Assembly (NCBI RefSeq): GCF_014843005.1
Contig: NZ_JACYXM010000006.1
Coordinates: 1 to 64,000 of the forward strand
DNA length: 64,000 nt
Reading direction: 5' to 3'
From: Rhodanobacter sp. DHG33
GTDB taxonomy: Bacteria > Pseudomonadota > Gammaproteobacteria > Xanthomonadales > Rhodanobacteraceae
The notes beneath the pieces are model-generated. The model did no database searches. It was given only the letters and a program-made list of their open reading frames with translations, and had not been told where the DNA came from. A program made the position numbers and the translations under genes. Shown here in pieces: positions 1 through 64,000 of the stretch; position 1 is the stretch's first letter, and each line of letters begins with the position of its first letter.

Positions 1-258
1 GGTAACGTTCGATATGGCTCTGCTTCATGCTGTTCCTCGAATGTCCGACGCGCCGTATCTTTCCAGCACTCCTTACACCGCTCCCCGCGGTGGCTATGTT
101 GCTTCCCTAGGATGGAGACTGCAGGCGCATATGGGCTTGCTCCGTAAAACCACAGCGGCGCCCGATAAAACGAGAGAGGGCCATGATGCCAGCATGGATG
201 CGCTCCGGTTCGGCACGCGAATGCCTAGACGCTAGACCTGTCCACGATACTAGTAGCT
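1..258. other. No recognisable gene; lower-GC flank of an island scar
   Basis: This stretch is visibly less GC-rich than the rest of the window and holds only short open frames. The one at 14-235 on the plus strand (73 codons) resembles nothing I know and has no convincing ribosome binding site. It lies just beyond a decayed integrase, so it is probably the eroded end of an integrated element. I see nothing else in it. Confidence 0.4.
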
Positions 259-419
259 TCAGTTCAGCCAAACACTATGCTTGATTTCGCTTTCGGTCTT
301 CCGTCTCAAGCCTTTGCATCCATCTTGCGGAAAGGGGGGGCCTTCATCCGCATGCCGAATCGGGCCTTGCGGATCACTGCCTTGTAGTTACCTAAAATTG
401 TCTTGACGATGGTTGCCAT
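259..419 (-). pseudogene. Decayed tyrosine recombinase (integrase) N-terminus
   Basis: Translation from the ATG at 419 gives MATIVKT...NYKAVIRK...FRKMDAKA (37 residues). This closely resembles the N-terminal DNA-binding segment of phage/island tyrosine integrases (typically MATIVKTPSG.WKA.IRK...FRTKRDAE.W). The frame stops at 306. A one-base shift there resumes the family pattern (RRKTESEIKHSVWLN, like ARRTEDEM.RGVYI) until a second stop at 259. The catalytic core with its Arg/Arg/Tyr residues is absent, so the gene is dead. It starts about 140 bp from the tRNA-Val fragment and points away from it, which is the usual int/att arrangement. Recognition is by eye only. Confidence 0.62.
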
Positions 420-559
420 GCATTGAGTGTGTGGGAAAGTGCACCATTGCGCCGTACAACTTCCCGAAGCATGTCGATGTACCCGAATGTGAGTAGCCGA
501 CACGCTAGAATTTTCGCCGAAGCCCGCATCGCGCATGGGTTTCGCGGTGGGTGAATTTC

Positions 560-607
560 ACCTTGACATGGTAGGGGTCACAAGTTCGATCCTTGTACCG
601 CCCACCA
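560..607 (+). other. 3' fragment of tRNA-Val(GAC): att-type scar
   Basis: From 560 to 607 the sequence reads as the 3' part of a tRNA. The anticodon loop TTGACAT (563-569) carries GAC (565-567). The T-stem ACAAG/CTTGT (580-584/592-596) encloses the loop TTCGATC, and the acceptor strand ACCGCCC (597-603), an A discriminator and an encoded CCA follow. The 5' half is missing: no GGGCGGT acceptor strand and no D-arm lie upstream, and the anticodon stem loses pairing at its outer end (559-573). Partial tRNA copies running from the anticodon loop to the 3' end are typical of attachment sites used by tRNA-targeting integrases. Confidence 0.72.
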
Positions 608-683
608 GATACCATGCAACGGCGCGAACCCCGGTTCGCGCCGTTTCTTTTGGGGCCGGGCGCCCCGCAGCCGGAGCGTTGCG

Positions 684-1133
684 ATGGTCTATCTGTGGGT
701 CAAGAGCTTCCACGTACTGTTCGTGATCGCCTGGGTGGCCACGGTGTTCTACCTGCCGCGCATCCTGGTGAACCTCGCCGAGGCCGGCGACGAGCCCGCT
801 GTGAAGGCGCGGCTGCTGCTGATGGGGCGGAGGCTGTACAAGTTCGGCCACAACATGTTCGGCATGGCGTTCCTGTTCGGCCTGACGCTGTGGCAGGGCT
901 GGCGGCTGTTTCCGTCGAAACTGCCCGACGTGACTGCGGGCATGCACTGGATCGACGCCAAGCTGACCCTGGTGGCGGTCCTGCTCGCCTATTTCGTCTG
1001 GATGGGGCGCCTGCTCAAGCGTTGCGAGCAGGGCGGTGCGCTACCGTCCACGAAGACGCTGCGCCTGCTCAACGAACTGCCGGTGCTGCTGCTGCTGGGC
1101 GTGATCTTCCTGGTGTTGGCCAAGCCTTTCTAG
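684..1133 (+). CDS. CopD/HemJ-family membrane protein
   Basis: This is a 149-residue integral membrane protein with four probable transmembrane helices. The N-terminal pattern KSFHVLFVIAWVATVFYLPRI and the C-terminal RLLNELPVLLLL match the HemJ (UPF0093)/CopD superfamily. His10 sits where HemJ has its conserved histidine. HemJ proteins oxidise protoporphyrinogen IX in haem synthesis, whereas CopD proteins concern copper. The third-helix segment (WIDAKLTLV) differs from the usual HemJ LHxKL, so I do not assign a haem role. The gene stands alone, converging with the epimerase gene at 1156. The ATG at 684 follows a weak purine-rich stretch. Confidence 0.75.
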   Translation: MVYLWVKSFHVLFVIAWVATVFYLPRILVNLAEAGDEPAVKARLLLMGRRLYKFGHNMFGMAFLFGLTLWQGWRLFPSKLPDVTAGMHWIDAKLTLVAVLLAYFVWMGRLLKRCEQGGALPSTKTLRLLNELPVLLLLGVIFLVLAKPF

Positions 1134-1155
1134 CTCGGATCCGTGCGGCGGCCGC

Positions 1156-2163
1156 TCAGCGGTTGAAATACCCGCGGTACCACGTCACGAAGCGCTCCAC
1201 GCCCTCCTCGATGGAGGTGCCTGGCGCGTAGCCTACGTCGCGCCGCAGCGCCGACACGTCGGCCCAGGTGTCGGGCACATCGCCCGGCTGCATCGGCAGC
1301 AGGTTCTTCTCCACGCTGCGGCCCAGGTGTTGCTCCAGCAGCTCGATGAAGCGCAGCAGTTGCACCGGCTGGTCATTGCCGATGTTGTAGACGCGGTAGG
1401 GTGCGTTCGAGCTGCCCGGGTTCGGGGATTTCGCATCGTAGGCCGGGTCGGGCACGGCAGGGTGGTCGAGCGTGCGGATCACGCCTTCCACGATGTCGTC
1501 GACGTAGGTGAAGTCGCGGCTGTGGTTGCCGAAGTTGAACACGTCGATGGCTTCGCCGCGGCTGATGCGGTCGGCGAACAGCATCGGCGACATATCCGGC
1601 CGGCCCCACGGCCCGTACACGGTGAAAAAGCGCAGGCCGGTGGTGGGCAGGCCGTAGAGATGGCTGTAGCTGTGCGCCATCAGTTCGTTGGCTTTTTTCG
1701 TCGCGGCGTACAGGCTGACCGGGTGGTCCACCGCATCCTCCACCGCGAACGGCAGCTTGCGGTTGGCGCCGTAGACCGAGCTGGAGGACGCATAGACCAG
1801 ATGGTCGACGCCGCCATGGCGGCAGGCCTCGAGCATATTGCCGAAGCCGACCAGGTTGCTCTGCACGTAGGCCTGCGGATTCTTCAGCGAATAGCGTACG
1901 CCGGCTTGCGCGGCCAGGTTCACCACGCGCTTCGGCTTGAAGCTGGCGAACGCGTCGTTTATCGCGGCAGCGTCGGCCAGATCGGCACGGCGGTGGGTGT
2001 AGCCGGCGTGGCCGGCAACACGGGCGAGGCGGGCTTCCTTCAACGCCGGATCGTAGTAATCGTTGTGATTATCGATGCCCAGCACTTCGTCACCGCGCGC
2101 CAGCAGGCGTTCGGCCAGGGCGGCGCCGATGAAACCGGCGGTGCCGGTGACGAGGATGCGCAT
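1156..2163 (-). CDS. NAD-dependent epimerase, UDP-glucuronate 4-epimerase-like
   Basis: A 335-residue short-chain dehydrogenase/reductase of the extended class. It has the nucleotide-binding GTAGFIG loop at residues 7-13, the SSSSVYG segment near 126-132, and the catalytic Tyr152/Lys156 pair (YxxxK). The sequence around IDNHNDYYDPALK, AAQAGVRYS and FFTVYGPWGRPDMS is characteristic of the UDP-glucuronate/UDP-galacturonate 4-epimerases (EC 5.1.3.6), which supply nucleotide sugars for capsule and lipopolysaccharide. Length fits the family (about 335). No polysaccharide genes adjoin it here, so substrate is inferred only from sequence. It is transcribed away from thrS. Confidence 0.85.
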   Translation of the reverse strand: MRILVTGTAGFIGAALAERLLARGDEVLGIDNHNDYYDPALKEARLARVAGHAGYTHRRADLADAAAINDAFASFKPKRVVNLAAQAGVRYSLKNPQAYVQSNLVGFGNMLEACRHGGVDHLVYASSSSVYGANRKLPFAVEDAVDHPVSLYAATKKANELMAHSYSHLYGLPTTGLRFFTVYGPWGRPDMSPMLFADRISRGEAIDVFNFGNHSRDFTYVDDIVEGVIRTLDHPAVPDPAYDAKSPNPGSSNAPYRVYNIGNDQPVQLLRFIELLEQHLGRSVEKNLLPMQPGDVPDTWADVSALRRDVGYAPGTSIEEGVERFVTWYRGYFNR

Positions 2164-2217
2164 GGTTTCTTCCTTCGCGAGCAGGGCGACAGTGTAGCCG
2201 TTGCGACCATGGCTCGA

Positions 2218-2247
2218 TTGACGGCGCGGGCGGCGCTAGACTACGTT
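2218..2247 (+). promoter_or_regulatory. Weak candidate promoter for the thrS leader
   Basis: TTGACG at 2218-2223 is a good -35 match. An 18-bp spacer then leads to TACGTT at 2242-2247, a poor -10. It would start transcription roughly 50 nt before the candidate leader peptide. The call rests on this match and on the lack of any co-directional gene upstream. Confidence 0.3.
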
Positions 2248-2307
2248 TCCAGCATGGTTTCCCAGAGGCAAGGTGGCCCGCGCGCAAGTGCCGGCCGAGT
2301 GTGCGAC

Positions 2308-2334
2308 ATGTCCACTACCCACCGAACACCTTGA
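2308..2334 (+). promoter_or_regulatory. Candidate Thr-rich leader peptide of thrS (MSTTHRTP)
   Basis: A short open frame ATG...TGA encodes MSTTHRTP, with three threonine codons (ACT, ACC, ACA) among eight. It ends 25 bp before an intrinsic terminator-like hairpin that lies directly upstream of thrS. Leader peptides rich in the cognate amino acid followed by a terminator are the hallmark of ribosome-mediated attenuation (for example pheM before pheST in Escherichia coli). A Shine-Dalgarno site is weak (GAG about 9 bases upstream). A strong competing antiterminator stem is not obvious; TGTCC at 2309-2313 could pair with GGACG of the terminator's 5' arm. Suggestive, not proven. Confidence 0.42.
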
Positions 2335-2359
2335 ATTTCCGCCTAGCCCTACCTTGTCG

Positions 2360-2383
2360 AAAGGACGCTGTGGCGTCCTTTTT
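2360..2383 (+). terminator. Intrinsic terminator-like hairpin just before thrS
   Basis: AAAGGACGC (2360-2368), loop TGTG, GCGTCCTTT (2373-2381), continuing in T residues. The 9-bp stem ends 25 bp before the thrS ATG. The gene upstream runs on the other strand, so there is no plus-strand transcript here to terminate except thrS's own. This favours an attenuator in the thrS leader. Confidence 0.7.
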
Positions 2384-2407
2384 CGTTTCCGGAGCATCCG
2401 TTTTCCC

Positions 2408-4309
2408 ATGATCGAGATCACGCTACCCGACGGCAGCAAGCGCCCGTTCGACCACCCCGTGTCCGTGCAGGACGTGGCCGCCTCTATCGGCGCCGGCCTG
2501 GCCAAGGCCACCTTGGCCGGCAAGGTGGACGGCAGGCTGGTGGATGCCAGCTTCCCCATCGACCGCGACGCCAGCCTCGAGATCGTCACCGAGAAAAGCC
2601 CCGAGGCGCTGGACATCCTGCGCCACTCCACCGCGCATCTGCTGGCGCAGGCGGTGCAGCGCCTGTATCCGGGGGCGCAGGTCACGATCGGTCCGGTGAT
2701 CGACAACGGCTTCTATTACGACTTCGCCTACGAGCGCCCGTTCACGCCCGACGATCTGGCAAAGATCGAGGTGGAGATGGAGAAGATCGTCAAGGAAGCG
2801 CTGCCGGTGACGCGCAGCGTGAAGTCGCGCGACGACGCGGTGGCGTTCTTCCGCGGCATCGGCGAGGCGTACAAGGCGGAGATCATCGAGAGCATCCCGG
2901 CCAACGAGGAGCTGTCGCTCTATTCGCAGGGCGAGTTCACCGATCTGTGCCGCGGCCCGCACGTGCCCAATACGGGCAAGCTGCGCGCCTTCAAGTTGAT
3001 GAAGGTGGCCGGTGCGTATTGGCGCGGCGACTCCAACAACGCGATGCTGACCCGCATCTACGGCACGGCCTGGTTGAACGACAAGGACCTCAAGGCCTAC
3101 CTGCACCAGCTGGAGGAGGCCGAGAAGCGCGACCACCGCAAGATCGGCAAGGCACTCGACCTGTTCCACCAGCAGGAGGAAGGCCCCGGCATGGTGTTCT
3201 GGCACCCGCGCGGCTGGGCGATCTGGCAGCAGGTGGAGCAGTACATGCGCGGCGTCTACCGCAAGAGCGGCTACCAGGAAGTGCGCTGCCCGCAGGTGCT
3301 GGATGTCTCGCTGTGGAAGAAGTCTGGCCACTGGGACAACTATGCCGAGAACATGTTCTTTACCGAGTCGGAGAAGCGCACCTACGCGCTGAAGCCGATG
3401 AACTGCCCCGGCCACGTGCAGATCTTCAATTCCGGCCTGCACAGCTACCGCGACCTGCCGATCCGCTATGGCGAATTCGGCGGCTGCCATCGCAACGAAC
3501 CCTCCGGCGCGCTGCACGGCATCATGCGCGTGCGCGCGTTCACCCAGGACGATGGCCACGTCTTCTGCACGCCCGGGCAGATCGAGCCTGAGGTCACCGC
3601 CTTCCACCGGCGGGCGATGCAGGTCTATGCCGATTTCGGCTTCGACAACATCGCGTTGAAGATCGCGCTGCGTCCGGACAAGCGCATCGGCTCGGACGAG
3701 GTATGGGACAAGGCCGAGGAAGCGCTGCGTGCCGCGCTGCGTGCCGCTGGCGTCGCCTGGGAGGAATTGCCGGGCGAGGGTGCCTTCTACGGCCCCAAGA
3801 TCGAGTACCACATGAAGGACTCGATCGGCCGCGCCTGGCAGGTTGGCACCATGCAGGTGGACTTCATGATGCCTGAGCGCCTGGGGGCCGAGTATGTGGA
3901 CGAGCACAGCCAGCGCCAGCATCCGGTGATGCTGCACCGGGCCATCGTGGGTTCGATGGAGCGTTTCATCGGCATCCTGATCGAGCACCACGCCGGCCTG
4001 CTGCCGCCGTGGCTGGCCCCGGTGCAGGCCGCGGTGTTCAGCATCACCGACGCCCAGGCCGGATATGCCGGCGACGTGGCGCAAGCCCTTGTCGAGAAAG
4101 GTTTCCGCGTAGAGGCCGATTTGCGCAATGAGAAGGTCGGCTATAAAATCCGCGAGCATACGTTGCAGAAAATCCCTTATCTTCTGGTGGTCGGTGACCG
4201 CGAGAAGGAAGCGGGGGCCGTTTCCGTGCGTACTCGTTCGGGTGAGGATCTGGGCAGCATGCCGCTGGCCGACTTCATCGGGCGACTGCAGGCCGAAACG
4301 CAGCGCTGA
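2408..4309 (+). CDS. thrS: Threonyl-tRNA synthetase
   Basis: Charges tRNA-Thr with threonine in the cytoplasm (class II synthetase). The 633-residue product has an N-terminal TGS domain (about 1-60), the editing domain with the zinc-like HSTAH motif at 73-77, the catalytic core with MNCPGH and the motif 2 region [16 protein letters not shown]...QDDGH, and a C-terminal anticodon-binding domain (about 535-633). Start: the frame is open further upstream, but the ATG at 2408 begins with the canonical MIEITLPDG and gives the family length. It heads the thrS-infC-rpmI-rplT-pheST-ihfA operon. A hairpin and a Thr-rich mini-ORF precede it, suggesting attenuation control. Confidence 0.98.
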
Positions 4310-4341
4310 AGGCGTTGCACGGCCTAATCAAAACTTCTTCT

Positions 4342-4357
4342 GGAGGATAGTGGTATC
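4342..4357 (+). promoter_or_regulatory. Shine-Dalgarno and AUC start that fix the infC N-terminus
   Basis: GGAGG at 4342-4346 stands 8 bases before ATC at 4355-4357. The strong ribosome binding site placed before a rare start codon decides the gene start and is the feature through which IF-3 discriminates against its own message. Confidence 0.85.
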
Positions 4358-4882
4358 GCTACCACCGACAACAAGGGTAATCGCCGTAACCTGGAAATCC
4401 GCGTTCCACGCGTACGCGTGATCGGCGCCGATGCTGAGCAGCTGGGCATCCTCACCCGTGACGAGGCGCTCGCTCTGGCGCAGGAAGCAGGGATGGACCT
4501 GGTCGAGATCCAGCCGAACGGCGATCCGCCGGTCTGCCGCATCATGGACTACGGCAAGTTCAAGTTCGAAGCCCAGAAGAAGGCCCAGGCCGCCAAGAAG
4601 AAGCAGAAGCAGGTCGAGATCAAGGAAGTGAAGTTCCGTCCGGTCACGGACGTGGGCGACTACGAGATCAAGCTGCGCAACATGCTTCGCTTCCTCGAGG
4701 AAGGCGACAAGGTCAAGGTCACCATCCGCTTCCGCGGCCGCGAGATGTCGCACCAGGACCTGGGCCAGGAAATGGCCAAGCGCATCCAGACCGACATCGG
4801 CGAGAACGGCCAGGTGGAATCCTTCCCGCGTCTGGAAGGCCGCCAGATGGTCATGATGATCGGTCCCAAGAAGAAGCAGTGA
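4355..4882 (+). CDS. infC: Translation initiation factor IF-3, AUC start codon
   Basis: IF-3 binds the 30S subunit, prevents premature 50S joining and proofreads start-codon selection. The N-terminal domain includes [16 protein letters not shown] and the C-terminal domain [10 protein letters not shown]. No ATG, GTG or TTG lies in the right place: the first usual start (GTG at 4418) would remove the first 21 residues of the N-domain. ATC at 4355 aligns with the family N-terminus and is preceded by GGAGG (4342-4346) at ideal spacing, giving 175 residues. infC is known for AUU-type starts, which let IF-3 repress its own synthesis. The same feedback is likely here. Confidence 0.95.
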
Positions 4883-5119
4883 GGCGACGGCGGCCTGCGG
4901 GCTGCCGTTTCGCATGGGGCAAGGGCAGGCACCCTGCCCGGATGTGCGCCACGGGCTGGCGCCAGTCCCGTTTTCCCCGTACAATTAGCAGTTCGACCCG
5001 CCAGGAAGGGTCGTGAACCGATGTCGGCAGGATGGAAAGCGCGGCCTTGCGGTCGCCGCCGAATCAGTCAGAAACCGGGCTGTTCTCATTAGAGAGCGAC
5101 CCCATCAAGGAGCATTCCC
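4883..5119 (+). promoter_or_regulatory. infC-rpmI spacer; possible internal promoter and L20 leader
   Basis: This 237-bp gap is long for this operon. It holds a palindrome GGGCAGG-CAC-CCTGCCC (4923-4939) and a good -10 hexamer TACAAT (4980-4985) without a clear -35. In enterobacteria this region carries the RNA structure through which ribosomal protein L20 represses rpmI-rplT. I infer a comparable role from position only. Confidence 0.35.
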
Positions 5120-5317
5120 ATGCCCAAGATCAAGACCAACCGGGCGGCCGCGAAGCGTTTTCGCAAGACCGCTTCGGGCAAGTTCAAGGCCGGTCACGCC
5201 TTCAAGTCGCACATCCTGACCAAGAAGTCGACCAAGCGTAAGCGCAACCTGCGCGCCACCAACCACGTCAAGGCGTGCGACACCAAGGGTGTGGCTCGCA
5301 TGTTGCCGTATCTCTGA
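5120..5317 (+). CDS. rpmI: 50S ribosomal protein L35
   Basis: A 65-residue, very basic protein starting [14 protein letters not shown], the classic L35 signature, with [10 protein letters not shown] in the middle and ARMLPYL at the end. It is part of the large ribosomal subunit. AAGGAG lies just upstream of the ATG. It sits in the invariant infC-rpmI-rplT order and is separated from rplT by 17 bp, so the two are co-translated. Confidence 0.98.
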
Positions 5318-5334
5318 ACCGGGAGGACTAGACC

Positions 5335-5694
5335 ATGGCTCGTGTAAAGCGTGGCGTTACCGCCCGTCGTCGTCACAAAAAGATCATTGGCCGCGCGAAG
5401 GGCTACTACAACGCCCGCCGCAAGGTTTTCCGCGTAGCCAACCAGGCCGTCATCAAGGCCGGCCAGTACGCGTACATCGGCCGCAAGCAGAAGAAGCGCC
5501 AGTTCCGCGCCCTGTGGATCGTGCGTATCAACGCTGCTGCCCGTCAGTTCGGCCTGTCCTACAGCCGCCTCATCAACGGCCTGCTGAAGGCCGGCATCAC
5601 GGTCGACCGCAAGGTGCTGGCCGACATCGCCGTGCACGACATCAAGGCGTTTGGTGCGATCGCGGAAAAGGCGAAGGCCGCACTGGCAGCGTAA
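5335..5694 (+). CDS. rplT: 50S ribosomal protein L20
   Basis: A 119-residue protein starting [23 protein letters not shown], unmistakably L20, which binds 23S rRNA early in assembly of the large subunit. In enterobacteria L20 also represses translation of rpmI and rplT. Length is normal. It follows rpmI directly and is followed by a dispersed palindrome and a strong terminator before pheS. Confidence 0.98.
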
Positions 5695-5703
5695 TCTGTG
5701 CGC

Positions 5704-5753
5704 TCATCCTTGATCGCCGAGATCAAGAAGCGGCCATCCATGGCCGCACTCTT
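5704..5753 (+). repeat. Dispersed palindromic intergenic repeat, copy A
   Basis: A first stem, CTTGATC...GATCAAG, is followed by the palindrome GCGGCCATCCATGGCCGC and ACTCTTC. The same two-part layout recurs at 18161-18217 and, inverted, at 21844-22016. The ATG inside this palindrome opens a nine-codon frame (MAALFRGCA) that precedes the pheS terminator, but it has only one Phe codon. Confidence 0.7.
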
Positions 5754-5776
5754 CAGGGGATGCGCGTAACGTCTGC

Positions 5777-6835
<1,059 letters not shown>

Positions 6836-6854
6836 ACGCCGCAGGAACCGTGAC

Positions 6855-9245
6855 ATGAAATTCTCCGAGAACTGGCTGCGCCAGCATGTGCCGACCAAGG
6901 CGTCGCGCGACGAACTTTCCGCGACGCTGACCGCCATCGGCCTGGAAGTCGAAGACGTCGCCGCGCTGGGCGATTCGCTGGCCGGCGTGGTCGTGGCGCG
7001 CATCGTCAGCGCGCAAAAGCACCCCGAGGCCGATCGCCTGCAGGTGTGCGAGGTGGATACGGGCAACGGCACCGTGCAGATCGTCTGCGGCGCCCCCAAT
7101 GCGCGCGCAGGCCTGGTGGCGCCGTTGGCCACGGTCGGTGCGGTGCTTCCGGGCGGCATCGCCATCAAGGCGGCGAAGCTGCGCGGCGTCGACTCGTCCG
7201 GCATGCTGTGCTCGGCCAAGGAACTGGGCATCGATCCGGATGCCTCGGGCCTGCTCGAACTCCCGGCCGATGCCCCGGTGGGCACGCCGCTCGCAGCCTA
7301 CCTCGGTCTGCCGGACGCCAGCATCGAGATCAAGCTCACGCCCAACCGCGCCGACTGCTTCAGCGTGCGCGGCATCGCGTTCGACGTCGCCGCCGCGCTG
7401 GGTGGCGAGGTGCAGCCGCTGGATGCGACTCCGGTGCCTGCTGGCAGCGACGTGGGGATGGAGATCGCCCTGGAGGCCGGCCCGCGCGTGCCGCGCTTCG
7501 CCGGCCGCGTGATCGATGGCGTGGACGCCCGCGTGGCGACGCCCGTGTGGATGGCCGAACGCCTGCGCCGCAGCGGCCTGCGTCCGATCAGCTTCCTGGT
7601 CGACGTCACCCAGTACGTGATGCTGGAACTGGGCCAGCCGATGCACGCCTTCGACAAGGACAAGCTGGAAGGCGGCATCGTCGTGCGTCCGGCGCGTGCC
7701 GGCGAGTCGCTGCCGCTGCTCGACGGCCGCACCGTCGAGCTGGACGGTGATTTCCTCGTCGTCGCCGACGGCCGTGACGGCAGGGGCGAGCGTGCAGTGG
7801 CCCTGGGCGGAATCATGGGCGGCGCCGAAACGCGCGTCACCGACACCACGGTCAGCGTGTTCCTGGAAGCGGCGCACTGGATTCCGTCGGCCATCATCGG
7901 CCGCAGCCGCCGGCTCGGCATGCACACCGACGCGGGGCATCGCTTCGAGCGCGGCGTCGATCCCGAGCTGCCGCCCATCGCCATCGAGTACGCGACCAGG
8001 CTGATCCTCGACATCGCCGGCGGCACACCCGGTCCGTTGCTCGATGTCACGCTGCCCGGGCAGATGCAGGCGCCGCAACCGATCCTGCTGCGGCGTGCCA
8101 GGCTGGTGCGCGTGCTCGGCCTGGCCGTGCCCGATGCCGAGGTCGCGCGCATCTTCACCGCGCTGGGCATGAAGGTCGAGCCGCTGGCCGAGGGCTGGCG
8201 GGTCACCGCACCCAGCCGACGCTTCGACATCGAGCGCGAGGAAGACCTGGTCGAGGAAGTCGCGCGCATCTTCGGCTACGACCGCATTCCCACCGCCACG
8301 CCGGCGGGCGCCTTGGCGCTGTCTTCCGAGCCGGAAGCGCGCATCGGCGAACTGGCGCTGCGCGAGCAGCTCGCCGCCCGCGGCTATTTCGAGGCGGTGA
8401 ACCTGTCCTTCGTCTCCGCCGACCTGCTGGCGCGCTGGGGTTTCGAAGGGCAAGGCGTGCCGCTGGCCAACCCGCTGTCCGCCGATCTGGCGGTGATGCG
8501 CCCCTCGCTGCTGCCGGGCCTGGTGGAGGCGCTGCGCCACAACCGCGCGCGCCAGCAGGAGCGGGTACGCCTGTTCGAAGTCGCACGCGTGTTCGCCGCG
8601 GGCAATCCCCCGGTCGAAACCCCCAGCCTGGCCATTGTCGCCAGCGGCAACGCGCATGCCGAGCAGTGGGGCGAGCCCTCCCGCGCCCTGGATTTCTTCG
8701 ACCTCAAGGGCGACCTCGATGCCTTGCTCGCCTGGGGCGGCGAGGCGGAGCGCTGGACGGTGCACGCCGACGACCTGCCGCCCTGGCTCCATCCCGGCCG
8801 CGGCGCGCGGCTCGCCCGCGACGGCAAGACGGCTGGCTGGCTCGGTGCCCTGCATCCGCAGCTGGCCAAGGCGCTGGACCTGGGGCCGGACGTGCACGTG
8901 CTGGAACTGGCGCTGGAGCCGCTGCTGGCCCGCCGCCTGCCCAGGGCGGAGCCGGTGGCGCGTTTTCCCATGGTGCGCCGCGACATTGCCGTCGAGGTGC
9001 CGGAAGACGTTACCTGGTCACAGATCGGCGAGGCCGTTCGCAGCAGTCTCGGTGGCGTGCTGAAGGAGCTGCGCCTGTTCGACCGTTATAGCGGCAAGGG
9101 GGTCGAAGCGGGCCGAAAAAGTATCGCTATGGGCTTGATTTTGCAGGATGCTTCCCGCACGCTTGTGGACGACGACGCAGACCGTTGCGTGCGGCAGGCG
9201 ATTGCCGCACTGGAACAGACATGCCAGGCAAAGTTGCGAGGATGA
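6855..9245 (+). CDS. pheT: Phenylalanyl-tRNA synthetase beta subunit
   Basis: The 796-residue beta subunit handles tRNA binding and editing of misactivated tyrosine. Domains in order: EMAP-like tRNA-binding fold (about 39-150), the B3/B4 editing module, the B5 DNA/RNA-binding-like domain, a catalytic-like core, and the C-terminal FDX-ACB anticodon-binding domain (from about [12 protein letters not shown] to the end). The frame is open far upstream inside pheS, but the ATG at 6855 starts the canonical [12 protein letters not shown] and fits the usual length. The stop lies one base before the ihfA start, so the two are translationally coupled. Confidence 0.98.
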
Positions 9246-9246
9246 G

Positions 9247-9546
9247 ATGGCGCTGACCAAGGCGGATATGGCCGAGCGGCTTTTCCTGGACGTGGGCCTC
9301 AACAAGCGTGAAGCCAAGGAATTCGTGGACGCTTGTTTCGAGGTGGTCCGTGAAGCACTGGAGAAGGGGGAGCAGGTGAAACTGTCGGGTTTCGGCAATT
9401 TCGACCTGCGCGAGAAGAACCAGCGGCCGGGGCGCAATCCCAAGACGGGCGAGGAGATTCCGATCTCGGCGCGTCGGGTGGTGACGTTCCGGCCAGGGCA
9501 GAAACTCAAGGTGCGAGTCGAGGGCTATGCTGGACCAAGGGAATAA
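9247..9546 (+). CDS. ihfA: Integration host factor alpha subunit
   Basis: A 99-residue HU/IHF-family protein: [13 protein letters not shown] at the start, then the beta-arm [22 protein letters not shown] and [15 protein letters not shown]. With IhfB it bends DNA sharply at specific sites and supports transcription, recombination and replication. It follows pheT by one base, the conserved arrangement in gammaproteobacteria, and its 3' end overlaps the MerR-type gene by 20 bp. Confidence 0.97.
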
Positions 9547-9883
9547 CACCGAACTGCCGCCCATCCCGGCCAAGCGCTACTTCACCATCGGCGAAGTGGG
9601 CGAGCTGTGCGGAGTGAAGCCGCACGTGCTGCGTTACTGGGAGCAGGAGTTCCCCGCGCTCAACCCGGTGAAGCGCCGCGGCAACCGTCGCTACTACCAG
9701 CGCCACGACGTGCTGATGATCCGTCAGATCCGCGCACTGCTGTACGACGAAGGTTTCACCATCACCGGCGCGCGTGCGCGGCTGGAAGGCCCGCAGGCGC
9801 GTGTCGAGGCGAGCATGTCGCACCAGATCGTGCATCAGGTGCGCCTGGAGCTGGAAGAAGTTCTGGCCCTGCTGCGCCGCTGA
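9527..9883 (+). CDS. MerR-family transcriptional regulator
   Basis: A 118-residue protein with a MerR-type winged helix-turn-helix (about 18-85): [25 protein letters not shown], then RRGNRRYY and [22 protein letters not shown]. The C-terminus is a short helix and there is no metal- or drug-binding domain. Short MerR proteins of this kind regularly follow ihfA in xanthomonads and pseudomonads; their targets are unknown to me. The start overlaps the ihfA end by 20 bp in another frame. Confidence 0.9.
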
Positions 9884-9936
9884 GCGCATTCCTCTGTTAT
9901 AGTTCGCGCTTTCCGATCGCATGATCGCGAAGCACA

Positions 9937-9960
9937 AAAGGCGGCCACGTTGCCGCCTTT
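9937..9960 (+). terminator. Hairpin after the merR gene, before tRNA-Pro
   Basis: AAAGGCGGC (9937-9945), loop CACGTT, GCCGCCTTT (9952-9960). The nine-pair perfect stem ends in TTT only, without a longer T-tract. It probably terminates the thrS-to-merR operon and lies 11 bp before the tRNA. Confidence 0.6.
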
Positions 9961-9971
9961 CGAGTCAAAGT

Positions 9972-10048
9972 CGGGGCGTAGCGCAGCCTGGTAGCGCATT
10001 TGCCTGGGGGGCAAAGGGTCGTCGGTTCGAATCCGGCCGCCCCGACCA
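9972..10048 (+). tRNA. tRNA-Pro (anticodon GGG)
   Basis: A complete 77-nt cloverleaf. Acceptor CGGGGCG (9972-9978) pairs with CGCCCCG (10038-10044), followed by A and an encoded CCA (10046-10048). The anticodon stem TTTGC/GCAAA (9999-10003/10011-10015) holds the loop CTGGGGG with GGG at 10006-10008. The T-loop is TTCGAAT. A terminator follows at 10084. Confidence 0.97.
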
Positions 10049-10083
10049 ATCGGATGACTCTAGGCAATCCTAGATGTCCCGGA

Positions 10084-10107
10084 AACCGCGCCAAGGCGCG
10101 GTTTTTT
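10084..10107 (+). terminator. Intrinsic terminator of tRNA-Pro
   Basis: ACCGCGC (10085-10091), loop CAAG, GCGCGGT (10096-10102), followed by a run of T residues to 10107. It ends the tRNA transcript. Confidence 0.85.
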
Positions 10108-10150
10108 GTTGTCTGCGCTATTCGCGATGTCGAGTGCGCCCGCAGTCGGA

Positions 10151-12937
10151 TTACGGATGCGTAGGCGTCGTGACGTTTGCCGGCTTGTCTTTGGATTCCG
10201 GCACCAGCGGTGCTGCGCCTTCCTTGCGTGGCAGGAAATGTTTCGCCAGCAACGCGTCGGCTTGATCGTCCTTGCCGTCCTCGCGCAATGCGTTGACCAG
10301 GGCGCGCACCAGATCGGTGGGCATGTCCGCATCCGCAGGGAATTTCTCGAGCATGGCGACGCGCTGGGCAGCCGATTTGCCCGTTTGCCGCATGGCCTTG
10401 TCCATGCCGGTGTAAAGCGCGGGGTTGGCCGGATCGACCTGGAATCCATGCTGGAACACGGTGGCGGCGTCCGAGGGCGCGTGGTCGATCTCCAGCAGCG
10501 CACGGCCAAGGCTCGCATCCAGCGATGGAATATCGGGCCTGAGCGCCGCGGCGCGGCGCCATTCCGCGATGGCCTGATCGGTGATGCCCTTGGAGAACAG
10601 CAGCGTTCCCAGGAGGTAGTGCGCGGAGGCGTCGGAAGGATTCCGCGCAAGCGCCGCGCGAAGGACCAGGAGCGTTTCGCGCCTTTCGGGAAACACATAG
10701 CGCAACGGCATGCGCGAAGCGGCCTGATAGTCGGCCACGCCGGATTGGCCCATCTGCTCGCGGCAATACCCGCGGTAGTAGGCCAGCAATGGATTCCGGT
10801 CGGGCGGCACTGTTCCCGGCTCGGACTCGTCGGCCGGCACGGCCGGGTAGTGGCGGGTGAGCAGCGCCAGAGCATCGGAATAAAGCCCCAGCCGGTTGTA
10901 CTGGATCACCAGATCGAGAATCCGGTCGGGGTCGGCCGCGAGATGCGCGTCGAGCTGTGCGTCCGGATGGCCCAGGATGGATTGCTCGTTGCGCAGAAAA
11001 TCGCTCGTGGGATAGGTGGCAAGCGCGGTGGCTACAAGCTGCCGTGCGCGGTCAGCCGGCCCCAGCGCGCGCCGCACTGCCACCACGTCTTCGATGCAGC
11101 GCTGGGCAACCGTGTTGGCGGTATCCGGGTGGCATACGTGGGTCAGCACATCGTGTGCTTGCGCGAAATCCTTGTCCTTGATGAGCAGCTCGGCCAGCAG
11201 TACGCCGGCTGCCGCCCGGTAGGACGGATCGCGGTAGGCTGCCTCGAGCTCGAGGCGCGCCTCGTGCGGATGATCGAGGAAGGCTTCCGCGATGCCGCGG
11301 TAGTAATGCGTTTCGCCGTCCCAGGTGGCGCGATCCTCGACCTGCATCAACAGGCGCGACGCATCTTCGAAGCGGAACAGATTCACGTCCAGGCGCCCTT
11401 GTGCCTTCAGGAGAGGCATGCTGTCCGGCGCCGCCGCAAGCGCTTGCGCGTAGGTTTTCCGGGCAGCGATCAATTGGCCCTGGAGCTCTTCGTTCGTGCC
11501 GCGCTCGAGCAGGCCGTCGCTCGTATCGGGTGGCTGATAGGTCGTCTGGGGGCCGGTCTTTACTTCGTTGCGCGGAGTCCAGTCGTACTGGTCTTCCGTG
11601 TGTTCGAGGAGCACTTCATGTTTGTCGTTCTCGAGCACGAAGGTGTATTTCTTCGCCGGAGAAAGGTCGTCGAACGTGTGTTGCCAGGTCTGGGCCGGAT
11701 CGAGTGTCGCCGTTCCCCGGAAGACTGTTTTGGTGCCGTCGAGCATGCGGATGCTTGCATCGGGGAACCGGCGGTTGGCATTGAAGGCCACCGTCAATGC
11801 CGCATGCCCGGCAGCATCGTGCGTCCTTGTCATGAACACGACGCCATTCAAGTTGGCGCGCGAGATGCCGCCGATCCCGTGCACCGGCATCCAGTATTCG
11901 GAAAAGTGGATGATCTGTTCGGGCTGGAGAAAGCCGTAGGTTTCCTGGTTGCGGAAAAGTCCCGCCTGCACTTCCGCATACGCGCTGTTGTTGTCCGAAA
12001 GCACGTGGCGCCAGGCGAGGCCATCCGCATCGGTGCCCCAGGTCCAGATCTTCTTCGCCGGCAGATCCGCGTAGTTGGCATAGTGGACGACGCCGGCATC
12101 CGTATCCGGGTCGTAGATGCCCATAAAGGGTTCGCGGCTGCCGTAGACGAAGCGCGACACGGGGCCGTCCTTGTGGTTGCCGACGATGCTGAGGTCCATG
12201 CCCTTCGCGTTCACCGGCCAGGTGTCGATGTCCTTGAAGCCGTGGCTGGCCGTGAACTGCATGGGGTACCAGATCTTCGAGTCGTCATGGACCTGCACGC
12301 CCGCGTTGTTCCACCAGTAGAACCGGTGCCGCAGTTCGCTCGGATTGGACAGCGTCACGCGTTCTTCCAGCACGGTGCTGCCCGGGCGCAGGACCAGCTG
12401 AACCGTCCACTCCATGCCGTAGACGCGATCGCGGTTGCCGATCGTCACCGAGGCGCTTCCGTCCGGATCCTGGGCGTAGGACCAGTCGACGGGCGAAAGG
12501 GAAACCCAGTTGTGCGATACGGGAAAGTTGAACTCGACGCCGAAGGCCGACCATGCGCCGCGGTAGCCGATCAGCGCCTTCTTCAGCGTCGGGTTGGCAT
12601 AGAACATCGGCTTGCCGTTGATCTTGTCGACGCACGTGTAGATGTGTCCGCCAAGGTCGGGAAGGATCGTGCACTTCAGGTATTCGTTCTCGAGAAAAAG
12701 CGCGCGCCAGAGATGGTTGGCTTCCGTGTTGCGCACGTCCTCGCGCAGCGTGTACGGGTAGCTGAAATTGGCGGTGCCGTAGATGTCGAAGGGCGGGTTC
12801 TCGTCGGGCGGCCCTTCCTCCGATGCCGCAAGCGGCATCCGGCCTTGCCAGACGCGAACCTGGGCATGCGCCGAAAGCGAACCCAGCAGTAGGAGGATGC
12901 AAAGACTCAACCGAGAACGCGTCATTACCTTCACCAT
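10151..12937 (-). CDS. Secreted DUF5107 and TPR-repeat protein
   Basis: About 928 residues. A signal peptide (MTRSRLSLCILLLLGSLSAHA) is followed by a beta-rich domain rich in aromatic and glycan-binding-like motifs (DLGGHIYTCVDKINGK, RFYWWNNAGVQ, KIWTWGTDADG), which I recognise as the DUF5107 domain with an aldose-epimerase/galactose-mutarotase-like fold. The C-terminal half (about 480-900) is made of tetratricopeptide-like helices, for example PDSMPLLKAQGRLDVNLFRFEDA. Such proteins often accompany glycoside hydrolases, but none adjoins it. The frame extends upstream to 13111; starts at 12937 or 12925 fit the signal peptide, and GAAGG before 12925 could be its Shine-Dalgarno site. Biochemical role unknown. 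Confidence 0.8.
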   Translation of the reverse strand: MVKVMTRSRLSLCILLLLGSLSAHAQVRVWQGRMPLAASEEGPPDENPPFDIYGTANFSYPYTLREDVRNTEANHLWRALFLENEYLKCTILPDLGGHIYTCVDKINGKPMFYANPTLKKALIGYRGAWSAFGVEFNFPVSHNWVSLSPVDWSYAQDPDGSASVTIGNRDRVYGMEWTVQLVLRPGSTVLEERVTLSNPSELRHRFYWWNNAGVQVHDDSKIWYPMQFTASHGFKDIDTWPVNAKGMDLSIVGNHKDGPVSRFVYGSREPFMGIYDPDTDAGVVHYANYADLPAKKIWTWGTDADGLAWRHVLSDNNSAYAEVQAGLFRNQETYGFLQPEQIIHFSEYWMPVHGIGGISRANLNGVVFMTRTHDAAGHAALTVAFNANRRFPDASIRMLDGTKTVFRGTATLDPAQTWQHTFDDLSPAKKYTFVLENDKHEVLLEHTEDQYDWTPRNEVKTGPQTTYQPPDTSDGLLERGTNEELQGQLIAARKTYAQALAAAPDSMPLLKAQGRLDVNLFRFEDASRLLMQVEDRATWDGETHYYRGIAEAFLDHPHEARLELEAAYRDPSYRAAAGVLLAELLIKDKDFAQAHDVLTHVCHPDTANTVAQRCIEDVVAVRRALGPADRARQLVATALATYPTSDFLRNEQSILGHPDAQLDAHLAADPDRILDLVIQYNRLGLYSDALALLTRHYPAVPADESEPGTVPPDRNPLLAYYRGYCREQMGQSGVADYQAASRMPLRYVFPERRETLLVLRAALARNPSDASAHYLLGTLLFSKGITDQAIAEWRRAAALRPDIPSLDASLGRALLEIDHAPSDAATVFQHGFQVDPANPALYTGMDKAMRQTGKSAAQRVAMLEKFPADADMPTDLVRALVNALREDGKDDQADALLAKHFLPRKEGAAPLVPESKDKPANVTTPTHP

Positions 12938-13479
12938 GCCGGGTGGGGACGATTGACCTGCTCGCCAGTCAGGCGCCGCACCGCACGCCATGGCGTGGCC
13001 GTCGCGGCAGCAGGGCCGAGCTGGCTGTCGGAATGCATTGAACAGACAGGAAGCCGGGGTTGGACGGCGGGGCGCGAGCCGCCGCATGGCTGCAAACAGC
13101 CGTGCACACATTGGGTTCTGATGCTTCGAAGCATTGATCCGTCCCCCTCATGATTCGCGCGCAACTTCCTTTTATTTCTTTCCTTGGCGGCAAATTTATT
13201 GCCGCTTTCGAATAAAAAGAAAGTAAATCTATATTTATCGAATATAAACGAAAGAATGATGGTTGCAAGTACCTTGAGCCATCCAAGGTGCGGTTCACAT
13301 CATCGGCGCCGTCATTGGATGACGACTTCAGGTATTTGTCGCTGCACGAATGTGCCGATGCCATGCAGTCGATTGGCCATGCCTGCCACGGGCTGCCCTG
13401 TCCGTTGCAAAAGGCGCAGGAAATTGCAGTGCGGGCCGGCTAGGCTGCGGCCTCGGGCCCATCCACAAGGAGATGTCGC
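12938..13479. promoter_or_regulatory. Long AT-rich intergenic region
   Basis: This 542-bp gap separates two divergently oriented genes. From about 13150 to 13265 it is strikingly AT-rich for this genome. It contains a hairpin GGCGGCAAA-TTTA-TTGCCGC near 13188-13207, the palindrome ATGCTTCGAAGCAT near 13121-13134, and two similar blocks, TCGAATAAAAAGAAAG (13208-13223) and TCGAATATAAACGAAAG (13238-13254), exactly 30 bp apart. I see no convincing gene. It likely carries promoters and regulator sites for the DUF5107 gene. Confidence 0.45.
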
Positions 13480-14181
13480 ATGTCGTCGAACAGCTGCCAT
13501 CCGAACGCGCCGCACGAGAAGCTCAAAGCGCCCGACTGGTACGTCTCGGCATTGATGATGGACCGCGCGCTGGACGCGGTCCTGCGCCGCGTGAAGAAGC
13601 TCGACCGCGAGCACGACATTCCCTACCTCGCCGGCTACAGCCGCGACGGCAAGACCATCTACATCGACCGTCACCTGCCGAAGAGCTTCGTGTTCCGCGG
13701 GCGCACGATCGAGGTGGACCGCTTCCTCATCCTGCACGAGGAAGTCGAGAAAACCCTGATCGACCAGCTCGACCTGCACTACCTGCATGCGCACCAGATC
13801 GCCACGCGCGCGGAGGAGGCCGCGGTGAACGCGCAGCGCGTCACCTGGAAGGCCTACGACCGCTTCATGCAGAAGTACGTGAAGTCGATCGGCGACGAGC
13901 GCCTGCAGAAGGTGCCGGCCGACCTCGACCTCAAGCCTTATCGCGACTATCACGACTACGACCTGCTGCAGCGCATGGAGCAGCACATGGAGCATGCGCC
14001 CGGGCTGGGCGTGAAGCTCAAGGGCGAGCTGAAGGCCTATGCCGCCGCGTTCCGCGAACAACACGAGACGGAACGGCGGCGCGCGGCGCGCAAGGCTGCG
14101 GGGGCGGCACCCAAGAAGGCGGCTGTGAAAAAAGCGGTGGCGAGCAGGGCGGTGAAATCACCGCAGCGCACGAGCCGCTGA
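13480..14181 (+). CDS. Conserved protein of unknown function, possible zincin-like motif
   Basis: The 233-residue product is soluble and has no signal peptide. The central region reads YIDRHLPKSF...VDRFLILHEEVEKTLID and then LHYLHAHQIATRAEEAAV, placing His86-Glu87, Glu90, His105 and Glu112 in two helices. The layout recalls zincin-like or phage-encoded HE-motif proteins, but it lacks a standard HExxH, so enzymatic activity is only a guess. The C-terminus (about 198-233) is a lysine/alanine/arginine tail like those of DNA-binding proteins. AAGGAG lies 8 bases before the ATG. It is flanked by an AT-rich region and converges with serA. Confidence 0.65.
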   Translation: MSSNSCHPNAPHEKLKAPDWYVSALMMDRALDAVLRRVKKLDREHDIPYLAGYSRDGKTIYIDRHLPKSFVFRGRTIEVDRFLILHEEVEKTLIDQLDLHYLHAHQIATRAEEAAVNAQRVTWKAYDRFMQKYVKSIGDERLQKVPADLDLKPYRDYHDYDLLQRMEQHMEHAPGLGVKLKGELKAYAAAFREQHETERRRAARKAAGAAPKKAAVKKAVASRAVKSPQRTSR

Positions 14182-14226
14182 ACGACGGCCATGCCGCGAC
14201 ACGCGATGCCGCGCATCGCGGTTCGG

Positions 14227-15459
14227 TCAGAACAGCACGCGGCTGCGCAGCGTTCCCGGGATCGCCGCGAGCTTGTCCTTGAGCGCGTTCGACTGCGCCT
14301 CGTCGGCGGCCACGTCGATCACCACGTAGCCCAGCTCCGCATCGGTCTGCAGGAACTGCGCATCGATGTTGATGTTGCCGGCGGAGAACAGTTCGTTGAT
14401 GCGTGACAGCACGCCGGGCACGTTGCGGTGGATGTGCAGCAGGCGCCGGCTCTTCGGGTGTTCCGGCAGCGACACTTCGGGGAAGTTCACCGCGGACAGG
14501 GTGGAGCCGTTGTCGCTGTAGCGCACCAGCTTGCTGGCCACCTCGATGCCGATGTTGTCCTGCGCCTCCAGCGTGCTGCCGCCGATGTGCGGAGTGAGGA
14601 TCACGTTGTCCAGGCCGATCAGTGGCGACACGAACGGATCGTCGTTGCCCTTGGGCTCCACCGGGAACACGTCCACCGCGGCACCGGCGACGTGTCCGGA
14701 GCGCAGCGCTTCGGCCAGCGCGTCGATCTCCACCACGCTGCCGCGCGAAGCATTGATCAGCACTGCGCCCTTGCGCATCGCGGCGATTTCCTTGGCGCCG
14801 AACATCAACTTGGTGGCCGGCGTTTCCGGTACGTGCAGGGTCACCACGTCGGAACGCTGCAGCAGGTCCTGCAGGCCGGCGGCAGCCTGCGCGTTGCCCA
14901 GCGCCAGCTTGGTTTCCACGTCGTGGAAGATCACCCGCATGCCCAGGCTCTCGGCCAGCACGCCCACCTGGGTGCCGATATGGCCGTAGCCGATCACGCC
15001 CAGCACCTTGCCGCGCGCTTCGTAGCTGCCGGCGGCGGACTTGCTCCAGCCGCCGCGATGGCACTGCGCACTGCGCTGCGGGATGCCGCGCAACAGCATG
15101 ATGGCCTCGGCGATGACCAGCTCGGCCACGCTGCGCGTGTTGGAGTAGGGCGCGTTGAACACCGGCACGCCCAGCCGCTCCGCCTCGCCCAGGTCGACCT
15201 GGTTGGTGCCGATGCAGAAGCAGCCTGCCGCGATCAGCCGCTTGGCATGGCGCAGCACCTCGGCGGTGAGCTGGGTGCGCGAACGCAGCCCCACGATGTG
15301 GGCATCGGCGATGCGCTCCAGCAGCTGCGCCTCGGGCAGCGACTTCTCGTGGTATTCGATGTTGCTGTAGCCGGCGCGCTCGAAAACCTCCACCGCGGTG
15401 CGACTCACGCCCTCCAACAGCAGCACTTTGATGTCTTGCCGTGGGAACGAGGTCTTCAT
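14227..15459 (-). CDS. serA: D-3-phosphoglycerate dehydrogenase
   Basis: Catalyses the first step of serine synthesis, oxidising 3-phosphoglycerate with NAD+. The 410-residue length equals the Escherichia coli enzyme. Visible elements: the NAD-binding loop GVIGYGHIGTQVG, the catalytic NASRGSVVEI and TPHIGGST segments (Arg, Glu, His triad regions), and a C-terminal ACT domain (LLHIHRNVPGVLSRINELFS...) for serine feedback. The ATG at 15459 (MKTSFPRQDIKVLLLEG) is chosen over an upstream extension. Enzymes of this type also reduce 2-oxoglutarate to D-2-hydroxyglutarate, and the divergent neighbour removes that product. Confidence 0.96.
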   Translation of the reverse strand: MKTSFPRQDIKVLLLEGVSRTAVEVFERAGYSNIEYHEKSLPEAQLLERIADAHIVGLRSRTQLTAEVLRHAKRLIAAGCFCIGTNQVDLGEAERLGVPVFNAPYSNTRSVAELVIAEAIMLLRGIPQRSAQCHRGGWSKSAAGSYEARGKVLGVIGYGHIGTQVGVLAESLGMRVIFHDVETKLALGNAQAAAGLQDLLQRSDVVTLHVPETPATKLMFGAKEIAAMRKGAVLINASRGSVVEIDALAEALRSGHVAGAAVDVFPVEPKGNDDPFVSPLIGLDNVILTPHIGGSTLEAQDNIGIEVASKLVRYSDNGSTLSAVNFPEVSLPEHPKSRRLLHIHRNVPGVLSRINELFSAGNINIDAQFLQTDAELGYVVIDVAADEAQSNALKDKLAAIPGTLRSRVLF

Positions 15460-15521
15460 GGGGGCTCCGGCGCGGAATGAACTGCTACTATGCCAGAATT
15501 GCGGCATCGCAGCACATGGTC

Positions 15522-15537
15522 GTTTGGACGTCCGAAC
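15522..15537. promoter_or_regulatory. Palindromic operator candidate between serA and D2HGDH gene
   Basis: GTTTGGACGTCCGAAC is a 16-bp inverted repeat with one mismatch. It lies 31 bp before the dehydrogenase ATG and 62 bp upstream of serA, inside their 109-bp shared promoter region. It could bind a local regulator of D-2-hydroxyglutarate metabolism; no regulator gene adjoins it. Confidence 0.4.
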
Positions 15538-15568
15538 GCCATGCAAGGCATAACCCACCGGAGAGCAC

Positions 15569-16957
15569 ATGAGCGCAGCCCTGGACGATCTCGCCCGCCG
15601 CCTGCCCGGATTGCGCCTGCTTTCGGAACCCGGCGACCTGGAGCATTACGGCCGCGACTGGACGCGTCGCTGGACACCTGCACCACTGGCCATTGCGCTG
15701 CCGGCCACAGCGGAAGAAGTGCAGGGCATCGTGCGCTGGGCCAACGAGCACGACGTGGCCATCGTGCCTTCGGGCGGGCGCACCGGGCTCTCCGGCGGCG
15801 CGGTGGCGGCGAACGGCGAACTGGTGCTGAGCCTGGAGCGGATGAACCGCGTGCTGGGCTTCGACGCCGCCGACCGCACGCTCACCGTGCAGCCGGGCAT
15901 GCCGCTGGAGGCAGTGCACATGGCTGCGCGCGAACACGGGCTGGTCTACCCGGTGGACTTCGCCGCGCGCGGCTCCTGCTCCATCGGCGGCAACATCGCC
16001 ACCAATGCCGGCGGTATCCGGGTGATCCGCTACGGCAATACCCGCGAGTGGATCGCCGGGCTCAAGGCGGTGGCGGGCAACGGCGAACTGCTCGACCTCA
16101 ACCGCGCGCTGGTGAAGAACTCCAGCGGCTACGACTTCCGCCAGCTGATGATCGGTTCGGAAGGCACGCTGGGCATCGTGGTGGAAGCCACGCTCAGGCT
16201 CACCGATCCGCCGCCGCCGGCGCAAACCATGCTGCTGGCATTGCCGGACATGGACGCGGTGCTGGCCGTGTTCGGCCTGTTCCGTTCGAAGCTTGCGCTG
16301 CAGGCCTTCGAGTTCTTCACCGACGTGGCGCTGAGGCACGTGCTGGCGCACGGCGCGCAGCGCGCGCTGGACGGCGAACATCCGTACTACGTGGTCACCG
16401 AGTTCGACGCGCCGGACGAAGCCGCGCAGGACGCCGCGCTGGCGGTGCTCGGCGAAGGCATGGAGCAGGGCTGGATCGTCGACGGCACGATCGCGCAGAG
16501 CGAGGCCCAGGCCGCCGCGCTGTGGCGGCTGCGCGAGGGCATCACCGAGAGCCTGGCGCCGCACAAGCCGTACAAGAACGACGTGTCGGTGCGCATCGGC
16601 GCGGTGCCGGCCTTCCTGCACGCGATGCAGGTGCTGCTGGCGCGGGAGTATCCGCATATCGAGGTGGTGTGGTTCGGCCACATCGGCGACGGCAACCTGC
16701 ACATCAACGTGCTCAAACCTGCCGGCATGGCGGACGCGGATTTCATCGCGCAATGCGAGCACGTCACCAAGCTGCTGGCCGCCACGCTGAAGGAGCACGG
16801 CGGCAGCATCTCGGCCGAGCACGGCATCGGCCTGGTCAAGCGGCCTTATCTGGACAGCACGCGCAGCGCCGCGGAGATCGCGCTGATGCGCGGCGTGCGC
16901 AAGGTGTTCGACCCAAACGGCATCCTCAATCCGGGCAAGCTGTTCGAGGCGGATTGA
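15569..16957 (+). CDS. FAD-linked D-2-hydroxyglutarate dehydrogenase
   Basis: A 462-residue flavoprotein of the VAO/D-lactate dehydrogenase family. The FAD-binding segments are PSGGRTGLSGGAV (about 66-78) and GSCSIGGNIATNAGG (about 134-148). The C-terminal cap has the metal-site motif WFGHIGDGNLHINV and ends EHGIGLVKRPYL...IMNPGK-like (FDPNGILNPGKLF). D2HGDH oxidises D-2-hydroxyglutarate to 2-oxoglutarate and passes electrons to the electron-transfer flavoprotein. In Pseudomonas it pairs with SerA, pulling the unfavourable phosphoglycerate oxidation forward. The divergent serA next door supports this assignment over glycolate or D-lactate oxidase. GGAGAG precedes the ATG. Confidence 0.85.
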   Translation: MSAALDDLARRLPGLRLLSEPGDLEHYGRDWTRRWTPAPLAIALPATAEEVQGIVRWANEHDVAIVPSGGRTGLSGGAVAANGELVLSLERMNRVLGFDAADRTLTVQPGMPLEAVHMAAREHGLVYPVDFAARGSCSIGGNIATNAGGIRVIRYGNTREWIAGLKAVAGNGELLDLNRALVKNSSGYDFRQLMIGSEGTLGIVVEATLRLTDPPPPAQTMLLALPDMDAVLAVFGLFRSKLALQAFEFFTDVALRHVLAHGAQRALDGEHPYYVVTEFDAPDEAAQDAALAVLGEGMEQGWIVDGTIAQSEAQAAALWRLREGITESLAPHKPYKNDVSVRIGAVPAFLHAMQVLLAREYPHIEVVWFGHIGDGNLHINVLKPAGMADADFIAQCEHVTKLLAATLKEHGGSISAEHGIGLVKRPYLDSTRSAAEIALMRGVRKVFDPNGILNPGKLFEAD

Positions 16958-16960
16958 GGG

Positions 16961-17974
16961 TCAGTGATGCCATGTGGCCGCGACCGTGCGCGCCAGGTCG
17001 GCGAACAGCGCCTCGCGCTCGGCTTTCGAGGCGGTTGAAACCGTGAGGAAGGCGGCCACGATCACGCTGCGGCCGTCGGGCCAGGTCAGGATGCCGATGT
17101 CGTTGTAGGCGGCGGTGAGTCCGTCCAGTGTGTACGAGGTGCCGCATTTGTCGGCGAACCGCACGTTGCCGGGCACGCCCTGCCGCATGCGGTTCGGTTG
17201 CGTCTGCGCCTGCAGCAGCGCAAGCAAGGCGCGGGTCGATGCGGGCGAAAGCAGCGCGCCGCGCTGCAGCTGGCGCAGAAAGTCCGCGGCGGCATCCGGC
17301 GTGCTGCGGTTGCGCCGATCGGCGAGATAGGCGCGGTAACCGCGTTGCAGACGCAGCTCCTGTGCCTGCGCCGTCTCGTCTGCCGGTGGCTGCTGGCCGG
17401 GGGCGAGTTGTTCGAAGACGCGGCTGACGCCCGCTTCGCCCGTGTCCACGCGCATGCCGGCGATGCCATGCGCGCGCAGGAAGGCGGTGACGTCCTGCGG
17501 CGGAACGAGCCGCAGCAGTGCGTCGACGGCGGTGCTGTCGCTCTCGCTGACGGCAGCGGTGAGCAGCTGGCTCACGGTGACGTTCATCCGATCGCCGTGG
17601 AAGTGCGCGCCAATGGACGGCACGGCCGAACCGTCGACGATATCCGCACGGGTCAGCGTGACGGTCTGCGTCATCGACAACTCGCCACGGTCGATGCGCG
17701 CGAATACCGCGGCGGCAACCGCAGCCTTGAACACGCTCATCATCGGATAGGCGCGCTCGGCATTGACGCGCCAGCGTTCGCCGCTCTGCGGGTCGAGTAC
17801 GGCGATGCCGAGCACTCCGGGCTGCGCGCGTGTGGCCAGGGCTTCCAGCTTGGCTTGCAGCGCAGCGTGGGTCGCATGAGCGTCCGTTGCAGGGGTCGCC
17901 AGCAGCACCGTGGGCACGATGAGGGCAAGCGTCAGGGCGAACAGGCCCGATAGGCGGGTGCGGGTGGCGTGCAT
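16961..17974 (-). CDS. Divergent class A beta-lactamase
   Basis: A 337-residue exported serine hydrolase with an N-terminal signal sequence (about 1-31). The catalytic SVFK (Ser80-Lys83) equals Ser70-x-x-Lys. SDS (145-147) stands where class A enzymes have SDN. Glu180 in DTGEAGVS aligns with Glu166, with Ser184 in place of Asn170. KCG (276-278) replaces KTG. Between Glu180 and the RNRSTP segment (RDTTTP in classical enzymes) there are about 29 extra residues, enlarging the omega-loop region. Activity spectrum cannot be predicted. The start at 17974 is chosen for the signal peptide. It is convergent with the dehydrogenase (3-bp gap), and no ampR-like regulator adjoins it. Confidence 0.78.
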   Translation of the reverse strand: MHATRTRLSGLFALTLALIVPTVLLATPATDAHATHAALQAKLEALATRAQPGVLGIAVLDPQSGERWRVNAERAYPMMSVFKAAVAAAVFARIDRGELSMTQTVTLTRADIVDGSAVPSIGAHFHGDRMNVTVSQLLTAAVSESDSTAVDALLRLVPPQDVTAFLRAHGIAGMRVDTGEAGVSRVFEQLAPGQQPPADETAQAQELRLQRGYRAYLADRRNRSTPDAAADFLRQLQRGALLSPASTRALLALLQAQTQPNRMRQGVPGNVRFADKCGTSYTLDGLTAAYNDIGILTWPDGRSVIVAAFLTVSTASKAEREALFADLARTVAATWHH

Positions 17975-18160
17975 GTGGGCTCTTGGCGGGGGGCGACGAA
18001 CGCCCAGTTTTCCATGCGAAAAGGGCAAGACGATAGCGGGCCCATGACTTGGCGGGGCTGCCGCCGCGGCTGGCCGTGTTAGCCTTTTAAAGTCCCGCCG
18101 ATCTTCCCCGATTGCGGGAGTCAAACAGGTGGCTATCCGTGGCCGCACCTTGTCGACGCT

Positions 18161-18217
18161 TTTGCGATCACTCCTGATCGCGAGAATCAAAAGGCGGCCA
18201 CCCATGGCCGCACTCTT
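18161..18217 (+). repeat. Dispersed palindromic intergenic repeat, copy B
   Basis: TTTGCGATCA...CCTGATCGCGAGAATCAAAA then GGCGGCCACCCATGGCCGC and ACTCTTC. It nearly matches the inverted copy at 21844-21899 over its whole length and copy A at 5704-5753. A partial match (GGCTATCCGTGGCCGCACC) lies just upstream at 18131-18149. It sits 20 bp before the pip start. Confidence 0.75.
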
Positions 18218-18237
18218 CCATTTTCTTCAAGCCGGGC

Positions 18238-19203
18238 ATGACCATGACGCAGGAACGCCGCACGCTGTATCCCGAGATCGAGCCGTACGACCGCGGCATG
18301 CTCAAGGTCTCGGAACTGCATACGCTGTATTACGAGCAGTGCGGCAACCCGGACGGCAAGCCGGTGGTGTTCCTGCATGGTGGCCCAGGTGGCGGCACCA
18401 ACCCGAAGTGCCGGCGCTTCTTCGATCCGGCGGTATACCGCATCGTGCTGTTCGACCAGCGCGGCTGCGGCCAGTCCACGCCGCATGCGGAGCTGCGCGA
18501 GAACACCACCTGGGACCTGGTCGCCGACATCGAGCGCGTGCGCGAGCACCTCGGCATCGCCCGCTGGCAGGTGTTCGGCGGTTCGTGGGGTTCCACGCTG
18601 TCGCTGGCATACGCGCAGACGCATCCGGACAAGGTCACCGAACTCGTGCTGCGCGGCATCTTCATGCTGCGCCGCTGGGAGCTGGAGTGGTTCTACCAGA
18701 AGGGTTGCGATGCGCTGTATCCCGATGCGTGGGAAACCTATCTCGCAGCGATTCCCGAGGCCGAGCGCGGCGACCTGATGAGCGCCTATCATCGCCGCCT
18801 CACCAGCGACGATCCGGCCGTGCGCGTGGCCGCGGCACGGGCATGGTCGGTGTGGGAAGGCTCCACCAGCTACCTGCAGCAGGATGCGGCGAGCATCGGT
18901 GCGCACGACGAGGACGAATTCGCGCTGGCTTTCGCGCGCATCGAATGCCACTACTTCGTCAACGGCGGTTTCTTCGCGCACGACGACCAGCTGCTGCGCA
19001 ACGTGGAGCGCATCCGCAAGATCCCCGCCGTGATCGTGCAGGGCCGCTACGACGTGGTCTGCCCGATCCGCAGCGCGTGGGACCTGCACCGCGCCTGGCC
19101 CGAGGCGGACCTGCGCATCGTGCAGGACGCGGGCCACTCGGCGTTCGAGCCGGGAAACATCCACGAACTGGTGGAAGCGACGGATCGTTTCGGTCGCCGT
19201 TGA
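18238..19203 (+). CDS. pip: Proline iminopeptidase
   Basis: A 321-residue alpha/beta hydrolase (family S33) that releases N-terminal proline from peptides in the cytoplasm. Visible features are the oxyanion region HGGPGGGTNP (about 47-56), the DQRGCGQSTPH segment typical of Pip, and the nucleophile Ser116 in GGSWGS. The acid is in GRYDVVCP and the catalytic histidine in DAGHSAFEPGN. There is no signal peptide. Two in-frame ATGs (18238 and 18244) are possible starts. A dispersed palindrome lies directly upstream. Confidence 0.95.
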   Translation: MTMTQERRTLYPEIEPYDRGMLKVSELHTLYYEQCGNPDGKPVVFLHGGPGGGTNPKCRRFFDPAVYRIVLFDQRGCGQSTPHAELRENTTWDLVADIERVREHLGIARWQVFGGSWGSTLSLAYAQTHPDKVTELVLRGIFMLRRWELEWFYQKGCDALYPDAWETYLAAIPEAERGDLMSAYHRRLTSDDPAVRVAAARAWSVWEGSTSYLQQDAASIGAHDEDEFALAFARIECHYFVNGGFFAHDDQLLRNVERIRKIPAVIVQGRYDVVCPIRSAWDLHRAWPEADLRIVQDAGHSAFEPGNIHELVEATDRFGRR

Positions 19204-19213
19204 GCCTGACATT

Positions 19214-19231
19214 CCCCCTCGCACGAGGGGG
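19214..19231. terminator. Hairpin between convergent pip and epimerase genes
   Basis: CCCCCTCG-CA-CGAGGGGG is a perfect 8-bp stem with a tight loop between two convergent stop codons. It lacks a T-tract, so its role as a bidirectional terminator is only likely. Confidence 0.4.
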
Positions 19232-19252
19232 ATCGGGCTTGCGCCGTCGAGG

Positions 19253-20104
19253 TCATCCCTTGACGGGAAACCACATGTCCGCCGTGGGCTGAAAGGCGCG
19301 CGGCGTGACGCCGAGCAGCCGCTCGAGTTCGTCGTTGTCCGCCACAAGATCGGCATCGAGCCGTGCCAGCGGGCCGCGCCATTTCGTCGGCGCGAAGCGC
19401 TGGCCCGCGTGCAGCAGCCAGGCCGGCAGCGGCACGGGCAGATTGGTATGAGGCAGCGTCCGGCGGACGCGCGTGAACATTTCGCGCGCGGTGAGCCGTT
19501 CGCCGCCGCCGATGGGCAGGATGCGCCCCGCGCTGGCGGGGCTGGCCAGCGCGGCGAGCACGGCGAGCGCGATGTCGTCGGCGTGCACCGGCTGGCGCAG
19601 CCCGCGACCCGCAGGCAGCGGGAAGACGCGCGTGCGCCAGGCGCGACGCGCGATCGGACTGAGGCTCCTGTCGAGTCCCGCGCCGTAGATCAGCGTGGGC
19701 CGCAGCACCGTCCACGGCGCGCCGTGGCGCGCGCAAGCCGCGGCCAACGCCTGCTCGCCGTCGCACAACAGTTGCGCGATGGCGCGTTCTGCGGGCACGC
19801 CGGAATCATGTTTGCTCTCGACGCTCATTGAGCTGGTGGCGATTACGCGCGGCGGCTCGCTGCCGAAGTCGGCGCGCGACAGCCACTCGGCGAACGGCAA
19901 CAGCGGGCCGAAGCTGACGATGGCGGAAGGGAGCGGCAGCTCGCGCGGCAACGCTTCGGGCAAGCTGCCCTGCAGCCAGCGCAGGCCGGGTTGCGGCGCA
20001 CGCGCGCGGCGGCTCACCGCCGTCACCATGGCTCCGTGTTCGAGCAGGCGTGGCAGGAGGAAACGGCCGATCTGGCTGCTGCCGCCAAAAACAAGAACCG
20101 TCAT
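19253..20104 (-). CDS. NAD(P)-dependent epimerase/dehydratase-like protein
   Basis: A 283-residue protein with a Rossmann N-terminus (MTVLVFGGSSQIGRFLLPRLL, GGSSQIG loop at about 7-13). It also has ATSSMSVESKHDSG, a VLRPTLIYGAGLD segment typical of extended short-chain dehydrogenases, and VHADDIALAVLAAL. The usual catalytic YxxxK is not evident, so it may bind a nucleotide without classical epimerase chemistry. Its ATG overlaps the stop of the upstream repeat protein (TGATG type overlap at 20102-20106), so the two are translationally coupled. Confidence 0.75.
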   Translation of the reverse strand: MTVLVFGGSSQIGRFLLPRLLEHGAMVTAVSRRARAPQPGLRWLQGSLPEALPRELPLPSAIVSFGPLLPFAEWLSRADFGSEPPRVIATSSMSVESKHDSGVPAERAIAQLLCDGEQALAAACARHGAPWTVLRPTLIYGAGLDRSLSPIARRAWRTRVFPLPAGRGLRQPVHADDIALAVLAALASPASAGRILPIGGGERLTAREMFTRVRRTLPHTNLPVPLPAWLLHAGQRFAPTKWRGPLARLDADLVADNDELERLLGVTPRAFQPTADMWFPVKG

Positions 20105-21813
20105 CAGGAGCCCGCTTGCAGGCGCGTGGCGAGATCGAGCACGCGCGGCAGGTTGGGTGCGAGCTTGCGCGCCTGCTGCAGCGATTGCATGGCGCCGAGG
20201 CGGTTGCCGCTCGCCAGCTGCTGGTCGGCCTGATCCAGCCAGGCGTTGGCGAGGCGTTGGCCGAGGGGCGCCTGCGACGCGTCGCCCGGTGCGAGGTCGG
20301 CGAGGTTGTCCAGCATCTGGCCGGCACGAACGAGGTCGCCCGAGCTGAGCGAGCGGTTGAACTGCTGCTGCACCGCGCCCGGCAGTGCGTGCAGGCCTTG
20401 CTGCGCGGCGGCGTTGTCGCCGTCGATGGCCAGGGCGCTGCGGTAGAGGTCGTAGGCGCAGTTGCCGGGCGGCATCATGATGTCGCCGCGTTGCGTGGCT
20501 GCCTGGGCCTGCTGCAGCAGACGGGCGATCTGCGCGCTTTGCTGCGGCGACAGGGCCGGCGGCGCGGCTTGCGCGATGTCCAGGTTGCCCCCCGCCGGCG
20601 CGGCCGCGCCAGGATGCGCCTGCATGCCCTGCAGGCGCGCGCGCGCTGCGGCGATGTCGGTGGACTTCGGCGCCAGTTCCGCGGCGCTGTCGAGCAGCTT
20701 GCCGGCCTGCGCGGCATCGCCGGCATCCATCGCTGCGCTGGCCTGCATGGTGAGCGCCTGCGCCACCTTGCCCAGCCCGGCCTGCGCCTGCGCGTTGTCG
20801 GGGCTCAGCGCCAGCGCGGCCTTGTAGTGCGCGAACGCGGTGTCGTCGCCGGGACCGGTGATGCGGCCGGCGCGCAAGGCTTCGTCGCCTTGCTGCAGGT
20901 CGGTGTCGAGTGCGGCATTGTCTTGCTGGCTGGTCTGCGCACGGGCGGCGCGCAAGGCGGGCAGGGCGGCGTTGTTGGGCTGCAGGGCGACGAGCTGCTC
21001 GATGGTGGCGTCCGCCTTCGCGCCGTCGTTCGCATCGATGGCCTTCTGCGCCTGTGCGGCCAGTGCGTCGCCCACCTGATCCAGCCCATGCTGCGCTACC
21101 GCGTTGCCGGGATCGGCGGTGAGCACCTGCCGGTACAGTGCGCCGGCGCCGTGGTCGCCGCCGTACTGGCCGGCGGCAAAAGCCTGCTGCGCCTGATCCA
21201 CCAGGGTCGAAACCTGCACTTCGGACGCGCGCTTGGTGGCGATCATGCGGTCGAGCTTGTCCACGTCGCTGCCGCCGCCCAGCAGTTCTCGCGCCACCGC
21301 GGCCTTTTGCGCGGCCACATCGAGCTGGCCGGCCTGCATGGCGGCGTCGGCCTGCGAAAGCTCGGCCATGCCGACCTGGTGCAGGCCGTTGCGCGCGACG
21401 TCGTTGTCCGGCTCCAGCGCCACCGCGGCCTGAAACAGTTCGCGCGCGCTGGTGCCGTCGTTGCCGTCCAGCTTGCCGGCCGCCAGCGCCTGTTGCGCAC
21501 GGCCGAGCACGTCGTTGAGTTCGGTGCGCGGCAGCAGGCTGTTGCTCAGGAAGCCCCGCCCGTACCACATCGCGGCCGCCACACAGATCACGAGCAAGAC
21601 CAGCGGCACCAGCCAGCCGCGACGCTTTCGCTGTTGCGGCGCGGACGCGCGCGCGTTGCGCGGCTCGATCGGCATCGACGGCAGGTCGTCGCGCGGCGGC
21701 GGGTCGCGCAGCGTTGCGCGGTCGGGCGGCGCGTCGAGCTGGTCGAGGTTGCCCAGCGTGGGCTCGGTGCGTCCGCGGTGGTCGGATTCGTGCTGGTCGC
21801 GGCGTCCGCTCAT
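20104..21813 (-). CDS. Membrane-anchored protein with tandem TPR-like repeats
   Basis: The 569-residue product has a charged, proline-rich cytoplasmic N-terminus (about 1-66), one transmembrane helix (about 67-85), and a large alanine/glutamine-rich periplasmic part. Four imperfect units begin near residues 105, 208, 309 and 436. Each follows the pattern AxxALxAG...GxxxAxxxYxxALxxxPxNxxAxxGLxxV and is followed by a second helical segment. They look like paired tetratricopeptide repeats, suggesting a scaffold. Function unknown. The ATG at 21813 (MSGRRDQHES) is preferred, because the longer frame runs into dispersed repeats. The stop overlaps the start of the downstream epimerase-like gene. Confidence 0.72.
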   Translation of the reverse strand: MSGRRDQHESDHRGRTEPTLGNLDQLDAPPDRATLRDPPPRDDLPSMPIEPRNARASAPQQRKRRGWLVPLVLLVICVAAAMWYGRGFLSNSLLPRTELNDVLGRAQQALAAGKLDGNDGTSARELFQAAVALEPDNDVARNGLHQVGMAELSQADAAMQAGQLDVAAQKAAVARELLGGGSDVDKLDRMIATKRASEVQVSTLVDQAQQAFAAGQYGGDHGAGALYRQVLTADPGNAVAQHGLDQVGDALAAQAQKAIDANDGAKADATIEQLVALQPNNAALPALRAARAQTSQQDNAALDTDLQQGDEALRAGRITGPGDDTAFAHYKAALALSPDNAQAQAGLGKVAQALTMQASAAMDAGDAAQAGKLLDSAAELAPKSTDIAAARARLQGMQAHPGAAAPAGGNLDIAQAAPPALSPQQSAQIARLLQQAQAATQRGDIMMPPGNCAYDLYRSALAIDGDNAAAQQGLHALPGAVQQQFNRSLSSGDLVRAGQMLDNLADLAPGDASQAPLGQRLANAWLDQADQQLASGNRLGAMQSLQQARKLAPNLPRVLDLATRLQAGS

Positions 21814-21843
21814 GGAAATTGACAGTTCATGTAAATCATTGAG

Positions 21844-22016
21844 AAGTGCGGCCCTGGATGGCCGCCCGTTTGACTCTCGCGATCTAAGGACGATCGCAAA
21901 AAAACCGAGTGCGGCCATGAACGGCCGTCCGTTGGATTCCCGCGGTCAGGGGCGATCGCCAGGAGGTTCCGGGAGGCGCGACATCAAAGGCCGCCCGTCC
22001 ATTCCTGGGGTCGGGG
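21844..22016 (-). repeat. Cluster of dispersed palindromic repeats, copies C1-C3
   Basis: On the minus strand at least two full units (21844-21899 and 21907-21960) and one partial unit (21985-22016) carry the same plan as copies A and B: a GCGATC...GATCGC-type stem, AATCAAA-like spacer, then a GGCGGCC...GGCCGC palindrome and ACT. The cluster fills the gap between relA and the TPR-like gene, both read on the minus strand. Confidence 0.72.
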
Positions 22017-22086
22017 ATGGCCACAGGGAGCGTGTTGCAGCTTAGCATCGCGTCGCCGCGCCGCCGCGCCGTGCCGGAACGGGCGT

Positions 22087-24228
22087 TCAGGATGCGCGCG
22101 CACCACCGATGCGGCGCGCTTCCAGCACGTTCGGCAGCGCCAGCAGGCGGCCGAGCAGGGTGGAGAGCTGCTCGAAGTCGCGCACGCGCAGGGCGAAGTG
22201 CATTTCCACCTCGCCGCTCTTGGCGATGGCCCGGCTGGACGAGGCGAGGATGGGCGTGCCGACGTTGCTGATCACGCCGGCGACGTCCTTCTGCAAGCCC
22301 TTGCGGTCGTAGCCGCGCAGCTCGACGTCCACCTCGTAAGCCTGTGCATGCGCCTTGCCCCAGGTCACTTCGATCACGCGGTCGGGGTCGCGCCGCGCGA
22401 GCCGCGCGAGGCTGGCGCAGTCGGCGCGATGCACCGACACGCCGCGGCCGCGGGTGATGAAGCCGCGCACCGGGTCGCCCGGCAGCGGCTGGCAACAGCG
22501 CGCCAGCGTGGTGAGCAGGTTGCCGATGCCCTCGATGCTGAGTGCGCCGGGATCGCGCGTGGGGGCGGGCCGCGCAGCCGCGGTCGGCACGATGGCTTCG
22601 TCGCTTTCCGGCGGTTGTGCCGCTTCCTGCAGCGCACGCGCAATCTGGCCCGCGCTGATTTCGTTGAGCGCGAGCGCGACCAGCAATTCGTCGAGGGTCT
22701 TGAGGTGGAAATGCGCCGGCAGTTTCGCCAGCTCGACCTCGGGCAGGGCGAGGCGCTTCAGTTCGCGCTCGAACATCGCGCGTCCCACCGCGAGGTTGGC
22801 GTCGTGCGCCAGCTTGCGGAACCAGGCGCGCACCTTGTCGCGCGCCCGCGAACTGTTGAGGTAGCCGTGGTGCGGCGACAGCCAGTCGCGGCTGGGCTCG
22901 GCCTGCTTCGCGGTGAGGATCTCCACGCGGTCGCCGCTCTGCGGCTGGTAGGTGAGCGGCACGATGCGGCCGTTGACCTTGGCGCCGCGGCAGCGGTGCC
23001 CCACCTCGGTGTGCACGTGGTAGGCGAAGTCCAGCACGGTGCCGCCGTGCGGCAGGTCCACCACTTCGCCGCGCGGCGTGAGCAGGTAGACGCGGTCCTC
23101 CATCAGCTCGGTGCGCAGGTCGGCGGCCAGCTTGCCTTCGTCTTCGGCGCGCGTGTCCAGCAGCTTGCGCATCCAGGCGACCTTGGCCTCGAACTCGGCG
23201 TCGGCGCCGCCGCCTTCCTTGTAGCGCCAGTGCGCGGCCACGCCGAGCTCGTTGGCGCGGTGCATCTCGTGGGTGCGGATCTGCACTTCCAGCGTCTTGT
23301 CGCGCGGGCCGATCACCGCGGTGTGCAGCGAGCGGTAACCGTTGCCCTTGGGGCGCGCGAGGTAGTCGTCGAACTCGCGCGGCAGGTGCGGCCACAGCGT
23401 GTGCACCACGCCCAGCGCCGCGTAGCAGTCGGCCACGCTGTCGACCAGCACGCGCACCGCGCGGATGTCGTACAGCTCGGCGAATTCCACGCCCTTTTTC
23501 TGCATCTTCTTCCAGATGGAATAGATGTGCTTCGGCCGCCCCGCCAGTTCGGCACGGATGCCGGCGGCTTCGAGCGAGCGCCCGAGTTCGTCCAGCGATT
23601 CGCGGATGAAGGTCTCGCGGTCGGTGCGGCGTTCGTCGAGCAGCTTGGCGATGCGCTTGTAGACGTCAGGCTGCAGATGGCGGAAGGCGAGATCCTCCAG
23701 CTCCCACTTCAGCTGCCAGATGCCGAGGCGGTTGGCCAGCGGCGCGTGGATGTCGCGGGTGAGCCGCGCCAGTTCGGTACGCTCGGCCTCGGGCAGCGAT
23801 GCCGCCGCGCGCAGGCGCGCGAGCTGGCGCGCCAGCAGCACGAACACCACGCGCAGGTCGCGGATGATCGCCAGCAGCAGTCGGCGCAGGCCCTCGGAGC
23901 CGCCGCCCTGGGTGCGCTGCGCGTGCAGGGCCCACACCTGTTCGGCGGCCTGCTGGCCTTCCACCAGGCGGCGCACCTCGTCCGACAGGCGGGGCGCCTC
24001 GGCTTTCCACAGAGCCGGGTCGACGCGCGACAACGCGAACCACAGCGCGGCCGCCTGCGTGGGCTCGTCGCAGCCGAGCATCGCCAGCAGCCCGAGCACG
24101 TCGGCGCATTCGGCCTGGTCGACGGCGCGCGCCAGGCAGGCTTCCACCGCTGCGTTCAGTGCAGGCGGCAGCGCGCCGGCGCGGTCGCGCCAGGCTTGCA
24201 GGCGGGCGGGTGGCGTAGGCGTGGTCAT
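22087..24228 (-). CDS. relA: (p)ppGpp synthetase RelA
   Basis: Makes the alarmone (p)ppGpp on ribosomes during amino-acid starvation. The 713 residues carry a degenerate N-terminal HD hydrolase region and a synthetase domain with RPKHIYSIWKKMQKK, YDIRAVRVLV and HLPREFDDYLARPKGNGYRSLHTAV. The EFDD motif is the RelA-type ExDD, not the SpoT RxKD. TGS (YLLTPRGEVVDLPHGGTVLDFAYHVH) and C-terminal ACT (DVELRGYDRKGLQKDVAGVISN) domains follow. The ATG at 24228 (MTTPTPPARL) is chosen over a longer frame with non-family sequence. Confidence 0.95.
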   Translation of the reverse strand: MTTPTPPARLQAWRDRAGALPPALNAAVEACLARAVDQAECADVLGLLAMLGCDEPTQAAALWFALSRVDPALWKAEAPRLSDEVRRLVEGQQAAEQVWALHAQRTQGGGSEGLRRLLLAIIRDLRVVFVLLARQLARLRAAASLPEAERTELARLTRDIHAPLANRLGIWQLKWELEDLAFRHLQPDVYKRIAKLLDERRTDRETFIRESLDELGRSLEAAGIRAELAGRPKHIYSIWKKMQKKGVEFAELYDIRAVRVLVDSVADCYAALGVVHTLWPHLPREFDDYLARPKGNGYRSLHTAVIGPRDKTLEVQIRTHEMHRANELGVAAHWRYKEGGGADAEFEAKVAWMRKLLDTRAEDEGKLAADLRTELMEDRVYLLTPRGEVVDLPHGGTVLDFAYHVHTEVGHRCRGAKVNGRIVPLTYQPQSGDRVEILTAKQAEPSRDWLSPHHGYLNSSRARDKVRAWFRKLAHDANLAVGRAMFERELKRLALPEVELAKLPAHFHLKTLDELLVALALNEISAGQIARALQEAAQPPESDEAIVPTAAARPAPTRDPGALSIEGIGNLLTTLARCCQPLPGDPVRGFITRGRGVSVHRADCASLARLARRDPDRVIEVTWGKAHAQAYEVDVELRGYDRKGLQKDVAGVISNVGTPILASSSRAIAKSGEVEMHFALRVRDFEQLSTLLGRLLALPNVLEARRIGGARAS

Positions 24229-24342
24229 GGCCGGAAGCGCATCGGGGATGATCCATTCTAGGTGGATCGATGGCGCTTGGCTTGGCCGCCCTGCGGCCGC
24301 AGAATCGCGCGGGTTCCCTTTCGGTTGCGGCAGGTCCTCTCC

Positions 24343-24555
24343 GTGCGCTGGTTTCGATCCCTGCTGGCCGTCGCGCTGGCTGCTGGCCTCACCCTGTTCG
24401 GGGCATGGCTGCTGATGGCGTGGAGCGACGCGGGTGCGCCGTCGCTGCGCGATGTCACGCAGCAGCACCCCATGATGGGGGCCGCCTTCGGTCTGCTGTC
24501 GATCCTGGCCGTGGTGGTGCCGGCGCTGCAGCGGCGCCGGCGCAAGCCGCGCTGA
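24343..24555 (+). CDS. Small membrane protein of unknown function
   Basis: About 70 residues from a GTG at 24343, with two hydrophobic helices (SLLAVALAAGLTLFGAWLLMAW and GAAFGLLSILAVVVPAL) and an Arg/Lys-rich tail (QRRRRKPR). A GCAGG stretch lies upstream of the GTG; a longer start at 24262 would add a basic, non-hydrophobic stretch. It is divergent from relA. I do not recognise it, and it could be spurious. Confidence 0.5.
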   Translation: MRWFRSLLAVALAAGLTLFGAWLLMAWSDAGAPSLRDVTQQHPMMGAAFGLLSILAVVVPALQRRRRKPR

Positions 24556-24607
24556 CCCATCGTTCCAGGCTTAACTCGACCTGCGGCCCGGGGGCCGCTG
24601 GCCGGAG

Positions 24608-26251
24608 TCAGGACAGGTTGGGCGGAAACGCTTCGCGCAGCTCGTTCACCAGTACGCGCTCGTTCTCCGAGTAGTCGATCGGCACCGAGACCAGGTGCAC
24701 GCCGCCGGCCTGGAAGGCGGCCTCCAGCGTGGGCGCGAACTGCGCGATGTCGTCGACGCGATGCCCCTGGCAGCCGAATGCGCGCGCATACAGCTCGAAG
24801 TCGGGATTGCCGAAGGTCATGCCGTAGTCGGCGAAGCCGTCCACCGCCTGCTTCCAGCGGATCATGCCGTAGGCGTTGTCCTGCAGGATCAGCACCACCA
24901 GGTTGAGCTTGAGGCGCACCGCCGTCTCCATCTCCTGGTCGTTCATCATGAAGCCGCCGTCGCCGCACACGGCCAGCACGCGGCGGTCCGGGTACAGCAT
25001 CGAGGCCATCATCGCCGAGGGCAGGCCGGCGCCCATGGTGGCCAGCGCGTTGTCCAGCAGCAGGGTGTTGGCGACCTGGGTGCGGTAGTTGCGCGCGAAC
25101 CAGATCTTGTACATGCCGTTGTCCAGCGCCACGATGCCGTCGGACGGCATCACCGCGCGCACGTCGCGCACGATGCGTTGCGGAGTGAAGCGGTCTTCGT
25201 CCGCGCGGTCAGCGAGGTGGGCGAGGATGCCTTCGCGCAGCGGCAGCAGCGCCTTGGCGTTCGGCACCTGGCCCTCGATGCGGTCGGCCAGCAGCGCCAG
25301 CGAGCGACCCATGTCGCCCACGACCTCGGCCTGCGGGAAGTACACCTGCTCCACGCTCGCCGGCTGGTAGCCGACGTGAATCACGGTGGGGCCGCCGGGG
25401 CGCATCACGAAGGGCGGCTTCTCGATGGTGTCGTGGCCGATGGTGATGATGACGTCGGCGCGGTCGATCGCCTCGTGCACGTAGTCGCGCTCGCTCAGCG
25501 CCGCGGTGCCCATGTACAGGCCGGAGCCGCCGGCTACCGAGCCCTTGCCCATCTGCGTGGTGAAGAACGGTATGCCGGCCCGCAGCACGAAGCGCGACAG
25601 CGCCTCGCTGGACGCCGGCCGCGAGGCCGCCGCGCCGAGCATCACCAGCGGCCGCTTAGCGGCGCGGATCAGCGCGGCGGCGCGATCCAGCGCCTCGGCG
25701 CCCGCCACCGGTACCTCCGGCGCATGCGGCGGCACCAATGGCACCGGATCGCATTCCATGCCGGCGATGTCCTCGGGCAGCTCCAGCAGCACCGGACCGG
25801 GACGTCCTTCCTGCGCCATGCGGAAGGCGTCGCGCACCAAGGTGGGAATGGTGGTCGGCGACACGATCTGCCGCGCCGACTTGGTCAGCGGCTTCATGGT
25901 GTTGACGATGTCGACGATCTGGAACTGCGCCTGCCGGCTCGAGCGGATGCCCTTCTGCCCGGTCAGGATGATCATCGGCATCGCGCCGAGAAAGGCATAG
26001 GCGGCGCCGGTGGTGAAGTTGAGCGCGCCCGGCCCCAGCGTGCTGATGCACACGCCAGGCTTGCCGGTGAGCCGCCCATAGGTGGCGGCCATGAAGGCCG
26101 CCGCCTGTTCGTGGCGGGTGATCACCAGCTCGATGGAGGAGTGCCGCAACGATTCCACCACGTCGAGGTTTTCCTCGCCGGGTATGCCGAAGATGCGCTC
26201 CACGCCCTCGTTCTCCAGCGCGGCTACCAGCAGGTCGGATCCCTTGGTCAT
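24608..26251 (-). CDS. ThDP-dependent enzyme, acetolactate synthase-like; possible 2-oxoglutarate decarboxylase
   Basis: A 547-residue thiamine-diphosphate enzyme. The N-terminal PYR domain carries the catalytic Glu of RHEQAAAFMAATYGRLTGKPGV, with GPGALNFTTG following. The C-terminal PP domain has the ThDP/Mg motif GDGGFMMNDQEME...LQDNAYGMIRW. Such proteins are usually annotated as acetolactate synthase large subunits, yet no small subunit or ilv gene adjoins it. Its neighbour is a succinate-semialdehyde dehydrogenase. In Synechococcus a protein very similar at the N-terminus (GVE.IFG.PGEENLDV) is 2-oxoglutarate decarboxylase paired with such a dehydrogenase. Both readings remain open. Start ATG 26251; an in-frame GTG at 26266 is possible. 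Confidence 0.8.
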   Translation of the reverse strand: MTKGSDLLVAALENEGVERIFGIPGEENLDVVESLRHSSIELVITRHEQAAAFMAATYGRLTGKPGVCISTLGPGALNFTTGAAYAFLGAMPMIILTGQKGIRSSRQAQFQIVDIVNTMKPLTKSARQIVSPTTIPTLVRDAFRMAQEGRPGPVLLELPEDIAGMECDPVPLVPPHAPEVPVAGAEALDRAAALIRAAKRPLVMLGAAASRPASSEALSRFVLRAGIPFFTTQMGKGSVAGGSGLYMGTAALSERDYVHEAIDRADVIITIGHDTIEKPPFVMRPGGPTVIHVGYQPASVEQVYFPQAEVVGDMGRSLALLADRIEGQVPNAKALLPLREGILAHLADRADEDRFTPQRIVRDVRAVMPSDGIVALDNGMYKIWFARNYRTQVANTLLLDNALATMGAGLPSAMMASMLYPDRRVLAVCGDGGFMMNDQEMETAVRLKLNLVVLILQDNAYGMIRWKQAVDGFADYGMTFGNPDFELYARAFGCQGHRVDDIAQFAPTLEAAFQAGGVHLVSVPIDYSENERVLVNELREAFPPNLS

Positions 26252-26306
26252 GTCGTGACGTTCCACAGGTTGATTACGCGATGGTGTGTCGATTGCGCGG
26301 TCGTGT

Positions 26307-27713
26307 TCAGAGACGGTCCACCCACACGGTCTGCGCGTTGACGAATTCGCGCAGGCCGAAGTGCGACAGCTCGCGGCCGAAGCCGCTGTGCTTCACGCCG
26401 CCGATCGGCACGCGCGGGTCCGAGGCGGACCAGCCGTTGATGAACACGCCGCCGGTCACCAGCCGCCGCGCCAGTTGCCTGCCGCGCTCGACGTCGCCGG
26501 TCCACAGGTTGCCGCTGAGTCCGTAGTCGCTCTGGTTGGCCAGTTCCACCGCGTGGTCGGCGTCGCGCGCGACAATGATCGCGCCCACCGGGCCGAAGGT
26601 CTCGGCATCGAACACCGGCATGCCGGGTTTGACGTCGGCGAGCACGGTGGGTGCGTAGAAGAAGCCCTCGCGGTCCAGCCGCTGGCCGCCGAGCAGCACC
26701 TTGGCGCCGGCTTTCACGCTGTCGGTCACCTGCTGGTGCAACTGTTCCAGCAAGTCGAGGCGAGCCATCGGGCCGACCTGGGTGGCCGCGTCGCGGCCAT
26801 CACCCACCACCAGCGCCTTGGTGTGCTCGACGAAGGCTTGGGTGAAGCGTTCCAGCACGGCTTGCTCGACGATCATGCGCTTGGCCGCGATGCACACCTG
26901 GCCGGCGTTCTGGAAGCGCGCGGCTACGGCGATCTCGGCGGCCTTCTCCACGTCGGCGTCGGCGAGCACGATGAAGGGATCGGAGCCGCCCAGTTCCAGC
27001 ACCACTTTCTTGATTGCCTGGCCGGCCTGGCCGGCGATGGTGCGGCCGGCGCCCACGCTGCCGGTGACGGTGACCGCCGTGACGCGCGGATCGGCGATCG
27101 CGGTGGCGCTCTGCGCACGGGTGAGGTGGGCGGTGATGAAGGCGTCCTCGGGCAGACCGGCGGCGCGCCAGGCTTCGTCCAGCAGCTCGGCACAGCCCAC
27201 CACGTTCTCGGCCGGCTTCAGCAGGAAGGCGTTGCCGCCCATCAGGATCGGCACCGCGGCACGCATCGCCTGCCAGTAGGGGAAGTTCCAGGGCATCACG
27301 CCGAGCACCACGCCCAGCGGCAGGTAGGAGACGTAAGCCTTGCCGTCCGGCACCTCGGTGGGTTCGTCGGCCAGCAGGCGCGGGCCGTGGTCGGCGTACC
27401 ACTCGCATAGGTGCGCGCACTTCTCGACTTCGGCGCGCATGTCGCGCAACGGCTTGCCCATCTCGGCGGTGGCCATCGCCGCCATCGCTTCGCTGCGCTG
27501 GCGTAGCGAAGCAGCCATCGCGCGCAGCACCGCCGCGCGTTGCGCCAGGGTGGCGCCGCTCCAGCGCGCAAAGCCGGCTTGCGCGCGGTCGAGCAGTGGC
27601 CCCAGTGCAGCGTCGGCAAGGAAGGGGCGTTCGGCGATCAGCTTGCCGGTGGCAGGGTCGCGCGATACCGAAACGGTGTCGGCTGTGGTCGGACGGGTGG
27701 AGTCGGCGGGCAT
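26307..27713 (-). CDS. Succinate-semialdehyde dehydrogenase (NAD(P)+)
   Basis: A 468-residue aldehyde dehydrogenase. Motifs: the NAD-binding GVVLGVMPWNFPYWQAMR, VTGSVGAGRTI, the general base in VLELGGSDPF, and the nucleophile in FQNAGQVCIAAKR. The short length and FQN.GQVC context match the YneI/Sad type that oxidises succinate semialdehyde to succinate. Located 55 bp upstream of the decarboxylase-like gene on the same strand, it could complete a 2-oxoglutarate-to-succinate bypass or serve GABA breakdown. Start at 27713 (MPADSTRP). Confidence 0.88.
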   Translation of the reverse strand: MPADSTRPTTADTVSVSRDPATGKLIAERPFLADAALGPLLDRAQAGFARWSGATLAQRAAVLRAMAASLRQRSEAMAAMATAEMGKPLRDMRAEVEKCAHLCEWYADHGPRLLADEPTEVPDGKAYVSYLPLGVVLGVMPWNFPYWQAMRAAVPILMGGNAFLLKPAENVVGCAELLDEAWRAAGLPEDAFITAHLTRAQSATAIADPRVTAVTVTGSVGAGRTIAGQAGQAIKKVVLELGGSDPFIVLADADVEKAAEIAVAARFQNAGQVCIAAKRMIVEQAVLERFTQAFVEHTKALVVGDGRDAATQVGPMARLDLLEQLHQQVTDSVKAGAKVLLGGQRLDREGFFYAPTVLADVKPGMPVFDAETFGPVGAIIVARDADHAVELANQSDYGLSGNLWTGDVERGRQLARRLVTGGVFINGWSASDPRVPIGGVKHSGFGRELSHFGLREFVNAQTVWVDRL

Positions 27714-27837
27714 GGATGGCTTCCTCGTGAGTACGTGGCCGGCACGCTGCGCGGTCGATGCGCGAAACATGGACCTGTGCGCCTGCGGGAACAAGACGGG
27801 TGGCGATCCTGGGTGCCGTACCACCAGTCTCGCCAGG

Positions 27838-28635
27838 CTAGCCTTTAGTCCGTCGAAGATAGGTGACCAGCGACAGGTCGTGGCGGTTCTGCGGCACCAG
27901 CGCCACGTACTGCAGGTCGACCCGGCCCAGCGCGGGATGGTCGAGCTGCTTGATGCCTTCGTCGAAGCGGCGCACGTCGTGCTCGGGCCACCAGCGGCGG
28001 AAGTCGTCGCTGCGCTCGGTCAGTTCGGCGATCAGCGTGTCGAAGGGCCGCTTGTCCGCCGCCTGCGCATAGGCGGCGCGGAAGCCGGCGAGGGTGCCGC
28101 GCGCGATCTCTTCCCAGTTGACGATGAGCGTTCGGTAGGGTTCGTGCAGGAACATCAGGCGCAGCGTATTGCGCTCGTGCGGCGCCAGGCTGTCGTAGTC
28201 GACGAACAGCTCGGCGATCGCGCGGTTCCAGATCAGGATGTCGAAGCGGTGGTTGCGCACGTAGGCGGGCAGCGGATCCAGCGCCTGCACGAACTGGCGC
28301 AGGCCGTCGGTCAGCGATTCGTCGTGGGTGTCTTCCGGCGGCGGATAACCGGACAGGGCGAACACGTAGGCGCGTTCGGCGTCGCTCATGCGCAGCACCC
28401 GCGCCAGCCGGTCCAGCGCCTCGGGCGAGGCGCGCACGTCGCGGCCCTGCTCGATCCAGGTGTACCAGCTCGCGCTGACGTCGGCGGCGAGCGCCACCTC
28501 CTCGCGCTTCAGCCCCGGCGTGCGGCGGCGGCCGATGGGAAAGCCCAGTGCGCCTGGCGACACGCGCGCGCGGCAGGCCACCAGGAACGCGCCGAGTTCC
28601 TTCCGTTGCGCCGCGTTGTGCGTGGTGGCATCCAT
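27838..28635 (-). CDS. HTH regulator with MmyB-type ligand-binding domain
   Basis: A 265-residue regulator. The N-terminal XRE helix-turn-helix (about 12-90) includes RRRTPGLKREEVALAADVSASWYTWIEQGR, and the C-terminal domain (about 105-255) contains YVRNHRFDILIWNRAIAELF, the MmyB-like fold that may bind fatty-acid-type ligands. It lies directly upstream of, and on the same strand as, the semialdehyde dehydrogenase and ThDP enzyme genes (125-bp gap), so it is the obvious candidate controller of that pair. Confidence 0.9.
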   Translation of the reverse strand: MDATTHNAAQRKELGAFLVACRARVSPGALGFPIGRRRTPGLKREEVALAADVSASWYTWIEQGRDVRASPEALDRLARVLRMSDAERAYVFALSGYPPPEDTHDESLTDGLRQFVQALDPLPAYVRNHRFDILIWNRAIAELFVDYDSLAPHERNTLRLMFLHEPYRTLIVNWEEIARGTLAGFRAAYAQAADKRPFDTLIAELTERSDDFRRWWPEHDVRRFDEGIKQLDHPALGRVDLQYVALVPQNRHDLSLVTYLRRTKG

Positions 28636-28678
28636 CGTCGTGGCCGTCTGTGGATGTCCGGATGATAGCCGGGACGGC

Positions 28679-31600
28679 TCAGATGGCTTCCAGTGCTTTC
28701 GCCAGGCGCTTGGCCGACACCGGTTCCGCGGTCTTCAGTTCCTGCGCGAACAGCGATACGCGCCATTCCTCGATCAACCAGCGCAGTTCGTCCAGCCCCT
28801 CGCTACCGGCGGCACGGTGCTTCAGGTATTCGCGCCAGTAGGGCAGCACCTGCAGCATGCGCTGCTGGTCCTTCGCCGGGTCCTGCCGCAGGCGTTCGCC
28901 GCGCAGGCGCATGGCCTTGAGGTAGCGGGGATAGTGCGCGAGCCGCGCCAGCGGCAGTTCGCGCAGGAAGCCGGGGGCGAGCAGGGCGTCGAGCTGTTCG
29001 CGCAGGTCGTCGTAGCTGGCGCGCGCGAAGCCCAGCAAGGGCGGCTGCAGCCATGGCCTGAGTTCGGCCTGCGCCTCGATGATCGGTTCGGCCAGTTTCA
29101 ACCGCTCGACCGCGGCGGCGAACAGTTCGCGGGCGGCATGGGTGCGCAGGGCCTCGAACGCGCCGGCGCTGCGCGCGTCGAGGTCGAGGCGGGCGAGGAG
29201 GTCGGCGAAGCCGCCTTCGACCAGGTCCTCGCGCAGGCTGTCGACGCCACCCAGCGCGGCGTATTTCAGCGCCAGCGGGTTGGCGATCGGCAGACGGCGG
29301 CGCGCCTGCTTCAGGTCGCTGGCCAGCGCGTTGCGCAGCAGGCGCCGCACGCCGTCGAGGTGGGCGGCGGCGGCTTCGTCGCGGCGCTCGAACACGCGCA
29401 GCGCCACCGCATCTCCCAGGTCGACCAGCGCAGGAAACGCCAGCAGGTTGCCCTTGGAGCGCACTTCGCGGGGAATCTCCTCGAAGTCCCACGCGGTGAT
29501 GTCTTCGCGGGTGAGCTCCACGTCGGTCTTGCGCGAGAACGCTTCGCGCGCGCGGCCCTCCCACTCGGCGCGCAGCGCAGCTAGGTCGCGGCCGGCGGAC
29601 AGTGTGCGACCGCTGTCGTCGTGCAGGCGGTAGCGCATCAGGAAATGCGGCGCCAGTTCCACGGTGGCGAATTCGCTGGCGCCGATATCCACGCCGGTGG
29701 TGCGTTTCAGGAAAGCGGCCAACGCCTGCGCCAGTGGTTCGTCGCGGGGCGCTTCGGCCTCGGCGAAGGCGCGTGCGAAATCCGGTGCAGGCACGAAGTT
29801 GCGACGCTGCGCCTTCGGCAGGCCGCGGATCAGTTCGGCGACCTTCTCGGCGAGCAGCCCGGGCACCAGCCATTCGCAGCGCGTCGCGGGCAGGGCGTTG
29901 AGCATCGCGAGCGGCAGGTGCAGGGTGACGCCGTCGGCCTCGTCGCCGGGCACGAAGCGGTATTCGAGACGGTAGCGCTGCGCGCCCGCCGCCGGCGCCC
30001 CGCCGGCGGCCATCGGAGTGACCTCCAAGGTTGCAGGGAAGGCCTTCGGGTCGAGCCCCGCGCCGCCCACCATCACGTCGTCCAGCGACCAGCGCAACGC
30101 CGCCTGCTCGGCAGGGCGCGCGTGGCGATACCACGCGTCCAGCGCACGGCTGGACGAGATGTCTTCGGGCAGCTTGCCGCGGAAGAAGTCGACCAGTTCG
30201 TCCTCGTGGCGGATCAGGCCCTCGCGACGCTGCTTCGCTTCGATGCCCTGCGCATCCTCCAGCACGCGCTGGTTGGCGCGCACGAAATCGGCACGCGCCT
30301 CAATGTCGCCGCGCGCCAGCGCTTCGAGCAGGAAGATCTCGTGGGCGAGTGCGGGGTCTTGCTTCTCGAACGTCACCGCGCGGCGCTCGACCAGGTTCAG
30401 GCCGAACAGGCTCACCTGCTCGTAGGCCACCACGCAGCCGCGCTTCTTCGACCAGTGCGCGTCGCGGCAGCTGGACTTCAGCAGATGCGCGGCCTGCTGC
30501 TCGACCCAGGCGGGTTCGATACGCGCGCACATCATCGCCCACACCTTGCCGCCCACGTCGAGGATCTGCGCGGCGAACACCCAGTTCGGCGGCACCTTCG
30601 TCAGCGCCGAGCCGGGGAAGACCTGGAACTTGCGCTCGCGTGTGCCCTGGAAGACGCCGCGTTCGTCCTTGCGGCCTACTTGCGTGGGGAGGCCGGCCAA
30701 GAGGCTGCAGTGGACTGTCTCGAAGAGACGGGATGCCGCTGCCTCTTCATCCATGACGCGCCCTTTGCCTTCGCCTCCTCTCACCTGCGGGGAGAGGGTC
30801 GAGGTGAGGGGCGGGTGCTCGCGCGAACGCTCCTGCGAAGCACGCCTGTTCTTTCCACCGCCTCGCGAAGCCGGCCCTTCACCTCGACCCTCTCCTCGGT
30901 GGGGAGAGGGAGAAACGGCATGGCCTCCCTGCTGGGTAGAGGGAGTGCTGAGCTTCCACCCGAGCTCCTGCACCACCAGCAGCAACTGCCGGTGCAGCTC
31001 CCGCCACTCGCGCATGCGCATGAAGCTGAGGAAGTGCCGCGAGCACCAGTCGCGCAGTTTCGATTGCGTGAGCTCCTCGTGCGCCTTGTCGTACTCGCGC
31101 CACAGGTTCAGCACGCCGACGAAGTCGGATTTCGGGTCGGCGAACGCGGCATGCGCGGCGTCGGCCTGCTGGCGCGCGTCGGCGGGACGTTCGCGCGGGT
31201 CCTGGATGCTGAGGAAGGCGGCAATGGTGATGAGTTCGCGCAGCGCATGCAGCTGGTTGGCTTCCACCAGCATGCGCGCGAGCTGCACGTCGATGGGCAG
31301 CTTAGCCAGCGTGCGGCCGATGGTGGTGAGCGCGCGCGCCGCATCGATCGCGCCGATCTCGGCGAGGCGGCGGTAGCCGTCGGCCACCACGCGCGGGTCG
31401 GGCGCGTCGAGGAAGGGGAAGTCATCCACTTCGCCCAGCTTCAGCGCCAGCATGCGCAGGGTCACGTTGGCCAGCGAGGAGCGCAGCAGCTCGGGATCGG
31501 TGAATGCGTTGCGCGATGCGAAATCCGCCTCGTCGTAGAGGCGGTAGCAGATGCCGGGGCCGATGCGACCGCAGCGGCCCTTGCGCTGGTCGGCGGCAGC

Positions 31601-32800
31601 CTGCGAGACCGGCTCCACGTGCAGGCGTTCGAGCTGGCTGCGCTGGCTGTAGCGCTTCACGCGCGCGCTGCCGGTGTCGACCACATAGCGGATGCGCGGC
31701 ACGGTGAGCGAGGTCTCGGCCACATTTGTCGCCAGCACCACGCGGCGCTTCGGGCCGGGCTTGAACACGCGGTCCTGGTCGGTGGCGGAGAGCCGCGCGT
31801 ACAGCGGCAGGATCTCGGTCTCGCGGTACTGCCGGCGCGACAGCAACAGGTGCGCGTCGCGGATCTCGCGCTCGCCGGGCAGGAACACCAGCACGTCGCC
31901 CGGACCGCCACCCAGGCTGCGGTCGGCCATGACCTCGTCGAGCACGGCGGCGATGTGTTCGGCACTGCCCTGGCTCAGGCCGCGCGCGCGTTCGCCGGCG
32001 AGCTGGTCGACAGGGCGCCAGCGCAGTTCCACCGGATACGCGCGGCCTTCCACCGAGACCACCGGCGCGCCGCCGAAATGCTCGGCGAAGCGCGCGGTAT
32101 CGATGGTGGCCGAGGTGACGATGATCTTCAGCTCGGGCCGCTTCGCGGCGAGCCGCTTGAGGTAGCCGAGCAGGAAGTCGATGTTGAGGCTGCGCTCGTG
32201 CGCTTCGTCGATGATCAGGGTGTCGTAGGCCGACAGCCAGGGATCATTCTGCGTTTCGGCGAGCAGGATGCCGTCGGTCATGAACTTCACCAGCGTGCGC
32301 TCGCTCACCTGGTCGGTGAAGCGCACCTGGAAACCCACCTGGTCGCCGAGCTGCGTGTCGAGTTCCTCGGCCACGCGGCGCGCCACCGAACGCGCGGCGA
32401 GGCGGCGCGGCTGGGTGCAGCCGATCAGTCCGGCTTCGCCGCGGCCCGCGGCGAGGCAGAGCTTGGGGATCTGCGTGGTCTTGCCCGAACCGGTTTCGCC
32501 CGCGATCACCACCACCTGGTTTTCGCGGATCAGCTTGACGATCTCGTCGGCGCGCGCGGCGATGGGCAGCGATTCGTCCAGCCGGATCGCGGGCTTGGCC
32601 TCGACGCGTGCGCGGCGTTTCGCGGCGGAAGCCGCGATATCGTCGACCAGGGCCGCCAGCTTCTTTTCGTCGGCGTGCTTCGACAAACCGCGCCAGCGCC
32701 CCAGCAGGCGGCCGAAGTCGCGGCTGCACACGCCGTCGAGCGCACGGCGCAAGTCGCGCAGCGAGGGAAGGGCGGTCGGCGGGCAGTTCGTGTCGTTCAT
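28679..32800 (-). CDS. hrpA: ATP-dependent RNA helicase HrpA with in-frame repeat insertion
   Basis: A DEAH-box helicase; in Escherichia coli HrpA acts on stalled ribosomes and mRNA. Walker A is GETGSGKT (101-108) and DEAH lies at 198-201, followed by HELICc, HA2, OB and the large HrpA C-terminal domain (DUF3418-type). At 1373 residues it is longer than usual because about 70 residues (roughly 612-682) are inserted after VVQELGWKL. They are encoded by dispersed repeat DNA (SPSPHRGEGRGEG...TSTLSPQVRGGEG). The frame is intact on both sides and family sequence resumes at FETVHCSLLAGLPTQVG. The protein is probably functional because the insertion falls in a linker. Confidence 0.94.
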   Translation of the reverse strand: MNDTNCPPTALPSLRDLRRALDGVCSRDFGRLLGRWRGLSKHADEKKLAALVDDIAASAAKRRARVEAKPAIRLDESLPIAARADEIVKLIRENQVVVIAGETGSGKTTQIPKLCLAAGRGEAGLIGCTQPRRLAARSVARRVAEELDTQLGDQVGFQVRFTDQVSERTLVKFMTDGILLAETQNDPWLSAYDTLIIDEAHERSLNIDFLLGYLKRLAAKRPELKIIVTSATIDTARFAEHFGGAPVVSVEGRAYPVELRWRPVDQLAGERARGLSQGSAEHIAAVLDEVMADRSLGGGPGDVLVFLPGEREIRDAHLLLSRRQYRETEILPLYARLSATDQDRVFKPGPKRRVVLATNVAETSLTVPRIRYVVDTGSARVKRYSQRSQLERLHVEPVSQAAADQRKGRCGRIGPGICYRLYDEADFASRNAFTDPELLRSSLANVTLRMLALKLGEVDDFPFLDAPDPRVVADGYRRLAEIGAIDAARALTTIGRTLAKLPIDVQLARMLVEANQLHALRELITIAAFLSIQDPRERPADARQQADAAHAAFADPKSDFVGVLNLWREYDKAHEELTQSKLRDWCSRHFLSFMRMREWRELHRQLLLVVQELGWKLSTPSTQQGGHAVSPSPHRGEGRGEGPASRGGGKNRRASQERSREHPPLTSTLSPQVRGGEGKGRVMDEEAAASRLFETVHCSLLAGLPTQVGRKDERGVFQGTRERKFQVFPGSALTKVPPNWVFAAQILDVGGKVWAMMCARIEPAWVEQQAAHLLKSSCRDAHWSKKRGCVVAYEQVSLFGLNLVERRAVTFEKQDPALAHEIFLLEALARGDIEARADFVRANQRVLEDAQGIEAKQRREGLIRHEDELVDFFRGKLPEDISSSRALDAWYRHARPAEQAALRWSLDDVMVGGAGLDPKAFPATLEVTPMAAGGAPAAGAQRYRLEYRFVPGDEADGVTLHLPLAMLNALPATRCEWLVPGLLAEKVAELIRGLPKAQRRNFVPAPDFARAFAEAEAPRDEPLAQALAAFLKRTTGVDIGASEFATVELAPHFLMRYRLHDDSGRTLSAGRDLAALRAEWEGRAREAFSRKTDVELTREDITAWDFEEIPREVRSKGNLLAFPALVDLGDAVALRVFERRDEAAAAHLDGVRRLLRNALASDLKQARRRLPIANPLALKYAALGGVDSLREDLVEGGFADLLARLDLDARSAGAFEALRTHAARELFAAAVERLKLAEPIIEAQAELRPWLQPPLLGFARASYDDLREQLDALLAPGFLRELPLARLAHYPRYLKAMRLRGERLRQDPAKDQQRMLQVLPYWREYLKHRAAGSEGLDELRWLIEEWRVSLFAQELKTAEPVSAKRLAKALEAI
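30742..30950. repeat. Inverted pair of dispersed repeats inside hrpA
   Basis: Copy 1 (30775-30813) contains GGAGAGGGTCGAGGTGAGGG. Copy 2 (30877-30912) carries the inverted form (CTTCACCTCGACCCTCTCC...GGGGAGAGGG). The same element occurs between genes at 51461-51497. The insertion preserves the hrpA frame and adds about 70 low-complexity residues. Confidence 0.8.
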
Positions 32801-32831
32801 TCAGCCGCACATGATAACGGCTGGTTTTTGC

Positions 32832-32921
32832 TCGTCATCCCGGCGCAGGCCGGGATCCAGTGTCATTGAGGCTTGAGCACGAGCTGGCATCGCTGGATTC
32901 CGGCCTGCGCCGGAATGACGA
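32832..32921. repeat. REP-like inverted repeat pair
   Basis: TCGTCATCCCGGCGCAGGCC... (32832-32860) and its inverted partner ending GGCCTGCGCCGGAATGACGA (32893-32921) are 29-bp arms separated by 32 bp. Each arm is itself partly palindromic (CCGGCGCAGGCCGG). It lies in the hrpA-dps divergent gap. Elements of this look are common intergenic repeats in many proteobacteria. Confidence 0.8.
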
Positions 32922-33036
32922 ACCCCTTGCGTGACGCTCGATAGGCTCCCGCTATCGGCGGCATCGCGAGGATTCATTTCCATTGCGGCCGGCGCATCGT
33001 TACCTTGGTTCCATCACTCATCGCACGGAGAACACC

Positions 33037-33504
33037 ATGGCCTCGAACATCGGTATCGCGAAGAAGGACCGCGAAGCCATCGCCAAGCAGTTGTCCAAGC
33101 TGCTGGCCGACACCTATTCGCTCTACCTAAAGACCCACAGCTTTCACTGGAACGTCACCGGCCCGCAGTTCAACAGCCTGCACGCGATGTTCGAGACGCA
33201 GTACAACGAGCTGTGGCTGGCCGCCGACGAGATCGCCGAGCGCATCCGCACGCTGGACGTGTTCGCTCCCGGCTCGTACAGCCAGTTCGGCAAGCTCAGC
33301 TCGATCAAGGAAGAATCCGGCGTGCCGGAATGGAAGGAAATGGTGAACCAGCTGGTCGACGGCCACGAGATCGTGGCGAACACCGCACGCGCTGCCATCA
33401 AGGTGGCCGACAAGGCCGGCGACGAAGGCAGCGCGGACATGCTCACCGGCCGCCTCAAGGCGCACGAGAAGACGGCGTGGATGCTGCGCTCGCTGCTGAA
33501 GTGA
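33037..33504 (+). CDS. dps: Dps-family ferritin-like DNA-protecting protein
   Basis: A 155-residue four-helix protein that oxidises and stores iron in a dodecamer and shields DNA under stress. The ferroxidase-site signature is clear: [39 protein letters not shown] (His37, His49 and the Asp/Glu cluster at about 64-68). The ATG at 33037 is chosen because CGGAG lies just upstream and the longer frame adds non-family residues. Single gene with a strong terminator downstream. I see no certain OxyR or Fur site. Confidence 0.95.
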
Positions 33505-33525
33505 GCGATGCGGCACCTGGATGCG

Positions 33526-33552
33526 AAAAGGCCCGCCGATGGCGGGCCTTTT
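33526..33552. terminator. Bidirectional terminator between dps and the M16 peptidase gene
   Basis: AAAAGGCCCGCC (33526-33537), loop GAT, GGCGGGCCTTTT (33541-33552): a 12-bp perfect stem with A/T tails on both sides, placed between two convergent stop codons. Confidence 0.9.
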
Positions 33553-33573
33553 CATTGGCGTGCACGTACCGCT

Positions 33574-36240
33574 TCAGTCCTTCGGTGCCGGTCCCTTCAC
33601 CGCGGTGACCAGGCCGTCGGGCCGCACGTACTTCGCGAACGCCTGCTGCACTTCGGGGGCGGTGAGTTCGAGGTAGTGCCGGCCGGCGATGCTCATCGCA
33701 TCCAGCGGCTTGCCCTGCTGCGACAGCGTGAGCAGCTGGCTGCCGATCGCGCCGAAGCTGGATTCGCCCAGCGGAATGCGGCGCAGCAGGATGCCCTTGG
33801 CTTGCATCAGCTCGGTGTCGGTCACCGGTTGCTGCTGCATCTGCTTGAGGTTCTGCACCACCAGCGCACCGGCGGCACCCACCTTGTCGGGATCGCAGCC
33901 GAAATACACCTTGTACGTGCCGCGGTACTTGTCCGCGTCGAGGTTCACGCCCACGGTGTAGACCAGGCCGTGCTTTTCGCGCAGGTCGCGGGTAAGGCGT
34001 GAGGCATAGAAGCCGCCGCCCAGCACCTGGTTGCCCAGGTTGATGGCGAAGCGCGCCGGGTCGTCGTAGGTGACGGCGATGGTCTGCGCCATCTCCACGC
34101 TGTCCTGCACCGCGCTGGCGTCGGGCACGTGCAGCTTGCCGGGACGGTTGGCGGGCACGGCGGCGTAGTCGGTATCCGGTTTCGGCCCCGTGGCCTTCCA
34201 GTTGCCGAAGGCCTGCTCGATCACCTGCTTCGCCTGCGCCGGATCGACCCTGCCCACGATGACGATGGTGGCGAGGTCGGGGCGGAAGGTCTGCGCGTAG
34301 TACTGCTTCACCTTGTCCGGCGTCAGTGCCATCACGTCCTGGGGTTTGGGATAGCGCAGCGAGGGGTCGTTGGCCGGCAGCAGCGCCTTGCCCAACGCCT
34401 GTCCGTACAGGAAGGCGGGCGACTGCAGCACGCCGGCCATGCCGCCTGCTACCTGCTGCCGCACCACCGCGAAGGCCTGCGCGGGCAGTGCAGGATGCAG
34501 TTCGTTGTCGGCGAGCAGCTTCACGCCTTCGGCGAAATGCACGGACGGCGTCGAAAGCGAGAATCGGGAGCCTGCGCTCACGTGTGCGCTGATTCCGTCC
34601 AGCGCCTGCTGGAACGCGAGACGATCCATCTGTTCGGTACCGAACGAGAACAGCCCGTCCAGCACCTCGGCCACGCCTTCTTCGCCCTTGGCGGCTTGCA
34701 GGTCCTGGTTGGTCTTGATGTCGCCGAACAGCTCCACCGTGTCGCTGGTGGATTCCGGCTGCACGATCAGCCTGAGGCCGTTCGGCAAGGTGTACGACAC
34801 CGGGGCCAGCGAAGACTTCGGCACCTCGAGCTTGGCGAATGCCTGCTCCGCCCACGCCGGCAATTGCACCGGCTTGTCGGGGCTGGAGGCGAAGCTCTCC
34901 GCGCCGCCGAAACCGTTGCCCGCCACCGGCTTGCCCGAGCTTTCCGGGGTGAGGATGGCGGTGATCGCATGCGCGGGATCGAAAGTCCGCTTCGCCAGCG
35001 CATTCACGGCTTCCGGCGTCACCGCCTCGATGGCGGCCTTGATCGCGTCGGGCGATTCGGCGTCCTGGAAGGCCAGCGCGTGCGACCATGCATTGGCGAG
35101 GCCATCCACCGAATTCTTCTTGAACTCCAGCGAGGCGATGGCCTTGCGTTTGGCCGCATCCACCAGCGACGCATCGATGCCCTTGCTCGCCGCCTCGGCG
35201 AGGATGGATTGCATCTTCGCGAGGATGGGTTGCGGGTTGCCGCCCTTGGGGAAGATGCCCACAGCCATGCCCACGCCGGCCCGCGGCAGGCTCTGGTCGA
35301 TGAAGGCGCCGTACAGCGCGGTGCCGTCGAAACGCATGCCGGCCAGTGCGGCACGCTGCGAACCCAGTGCGCCGCTCAGCACCATCGCGGTGGCATAGTC
35401 CTTCGAGGTGAGGCCGGGCAGGCGATAGCCCAGGTACACCGAGCCGTAGGGCGCGTCGGTGGGCAGTTGCACGGTCTTGGCCGTCGCCGGCTTGAAGTCG
35501 AACGCGGCACGCGCCGGCAGCGTCTTGCGCGCGATGTCGCCGAATTCCTGCTTCACCTTCGCCAGCGTGGCGGCGGGATCGACGTCGCCTGCGATCACCA
35601 GGATGGCGTTGTTAGGCGCGTACCAGGTGTCGTGGAAGTGCTTCAGCATCGCCGCCGTGGTCTTGTCGAACGAGTCGCGCGTGCCCAACGGCGTGTGCGC
35701 GTAGGGCGTGCCGGCGAACATCTGCGCGCGCAGCTCGCTGTAGAACTTGAAGGACGGGTTGGAGAGGTCGCGCGAGACCTCCTGCTCGATCGCGCCGCGC
35801 TCCTTGTCCCATTCCTTGGCGTCCATGTCCACGCCGCGCATGCGCAGGCTCTGCACATGCAGGGCCACGTCCAGGTCCTGCGCCGGCGCCATGAAGTAGT
35901 ACTGCGTCACGCCTTCGTTGGTGTCCGCGTTGAACGCGCCGCCCATGTTCGCGGCGATCGCCGCCAGCTGGTCCTTGGACAGGCCGGGACTGCCGCGGAA
36001 CATCATGTGTTCCACCGCATGCGCGGTGCCGGGGAAGCCGTCCGGCACTTCGTCGGAGCCGGCGAGGTAGTTCATCTCCGTGGTGATGACCGGCGCCAGC
36101 GTGTTGCGCACGATCACCACGCGCAGGCCGTTGTCCAGCGTGGCGCGGGTGACGTCGGCGTCGTTCGTCGCGGCCATCGCGCCGCCTGCCGCCAGGGCCA
36201 GGCCAATTGCCGCGGCCAACCGGAGTACTCGCCTTTTCAT
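33574..36240 (-). CDS. Exported M16 (insulinase-family) zinc metallopeptidase
   Basis: An 888-residue pitrilysin-type peptidase with a signal peptide (MKRRVLRLAAAIGLALAAGGAMA). The inverted zinc motif HAVEH is at 74-78 and the third ligand glutamate lies in ERGAIEQEVSRD about 75 residues later. Two M16 halves follow: an active N-terminal half and an inactive C-terminal half (LPNGLRLIVQPES...GFYASRLTRDLREKHGLVYTVG). It presumably degrades peptides in the periplasm. It stands alone behind a bidirectional terminator. Confidence 0.93.
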   Translation of the reverse strand: MKRRVLRLAAAIGLALAAGGAMAATNDADVTRATLDNGLRVVIVRNTLAPVITTEMNYLAGSDEVPDGFPGTAHAVEHMMFRGSPGLSKDQLAAIAANMGGAFNADTNEGVTQYYFMAPAQDLDVALHVQSLRMRGVDMDAKEWDKERGAIEQEVSRDLSNPSFKFYSELRAQMFAGTPYAHTPLGTRDSFDKTTAAMLKHFHDTWYAPNNAILVIAGDVDPAATLAKVKQEFGDIARKTLPARAAFDFKPATAKTVQLPTDAPYGSVYLGYRLPGLTSKDYATAMVLSGALGSQRAALAGMRFDGTALYGAFIDQSLPRAGVGMAVGIFPKGGNPQPILAKMQSILAEAASKGIDASLVDAAKRKAIASLEFKKNSVDGLANAWSHALAFQDAESPDAIKAAIEAVTPEAVNALAKRTFDPAHAITAILTPESSGKPVAGNGFGGAESFASSPDKPVQLPAWAEQAFAKLEVPKSSLAPVSYTLPNGLRLIVQPESTSDTVELFGDIKTNQDLQAAKGEEGVAEVLDGLFSFGTEQMDRLAFQQALDGISAHVSAGSRFSLSTPSVHFAEGVKLLADNELHPALPAQAFAVVRQQVAGGMAGVLQSPAFLYGQALGKALLPANDPSLRYPKPQDVMALTPDKVKQYYAQTFRPDLATIVIVGRVDPAQAKQVIEQAFGNWKATGPKPDTDYAAVPANRPGKLHVPDASAVQDSVEMAQTIAVTYDDPARFAINLGNQVLGGGFYASRLTRDLREKHGLVYTVGVNLDADKYRGTYKVYFGCDPDKVGAAGALVVQNLKQMQQQPVTDTELMQAKGILLRRIPLGESSFGAIGSQLLTLSQQGKPLDAMSIAGRHYLELTAPEVQQAFAKYVRPDGLVTAVKGPAPKD

Positions 36241-36488
36241 CGTTCGATCCTTGTGTCGTCTGCGAAGGTGGATGCGGAGCCCGCATCATGGAGAGTGAAG
36301 CAGAAATCGGCGTCGGCAACGACACTCACGAGGATGATCCGCGCAGACACGTGCCTCGAAGCAAAGGCTGCCGTGCCAGCGCCATCGACTCGCGGAGGTT
36401 GGCCTGCCGTGAAGCGCGGTCCGAATCCGCGTTGCACCTTCGAGAGTGCAAGCCAACCGGCGACTCCGTCAAAAACCAATGCCATCCA
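36241..36488. other. Gap between the ABC permease and M16 peptidase genes
   Basis: This 248-bp region lies upstream of the peptidase gene and holds its likely promoter. A minus-strand open frame (36237-36485) overlaps the peptidase start, but it shows no recognisable protein features. I see no hairpin or repeat worth naming. Confidence 0.4.
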
Positions 36489-37982
36489 TCAATTCGGCAT
36501 GAACGGATGCGGTCGCGCCAGCAGCCCGCGCCAGCCGCGCCGCGCAAGCCAGGCCAGCACGATGGCCATCGCCATCCAGGCGGCAAGCAGCGCGGGCTGG
36601 GCAACACCGGCGCCTTGCCACGGATGGCTGCCTAGCGTGGTGACCGGAACGAAGATGCTGAAGAAGAACAGCACGAAGAACGGAGCGTAGATCATCCATT
36701 CGCCCCAGGTCGGCAGCTTGCGGCCGCCCAGCGTGCACAGCACCTGCGTGACCATCGTGCCGGTGGCGGCGAGCTGGGGCAGGGCGATCAGCAGCAGGGT
36801 GTAGCCGCCCAGATGCACGAAGTGCGCGGCAACCAGTGCGGCGGCGAGCATGGCGAGCAGCAGCAGGAGCTGCGTCACCAGCGGCATGGTGAGCGCCGCA
36901 CGCAGCAGGCTGCGCCGCACGTGCTGCATGTCGCCCAACCCCGGCAGCAAGGCCAGCAACGGCAGCTCGGCGTTGTTGCGCTGCCAGCGCTGGCGTATCT
37001 GCACGGTGGCCATGGCCGTGAGCATCAGGCTTCCGAACAGCACGCCCCACAGCAGGCCGGCGCCGAAGCCGATCAGGCCGCTGCGCGAGGCATGGGCCTG
37101 GTGATCTCCGGCGAACATCACCGCCATCACGGGAATCATCAGCAGCATGGGCACCAGCACCGGTGCGGCCGCGCGCAGGTGGCCGACCGCGGTCTTGGGC
37201 ATGTACCAGCCGCCGAGCGCCACGCGCAGTGCCCGCACCGTCGATTGCGGCCCGGCGCGGCGCAGGTCGGCGCGCGGCTGCATCCAGTCCGGGCGCTGGC
37301 GGATCAACAGGCCGCTGTCCAATTGCTGCAGGCCGCTCCAGTTGCCGGTGATGCCCTGCCGGCGGAACTGCATCACCATCGCGCTGCCCAGGCCCAGTTC
37401 GTTGTCCGTGTCGCTGCGCAGCAGCTGGCGCCAGCGCAGCATGTCCACGATCGACAGCACCACCAGCGCCAGCGCACCCCAGGCCAGCCAGCGCGGATCG
37501 GAAAACGACGGCAGTTGGAAGAGGTGACGCATGCTCGTGGCCAGGGCGGGCAGGAAGCCGACCAGCGTGGCGCACCAGCGCGGCAACAGCACGAACGCCA
37601 GGCCACCCGTCACGGCCAGGGCCGTGAGCAAGGCCACCCGCAACGCGTCGGCGCCCAGCGCGCCGAGCAGCAGCGTAGGCACCACGATCATGAGGGCGGC
37701 GTACAGCAGGATGCTGGCATGCACGGCGCCTTGCATGCCCGGCAAGCGAAGCTTGCGCGCATCGATCGCCACCAGCAGCGTGGTCGAGAGCCAGAATGCC
37801 CACGCATAGACGGCCCCGAAGCAGTACACCATCGTGCTGGCCAACCACCAGTCGGAGTTGGAGGTGAAGTGGCCCGCTGCCACCGCGCCCAGGCTGCAGG
37901 CGGTCACGATGAACAACGACAGCCACCGCAGCGGGCGTCGGGTCGAACGCCACGGCACCAGCAACACATCGCTCAGGCGCAT
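36489..37982 (-). CDS. ABC transporter membrane protein (ABC-2 type)
   Basis: A 497-residue polytopic membrane protein with about ten hydrophobic helices (for example LRWLSLFIVTACSLGAVAAG, APVLVPMLLMIPVMAVMFAG, WMIYAPFFVLFFFSIFVPV). It follows the ATPase gene by 34 bp on the same strand and ends the GntR-CPBP-ATPase-permease operon, so it should be the transmembrane half of the transporter. Substrate unknown; similar operons respond to cell-envelope stress. The ATG at 37982 (MRLSDVLLVPW) is chosen over an upstream extension that overlaps the ATPase gene. Confidence 0.8.
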   Translation of the reverse strand: MRLSDVLLVPWRSTRRPLRWLSLFIVTACSLGAVAAGHFTSNSDWWLASTMVYCFGAVYAWAFWLSTTLLVAIDARKLRLPGMQGAVHASILLYAALMIVVPTLLLGALGADALRVALLTALAVTGGLAFVLLPRWCATLVGFLPALATSMRHLFQLPSFSDPRWLAWGALALVVLSIVDMLRWRQLLRSDTDNELGLGSAMVMQFRRQGITGNWSGLQQLDSGLLIRQRPDWMQPRADLRRAGPQSTVRALRVALGGWYMPKTAVGHLRAAAPVLVPMLLMIPVMAVMFAGDHQAHASRSGLIGFGAGLLWGVLFGSLMLTAMATVQIRQRWQRNNAELPLLALLPGLGDMQHVRRSLLRAALTMPLVTQLLLLLAMLAAALVAAHFVHLGGYTLLLIALPQLAATGTMVTQVLCTLGGRKLPTWGEWMIYAPFFVLFFFSIFVPVTTLGSHPWQGAGVAQPALLAAWMAMAIVLAWLARRGWRGLLARPHPFMPN

Positions 37983-38016
37983 GTCCTGTCTCCCAGGCAG
38001 TGAGTCTCGGGGCGTT

Positions 38017-38913
38017 TCATTCGGCGATCTCCACGAACAGGTCTTCCAGTCCCAGCGCGTCGATGCGGGCGCCGGGCAAGTCGGCGGCTTCGGGCCAGCG
38101 GCCGTGCGCGTCGCGTTCCACCACCAGGCTGAGGCTGCCGTCGTCATGGCGGCGACGGCTCAATGACTGGGCGGGCGCGGCGGCGCTCTTCGATGCGGGC
38201 AGCCACAGGCGTGCGTAGCGTTCCTTGGTTTCGTCCACGCCGCAGCGCAGGAGCAGGCGGCCTTCGTGCAGGAAGGCGATCTCCGAGGCCACGCGTTCGA
38301 GGTCGGACACGATGTGGGTGGAGAACAGCACCGTGGTGCCGCTCTCGCCTGCGCGCAGCGCCACTTCGCGCAGCAGTTCGCGGCGGGCGACGGGGTCGAG
38401 CGCGGCGGCGGGTTCGTCCAGCACCAGCAGCTCCGGTTGCGAAGCCAGCGCGCGGATCAGGTCGACGCGCTGGCGCTCGCCCGGCGATAGTTTGCCCAAC
38501 AACTTGTTGGGCTGGATCTTCCAGCGCTCCAGCGTCCTGCCGGCGAAGTCGGCGTCCCATCGCGGATAGAAGCGGCCCACGTATTCCAGCATCTGCTGCG
38601 CGGTGAGCCACGCCAGCGCTTCGGGCTGTTGCGGCACGTAGGCGAGCCGGCTCTTGGCATCGTCGCCGAGCTTCAGCGCCGGCTCGCCGAACACGAGGGC
38701 GCTGCCGGACAGGGGCTGCAGCAGGCCCAGCATGGCGCGGATCAGCGTGGATTTGCCCGCGCCGTTGCGCCCGATCAAGCCCAGCACGCTGCCCGGCTCC
38801 AGCGCGAGGTCCACGCCGCGCAGCACGCTGCTGCCTTCATAGCTGTGCATGAGGCCATGCGCGGCAAGCGGCGCGGTCCCGGTGGATGTGCTTTCGCGAA
38901 GCATGGCGTTCAT
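38017..38913 (-). CDS. ABC transporter ATP-binding protein
   Basis: A 298-residue nucleotide-binding subunit. Walker A GRNGAGKST (48-56), signature LSPGERQRV (142-150), Walker B LLVLDEP (162-168) and the switch His200 (STH) are all intact. The region after about 235 is an extra C-terminal domain. It resembles YtrB-type ATPases that sit beside YtrA GntR regulators. It pairs with the downstream membrane protein. Start ATG at 38913. Confidence 0.92.
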   Translation of the reverse strand: MNAMLRESTSTGTAPLAAHGLMHSYEGSSVLRGVDLALEPGSVLGLIGRNGAGKSTLIRAMLGLLQPLSGSALVFGEPALKLGDDAKSRLAYVPQQPEALAWLTAQQMLEYVGRFYPRWDADFAGRTLERWKIQPNKLLGKLSPGERQRVDLIRALASQPELLVLDEPAAALDPVARRELLREVALRAGESGTTVLFSTHIVSDLERVASEIAFLHEGRLLLRCGVDETKERYARLWLPASKSAAAPAQSLSRRRHDDGSLSLVVERDAHGRWPEAADLPGARIDALGLEDLFVEIAE

Positions 38914-38987
38914 GGTCCTTCCCCGTATCGATAGATGTGTTGATGGCGCGACAACCCTGGCGCCCCCGCGCCGGGTCGCTGGAACTG

Positions 38988-39749
38988 TCATGACGCCGGC
39001 ATGCCGGCCTGGACGGGCGCGTCGGGCGGCACGGGCAGGAAAGCGGCGCGCAGGTCGACCAGCACGTGCAGCAGCATCGGCAGCAGCAGGCTGCCGGTGG
39101 CCCAGTACAGCCAGGCGAACAACGCGCCCAGCGCGGCGGTGACCAGGATGCCCGTGCGGCCTTGGTAGAGATGCGCCCAGCCGAAGGCCAGCGATGCCAG
39201 CACGATCGCCACCGCGACCGGTGCCTGCGGCAGCAGCGCGAACAGCAGGCCCAGGCCGAAGCCGCGCCAGATCACTTCCTCGGTGATGCCGGCGGTGAGC
39301 GACAGCGCGGCGAAGCTCCGGCGCTCGGTATGCGTGCGCGGCAGCATGCGCAGAAGCTTGTAGCCGCTGCCGAGGTGCAGCGATTGCGTTGGCGCTGCGC
39401 CGTTGCGCAGGCGGCTCCTGATCCAGCCGATGGCGATGCCGCCCGCGGAGGCTAGCCCCACACCCACCGCCATGCCGCCCAGCAGGCTTCCCGTGACGCC
39501 CGTGGGCCAATGCGGCCAGCCCAGGCCGAGCCGCGCGGGAGTCCAGCCGGCCAGGCCCAGGGTGACGGCCAGCGTGACCAGCAGCAGCGCCCAGCCTTGC
39601 CAGATCCACTCGCGATAGAAGCGGCGCCGCGCGTCGGGCACGCCCGCATCCAGCGCGAGCAGCAGGCGGTCGTGCGCGCGGCGGCCCAGCAGCGGTTCGG
39701 CGATCAGCAGGTAGAGCGCGAGGGCGGTGGTGGCGAGCGTGGCGAGCAT
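38988..39749 (-). CDS. CPBP-family intramembrane metalloprotease
   Basis: A 253-residue protein with about seven membrane helices and the CAAX-protease/bacteriocin-processing (CPBP) motifs: GITEEVIWRG (Glu157-Glu158...Arg162) and FGWAHLYQG (His193). These enzymes cleave substrates within membranes or act in bacteriocin self-immunity; the substrate here is unknown. It starts one base after the stop of the GntR gene, so the regulator and protease are translated together. Confidence 0.9.
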   Translation of the reverse strand: MLATLATTALALYLLIAEPLLGRRAHDRLLLALDAGVPDARRRFYREWIWQGWALLLVTLAVTLGLAGWTPARLGLGWPHWPTGVTGSLLGGMAVGVGLASAGGIAIGWIRSRLRNGAAPTQSLHLGSGYKLLRMLPRTHTERRSFAALSLTAGITEEVIWRGFGLGLLFALLPQAPVAVAIVLASLAFGWAHLYQGRTGILVTAALGALFAWLYWATGSLLLPMLLHVLVDLRAAFLPVPPDAPVQAGMPAS

Positions 39750-39750
39750 G

Positions 39751-40134
39751 TCATTCCTCCAGGAGTTTCGACAGCCGGCGCAGCACCGGGTCCGGCGGCA
39801 GTTCCAGCTCGCGCGCATGGCGCGCCAGTTCCAGCAGCTGCGGTTCCAGCAAGGCCAGCCGCTGCACCTGCGTGTGTGCGGCCCGCTGCGTGGCGGCCAC
39901 CGCCATGCCCTTGCCGCGCAGGCGTTCCAGCAGGCCCTCGTTTTCGGCCAGGCCGTAGGCGCGCGACACCGTCATCGGGTTGATGGCGTGGAAGCCGGCC
40001 ACGTCGCGCACGGAAGGCAGCAGGTCGCCGGTGACGAGCTGGCCGCTGGCGATCAGTCGGCGCAACTGCTCGACGATCTGCCGATAGATCGGCTCGGGGG
40101 CGTTCGGTTGAATGGTGAGTAGAGAAGCATCCAT
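39751..40134 (-). CDS. GntR-family (YtrA-type) transcriptional regulator
   Basis: A 127-residue regulator with a winged helix-turn-helix (PIYRQIVEQLRRLIASGQLVTGDLLPSVRDVAGFHAINPMTVSRAYGLAENEGLL) and a short helical C-terminus, as in the YtrA subfamily that represses adjacent ABC transporter genes. First gene of a four-gene operon. The ATG at 40134 directly follows a palindromic operator, so the gene is probably autoregulated. A TTG three codons upstream would fall within the operator. Confidence 0.92.
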   Translation of the reverse strand: MDASLLTIQPNAPEPIYRQIVEQLRRLIASGQLVTGDLLPSVRDVAGFHAINPMTVSRAYGLAENEGLLERLRGKGMAVAATQRAAHTQVQRLALLEPQLLELARHARELELPPDPVLRRLSKLLEE

Positions 40135-40156
40135 GTGTATCAATACAACAATACAC
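40135..40156 (-). promoter_or_regulatory. GntR operator abutting the regulator start codon
   Basis: GTGTAT-N10-ATACAC is a 22-bp AT-rich inverted repeat whose last base touches the ATG of the GntR gene. Read toward the gene it includes TATTG twice. No room remains for a Shine-Dalgarno site, suggesting a leaderless or very short-leader message under tight self-repression. Confidence 0.65.
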
Positions 40157-40253
40157 TAGGGTCGGCGTCAAGCATGACCTGTGGCAGGGTGCCGGTGCAG
40201 GCGCGGGCCCTGTGCAAGACTTGGGCTCTTGTCCGTTACATGAGGAGCCCTCC

Positions 40254-41747
40254 ATGGTGACCCGCCGCCGCATGTTGCAGGGTGTTGGAGCGCTGGCCCT
40301 GCTGGCGCCCCTGGGCGAAGGCTTCGGCCAGGAAAAGCAGGCCAAGGACGCGGCGCAAGTGGCGCAGCAGGAACATGCCAAGCCCGTCGGCGACGAGTAC
40401 GTGCCCGTCACCGATCCGCTGGTGAAGCAGAAGCTGGCGCAGTGGTCGGACTGGAAGTTCGGCCTCATCCTGCATTGGGGCATCTACAGCGTGCTTGGCA
40501 TCGTCGAGTCGTGGACGCTGTGCTCGGAGGACTGGATCAAGCGCCCCGGCGGCGCCGGCTACGTGGAGTGGAAGCAGCGCTACGAGCAGCTGCGCACGCA
40601 GTTCAACCCGGTGAAGTTCGACCCGGCGAAATGGGCCGAGGCCGCGCACGGCGCCGGCATGCGCTACCTGGTGTTCACCACCAAGCACCACGACGGCTTC
40701 TGCCTGTTCGACACGGCACAGACCGGTTACCGCGTCACCGCGCCCGACGTGCCTTATCACGCCAACCCGCGCGCCAACATCGCCAAGGCGGTGTTCGATG
40801 CGTTCCGCCAGCGCGGCTTCGGCATCGGCGCGTATTTCTCCAAGGCCGACTGGCACCATCCGGACTACTGGTCGCCGCTGTGGGCCACGCCGGACCGCAA
40901 CAACAACTACGACGTGCACAAGTATCCGGAGCTGTGGAAGCGCTTCGTCGATTTCACCCACGCGCAGATCAACGAGCTCACCACGCAGTACGGCGGCATC
41001 GACCTGATGTGGCTGGATGCCGGCTGGGTGAACGCGAACGCGCACCCCGACGCCAAGGCCCACAGTTCGGACGTGCCGTGGGCGCAGGACATCGACATGC
41101 CGGGGCTGGCCGCCATGGCGCGCCGCAACCAGCCGGGCATCGTGCTGGTCGACCGCGACGTCAGCGGGCCGTACGAAAACTACCGCACGCCCGAGCAGAC
41201 CGTGCCGGACAAACCGCTGCCGTACCCGTGGGAGACCTGTATGACGGCAGGCGGCTCCTGGTCGTGGAATCCGCACGACAAATACAAGTCGCCGCGCGAA
41301 CTGGTGCATACCCTGGTCGGCATCGTCGCCAAGGGCGGCAACCTGCTGCTGGGCGTCGGGCCGCAGCCCGACGGCCAGCTGCCGGCGGAAGCGCTGGACC
41401 GGCTGCAGGCCATCGGCTCGTGGATGCAGGTCAACGGCTCCGCCATCCACGGCAGCCGGGCCATCGCGCCCTACGGCGAAGGCCAGTTCCGCTTCACCCA
41501 GGGCAAGGACGGCAGCGTCAACGCGATCTGGCTGGCCGGCGAAGGCGAGCAGGGGCCGCCGGCGACCATCACGCTGCGCTCGCTGCGGCCTGCGCCGGGC
41601 GCGCGCCTGCAGGTGCTGGGCGCCGATGGCGAGCTGGCGTGGCGGCAGGGAAACGATGGCGTCGAGGTCACCTTGCCGCAAGCGGTACGCCGGCAACTGG
41701 CAGGTTCGCCGGCATGGACGCTGCGCATCTCGGCGGTACAGGCCTGA
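40254..41747 (+). CDS. Alpha-L-fucosidase (GH29), probably Tat-exported
   Basis: A 497-residue glycoside hydrolase of family 29, which removes alpha-linked L-fucose with retention. The N-terminus MVTRRRMLQGVGALALLAPLG is a twin-arginine signal. The catalytic domain shows KFGLILHWGIYSVLG, FTTKHHDGFCLFDT and GGIDLMWLDAGW, whose aspartate is the expected nucleophile. A small C-terminal beta domain follows. GAGGAG precedes the ATG at 40254. It lies upstream of a GH17-GT2 glucan synthase on the same strand, but the 105-bp gap leaves co-transcription unsure. Confidence 0.93.
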   Translation: MVTRRRMLQGVGALALLAPLGEGFGQEKQAKDAAQVAQQEHAKPVGDEYVPVTDPLVKQKLAQWSDWKFGLILHWGIYSVLGIVESWTLCSEDWIKRPGGAGYVEWKQRYEQLRTQFNPVKFDPAKWAEAAHGAGMRYLVFTTKHHDGFCLFDTAQTGYRVTAPDVPYHANPRANIAKAVFDAFRQRGFGIGAYFSKADWHHPDYWSPLWATPDRNNNYDVHKYPELWKRFVDFTHAQINELTTQYGGIDLMWLDAGWVNANAHPDAKAHSSDVPWAQDIDMPGLAAMARRNQPGIVLVDRDVSGPYENYRTPEQTVPDKPLPYPWETCMTAGGSWSWNPHDKYKSPRELVHTLVGIVAKGGNLLLGVGPQPDGQLPAEALDRLQAIGSWMQVNGSAIHGSRAIAPYGEGQFRFTQGKDGSVNAIWLAGEGEQGPPATITLRSLRPAPGARLQVLGADGELAWRQGNDGVEVTLPQAVRRQLAGSPAWTLRISAVQA

Positions 41748-41852
41748 GCTTGCGCTGACCGCCGTGGCCGCCATTTATTGAGGCAGCCGGCACGCATTGG
41801 TTAAGCTCACAGGGTTAGGTCCGCGCCCGGAGTGGCGCCCACGGGGATTTTC

Positions 41853-44450
41853 TTGAGCGCCAGTCCTTCCAATCTCCAACGTCGTCCTTCGCTGCTTGTC
41901 GCCATGCTGCTGGCCCTGGTGGTGGCCGCGCTCAACATCGGTCTGTGGTGGGCGGGCAACCGGCCGCACGGCCCCGAGGACTGGCACGGCCCCATCGGCG
42001 GCTTCGCGTTGGAGCCGTACCAGCGCTACCAGGATCCGCTGCAGGGCAAATTCCCCAGCGACGAGCAGATCGCCAGCGACCTCAGGCTGGTGCACCAGTA
42101 CAGCCCCAACATCCGCACCTACTCGATGCTGCAGGCCTCGCAGGTTCCGCGCCTGGCGGAGCGCGAAGGGCTGAAACTGCTGGCCGGCGCGTGGATCGAC
42201 ACCCGGCTGGACAACAATGAGCACGAGATCGAGGCGCTGATCGCGCAGGCGCGGCGCTACCCCGGCACGATCACTAGGGTGCTGGTGGGCAACGAGGTGC
42301 TGTTCCGCAACAACGTGCCGCCCGAGCAGCTGATGGCCTACCTGGACCGCGTGCGCGCCGCGCTGCACCAGCCGGTGTCCACCGCCGAGCCGGACTACAT
42401 CTGGGAGAAGTACCCCGAGCTGGCGCAGCACGTGGACTTCATCACCGTGCACCTGTTTCCGTACTGGAACGGCAAGGCGCGCAAGGACGCGATCGGTGAT
42501 GCGCTGGGCAGCTACGAGACGCTGCAGAAGATGTTCCCCGACAAGCACATCGTGATCGGCGAGATCGGCTGGCCGTCCAATGGCGACCGGCACGAGTACG
42601 CCTATCCGTCGGTGTCGGACGAGGCGATCTTCCTGCGCCAATGGTTCAACGTCGCCAAGCAGCTGCACCTCGACTACTACGTGATGGAGGCCTTCGACCA
42701 GCCCTGGAAGGAGCAGCTCTCGGGCCGCACCGAGGCGTACTGGGGCATGTTCAGCGCCGACCGCCAGCCGAAGTTCCCGTTCACCGGCCCGGTGACGGAA
42801 GACACCGCGTGGCCGTGGAAGGCCCTGGTGGCGAGCCTGCTGGCGCTGTGGCCGATGGTGTGGTTCGCGCGGCGCTATGCGCGTTTCAAGCTGATGGGGC
42901 GCTTCTTCTTCTGCGCGCTGATCCAGCTGGCCTGCGGCCTGGTCGTGTGGTCGGCCACGCTGCCGCTGCAGTTCTACCTGAGCTGGGTGGACTGGACGAT
43001 GCTGGTGCTGCTGTTCCCGGCGCAGATCGCCATCCTCGCCATCCTGCTGATCAACGGCTTCGAGTTCACCGAGGTGCTGTGGCGCCGCGGCTGGGTGCGC
43101 CATGCCGGCATGCTGCGGCCGGACGTGCCGGAGAAGCAGCCGTTCGTGTCCATCCACCTGGCCTGCTACAACGAGCCGCCGGACATGGTGATCGTCACGC
43201 TGGATTCGCTGGCCGAGCTGGACTACGAGAACTACGAAGTCCTGGTGATCGACAACAACACCAAGGACCCGGCGGTGTGGGGCCCGGTGAAGGACTACTG
43301 CGAGAAGCTGGGCAAGCGCTTCCGCTTCTTCCACCTGGAACCATGGCCGGGCTTCAAGGCCGGCGCGCTGAACTTCGGCCTGAAGGAAACCTCGCCCGAG
43401 GCCGACGTGGTGGCGGTGATCGACGCCGACTACGTGGTGCGCCACGACTGGCTGTCCACGCTCACCGGCTATTTCCACGACCCCAAGGTGGCCGTGGTGC
43501 AGTGCCCACAGGCGCACCGCGACTTCGAGCACAACCGCTTCCGCCGCATGACCGCGTGGGAGTTCGACGGCTTCTTCCGCATCGGCATGCATCACCGCAA
43601 CGAGCGCAACGCCATCATCCAGCACGGCACCATGACCATGGTGCGGCGTACCGCGCTGGAAGGTACCGGCGGCTGGTCGGAATGGACGATCTGCGAAGAC
43701 GCGGAACTCGGCCTGCGCCTGATGCATGCCGGCTACGAGCTGGTGTACGTGGACGAGCTGATGGGCAAGGGCCTCACGCCCGCCGACTTCAAGGCGTACA
43801 AGAGCCAGCGCTACCGCTGGGCCTTCGGCGCGATGCAGATCCTCAAGGGGCGCTGGAGCTGGATGACGAAGAAGGGACCGCTTTCCAGCGGCCAGCGCTT
43901 CCACTTCCTCACCGGCTGGTTCAGCTGGTTCGCCGATGCGCTGCACCTGATCTTCACCCTGATGGCGCTGTTCTGGACCGCGGGCATGGTGGCGCTCCCG
44001 CAGTACTTCAGCCTGCCGATGCAGTTGTTCCTGATCCCGGTGATTGGCTTCTTCTTCGCCAAGGCCATCTTCGGCATCGTGCTGTACCGCGCCCGCGTGC
44101 CCTGCGGCTGGTACGACACGCTGATGGCCTCGCTGGCCAGCATGAGCCTTTCGCATGCCATCGCGCGCGGCATCCTGCATGGCCTCACCCGCGAGAAGAC
44201 CTCGTTCGTGGTGACCGCCAAGAGCCGCCGCATGGGCGGCAGCAGCTTCGCCGCGTTCGCGCCGGTGCGCGAGGAACTGCTGATGGCGGTGGCGCTGGTG
44301 CTGTGCATCGTCGGCATGGCGCGCAGCTACGGCACCCATTACATCGAGGGCGTGCTGTGGATGTTCATCCTTGCCGCGCAGTCGATTCCCTACGTGTCGG
44401 CCGTGATCGGCGCGTGGATCGCGCACAAGGCGGGCGACAAGGCGGGCTGA
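41853..44450 (+). CDS. GH17-GT2 fusion, NdvB-like beta-glucan synthase
   Basis: An 865-residue membrane enzyme. A first membrane helix (about 13-35) is followed by a periplasmic GH17-like domain (RTYSMLQASQVPRL, VGNEVLFRN, GEIGWPSNG), then a helix pair and a GT2 catalytic domain with ACYNEPPDMV, VIDADYVV, CEDAELGLRLM and QRYRW (the processive GT2 Q-x-x-R-W type). Multiple C-terminal helices follow. The same layout occurs in Pseudomonas and Bradyrhizobium NdvB, which make cyclic beta-1,3-linked glucans for the periplasm. The TTG at 41853, behind GGGGA, is the likeliest start; a GTG at 41832 is also possible. Confidence 0.88.
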   Translation: MSASPSNLQRRPSLLVAMLLALVVAALNIGLWWAGNRPHGPEDWHGPIGGFALEPYQRYQDPLQGKFPSDEQIASDLRLVHQYSPNIRTYSMLQASQVPRLAEREGLKLLAGAWIDTRLDNNEHEIEALIAQARRYPGTITRVLVGNEVLFRNNVPPEQLMAYLDRVRAALHQPVSTAEPDYIWEKYPELAQHVDFITVHLFPYWNGKARKDAIGDALGSYETLQKMFPDKHIVIGEIGWPSNGDRHEYAYPSVSDEAIFLRQWFNVAKQLHLDYYVMEAFDQPWKEQLSGRTEAYWGMFSADRQPKFPFTGPVTEDTAWPWKALVASLLALWPMVWFARRYARFKLMGRFFFCALIQLACGLVVWSATLPLQFYLSWVDWTMLVLLFPAQIAILAILLINGFEFTEVLWRRGWVRHAGMLRPDVPEKQPFVSIHLACYNEPPDMVIVTLDSLAELDYENYEVLVIDNNTKDPAVWGPVKDYCEKLGKRFRFFHLEPWPGFKAGALNFGLKETSPEADVVAVIDADYVVRHDWLSTLTGYFHDPKVAVVQCPQAHRDFEHNRFRRMTAWEFDGFFRIGMHHRNERNAIIQHGTMTMVRRTALEGTGGWSEWTICEDAELGLRLMHAGYELVYVDELMGKGLTPADFKAYKSQRYRWAFGAMQILKGRWSWMTKKGPLSSGQRFHFLTGWFSWFADALHLIFTLMALFWTAGMVALPQYFSLPMQLFLIPVIGFFFAKAIFGIVLYRARVPCGWYDTLMASLASMSLSHAIARGILHGLTREKTSFVVTAKSRRMGGSSFAAFAPVREELLMAVALVLCIVGMARSYGTHYIEGVLWMFILAAQSIPYVSAVIGAWIAHKAGDKAG

Positions 44451-44467
44451 TATGGCTGTCCGGCCGT

Positions 44468-44491
44468 CCAGCGTCGCCTTGGCGACGCTGG
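44468..44491. terminator. Perfect hairpin after the glucan synthase gene
   Basis: CCAGCGTCGCC-TT-GGCGACGCTGG, an 11-bp perfect palindromic stem 17 bp past the stop codon. No T-run follows, so termination is likely but not certain. Confidence 0.5.
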
Positions 44492-44656
44492 AAAATCAGG
44501 CACGGAGCTTTTTCAGCTCGCCGCCCACTCCGATTTCCTTCCCTCGGCAAAGCCCAGCGGCAAGCAACGGTTGCCCCGAATAGCGCCCATTTCGTTCAGA
44601 TGCGCGCCGGGTAACAGGCCCTATCATCGGAGCCCCGTGTTCAGGATTCCGCCACA

Positions 44657-47020
44657 TTGGCCCTGTTGACCCGTCTCCGCGCGTTCATGCGTCTGTGCTG
44701 GCCGTGGCTGCGCATTCCGTTCTGGGTCTGCCTCGGCCTGTTCGTCGGCTTCGTGCTGCCGTACATGCTGGTGCTGAACAAGCGCGTGCAGGAACGTTTC
44801 GACGACCTGGTGTTCGCCGTGCCCACGCGCGTATTCGCGCGGCCGCTGCCGCTGCAGGCGGGCGAGCCGATGACGCCGGCGGCGCTGCAGCTCGAGCTCA
44901 CCTTCGCCGGCTACACCCAGGACGGCGCCGGCCAGGTGGCGGGCAGCTGGACGATGCAGGGTTCGCGCTACACGATTTCCTCGCGCGGCTATGCCGGCCC
45001 GGAAGGCGGCGAACTGCCTAAGCGCATCGAAGTGGTGCTGGGCAAGGGCGCTATCGCATCGGTGCGCGACATCACCAACGGCAAGCCGCTCGAGCTGACC
45101 CATCTCGACCCCGCGCGCATCGCCACGGTGTACGGCGCCGACCAGGTGGACCGGCGCATCGTGCATCTCGCCGACGTGCCGCCGCTGCTGGTGAGCGGCC
45201 TGCAGGCGGTGGAAGACCGCGATTTCAAGCACAACATCGGCATCGACTTCAGCGCGATCCTGCGCGCCGCGTTTGCCAACCTGCGCGCGGGCCGCACGGT
45301 GCAGGGCGCATCCACGCTGACGCAGCAGCTGGTGCGCAACCTGTTCCTCGGCCGCGAACAGACCTTCAAGCGCAAGATCAACGAAGCGCTGATGTCGATG
45401 CTGCTGGAGATGCACTACAGCAAGGACCGCATCCTCGAGGCCTACGTCAACGAAGTCTTCCTCGGCCAGCAGGGCGGCCAGGCGGTGCACGGCTTTGCCG
45501 CGGCGGCGGAGTTCTACTACGGCCGTCCGCTGCGCGACCTGCGTCCGCAGGAGATCGCGATGCTGGTGGGGCTGGTGAAGGGGCCGAGCTATTACGACCC
45601 GCGCCGCTATCCGGACCACGCGCTGACGCGGCGCAACCTGGTGCTGCAGGAGTTCGCCGACACCGGCCTGCTCCCGGCGGACCAGGCCAAGGCCGCACAG
45701 GCCACGCCGCTGGACGTGATCCAGAACGGCCAGCTGCCGCACGACCGCTTCCCGGCTTTCATGCAGCTGGTGCGCCAGCAGATCACCAGCGATTTCGACG
45801 AAGGCACGCTGCGCTCGGGCAACCTGTCGGTCTTCACCACGCTCGATCCGGCGGCGCAGCTCTACAGCGAGCAGGCCGTGGACGCGACGATGAAGAGCCT
45901 GGGCAAGCGCGCCGACCCGGTGCAGGCGGCCGGCGTGGTGGTCGACTCGCACGACGGCAGCGTGCTGGCCATCGTGGGCAGCAAGTTCGCCGGCGATCAG
46001 GGCTTCAACCGCGCGCTGGATTCGCAGCGGCCGATCGGCTCCACCATCAAGCCCTTCGTCTACCTCGTGGCGCTCACCAATCCCTCGCGCTGGAATCTGG
46101 CCACCGCGCTGGACGACAGCCCGATCAGCATGCGCATGCAGAACGGCACGCTGTGGGAACCGCACAACGACGACAACCAGAGCCACGGCATGGTGCCGAT
46201 GGTGGACGCGCTGGCCAATTCGTGGAACCTCGCCAGCATCCGACTCGGCCTCGCGGTGGGCCTGCCGCGCATCCGCGGGTTCCTGCAATCCTTCGGCCTG
46301 GAGAACGTCAACTCCGGTCCCTCGCTGCTGATCGGCGCGCTCGACCTCTCGCCGCTGCAGGTGGCGCAGATGTACGAGTACATAGCCTCCGACGGCCACG
46401 CGCTGCCGCTGCTCGCCGTGCGCGGCGTGGTGGATGGCAACGGCAACACCATCAAGCGCTACGAGGTGAAGACCGGCGACGGCGAATACCAGCCGGCCGT
46501 GCGCCTCGTCACCTGGGCGATGCAGCAGGTGGCGCTGTACGGCACCGCACATTCGCTGGGCGAGTCCAGCCTGGCCTCGCTGCACGTCGCCGGCAAGACC
46601 GGCACCAGCAACGACCTGCGCGACAGCTGGTTCGCCGGCTTCACCGGCGACCATCTCGCGGTGTTCTGGCTGGGGCGCGACGACAACAAGCCCGCCCACC
46701 TGTTCGGCGCCACCGGCGCGCTGCCGGTGTGGCGCAACCTGTTCGCCAAGCTGCCCACGCGTCCGCTGTCCACCACGCTGGGCGACGGGCTGCAGATGGC
46801 GTGGATCAATCCTGCCGACGGCAAGCCCACCGAGCCGCAGTGCACGGGCGCGAAGCAGGTGCCGGTAGTGGCCGGGTCGCTGTCGAGCGATGTGGAAGGC
46901 TGCGGTTTCTGGCAGACCCTGTTCGGTGGCGGCAGTCCTGCGGCATCATCGTCCAGCGCGGCTCCGGCCAACCCTGGCGCGCCGGCTGCATCCACCCAAC
47001 CTCCCTCCGGCGGAAACTGA
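44657..47020 (+). CDS. mrcB: Penicillin-binding protein 1B
   Basis: A bifunctional peptidoglycan synthase. In the 787 residues are a cytoplasmic tail and one membrane helix (about 20-40), a UB2H-like domain (about 60-150) that in Escherichia coli binds LpoB, the GT51 glycosyltransferase with the catalytic Glu in AVEDRDF (186), and a transpeptidase with Ser462 (STIK) and KTGTS near the end. The C-terminus is Ser/Ala/Pro-rich. TTG at 44657 is the apparent start; an ATG at 44687 is possible. The next gene, one base downstream, encodes a TPR lipoprotein, probably its activator. Confidence 0.94.
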   Translation: MALLTRLRAFMRLCWPWLRIPFWVCLGLFVGFVLPYMLVLNKRVQERFDDLVFAVPTRVFARPLPLQAGEPMTPAALQLELTFAGYTQDGAGQVAGSWTMQGSRYTISSRGYAGPEGGELPKRIEVVLGKGAIASVRDITNGKPLELTHLDPARIATVYGADQVDRRIVHLADVPPLLVSGLQAVEDRDFKHNIGIDFSAILRAAFANLRAGRTVQGASTLTQQLVRNLFLGREQTFKRKINEALMSMLLEMHYSKDRILEAYVNEVFLGQQGGQAVHGFAAAAEFYYGRPLRDLRPQEIAMLVGLVKGPSYYDPRRYPDHALTRRNLVLQEFADTGLLPADQAKAAQATPLDVIQNGQLPHDRFPAFMQLVRQQITSDFDEGTLRSGNLSVFTTLDPAAQLYSEQAVDATMKSLGKRADPVQAAGVVVDSHDGSVLAIVGSKFAGDQGFNRALDSQRPIGSTIKPFVYLVALTNPSRWNLATALDDSPISMRMQNGTLWEPHNDDNQSHGMVPMVDALANSWNLASIRLGLAVGLPRIRGFLQSFGLENVNSGPSLLIGALDLSPLQVAQMYEYIASDGHALPLLAVRGVVDGNGNTIKRYEVKTGDGEYQPAVRLVTWAMQQVALYGTAHSLGESSLASLHVAGKTGTSNDLRDSWFAGFTGDHLAVFWLGRDDNKPAHLFGATGALPVWRNLFAKLPTRPLSTTLGDGLQMAWINPADGKPTEPQCTGAKQVPVVAGSLSSDVEGCGFWQTLFGGGSPAASSSSAAPANPGAPAASTQPPSGGN

Positions 47021-47021
47021 C

Positions 47022-47552
47022 ATGAATGCCGTTCCTCGTTCCCTGCGCGTGTGGTCCCTGCTGTCGGCAGCGGCGCTGCTCGCAGCCTGCGCCACGCCAG
47101 CACCGGTCGAGGCACCGAAGCGTTCGGCGCTCTCGCCGACCGCCATGGTGGCGGCGATCCGTGCCGCCGGCGAGCGCGAGCAGTCGGTGATCGCAGTGAA
47201 GCCGCTGGCCGACCCCGGCATCTCCGCATGGCAGCAGGCGGCCGAGAGCAGCGTGCAGGCCGGCCGTTACGATGCGGCCGCGGCCACGCTGGACCAGGCC
47301 ATCAAGCAGAGTCCGAATTCGCCCGACTTGCTGCAGGATCGCGCCGAAGTCGCGATTTACCAGCAGAACTACACGCTGGCGCAGAAGCTGTCGCAGCAGT
47401 CGTGGACGCTGGGGCCCAAGTTCGGCCCGCTGTGCGCGCGCAACTGGGAAACCATCGCGCAGCTGCGCAAGGAAGCCGGCGACGATGCCGGTTTCGACAC
47501 CGCGGAAAAATGGGTGCCGAAATGCCACGTGCAGGGCGTCAACCGCTTCTGA
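47022..47552 (+). CDS. lpoP: TPR lipoprotein, LpoP-like activator of PBP1B
   Basis: A 176-residue outer-membrane lipoprotein precursor. The lipobox LLAAC ends at Cys23, and the mature part holds TPR-like helices (WQQAAESSVQAGRYDAAAATLDQAIKQSPNSPDLLQDRAEVAIYQQNYTLA). In Pseudomonas aeruginosa the TPR lipoprotein LpoP, whose gene neighbours the PBP1B gene, is required for PBP1B activity and replaces LpoB. The start is one base after the mrcB stop, so the two are made together. The name is by analogy of domain and position; I could not align it. Confidence 0.72.
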   Translation: MNAVPRSLRVWSLLSAAALLAACATPAPVEAPKRSALSPTAMVAAIRAAGEREQSVIAVKPLADPGISAWQQAAESSVQAGRYDAAAATLDQAIKQSPNSPDLLQDRAEVAIYQQNYTLAQKLSQQSWTLGPKFGPLCARNWETIAQLRKEAGDDAGFDTAEKWVPKCHVQGVNRF

Positions 47553-47604
47553 GTAGCCGACACAAGCGGTTTGCCCGCAGCGCGACGCCGGCGATACTGT
47601 CCTG

Positions 47605-49566
47605 ATGATCGCTACTGACGACACCACGCCCGTCAGCATCGCCGCATTGCTGGGCGATGACGGCCCGTTCGCGCGCGAGCTGCCGAACTTCGCGCCGCGC
47701 GAAGCGCAGCAGGCGATGGCCGCCGCGGTGGCCGAAGCCATCGCCGGACGCGGGACGCTGATCGCCGAGGCCGGCACCGGCACCGGCAAGACCTATGCCT
47801 ACCTCGTGCCTGCGTTGCGCTCGGGCGAGCGCGTGATCGTCTCCACCGGCACCAAGGCGCTGCAGGACCAGCTCTACTTCCGCGACCTGCCCAGGGTGCG
47901 CGCAGTGCTGGATTCGCGCGTCAAGACCGCGTTGCTGAAAGGTCGCGCGAACTACCTCTGCCTGTACCGGCTCGACCAGACCGTGCGCGAAGGCGCGAGC
48001 TTCGACAAGGCGCAGGCCGCGCAGCTGGCGACGATACGCGCCTGGTCGGCGCGCACGCGCCGCGGCGACCGCATGGAGCTGGCCGAGGTGCCGGAGGAAT
48101 CGCCGATGTGGCCGCGCGTCACCTCCACGCCAGAGAATTGCCTGGGCGTGGAGTGCCCGTTCTACGACGACTGCCACGTCGTGAAGGCACGCCGCGAGGC
48201 GCAGGAGGCCGACCTCGTGGTGGTGAACCACCATCTGCTGTTCGCCGACCTCGCGCTCAAGCAGGAGGGCTTCGGCGAAATCCTGCCCGGCGCCGCGGCC
48301 TTCGTCCTCGACGAGGCGCATCAGGTTCCCGAGCTGGCCGGGCAGTTCTTCTCGCAGAGCGTGAGCGCGCGCCAGCTCGCCGATCTCGCGCAGGACAGCC
48401 TGCGCGAATGCAGCGGCGTCACCGGTGCCATCGGCCTGCTGCTGGAACCGGTGGAGGCCTTGCAGAATGCCTTGCGCAAGCTGCGCCTCGCCATGGAGCC
48501 GCTGCCGCCGCGCGGCACCTTCGCCGCGCTGGAAGCGTCGGGCGAAGTGCGCGAGGGCCTGCACGAGGTCGGCGAACTGCTGGCCACGCTGACGGATCTG
48601 CTCGCCTCGCAGGCGGAGCGCTCGCGTGGCTTCGCCAACGCGTACGAGCGCGCCGCAATGCTGGCCGAGCGACTGGAACGCATCCTCGAACAGACGTCCG
48701 AACGCGACGTGCGCTGGTACGAACTGTTCCCGCGCGGCTTTGCCCTGCATGCCACGCCGCTGGATCTCGCCGCCCCGCTGCGCGCGATGCGCGAGCGCAG
48801 CGAGGCGGCATGGATATTCACCTCGGCCACGCTCTCGGTGGCCGGGCGGTTCGAGCATTTCGCGCGCCAGCTCGGTCTGGACGAACCGCAGGCACTGCTG
48901 CTGGAAAGCCCGTTCGACTACGCGAAGCAGGCGCTGTGCTATCTGCCCGACGGCCTGCCCGATCCCGCCGCGCGCGACTACACCGAGCGCGTGCTCGACG
49001 CCGTGCTGCCGGTGCTGCATGCGTCGAACGGCCGGGCCTTCCTGCTGTTCACCTCGCATCGCGCGCTTCGTCGCGCCGCCGAGTTGCTGGCCGAGCGCGT
49101 GCCCTGGCCGCTGTTCGTGCAGGGCACGGCGCCGCGGCATCAGTTGCTGGAGGAGTTCCGCCACTCCGGCCATGGCGTGCTGCTGGGTGCGGCCAGTTTC
49201 TGGGAGGGCGTGGACGTGGCCGGCGACGCGCTCAGCGTGGTGGTGATCGACAAGCTGCCGTTCGCCGCGCCGGACGATCCGGTGCTGGTGGCACGGCTGG
49301 AGGCGCTGGAGCAGCAGGGCATCAATCCCTTCATGGGCTGGCAGGTGCCGGCAGCGGCCATCGCGCTGAAGCAGGGTGCAGGACGCCTGATCCGCAGCGT
49401 CACCGACCGCGGCGTGCTGGTGTTGTGCGATCCGCGTCTCGGCACCAAGGGGTACGGCAAGCTGTTCCTCGCCAGCCTGCCGCCGATGCCGCGCACGCGG
49501 GTACTGGCCGACGTGCAGGCGTTCTTTGCGCCTTTCGATGCGGCAGCGGCTTCGGACGCGCCGTAA
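47605..49566 (+). CDS. yoaA: DinG-family iron-sulphur DNA helicase YoaA
   Basis: A 653-residue superfamily 2 (XPD-like) helicase. Walker A is AGTGTGKT (56-63) and DEAH lies at 236-239. The four cysteines of the Fe-S cluster are Cys119, 179, 184 and 190. The C-terminal motif QGAGRLIRSVTDRG is motif VI. In Escherichia coli YoaA works with the polymerase accessory protein HolC to rescue replication forks. Size and lack of extra domains favour YoaA over DinG. Monocistronic; I find no clear LexA box. Confidence 0.88.
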   Translation: MIATDDTTPVSIAALLGDDGPFARELPNFAPREAQQAMAAAVAEAIAGRGTLIAEAGTGTGKTYAYLVPALRSGERVIVSTGTKALQDQLYFRDLPRVRAVLDSRVKTALLKGRANYLCLYRLDQTVREGASFDKAQAAQLATIRAWSARTRRGDRMELAEVPEESPMWPRVTSTPENCLGVECPFYDDCHVVKARREAQEADLVVVNHHLLFADLALKQEGFGEILPGAAAFVLDEAHQVPELAGQFFSQSVSARQLADLAQDSLRECSGVTGAIGLLLEPVEALQNALRKLRLAMEPLPPRGTFAALEASGEVREGLHEVGELLATLTDLLASQAERSRGFANAYERAAMLAERLERILEQTSERDVRWYELFPRGFALHATPLDLAAPLRAMRERSEAAWIFTSATLSVAGRFEHFARQLGLDEPQALLLESPFDYAKQALCYLPDGLPDPAARDYTERVLDAVLPVLHASNGRAFLLFTSHRALRRAAELLAERVPWPLFVQGTAPRHQLLEEFRHSGHGVLLGAASFWEGVDVAGDALSVVVIDKLPFAAPDDPVLVARLEALEQQGINPFMGWQVPAAAIALKQGAGRLIRSVTDRGVLVLCDPRLGTKGYGKLFLASLPPMPRTRVLADVQAFFAPFDAAAASDAP

Positions 49567-49760
49567 TGCAGCCGTCCCCGATGGCCTGGTGCCCGAGATC
49601 TGTTCCGCAAAAACATGCGACGAACACGGCTCCTGAACGCGAATGGGCCGCGGCATGGCCATCTGCCCAGCGGGCCATCATCTGCGGGTATGCTGATAGC
49701 CCGACGTGGGCCGCACCGGCCTGCGGAACCCATCAGTCCAGCCCATCCTATGGAAGCCCT

Positions 49761-50339
49761 ATGACCATGCATCGTCCCTTGCTTGTTGCCGCATTGATCG
49801 CCACGACTGGCCTTTCCTTTGCCACCGTGTCGCCGGTGCATGCCGCCACCACTCCCGCCGCAAGCGGCACGATGGGCGGCAACCCGGTGCCGGGCGTGTG
49901 CATGCTTTCGCGCGAGGCGGTGTTCGCGCAGTCCAAGGTCGGCCAGGCCGCGAGCGAGCGCCTGAAGACGCTGGCGCAGCAGCAGCAGCAGCCGCTGAAT
50001 ACGGACATCCAGGCTTTCCAGCAGAAAGCTGCCTCGCTGACCGAAGCGCAGCGCCAGCAGCAGGGCCAGGCGCTGCAGCAGCGCATGCAGTCCTTCAAGG
50101 CGCAGGTGGAAGCGACCCAGGGCAAGGTGATGGAGCAGATCGGCCAGCAGGCGCAGCCGCTGGTGAACAGCGCCTACACCAGCCACCACTGCGGCCTGCT
50201 GCTGAACCGCGACGCGGTGCTGGGCGGCAACACCGCCAACGACCTCACGCCGGATGTGGTGAGCGGTCTGGACAGCAGGATCACCTCGCTCAACTTCAAT
50301 CTGGAACCGGCGCCGACCGGCGCAGCCGCCGGCAACTGA
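49761..50339 (+). CDS. OmpH/Skp-family periplasmic protein
   Basis: A 192-residue secreted protein with a signal peptide (MTMHRPLLVAALIATTGLSFATVSPVHA). Its central, glutamine-rich helical segment (ERLKTLAQQQQQPLNTDIQAFQQKAASLTEAQRQQQGQALQQRMQSF) is the coiled-coil tentacle of Skp-type chaperones for outer-membrane proteins. It is not in the usual bamA neighbourhood, so it is a paralogue, not the main Skp. The C-terminal third has two cysteine-containing stretches. The ATG at 49761 is preferred because it opens the signal peptide. Confidence 0.82.
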   Translation: MTMHRPLLVAALIATTGLSFATVSPVHAATTPAASGTMGGNPVPGVCMLSREAVFAQSKVGQAASERLKTLAQQQQQPLNTDIQAFQQKAASLTEAQRQQQGQALQQRMQSFKAQVEATQGKVMEQIGQQAQPLVNSAYTSHHCGLLLNRDAVLGGNTANDLTPDVVSGLDSRITSLNFNLEPAPTGAAAGN

Positions 50340-50364
50340 TCGCCGGGGACAACGCTGCAAACCC

Positions 50365-50402
50365 GAAAGGCTGCCGCGCGCCGCGCGACAGCCTTTCTTT
50401 AT
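50365..50402 (+). terminator. Intrinsic terminator after the OmpH-like gene
   Basis: GAAAGGCTG (50365-50373) pairs with CAGCCTTTC (50389-50397), with further GC pairs inside, then TTTATTT. A strong terminator. Confidence 0.85.
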
Positions 50403-50532
50403 TTCCGGCAGCGGGCGATCGCGCCTCGAATGTGCCGAGTGGCATCGCGCCTGGGTGGAAGTTCGCACACTCGCCGGGGCAGCGCATGGCCGATGCTAGA
50501 GTGGTCGGCCAGTCCCCGCAGCGGAGCCCGTC

Positions 50533-51453
50533 ATGACCACCAGCGCCTTCTATCCCATCGGCACGCCCGGCACGCCCTGGGGTGCGGCGGAAGTCGCCGC
50601 GTGGCTCTCGCGGCAGAGCCGCCAGCGAAGCTATGCCGACGAAGTGCAGAGCCGCATCGAGTCGCTGGGTACGGATTTCGACGTGGCCGAATACGGCCGG
50701 CTGGAATACGCGCCGGAAAGCTTCCCGCTCTATGTCGTGAAAAGCCGCCACTGGAACGACGCGCTGCCGGTGATGCTGCTGACCGGCGGCGTGCATGGCT
50801 ACGAAACCAGCGGCGTGCACGGCGCGCTGCAATTCCTCGAACGCGATGCCGCACGCTACGCGGGCCGCATCAACCTGCTGGCCGTGCCTTGCGTGAGCCC
50901 GTGGGGCTACGAGCGCATCCATCGCTGGAATGCGGACGCGCTGGACCCCAACCGCAATTTCCGCGCGGGCAGCCCGGCGCAGGAATCCGCCGCGCTGTGG
51001 CGCCTGCTCTCGCCGCTGCGCGATGTGGCGCGCATGCACATCGACCTGCACGAGACCACCGACACCGACGAGAGCGAATACCGTCCCGCGCTGGCCGCAC
51101 GCGACGGCCAGCCGTTCGAGGCGGGCACCATTCCGGACGGCTTCTACCTGTGCGCGGACAGCGTGCGGCCGGAGCCGGCCTTCCAGCAGGCGGTGATCGC
51201 AGAGGTGGCCAAGGTCACCCACATCGCGCCGGCGGATCCGGATGGAACCATCATCGGCTCGCCGGTGGTGGCGCATGGCGTGATCGAGTACGACTGCCGC
51301 AAGCTGGGCCTGTGCGCCGGCATCACCAACGCGCACTACCGCACCACCACCGAGGTCTACCCGGACAGCCCGCGCGCCACGCCCGCGCAGTGCAACGACG
51401 CGCAGGCGGCGGCAGTGCGCGCAGCGATCGACTACGCGCTGGCACACGGCTAA
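50533..51453 (+). CDS. M14-family zinc carboxypeptidase
   Basis: A 306-residue peptidase of the carboxypeptidase A/succinylglutamate desuccinylase superfamily. The zinc ligands are His88 and Glu91 (GGVHGYET) and His173 (HIDLHETTD). The late catalytic glutamate lies in RTTTEVYPDSP. It has no signal peptide, so it is probably cytoplasmic and acts on peptides or amidated amino acids. Single gene; a dispersed repeat follows its stop. Confidence 0.9.
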   Translation: MTTSAFYPIGTPGTPWGAAEVAAWLSRQSRQRSYADEVQSRIESLGTDFDVAEYGRLEYAPESFPLYVVKSRHWNDALPVMLLTGGVHGYETSGVHGALQFLERDAARYAGRINLLAVPCVSPWGYERIHRWNADALDPNRNFRAGSPAQESAALWRLLSPLRDVARMHIDLHETTDTDESEYRPALAARDGQPFEAGTIPDGFYLCADSVRPEPAFQQAVIAEVAKVTHIAPADPDGTIIGSPVVAHGVIEYDCRKLGLCAGITNAHYRTTTEVYPDSPRATPAQCNDAQAAAVRAAIDYALAHG

Positions 51454-51460
51454 GGATGGC

Positions 51461-51497
51461 CACCCTCTCCTTCGGAGGAGGGTCGAGGCGAGGGTGG
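51461..51497 (+). repeat. Intergenic copy of the CCCTCTCC/GAGGGT repeat
   Basis: CACCCTCTCC-TTCG-GAGGAGGGTCGAGGCGAGGGTGG shows the same core as the two copies inside hrpA (30775-30813 and 30877-30912). It lies between the M14 peptidase and YCII genes. Confidence 0.7.
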
Positions 51498-51573
51498 TCC
51501 AGCGGCCATGGGGCAGCACGCGCGCACGATGTGTGCGAGCATCGTGCTTCCCATCGCCGCGATGCGAGCCACC

Positions 51574-51948
51574 ATGAAATACCTGCTACTGGTCTACAGC
51601 GACGACACCCTGCTCAACGCGCTGCCGCCGGGTGAGTTCGAAACGCGCATGCATTCCTGCATCACGCACGCGGATGAGTTGCGCACCCAGGGCAAGCTGC
51701 TCGACGCGCAGCAGCTGGAGGCGCCGGCCACGGCCAAGGCGGTACGCATACGCGCAGGCAAGACCGTGGTGCTGGACGGCCCGTTCGCGGAAACCAAGGA
51801 ATACCTCGCCGGCTTCAACCTGATCGAAGCCGACAGCGAAGAGGAAGCGGTCCGCATGGCCGCGGAATTGCCGTGGGCGAAGACCGGCTGCATCGAAGTG
51901 CGCCCCTTGCGCGATTTCGATGCGGTGCGCCGGCGCGTGGGCGCATGA
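51574..51948 (+). CDS. YCII/DGPF-domain protein
   Basis: A 124-residue protein starting MKYLLLVYSDD, with the hallmark LDGPFAETKEYLAGFNLIE segment and a CIEVRPLRDF end. This DGPF (YCII-related) family is small, alpha/beta ferredoxin-like and often found with ECF sigma factors, but none is adjacent. Function unknown. The upstream open frame is ignored because the ATG at 51574 begins the conserved sequence. Confidence 0.9.
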   Translation: MKYLLLVYSDDTLLNALPPGEFETRMHSCITHADELRTQGKLLDAQQLEAPATAKAVRIRAGKTVVLDGPFAETKEYLAGFNLIEADSEEEAVRMAAELPWAKTGCIEVRPLRDFDAVRRRVGA

Positions 51949-52055
51949 CGCAAGAGGCGCCGAACGGACTCTGAAGTCCGTCCGCTACCTTCATAACCGC
52001 CGTGCCGCCGGCCATGGCGCCGGCAAATGGGCAGGCTGGAGATTCTTTCCTAGCC

Positions 52056-52826
52056 TCACGGCTTCGGAATGCTGGTCTCCACCACCATGTCCAGCACATA
52101 CGCCGCCGAAGACGGGGAAGACGAGCCGGTGTCGTAGCGCTTCACGCGCACCACGTTGCGCACCCCTTCCTGATGCGTGTAGCCCTCGATGGCCGGCAGT
52201 GCATGCCACTCGCCCGGCGTGCCGGTCTTGAGGCCGTTGGCGTCGTAGTAGACTTCGCGCACGTTCAGGCACGGCTGGCTTTGCTGGCAGGGCACGTTCT
52301 GCGCCCCCACTTCCAGAAATTCGGTGACGCCCGGGCCGCCGTAGCGCGTCTCGGGCGTGGGCACGCCGGTGAATTCCAGCGTGTCGCCGGAGGCGGTGCG
52401 CAGCTGCAGTTGCGGCGTGTCGCCGTGCTTCGTGACGGCGATGGCGGGATGGCTGGCGAGGCGCTGGCCGATCAGCCCGTCCAGCTGGTTCAGTGCGGGT
52501 TCGCGGCAGGCCATCATGGTGTGCATCATCGGGCCGACCATGAGCTGGTCGTTCGCGATCCGGTAGCCGCCGCCCATGCCGTTGCAGGCATTGCGCACGC
52601 TGAGGCGGCCATCGGTGAAATCCAGTTGCAGCGGTTTGTCCGGGCGCACGAACAGTGCATCGATGCGCTGGCCGCCGTGATCGGTGGCCTGCGCCAGTTG
52701 CCAGTGGTAGGCGGCCAGCAGCGCGGCATCCGGCGCGGTGTTGTCCGGCGTGGCGGCAGCGGCCGGCGGCATGGCGGCGAAGGCGGCGAGGGCGATCGGC
52801 AGCAGCAGCGAAAGGTGGCGGCGCAT
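52056..52826 (-). CDS. Secreted META and DUF4377 domain protein
   Basis: A 256-residue exported protein. The signal peptide (MRRHLSLLLPIALAAFAAMPPAAA) is followed by a META domain (HWQLAQATDHGGQRIDALF...VRNACNGMGGGYRI...MMHTMMACREPALNQLDGLI), the fold of heat-shock protein HslJ. A DUF4377 domain then follows (FLEVGAQNVPCQQSQPCLNVREVYYDANG). The two-domain combination is known in xanthomonads; its role in the envelope is unclear. Start at 52826; long antisense-like extension ignored. It is divergent from the HAD gene. Confidence 0.85.
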   Translation of the reverse strand: MRRHLSLLLPIALAAFAAMPPAAAATPDNTAPDAALLAAYHWQLAQATDHGGQRIDALFVRPDKPLQLDFTDGRLSVRNACNGMGGGYRIANDQLMVGPMMHTMMACREPALNQLDGLIGQRLASHPAIAVTKHGDTPQLQLRTASGDTLEFTGVPTPETRYGGPGVTEFLEVGAQNVPCQQSQPCLNVREVYYDANGLKTGTPGEWHALPAIEGYTHQEGVRNVVRVKRYDTGSSSPSSAAYVLDMVVETSIPKP

Positions 52827-52934
52827 GGCGTTCTCCGCACGAAAGGGTGAGGCGAGCTTAGGCCATGCGCCATGCCGTGGCGATGTCGCGGATAATGCGG
52901 CGCTTCTCCTCGATTCAGGTAGGGCGACACGCTC

Positions 52935-53648
52935 ATGTTGAAGATGGTGGGTTTCGACGGCGACGACACGCTGTGGCGCAGCGAGGACTATTACCGCGAG
53001 GCCAACGCCGAGTTCGCCGCCATCGTGGGCCGTTACGCCGACCTCGCCGACGACGCGGTGCACGCGCGTATGCTCGCCACCGAGCGCAGCAACCTCGCCT
53101 TGTTCGGCTACGGCGCCAAGGGCATGACGTTGTCGATGGTGGAAACCGCCATCGCCATCAGCGATGGCCGCATCAGCGCGCAGGACATCCATCGCCTCGT
53201 CGGGATCGGCAAGCGCGTGCTGCAGCACCCGGTGGAACTGCTGCCCGGCATCCGCGAGGCGGTGGAGACCGTGGCCCGCAAGCATGCGGTGGTGCTGATC
53301 ACCAAGGGCGACCTGTTCCACCAGGAAAAGAAAGTGGCCGAGTCGTGCCTGGCCGGATTGTTCCGCCGCATCGAGATCGTCTCCGAAAAGGACACGGCGA
53401 CCTACCGGCGCCTGTTCGACGAGTTCGGCATCGCGCCGCACGAGTTCGCGATGGTGGGCAATTCGCTGCGCTCGGACATCGAGCCGGTGTTGCGCCTGGG
53501 CGGCTGGGGCGTGCACATGCCTTACCACGTGACGTGGGCGCACGAACTGGAAAACAGCCTCGATCCGCAGGATGCGCCGCGCATGCGCGAAGTGGCGAAC
53601 GCGGCGGAGATTCCCGCCGCGCTGGCGCAGCTGGATGCATTGGCCTGA
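52935..53648 (+). CDS. HAD-family hydrolase
   Basis: A 237-residue haloacid dehalogenase-like phosphatase. Motif I GFDGDDTLW carries the nucleophile and acid aspartates, motif II is VLITKGD, and motif III is the lysine in the VSEKDTATY region, with MVGNSLRSDIEPVLRLG as motif IV. The four-helix cap lies between motifs I and II. Substrate unknown, probably a small phosphorylated metabolite. Its stop codon overlaps the ATG of the next gene (TGATG), so it is translated together with the PIN-domain protein. Confidence 0.9.
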   Translation: MLKMVGFDGDDTLWRSEDYYREANAEFAAIVGRYADLADDAVHARMLATERSNLALFGYGAKGMTLSMVETAIAISDGRISAQDIHRLVGIGKRVLQHPVELLPGIREAVETVARKHAVVLITKGDLFHQEKKVAESCLAGLFRRIEIVSEKDTATYRRLFDEFGIAPHEFAMVGNSLRSDIEPVLRLGGWGVHMPYHVTWAHELENSLDPQDAPRMREVANAAEIPAALAQLDALA

Positions 53649-54100
53649 TGGCGACGCCGCCGCGCGCAGTGCTGGACACGAACGTCTGCCTTGACCTGTT
53701 CGTGTTTGGCGATGTGCGCTGTGCGGCCTTGCGCGACGCGTTGCGCGCAGGAACGGTGGACGTGCTTACCGACGCAGCTTGCCGCGACGAGTGGATGGCG
53801 GTGCTGGTCTACCCGCAGCTGGCGCTCGATGCTCCGCAAAGGGATGCGGCCGTCGCGATGTTCGACGCGCAGCTATGCCTGCTGCCGGACACGATGCGCA
53901 AGCCGGCACCGGCGGCGCCGAAACTGCCGCGCTGCGCCGATCCCGACGACCAGAAGTTTCTCGAGCTCGCGCAGGCCTGCGGTGCGCAATGGCTGCTCAG
54001 CCGCGACAACGAACTGCTGAAGCTGGCGCGGCGCACGCGGCGCGACCATGGTTTCGACATCGCCACGCCACAGGAATGGTCGCGCGCCTGGAGTCTTTGA
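53648..54100 (+). CDS. PIN-domain protein, putative toxin component
   Basis: A 150-residue PIN-like RNase of the COG1569/PF13470 type. AVLDTNVCLDLFVFG supplies the first aspartate of the acidic quartet, the later residues sit in DEWMAVL and CADPDDQKFLELA, and the last is in SRDNELLKL. PIN toxins usually follow a small antitoxin gene, but here the upstream partner is a HAD phosphatase whose stop overlaps the start. No AbrB/RHH/Phd-like antitoxin is visible nearby, so it may be an orphan or have a housekeeping RNA role. Confidence 0.85.
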   Translation: MATPPRAVLDTNVCLDLFVFGDVRCAALRDALRAGTVDVLTDAACRDEWMAVLVYPQLALDAPQRDAAVAMFDAQLCLLPDTMRKPAPAAPKLPRCADPDDQKFLELAQACGAQWLLSRDNELLKLARRTRRDHGFDIATPQEWSRAWSL

Positions 54101-54108
54101 ACAGGCGC

Positions 54109-54390
54109 CTAGGCCGGGTTGCCCGGCGTTTCGTCCGCGAAGCCGGTGTAGTTGTCCGGGAACACGGGCGTGCCGTCTTCCTCGAGGGCCAGCACCGCGG
54201 CCAGCGCGTCTTCGGCGGCACGCTCGGCCACGTCCTGCAGACGGAAGCTGCGGTTCTCGCAGATCGCGTAATACACGGGGAAGCCATGGCCGTGCGGCAC
54301 CACGGACAGCCACGCCGTGTAGCGCGAGCCTTCGAGGCTGGCGCCGGAGCGTACGGTGTAATCCGGGAATTCGCGCTCGGCCATGGGCAT
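54109..54390 (-). CDS. Conserved small protein of unknown function
   Basis: A 93-residue protein (MPMAEREFPDYTVRSGASLEG...) with a likely beta-beta-beta-alpha layout: YTAWLSVVPHGHGFPVYYAICENRSF, a helix rich in Ala (DVAERAAEDALAAVLALEEDG) and an acidic tail. This outline faintly recalls HicB-type folds, but the key motifs are absent. Convergent with the PIN gene (8-bp gap), hence not its antitoxin partner by operon logic. Start at 54390 or 54384. Confidence 0.6.
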   Translation of the reverse strand: MPMAEREFPDYTVRSGASLEGSRYTAWLSVVPHGHGFPVYYAICENRSFRLQDVAERAAEDALAAVLALEEDGTPVFPDNYTGFADETPGNPA

Positions 54391-54600
54391 GGATCCGGGG
54401 TGGTGGAAGGGACGCAGTGTATCGCGCTTGCGGCGTAGGGCGTGTCTTGGGCCTAGGCCGTTCAAGTTTTCCGATCTCGCTGCGCCCCCATGCCTCGTCC
54501 CGAGTTGTGCATGGCGCTTGCCGTCGCTTCCGCAAGCATGGAGTGCGGAAGCTATCGAGACTTGCATGCCTGTGTGGCGTCCGGGCGCAGCCAACAGGCC

Positions 54601-55509
54601 CTAGGCGGAAGGTGCCCTTTCCTCCAGCGGCAGCACGTCATGGAAGACGCCGTAGTCGATGACGTTGAGGCCATGCCCGTCGTCGGTGACGAGGTCGGCG
54701 TAGCGGTGGTTCCAGCGCAGCTCGTCGTAGCGCCACTGGTGGCGCGCCACCATGGACTGCGAGGTGGTCTCGTCGATGCCTTCGATGGTCAGCAACAGCA
54801 GCATCTGCGTCTGCTCCATCGTCTCGGCGCTGATGCCGTACAGCGGGCTGTCTTCGTCGATCACGTGCATCAGCAGCCAGCTGAGGATGAAGATCGGGTG
54901 GCGGTCGCGCACCAGCTTCAGGTCGTAGATCTTGCGCAGCTTCAAGCCCTCGGGCGAGATCTCCAGCCGGATCAGATGCAGCTGGGCGTAGGCCTCGCTG
55001 ATCAGGTTCTGCCGCATGTTGGCCGCGCGTATCATCAGCGTCTGCCGGCCGTCGACGGCGTGCACCACCGGGTTGCTGGCGAAGATCATGCGGGCGCGCG
55101 GCCGCGAGAAGCGCGCAAAGATCAGGCCCGTGGTCACCGCGATGCAGGCCATGCCGGTGAAGATCTCCAGCGTGGCGACGCAGTGCGCGAAGAGGGTCTG
55201 CGGGTGCATGTCGCCGTAGCCGACCGTGGCCAGCGTTTCCACGCTGAAGAAGAACGCGCCGCCGAAACCCTGCGGGGACTGGTTCGCGATCGGATGGTCG
55301 CCGAGCAGGTAGATCAGCGCGAAGAACGCATTGAGCAGCAGGAAGGCCGCGCCGGCAGTCAGGAAGAACACCGGCCAGCGCACGGTCAGCGCGTGATGGT
55401 AGATGTCGTCCCACATGCGGTCGGACAGGCCGCGGCTGACGAACGGCCGGCCGCCGATGGTGATGATCCGCGGTCGGCGCCACGGGGGCAGCAGGGGCTT
55501 GAGGTTCAT
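54601..55509 (-). CDS. Prokaryotic inward-rectifier potassium channel (KirBac type)
   Basis: A 302-residue channel. After a slide-helix region the first membrane helix (about 46-69) is followed by a pore with the selectivity filter TVGYGD (95-100) and the second helix (about 104-127). The rest is a cytoplasmic immunoglobulin-like domain (MIFASNPVVHAVDGRQTLMIRAANMRQN...), as in KirBac1.1 and KirBac3.1. The channel passes potassium through the inner membrane. Start ATG at 55509; a longer frame overlaps the next gene. It sits 35 bp downstream of the nicotinamidase gene on the same strand. Confidence 0.95.
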   Translation of the reverse strand: MNLKPLLPPWRRPRIITIGGRPFVSRGLSDRMWDDIYHHALTVRWPVFFLTAGAAFLLLNAFFALIYLLGDHPIANQSPQGFGGAFFFSVETLATVGYGDMHPQTLFAHCVATLEIFTGMACIAVTTGLIFARFSRPRARMIFASNPVVHAVDGRQTLMIRAANMRQNLISEAYAQLHLIRLEISPEGLKLRKIYDLKLVRDRHPIFILSWLLMHVIDEDSPLYGISAETMEQTQMLLLLTIEGIDETTSQSMVARHQWRYDELRWNHRYADLVTDDGHGLNVIDYGVFHDVLPLEERAPSA

Positions 55510-55544
55510 CGCGGCGGCGGCCTTCCGAAGGGCAGGGGGTGGGT

Positions 55545-56198
55545 CTAGGCGATCCAGAAATCGGCGGGTTCGACCACGCCGATGCCCTGCGCCTGCAGGG
55601 TGGACCGGGTGGCGGCGTCGGATGCCGGCGTGACCGGCCGGCTGAGGTCCCAGGCCAGCCAGGCGCGGAAGCCCAATGCGGCGGCGTCCTGTGCGGTCCA
55701 CAGCACGCAGACGTCGCGCGCCAATCCGCACACCAGCACTTCGTCCACGCCGCGTTCGCGCAACCACCCGGCCAGGCCGGTGGCAGGCCGCGTGCCGTGC
55801 GGGCCGTGGTTCTCGCGGAAGGCGCTATAGGAATCCACCTGCGGGTCGCTGCCCTTGCGCAGGATCAGGTCCGCCGCCGACCAGTCGATGCCCGTATGCA
55901 GTGCGGCCCCCGGTGTGCCCTGCACGCAATGGTCCGGCCACAGCGTCTGCGGATGGCCGTGGAGTTCGATCTGCTGGAACGCCTGCGTTCCCGGGTGCGA
56001 GCTGGCAAAGGAGGCATGGCCGGCAGGATGCCAGTCCTGCGTGGCCACCACGTGCCGGAAGCGGCGCGCCCGCACCAGGCGGGCTATGCCGGGCACGACG
56101 GCGTCGCCCTCGTGGCAGGCCAGCGTGCCGCCGGGCATGAAATCCGGCTGCACGTCCACCACGATCAGGGCGGTGCGTTCGGTGATGGCGAAAGGCAT
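55545..56198 (-). CDS. pncA: Nicotinamidase
   Basis: A 217-residue isochorismatase-fold amidase that converts nicotinamide to nicotinate for NAD salvage. The catalytic triad is Asp15, Lys115 and Cys164 (VVDVQPDF, LRKGSD, RDVC). The metal ligands Asp55, His57 and His61 lie in TQDWHPAGH. The spacing matches the Escherichia coli enzyme. It precedes the potassium channel gene by 35 bp, so the two may be co-transcribed without an obvious functional link. Confidence 0.94.
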   Translation of the reverse strand: MPFAITERTALIVVDVQPDFMPGGTLACHEGDAVVPGIARLVRARRFRHVVATQDWHPAGHASFASSHPGTQAFQQIELHGHPQTLWPDHCVQGTPGAALHTGIDWSAADLILRKGSDPQVDSYSAFRENHGPHGTRPATGLAGWLRERGVDEVLVCGLARDVCVLWTAQDAAALGFRAWLAWDLSRPVTPASDAATRSTLQAQGIGVVEPADFWIA

Positions 56199-56277
56199 GG
56201 CGGTCCTGCGTGCATGGCAACGGCAAGAGTCTAGCGCGCAGGCATAATGCAGGCTGGTGCAGACGGATCAGGGTGCG

Positions 56278-56649
56278 ATGAACTACGACCAATCGTGGAT
56301 GGGCTATGGCTGGACCGGCGGCATGGAGGCGGGCGCGATCAGCCTCGTCGTCGGCCTCGTGCTGTATCTCGTGTTCCACCGGATCGGCCGGCGCAACGAC
56401 TGGAGCGATGCGCGGCAGATCGGCTGGTCGTACTTTCTCGCGGTGGTGCTCACCGGGCGCGTGGATTTCTGGAACCTGTTCTATTTCAACTATGCGCGCC
56501 TGGACTCGCTGCAGGTGCTGCAGGCCAAGCTGGCCGATGTGCACGACCCGGACGGCATCGGCACACGCGCGCTGTGCGAACTGCTGGGCGCGGCGCTGGG
56601 CGTGCTCATTGCGTGGGTGCTGTGTGGGCGGCACTGGCGGCAGGAGTGA
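56278..56649 (+). CDS. Small integral membrane protein of unknown function
   Basis: About 123 residues with three hydrophobic stretches (AGAISLVVGLVLYLVFHRI, GWSYFLAVVLTG, LCELLGAALGVLIAWVLC) and no recognised domain. The ATG at 56278 (MNYDQSWMGYGW) behind CAGGGTG is favoured over an in-frame GTG at 56257. It is divergent from pncA and followed by a convergent methyltransferase gene. Confidence 0.6.
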   Translation: MNYDQSWMGYGWTGGMEAGAISLVVGLVLYLVFHRIGRRNDWSDARQIGWSYFLAVVLTGRVDFWNLFYFNYARLDSLQVLQAKLADVHDPDGIGTRALCELLGAALGVLIAWVLCGRHWRQE

Positions 56650-56703
56650 CTTTGCGGGAGCAGCAGCCGTCATGCGTAGCGGCTCCTGCGGTGTCCCCGG
56701 GTT

Positions 56704-57672
56704 TCAGCGCCGCGTGGCGAATACACCATCCAGCGCCAGCTGCGCCTTGAAGCCGGCCTCTTCCAGGCGCTTGGCCACTTCGCGCGGCACGTCGCGGCCG
56801 CTGGTGAGTTTGTTGGGACTGCCGGTGTAGTGGAACAGCCGGCCGCCGCGGCGCAGTACGCGCGCCAGTTCGCGGTAGAACGCCAGCGAATACAGCTCGC
56901 CCGCGATGCCGAAGCGCGGCGGATCGTGCAGCAGCGCATCCACCGATGCGTCGGCCACCTGCGCGATGGCCTGCGACACGTCGGCCAGCACGAGGCTCAG
57001 GCGACCGCCGCTGGCCGGCGCATCGGGATCGGGCGACCACGGGTTCAGCGTGCGCAGCCACAGCACGTCTGGGTTCTTCTCGAAGGAATGGATGCGCGCC
57101 GCGCCGGCTTCCAGGCAGCAGGCGGCGAAGTAGCCCAGGCCGCCGCAGGTATCCAGCACCGCCTTGCCGTGCGGCTCGACCAGGGCCACCTTGCGGCGTG
57201 CATCGTCGAGCGGCGATTCCTTCGAGGTGGGCAGCATCTTGATGCCGTCGATCTCGAAGGTGGGCACGTCCCATTCGGTAGGCACCAGCTTGATGAGCGA
57301 GCCGGCGAAACGGGCCACCGTGGCGAAGGCCTCGCCGTCCCAGTAGTGGATGCTGCGGTCCTTCGGCAGGGACGGCCAGGGGTAGCGTTCGCCACGCCAT
57401 TGCCAGCCCTCCGCATGCAGCGACGCGGCGCCGGCGGTGCGCCCCAGATCCAGCGAGCCGTTCCACTCGGATATGCCGGCGTCGCGCGCGGCAAGCAGCG
57501 ATCCGGCGGTGGCGCGGGTGAGCAGGGGGCCGGTGTAGTGCGGCACGTAGGCAATCCAGGGTGGCGGCCGCGCATCGTAACGCAGGCGTGGCGCTCGGCG
57601 GCACGCGGTTCTTGCCGCTTTTCTCACGAAAGTTGGGTCATAGTCGGCAGACTGCGGCCCATGCCGTGACAT
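56704..57672 (-). CDS. Class I SAM-dependent methyltransferase
   Basis: About 322 residues. The C-terminal half has the AdoMet-binding fold: AVLDTCGGLGYFAACCLEAGA (motif I), IHSFEKNPDVLWLRTLNPW, and LLHDPPRFGIAGELYSLAFYRELARVLRRGGRLFHYTG (motifs IV-VI with the DPPR sequence). The N-terminal half (PWIAYVPHYTGPLLTRA...KLVPTEWDVPTFEIDGIKML) resembles predicted archaeal-type methyltransferases (COG2521). The substrate is unknown. The start is uncertain: ATG at 57672 lies only 14 bp from the divergent gene's start, so a GTG at 57627 may be used instead. Confidence 0.75.
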   Translation of the reverse strand: MSRHGPQSADYDPTFVRKAARTACRRAPRLRYDARPPPWIAYVPHYTGPLLTRATAGSLLAARDAGISEWNGSLDLGRTAGAASLHAEGWQWRGERYPWPSLPKDRSIHYWDGEAFATVARFAGSLIKLVPTEWDVPTFEIDGIKMLPTSKESPLDDARRKVALVEPHGKAVLDTCGGLGYFAACCLEAGAARIHSFEKNPDVLWLRTLNPWSPDPDAPASGGRLSLVLADVSQAIAQVADASVDALLHDPPRFGIAGELYSLAFYRELARVLRRGGRLFHYTGSPNKLTSGRDVPREVAKRLEEAGFKAQLALDGVFATRR

Positions 57673-57686
57673 TCGGGAGTCGTGCC

Positions 57687-58097
57687 ATGACGAAGTATTC
57701 CAAGCATGTTCTGCCGGCCATGCTGCTGGCACTCGCCCTGCCGATGGCTGCACAGGCGGACGCGAACGCGAACGGCGCGGCGGTGAAGCAGGTCGCGATC
57801 GCCACCGCCCATGCCGGCATGGCGATGGGTGCGGCGGACCTGGCGACGGCGCGCGCGCATCTGCATCACGTGGTGAACTGCCTGGTGGGGCCGTCGGGCA
57901 AGGATTTCGACGCCAAGGCGGAGGATCCCTGCAAGGGCATGGGGCATGGCGCCATCACGGATTCCAATGGCGACGTCGCCGCCGTGGATCGCCTGAATGT
58001 GGCGCTGGGCCAGGCCAAGCACGGCCTGCAGGCGACCACGCTGGATGCCGCCCACGCCGATGCGAAGCAGGTCATGCAAACCCTGCAGACGAAATAG
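57687..58097 (+). CDS. Secreted helical protein of unknown function
   Basis: A 136-residue exported protein. Signal peptide MTKYSKHVLPAMLLALALPMAAQA, then an all-alpha mature part with HAGMAMGAADLATARAHLHHVVNCLVGPSGKDFDAKAEDPCKGMGHG. The histidine cluster (HLHHVVNC, GHG) and two cysteines could bind a metal or haem; this is inference. Similar proteins are, as far as I recall, found in related bacteria without assigned role. GGGAG precedes the ATG at 57687. Confidence 0.7.
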   Translation: MTKYSKHVLPAMLLALALPMAAQADANANGAAVKQVAIATAHAGMAMGAADLATARAHLHHVVNCLVGPSGKDFDAKAEDPCKGMGHGAITDSNGDVAAVDRLNVALGQAKHGLQATTLDAAHADAKQVMQTLQTK

Positions 58098-58208
58098 CTG
58101 CAGCGCCGAGCACGCATTGATCCCGCGCAACGCGCGGATATCGTCGCCTCGCGCCATGGACGCGAGTCGACGCCTGCGGACTTTTCTTCTCCCCTGGAGC
58201 ATTCGAGC

Positions 58209-58760
58209 ATGAGCACGATCAAGGTGGCGGTGCTGGTGGGCAGCCTGCGCAAGGCGTCGATCAACCGGCGGCTGGCGAAGGCGGTGGAACGGCTGGCGCC
58301 GAAGGAGTTCGTTTTCGATCACGTGCGGCTCGACGACCTGCCGCTGTACAACCAGGATTTCGACGCCGACTATCCGGCCGTGGCGCGCCAGCTGAAGCAG
58401 CAGATCGAATCCGCCGACGCGCTGCTGTTCGTCACGCCCGAATACAACCGCGGCGTGCCCGGCGTGCTGAAGAACGCCATCGACCTCGCCTCGCGGCCGT
58501 GGGGCACCAACTCCTTCGCGGGCAAGCCGGGGGCGGTGATCGGCGCGTCCATCGGCGCCATCGGCAGCGCGCTGGCGCAGCAGCACCTGCGCAATTCGCT
58601 GGCCTACCTCGACGTGGCGACGCTGGCCCAGCCCGAGGTGTTCGTGCATTTCAAGGACGAACTGATCGATGCCGAGGGCCACATCGGCAACGAAAACACG
58701 CAGAAATTCCTGCAGACTTTCGTGGATCGCTACGTGGCGTGGGTGAAGCGGCAGGTGTGA
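58209..58760 (+). CDS. NADPH-dependent FMN reductase
   Basis: A 183-residue flavodoxin-like protein of the ChrR/YieF type. VLVGSLRKASINRRLAKAV binds the FMN phosphate, and VTPEYNRGVPGVLKNAIDLASRPWG is the family signature segment. Such enzymes reduce FMN, quinones or chromate with NAD(P)H and protect against oxidants. The ATG at 58209 has a GGAG site just upstream. It stands alone. Confidence 0.9.
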   Translation: MSTIKVAVLVGSLRKASINRRLAKAVERLAPKEFVFDHVRLDDLPLYNQDFDADYPAVARQLKQQIESADALLFVTPEYNRGVPGVLKNAIDLASRPWGTNSFAGKPGAVIGASIGAIGSALAQQHLRNSLAYLDVATLAQPEVFVHFKDELIDAEGHIGNENTQKFLQTFVDRYVAWVKRQV

Positions 58761-58990
58761 GCCGGCTTCACCGGCAACGCGCAGCTGGCGAGTAGCCGGT
58801 TCTCGGTTTCTGTGGCGTCACTTCGCGGGCTCGGGATAAGCACAAGGCGCGTAGGCACGCCGATGGGGATGCGGCAGGCCATCCGGCTACGGTATGGCTT
58901 GAATCCTCGCGACCATAGAGCGCGACCACAGCGAATGACCGGCCTCGTATGGAGCGCGGACTGTCGCGCACGAAGCGCATCCCTGCGAGG
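58761..58990. other. Gap after the FMN reductase gene
   Basis: 230 bp between convergent genes. It contains one open frame (58812-59078) that overlaps the ppk end and shows no protein features. I see no clear hairpin or repeat. Confidence 0.4.
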
Positions 58991-61144
58991 TTACGCAGAG
59001 ACGCCGCAGAACTTCTCGAGCAGTTGCTGCTGCGCGTCGCATAGCGCCTCGCCCTTGGCGCGCGTAGCCGGAAGATAGCTGCCGTCCGTCTGCAGGTCCG
59101 AAGCGCCGCAGTTGTCGTCGAGGTAGAGCTGCAGCATGGCGTGGATGCGCTGCTGCAGCTTGCGGCCTTCGATGGGGAAGGCGCATTCCACGCGGCGGTC
59201 CAGGTTGCGCTCCATCAGGTCGGCGCTGGAGAGGTAGAGCACCGGCTCGCCCGCGTTGGCGAACCAGTACGAGCGGCTGTGTTCGAGGAAACGGCCGATC
59301 ACCGAGCGCACGCGGATGTTCTCCGATACGCCGGGCACGCCCGGCCGCAGGCAGCACATGCCGCGCACGATCAGGTCGATGCGCACGCCGGCGACGCTGG
59401 CCTTGTACAGCGCGCGGATCACCTTGGGTTCGGTCAGCGCATTGACCTTGATGATGATCTGCGCCGGCTTGCCCGCCGCGGCGTGCTCGGTCTCGTGCGC
59501 GATCAGCTCCAGCAGGGTTTTCTTCAGCGTGAACGGCGCCTGCAGCAACTTCTTCATGCGCAGCGCCTTGCCCATGCCGGTGAGCTGGCTGAAGAGCTTG
59601 TGCACGTCCTCGCACAGCGCCTGGTCGGAAGTGAGCAGGCTATAGTCGGTGTAGAGGCGTGCGTTGCCGGTGTGGTAGTTGCCGGTGCCCATGTGCGCGT
59701 AGCGCACCAGTTCCTTGCCTTCGCGGCGCTGGATCAGCATCAGCTTGGCGTGCGTCTTGATGCCCACCACGCCGTAGATCACCATTGCGCCGGCCTGCTG
59801 CAGGCGCGAGGCGAGCGAGAGGTTGGATTCCTCGTCGAAGCGCGCGCGCAGTTCCACCACCGCGGTCACTTCCTTGCCAGCGCGCGCCGCATCCACCAGC
59901 GCGTCGACGATCTCCGAATCCGCGCCGGTGCGGTACAGCGTCTGCTTGATCGCCAGCACCTGCGGGTCCTTCGCGGCCTGGCGCAGCAGATCCACCACCG
60001 GGGTGAAGGATTCGTACGGATGCAGCAGCAGCACGTCGTGTTTCGCGACCACCGAGAACAGGTCTTCGGCGTGCTTCAGCAGCTTGGGCAGCGCGGGCAC
60101 GAAGGGCTTGTACTGCAGCGTAGGGTAATTCGCCTTGCTGGCGATGCTGAAAAGCCGCGCCAGGTTCACCGGGCCGTTCACCTCGTACAGTTCCGACTCG
60201 GCGAGGCCGAACTGTTTGAGCAGGTAGGCGGTCAGATCCTTCGGGCAGTTGTCGGCGACTTCCAGCCGCACCGCGCTGCCGAAGCGGCGCGAATACAGCT
60301 CGCCGCGCAGCGCCAGCGCCAGGTCTTCCACGTCCTCGGGATCGAGCGCGAGGTCGGCGTTGCGGGTGAGACGGAACTGGTAGCAGCCCAGCACGTTCAT
60401 GCCGGGGAACAGTTCCTCGGCATGCGCGTGGATCATCGAGGACAGCAGCACATAGCTGTCGCCGTGCTCGGCGATGTCGTCGGGCATCTGGATCAGGCGC
60501 GGCAGCACGCGCGGCGCGGGCACCACGGCAAGTCCGGAGTCGCGGCCGAACGCGTCCACGCCTTCCAGCTGCACGATGAAGTTGAGGCTCTTGTTCACCA
60601 GCAGCGGGAACGGATGCGTGGGATCCAGCCCGATCGGCGTCACCAGCGGTGCCACCTCCGCGCGGAAATAGCGGCGCACCCACTGCTTCTGTTTCTGCGT
60701 CCACTCGTCGCGCCGCGCGATGCGGATGCCGTGCGTGGCCAGCTCCGGCAGGATGCGCTCGTTGAGGATCGCGTACTGCCGCTCGATCTGCCGGTGCGCG
60801 ATCACCGCGATCTCGGCCAGCACCTGCTGCGGCGCCATGCCGTCGGCGCCGGGCAATTCGCGCTCCAGCGCGATCTGGCCCTTCAGTCCCGCGACGCGGA
60901 TTTCGAAGAACTCGTCCATGTTGCGCGAGAAGATCAGCAGGAACTTCAGCCGCTCCAGCAGCGGCATGCGTTCGTCCAGCGCCTGGTCCAGCACGCGCGT
61001 GTTGAAGGCCAGCAGCGACAGCTCGCGGTTGATGTACAACCGGCGCTCGCCGAGGTCGGGCATGGTGGTCACTGCGGTCGCGTCGTTGGCCGCCGTCGCA
61101 TCTGGGGCGACGGACGGGGGCTTGCGTGGAGCGCGTGAGCTCAT
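58991..61144 (-). CDS. ppk: Polyphosphate kinase 1
   Basis: A 717-residue membrane-associated enzyme that makes inorganic polyphosphate from ATP. The N domain shows RELSLLAFNTRVLDQALD and FLLIFSRNMDEFFEIRV; the catalytic domains contain GIKTHAKLMLIQRREG, with the autophosphorylated histidine, and VIGRFLEHSRSYWF, with the second catalytic histidine. MERNLDRRVECAFPI is also typical. Length is normal. A Pho-box-like direct repeat lies about 105 bp upstream of the ATG, consistent with phosphate-starvation control. Confidence 0.97.
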   Translation of the reverse strand: MSSRAPRKPPSVAPDATAANDATAVTTMPDLGERRLYINRELSLLAFNTRVLDQALDERMPLLERLKFLLIFSRNMDEFFEIRVAGLKGQIALERELPGADGMAPQQVLAEIAVIAHRQIERQYAILNERILPELATHGIRIARRDEWTQKQKQWVRRYFRAEVAPLVTPIGLDPTHPFPLLVNKSLNFIVQLEGVDAFGRDSGLAVVPAPRVLPRLIQMPDDIAEHGDSYVLLSSMIHAHAEELFPGMNVLGCYQFRLTRNADLALDPEDVEDLALALRGELYSRRFGSAVRLEVADNCPKDLTAYLLKQFGLAESELYEVNGPVNLARLFSIASKANYPTLQYKPFVPALPKLLKHAEDLFSVVAKHDVLLLHPYESFTPVVDLLRQAAKDPQVLAIKQTLYRTGADSEIVDALVDAARAGKEVTAVVELRARFDEESNLSLASRLQQAGAMVIYGVVGIKTHAKLMLIQRREGKELVRYAHMGTGNYHTGNARLYTDYSLLTSDQALCEDVHKLFSQLTGMGKALRMKKLLQAPFTLKKTLLELIAHETEHAAAGKPAQIIIKVNALTEPKVIRALYKASVAGVRIDLIVRGMCCLRPGVPGVSENIRVRSVIGRFLEHSRSYWFANAGEPVLYLSSADLMERNLDRRVECAFPIEGRKLQQRIHAMLQLYLDDNCGASDLQTDGSYLPATRAKGEALCDAQQQLLEKFCGVSA

Positions 61145-61249
61145 GGGGTCGTATCCGTGGGGCGCATGCCGCGTGTTGTCCTTGGGGGCATGAGAACCCT
61201 CGGCGGTTCATGCGCTTTGTGCATGGTACGGCGACTGTGCCGGTGATTT

Positions 61250-61267
61250 GTGACGCCGGGATGACGC
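61250..61267 (-). promoter_or_regulatory. Candidate Pho box upstream of ppk
   Basis: Read toward ppk the site is GCGTCAT-CCCG-GCGTCAC: two 7-bp direct repeats separated by 4 bp, the exact geometry of a PhoB-binding Pho box (consensus CTGTCAT-N4-CTGTCAT/C). Each half matches 5-6 of 7 positions. It lies 106 bp from the ppk start, overlapping the end region of the araC gene's 3' flank. Confidence 0.5.
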
Positions 61268-61277
61268 GCTTTCACCG

Positions 61278-62066
61278 TCATTCGGGGCGCGTTTGCCTTG
61301 CCAGGTAGCGGCTGGGCGGCGCACCCAGGGCGCGGCGGAACGCGGCGCTGAAGGCGCTGGCGCTGGCATAGCCCAGGTCGACTGCGACGGTGGTGACCGG
61401 TTCGCCGCCGCCGAGCCGGCTCAGCGCGGTCAGCAGGCAGGCCTGCTGGCGCCAGGCGGCGAAGCTCATGCCGGTCTGCCGGCGGAACAGCCGGGTGAAG
61501 TGGCGCCGGCTCATGCCGGCCTTGTGCGCCATCGCGTCCACGTCGATCTCCAGCGCGGGCGCGGCGAGCAGGGCACGGCACAGCCGGCGCAGGCGCGGCT
61601 CGTCGGGCAGCGGCGTGTTGAGCGGCAGCGCGGGCATCGCGCGGATCTCGTCCAGCAGCAGCGCCATCACGCGGCCGTCGCGGCCGTCCAGCGCGTATTC
61701 CAGCGGCAGCTCCACCGCCTCCAGCAGCAGCGCGTGCAGCAGCGGCGACACCTCGATCACCTGGCAGTACGCGGGCAGCCCCGCGGCATCGGCGGCCTCG
61801 CGCCGCACATAGATGCTGCGCGTGGAGACCTCGCCGTTCATGCGCACCTCGTGCGGCACGCCCGGCGGTATCCACAGTGCGCGGCGCGGCGGTACCACCC
61901 AGCTGCCGCGGTCGGTCACCGCGCTCATCACGCCGGTGGCCGCGTACAGCAGCTGGCCGCGGCGGTGCGCGTGCGCAGGCAGCACGTAGCCGGCGGCATA
62001 GTCGTTGCCGGCGGCCACGACATCGCGCGGCGCGTTTTCGTAGGCATCGACGGGGGTGTGTCTCAT
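61278..62066 (-). CDS. AraC-family transcriptional regulator
   Basis: A 262-residue regulator with an N-terminal cupin sensor (YVLPAHAHRRGQLLYAATGVMSAVTDRGSWVVPPRRALWIPPGVPHEV) and two C-terminal helix-turn-helix motifs (MAHKAGMSRRHFTRLFRRQTGMSFAAWRQQ and TVAVDLGYASASAFSAAFRRALGAPPSRY). It is divergent from the Fsr-like MFS pump with a 132-bp shared promoter region, so it probably controls that gene. The ligand is unknown. Confidence 0.93.
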   Translation of the reverse strand: MRHTPVDAYENAPRDVVAAGNDYAAGYVLPAHAHRRGQLLYAATGVMSAVTDRGSWVVPPRRALWIPPGVPHEVRMNGEVSTRSIYVRREAADAAGLPAYCQVIEVSPLLHALLLEAVELPLEYALDGRDGRVMALLLDEIRAMPALPLNTPLPDEPRLRRLCRALLAAPALEIDVDAMAHKAGMSRRHFTRLFRRQTGMSFAAWRQQACLLTALSRLGGGEPVTTVAVDLGYASASAFSAAFRRALGAPPSRYLARQTRPE

Positions 62067-62198
62067 GGATGGCCCGAATTCGACAGATTTTGACCCGGCG
62101 GCGCATGCGGGCCGCCCAAGCGGGGATTATCGTGCGTGCAGCGATGGATGCAACGCATGCCATCGCGATCTTTCCCCGAGATCCCTGACGGTTCCCCC

Positions 62199-63437
62199 AT
62201 GCAGACCCGCGTCGACGCCATTCCCCTGAACCCCGCCGTTCCGCCGGTCATGCCGGTGGCTGCCGAGGAGCGCACCCAGTTCACCGTGCTGGGCGCGATC
62301 AGCTTCTCGCACCTGCTCAACGACATGATCCAGTCGCTGATCCTGGCGATCTATCCGCTGCTGAAGAGCGGCTTCCATCTCAGCTTCGCCCAGGTCGGCC
62401 TGATCACGCTGACCTACCAGGTCACCGCCTCGCTGCTGCAGCCGCTGGTGGGCATGGCGGCCGACCGCCGCTCGATGCCGTATTCGCTGGCCGCGGGCAT
62501 GGGCTTCACCCTGTGCGGCCTGCTGCTGCTGGCCTATGCGCCGAACTTCCCGGTGTTGCTGTTCGCGGCGGCGCTGGTGGGCACGGGCTCGTCGATCTTC
62601 CATCCGGAATCCTCGCGCGTGGCGCGCATGGCCTCGGGCGGCCGGCCGGGCCTGGCGCAATCGGTGTTCGTGGTGGGCGGCAACTTCGGCGCGTCGCTGG
62701 GGCCGCTGCTGGCGGCGTGGATCATCGTGCCGCACGGGCGTGGCAGCGTGGCGTGGTTCGCGCTGGCGGCGTTGCTGGCGATCGTGGTGCTGGTGCAGAT
62801 CGGCCACTGGTACGCGCGGCATGCGGGACGCGTGAAGGCGCGCGCGCGCCGTGCGCCGGTGCGCGAGCTGTCGCGGGGCATGGTGCTGTTCTCGCTGTTC
62901 ATCCTGACCGTGCTGATCTTCTCCAAGTATTTCTACATCGCGAGCATCAGCAGCTATTACACGTTCTACCTGATGCACACCTTCGGCGTGTCGGTGCAGA
63001 ACGCGCAGGTGCATCTGTTCGTGTTCCTCGCGGCGGTGGCGGCGGGCGTGCTGATCGGCGGTCCGCTGGGCGACAAGGTGGGGCGCAAGTGGGTGATCCT
63101 CGGTTCCATCCTCGGCGTGGCGCCGTTCGCCTTGATGCTGCCGCACGCGAACCTGTTCTGGACCAGCGTGCTCAGCGTGGTGATCGGCTTGGTGCTGGCT
63201 TCGGCGTTCACCACCATCATCGTGTTCGCGCAGGAGCTGGTGCCGGGGCAGCTCGGCATGATCTCCGGTGTGTTCTATGGGCTGGCGTTCGGCATGGGCG
63301 GTTTGGGTGCGGCGCTGCTGGGCAAGCTGGCCGATCTCGACGGCATCGGCTATGTCTACCAGCTGTGTGCGTGGCTGCCGTTGATCGGTGTGTGCGCGAT
63401 CCTGTTGCCGGATATCGAGAAGCCGGCCAAGAAGTGA
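62199..63437 (+). CDS. fsr: MFS efflux protein, fosmidomycin-resistance (Fsr) type
   Basis: A 412-residue major facilitator protein with about 12 membrane helices. The family features ISFSHLLNDMIQSLILAIYPLLK near the start, FHPESSRVAR, and GPLGDKVGRKWVILGS match Fsr, an exporter of fosmidomycin-like compounds in Escherichia coli. The true substrate here is unknown. The ATG at 62199 is chosen by family length; an in-frame start at 62157 or 62136 remains possible, and no strong Shine-Dalgarno decides it. It lies opposite an AraC regulator. Confidence 0.87.
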   Translation: MQTRVDAIPLNPAVPPVMPVAAEERTQFTVLGAISFSHLLNDMIQSLILAIYPLLKSGFHLSFAQVGLITLTYQVTASLLQPLVGMAADRRSMPYSLAAGMGFTLCGLLLLAYAPNFPVLLFAAALVGTGSSIFHPESSRVARMASGGRPGLAQSVFVVGGNFGASLGPLLAAWIIVPHGRGSVAWFALAALLAIVVLVQIGHWYARHAGRVKARARRAPVRELSRGMVLFSLFILTVLIFSKYFYIASISSYYTFYLMHTFGVSVQNAQVHLFVFLAAVAAGVLIGGPLGDKVGRKWVILGSILGVAPFALMLPHANLFWTSVLSVVIGLVLASAFTTIIVFAQELVPGQLGMISGVFYGLAFGMGGLGAALLGKLADLDGIGYVYQLCAWLPLIGVCAILLPDIEKPAKK

Positions 63438-63795
63438 GATTGTTCTCGTAGCGGATTTTCACTCCACATCTTTTGCGGCGAAAGCGCGGAGAGGGTGTGG
63501 GCAAAGTTTTCTCTGCGAACGAGGTGGAGGGTGCTTTGCGCTATCGCAAGGGACAGAGCGGTTTCGGTCGCCTGCCGGCGCCCGAGTTACTTCTCTTTGC
63601 TGGCCCAAAGAGAAGTAACCCAGAGAAAGGGCCTGGTTCAATCCGCCGGAACTACGAGCAGGTGGTGTCGAGGAGATTGGAACTACGTTCGGCGACACGT
63701 CCTGCACCGCGGCCACGCCTCGCCGTATCTGGGAACTGAGGGGTTTCCTGTTTGCCATCAGTGGCTGTGCGGGATATTGGGCGGGCTCCTGTTCT
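63438..63795. other. Intergenic region with dispersed hairpin, no gene
   Basis: 358 bp between fsr and poxB. Several short overlapping open frames exist but none shows protein-like character or a ribosome binding site. The main feature is a perfect 14-bp hairpin at 63586-63619. The region ends with the convergent poxB stop. Confidence 0.5.
63586..63619. repeat. Perfect 14-bp hairpin, xanthomonad-type intergenic element
   Basis: GTTACTTCTCTTTG (63586-63599), loop CTGGCC, CAAAGAGAAGTAAC (63606-63619). Unlike the GC-rich repeats elsewhere it is AT-rich and followed by CCAGAGAAAGGG. Hairpins of this wording recur, as I recall, in xanthomonad genomes. Only one copy is in the window. Confidence 0.75.
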
Positions 63796-64000
63796 TTATA
63801 GCCGCAGGTTGCTGCGCGCCAGTTCTATCAGCTCGTCGCCGCGGCCGTTCATCACGGTGCGCAGGGCCCACAGGCTGAAGCCCTTGACCTGTTCGAGCTG
63901 GATCTTTGGCGGCATCGACAGTTCCTGCCGGTTGGTGCGTACGTCCACCAGTGCGGGGCCGTCGTGTGCGAAAGCCTGGCGCACTGCGTTTTCCAGGTCA
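63796..64000 (-). CDS. poxB: Pyruvate dehydrogenase (quinone), C-terminus, partial
   Basis: The last 67 codons of a gene that enters from the right edge. They include DLENAVRQAFAHDGPALVDVRTN, PPKIQLEQVKGFSLWALRTVMNG and a terminal ELIELARSNL, matching the end of PoxB, the ThDP/FAD enzyme that decarboxylates pyruvate to acetate and CO2 and feeds the quinone pool at the membrane. The C-terminal membrane-binding segment is shorter than in Escherichia coli. The start lies outside the window. Confidence 0.85.
   Translation of the reverse strand, partial: DLENAVRQAFAHDGPALVDVRTNRQELSMPPKIQLEQVKGFSLWALRTVMNGRGDELIELARSNLRL

Follow-up and report, generated by a model that had tools for sequence, protein, structure and literature searches.

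A probable threonine-codon attenuator upstream of thrS in Rhodanobacter and related bacteria

The thrS leader of Rhodanobacter sp. DHG33

How is thrS, the gene for threonyl-tRNA synthetase (ThrRS), controlled in a bacterium whose thrS leader contains both a short ORF with Thr codons and an intrinsic terminator? In the textbook case, Escherichia coli, the synthetase represses its own translation via a tRNA mimic in the thrS leader; the pheST genes of E. coli are controlled by a ribosome-mediated attenuator with a leader peptide (PheM) of 14 codons, and the biosynthetic thrABC operon by attenuation at thrL, a leader with many Thr and Ile codons. A sequence-only reading of the 64,000-nucleotide stretch of Rhodanobacter sp. 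DHG33 DNA analysed here (the window) proposed that pheM-like, ribosome-mediated attenuation is applied to thrS. The relatives, in which the Thr codons, the terminator, an alternative pairing and the link to thrS recur, favor this proposal; judging from the sequences, we place at roughly 85% the probability that the leader controls thrS by ribosome-mediated transcription attenuation in response to charged tRNA-Thr. The features on which the argument depends are these:

2218-2247, plus strand: promoter-like pair TTGACG (2218-2223), 18 nt, TACGTT (2242-2247); kept in leaders, with a weak -10 in the window
2267-2274, plus strand: region 1, GGCAAGGT, part of an AAGGUGG box; possible 8-bp partner of 2351-2358 (fold)
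2275-2296, plus strand: stem-loop P1, with 5' arm 2275-2283, loop GCAA, 3' arm 2288-2296 and an internal C.C mismatch
2308-2334, plus strand: leader ORF MSTTHRTP (ATG TCC ACT ACC CAC CGA ACA CCT TGA), 8 codons plus TGA, by direct reading
2314-2316 (ACT), 2317-2319 (ACC) and 2326-2328 (ACA), plus strand: Thr codons 3, 4 and 7 of the leader ORF
2340-2347, extended by 2352-2355, plus strand: region 2, CGCCTAGC, the 5' strand of the antiterminator, pairing with 2367-2375 (fold, swap tests)
2361-2375, plus strand: region 3, the 3' strand of the antiterminator, also serving as the terminator's 5' arm and loop and the beginning of its 3' arm (fold, swap tests)
2360-2383, plus strand: intrinsic terminator, stem 2360-2368/2373-2381, loop TGTG, T-run 2379-2383
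2408-4309, plus strand: thrS, the presumed target of the regulation, encoding a threonyl-tRNA synthetase of 633 aa

Direct reading bears out the mini-ORF with three Thr codons in eight and the 9-bp terminator hairpin with its T-tract: the stem is perfect (AAAGGACGC/GCGTCCTTT), 25 nt separate the stop codon of the ORF from the hairpin, and 24 nt separate the end of the terminator from the thrS ATG (2408). The upstream neighbor (1156-2163) is encoded on the minus strand and the sole tRNA in the window is located at 9972, so no other plus-strand gene is near enough to own the terminator, as the sequence-only reading had also argued. In dinucleotide shuffles of 2164-2407, a Thr-rich ORF (ATG start, 5-30 codons, at least 3 Thr, one third of codons Thr) occurs in 1/3000, a hairpin followed by TTTTT (GC-rich, 6 bp) in 5/3000, and both in 0/3000, with criteria that were chosen with the window sequence already in view; we reject a chance ORF on these counts.

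Generic searches are silent at this locus. A consensus promoter/terminator scan called neither a promoter nor a terminator at the thrS leader; our guess for the terminator is that the rule wants a T-run beyond the longest stem, whereas the T-run of the window sits inside the stem. Against Rfam, the window in its entirety matches one tRNA only at gathering score, with nothing at E<=5 in 2170-2430; neither the T-box model nor the Rfam threonine operon leader model is matched. The entire leader does not fold more stably than its shuffles (z -0.72). A GTG at 2273 in frame with thrS was considered as an alternative start and rejected; in relatives the spacing between the element and thrS ranges from 16 to 170 nt. 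On the 3' side of thrS, an infC-like ORF is listed from a GTG at 4418; its true start may be a rare codon farther upstream (4310-4420), as is frequent in infC.

Conservation of the ORF, the terminator and the alternative pairing

The search for thrS covered 15 genomes from the genus, 97 from the family and 121 from the order (overlapping sets) as well as named genomes, of which the best 80 were kept (top match Rhodanobacter sp. DHB23, 94% ThrS identity). The start of thrS is in view in 187 loci; 116 match the ORF pattern GNGTGNGACATG upstream and 71 do not, the latter including many betaproteobacteria and also L164, L008, L204/L166 and L097. Of the 116, 115 have 75 nt of upstream sequence, and these give 102 distinct leaders; 87 are left after 90% thinning and a length filter, and 83 of them have a terminator; 78 entered a covariance model (R1) and 79 the region 2:3 swap test described below. 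The collection pattern includes the ATG and the bases before it, so their invariance is no evidence; the Thr codons, the position of the stop, P1 and the terminator are outside the pattern.

With codon 2 variable, codon 3 encodes Thr in all 102 distinct leaders (ACT 91, ACG 10, ACC 1) and codon 4 in 78 (ACC 47, ACG 26, ACA 3, ACT 2), the latter with a varying third base; of the 12 leaders with Arg at codon 4, 11 have Thr at codon 5. The peptides contain only one to three Thr codons (two or three in 91/102), that is, codons for the amino acid of the gene that follows, and the ORF is exactly 8 codons in 86/102. The sequence-only reading had named conserved Thr codons as a check, and this outcome agrees with it. 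An ACT codon is present somewhere in the ORF in 98/102 leaders; in the genes of the window this codon is rare, making up 3 of the 86 Thr codons counted across six CDS. The conservation of ACT could instead be a demand on the RNA.

The hairpin, the second feature to be checked in relatives, also persists: a terminator is located between the ORF and thrS in 83/87 leaders and is not found in four (L165, L195, L023, L027). The proportion of terminator cells paired in the alignment (76.5%) is probably too low, because the MAFFT alignments (A1, A2) are out of register where loop sizes differ. One of the four, L195 (genome G018), retains the ORF (MSTRTIRR) and P1, a state that may possibly reflect decay or a change of mechanism; G043, G070 and G083, which belong to the same genus as G018, are among the listed misses of the covariance model. 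In L128, L132, L133, L139 and similar family members, short palindromes such as ccggccatccatggccgg are found between the terminator and thrS and are perhaps REP-like repeats.

For the antiterminator, the short pairing first suggested (TGTCC with GGACG) gives way to a better one, in which 2340-2347 pairs with 2367-2375 (one bulge) and 2352-2355 with 2361-2364; 2329-2376 folds in this way at -13.8 kcal/mol, the same value as the terminator alone. In many leaders region 2 is CGCCACGCCTTG, complementary to the terminator 5' arm and loop GGCGCGTGGCG, and compensating variants can be seen by eye (CGAGGC versus GCCTCG in Lysobacter-like leaders, CCAGGC versus GCCTGG in others). The swap tests support this pairing: region 2 pairs better with region 3 of its own genome than with that of other genomes (z -5.6 at n=79, from -16.2 kcal/mol own and -14.9 swapped; the reversed-hairpin control gives z -2.1). 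When the leaders are thinned by their variable part, z is -4.4 (n=44, control -1.1), -2.8 (n=10, control -1.5) and, with 4 sequences, -1.5, which is not significant; when 7 representatives are picked by the conserved part instead, neither region 2:3 (z -0.3) nor region 1:2 (z -0.8) gives a signal. A mutually exclusive antiterminator kept by covariation, the third feature sought in relatives, is thus found at every sample size except n=4 and these 7 representatives.

The geometry of the ORF may suit such a switch. We modeled the ribosome as covering 12 nt past the A-site codon, a geometric placement only; in 70/83 leaders, moving the ribosome from the stop to codon 3 improves the fold to region 3, with its end set automatically, by at least 4 kcal/mol. 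The window is outside these 70 with the automatic cut (-8.4 stalled vs -5.9 at the stop, a difference of 2.5 kcal/mol); with the cut at 2376, the values are -13.8 and -6.5, a difference of 7.3 kcal/mol. When the stalled state is folded to 2390, the terminator is still preferred (-14.4), so the switch must be kinetic, with the antiterminator winning by forming first. The kept length of 8 codons agrees with a geometry in which a stall frees region 2 and a ribosome at the stop covers most of it.

P1, the AAGGUGG box and the predicted switch

A promoter-like pair (at least 5/6 matches to TTGACA, 16-18 nt, at least 3/6 to TATAAT, at -140 to -45 of the ORF) is found in 62/87 leaders versus 3.4 expected from mononucleotide shuffles, and 51 of the 62 end 54-65 nt 5' of the ATG. 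In the window we infer from this pair (2218-2247) that the RNA starts at about 2253; a transcription start 3' of 2308, which would have refuted the attenuator, is not indicated.

The sequence-only reading considered the Shine-Dalgarno site poor; in addition to it, a conserved AAGGUGG box is present behind the conserved stem-loop P1. The box is complementary to the anti-Shine-Dalgarno sequence (mean -8.0 kcal/mol, n=100, vs -0.8 for random upstream 8-mers), and close to the ATG no 8-mer does better than -5.3 kcal/mol. P1 would bring the box near the leader AUG; hairpins bring the Shine-Dalgarno sequence near the start in some phage genes. P1 itself is 95.8% paired in 78 sequences, and six of its eight pairs have changed on both sides; its internal position is unpaired in 76/78 sequences (C.C in 65). 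Region 1, within the box, may also pair with region 2: the region 1:2 swap test gives z -5.0 (n=78; control -0.6, region 1:hairpin control -2.2) and, after thinning, -2.8 (n=43) and -1.6 (n=10).

From these elements we propose the following sequence of events. The RNA would start near 2253 and a ribosome would load on the leader ORF, perhaps aided by the AAGGUGG box that P1 brings near the AUG. With ample Thr-tRNA, the translating ribosome would reach the stop codon and cover region 2 with its footprint, which would extend to about 2346; region 3 would then pair with region 4, and transcription would end at about 2383. With scarce Thr-tRNA, the ribosome would stall at codons 3-4 with its footprint ending near 2328, so that region 2 could pair with region 3 ahead of the synthesis of region 4; this would delay or block the terminator, and RNA polymerase would read through into thrS. 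The predicted direction of the response is, therefore, increased read-through upon threonine limitation.

P1 is the best-paired part of the leader and is located outside the ORF, its internal mismatch is kept as binding sites often are, and the region 1:2 pairing is partly backed by the swap tests. These observations would suit an attenuator governed by P1 or by a protein, e.g., ThrRS or a ribosomal protein that binds P1 and steers region 1:2 vs region 2:3 pairing, with the ORF merely loading ribosomes. However, such an attenuator accounts neither for the constant Thr at codon 3 next to a variable codon 2 nor for the Thr ORFs that precede thrS in betaproteobacterial loci (see below); we consider it improbable.

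Range of the element and its relation to other thrS leaders

At E<=0.01, R1 matches in 165 of 299 genomes of the order. In all of the 73 genomes with matches listed with positions and thrS placed, the best match is 16-170 nt 5' of thrS on the same strand (only the best match was compared, and G151, which fits by eye, is left out); several genomes carry a second or third, weaker match outside this placed set. The genome of the window has one match. Seventy genomes of the same family match, all at E 7e-11 or better, and the misses include at least six genomes of this family. Matches below 1e-15 are nearly all in the family of the window (f1) and in f2, with one in f4 (G153), so the combination of P1 and ORF is essentially confined to two families; two f12 genomes match at 1e-7 to 1e-9, and weaker matches in other families may be chance. 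Among 185 genomes of the class, five match at E<=1e-4: the genome of the window, two others of the order and two weak ones, in one of which (G384) the match and thrS are on different contigs.

The link to thrS also bears on whether the hairpin could be an ordinary terminator, serving a small RNA or an upstream transcript, next to a chance ORF. For this one may cite the silent consensus scan and a tRNA-Val(GAC) gene, which the terminator could serve, upstream of thrS in 13 of the 18 loci scanned; the window, however, has no such upstream gene, the ORF is kept in 102 distinct leaders, and the element is tied to thrS in 73/73 genomes compared. We regard this explanation as the least probable of those considered here.

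Thr ORFs and terminators before thrS are also found beyond the order. In betaproteobacterial loci, other short ORFs built around Arg-Thr precede thrS (MTPRTTT..., MTPRTLTETTSERR, MFRTTPALIAA, MVTRTCTRVGL, MISRPTRTTTGNFRPMSR). A CGA-ACN ORF is found in 46/79 loci vs 4.6 expected from mononucleotide shuffles, in a list that mixes betaproteobacteria, deep branches and some near-duplicate Xanthomonadales. Thirty-six of 47 betaproteobacterial loci have a terminator together with an ORF containing RT or TT (an ORF criterion chosen after viewing), and their antiterminator swap test lends weak support (-18.8 own vs -17.8 swapped, sd 0.45). We predict that many genomes of Xanthomonadales and betaproteobacteria encode a leader peptide in front of thrS.

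Could the leader nevertheless contain an operator of the E. coli thrS type, i.e., a hairpin resembling the anticodon arm of tRNA-Thr to which ThrRS binds, blocking ribosome binding? E. coli thrS works in this way, and hairpins with a Thr-anticodon-like (TNGTA-type) loop do occur in relatives: in 4/9 outlying loci (Halomonas-like L046, L057 and L067, plus L097) and in 13/29 loci across the class (28 outside the order), 11 of the 13 starting about 35-45 nt 5' of thrS and the other two being off-place. In these 29 class loci, a Thr ORF is found by a similar rule in two, Xanthomonadales L254 and one that overlaps a tRNA. In the 102 leaders, however, the hairpin is found in none, whether from 75 nt 5' of the ORF up to thrS or in a narrower scan of the last 120 nt; the P1 loops are commonly GTAA, CAAC, GCAA and CAA, and an operator leaves the Thr ORF and the terminator unexplained. 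The sequences contradict this alternative, and we consider it very improbable for the window.

Replacement of operator and attenuator by each other across lineages is the simplest story that the leaders suggest. If this is correct, one gene, thrS, can move between two unrelated feedback systems. A more detailed history is tentative and, in our estimate, rather unlikely as a whole: on an ancestral tRNA-Val(GAC)-thrS transcript, the ancestor of betaproteobacteria and Xanthomonadales would have given up the translational operator that binds ThrRS in other gammaproteobacteria and taken on a ribosome-mediated transcription attenuator. In the family of the window and its sister family this attenuator would have been reduced to an 8-codon ORF around one rare ACU; its Shine-Dalgarno box would be delivered over P1 and would double as the anti-antiterminator strand, letting the leader read out both initiation and stalling.

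The putative mechanism is of a known kind; the points worth following are P1 and the exchange of operator for attenuator. As in pheST/PheM, a synthetase gene is preceded by a short ORF with cognate codons and by an intrinsic terminator for which an alternative pairing exists; the amino acid and gene differ, and the thrS leader has 8 codons rather than 14, few control codons and the extra P1 before the ORF. Thr control codons and attenuation would be shared with thrL-thrABC, in which a biosynthetic operon, not a synthetase gene, follows many Thr/Ile codons. E. coli thrS is the same gene controlled from its leader, but there a ThrRS-binding anticodon mimic acts on translation, and its pattern is absent from the 102 leaders. 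The attenuator proposed here is compact: 8 codons, an invariant Thr at codon 3 and a conserved extra hairpin with a testable role.

Among the papers listed, the closest likeness is in Streptomyces lividans TK24, for which passages of PMC8079986 describe a putative threonine leader (thrL) before thrS, with two Thr codons, as a proposed attenuator; like the leader ORF of the window, it is a short ORF with Thr codons before thrS. According to the same passages, it has 18 codons (MKRVRPFLETTPGFVPAR), is leaderless, and its termination is 'not clear'; the two peptides look dissimilar when compared without alignment. For Xanthomonadales and betaproteobacteria, no title or beginning of an abstract among the open-access PMC papers listed describes an attenuator of thrS with a Thr leader. 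PMC2965389 deals with hisS attenuators; in the parts available, threonyl-tRNA synthetase comes up a single time, with reference to E. coli. PMC8079986 cites a survey of attenuators in proteobacteria by Vitreschak and others (2004).

Three further observations concern individual thrS loci. The tRNA-Val(GAC) genes that adjoin the thrS leader, in both Xanthomonadales and betaproteobacteria, are located in L012, L015, L025, L026, L031, L044, L051, L065, L075, L209, L212, L214 and L216; this neighborhood suggests an old tRNA-Val-thrS transcript. L097 (G007), from a small genome of the same genus as the window, does not match the ORF pattern; in the last 30 nt before thrS it carries CTTGA-GTTGGTAG-TCAAG, a hairpin whose loop resembles a Thr anticodon; a return to the operator and a foreign thrS are both possible origins. 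One member of the family has a second copy resembling thrS, with 54% identity to the query, at G020:C1:1343318-1345168.
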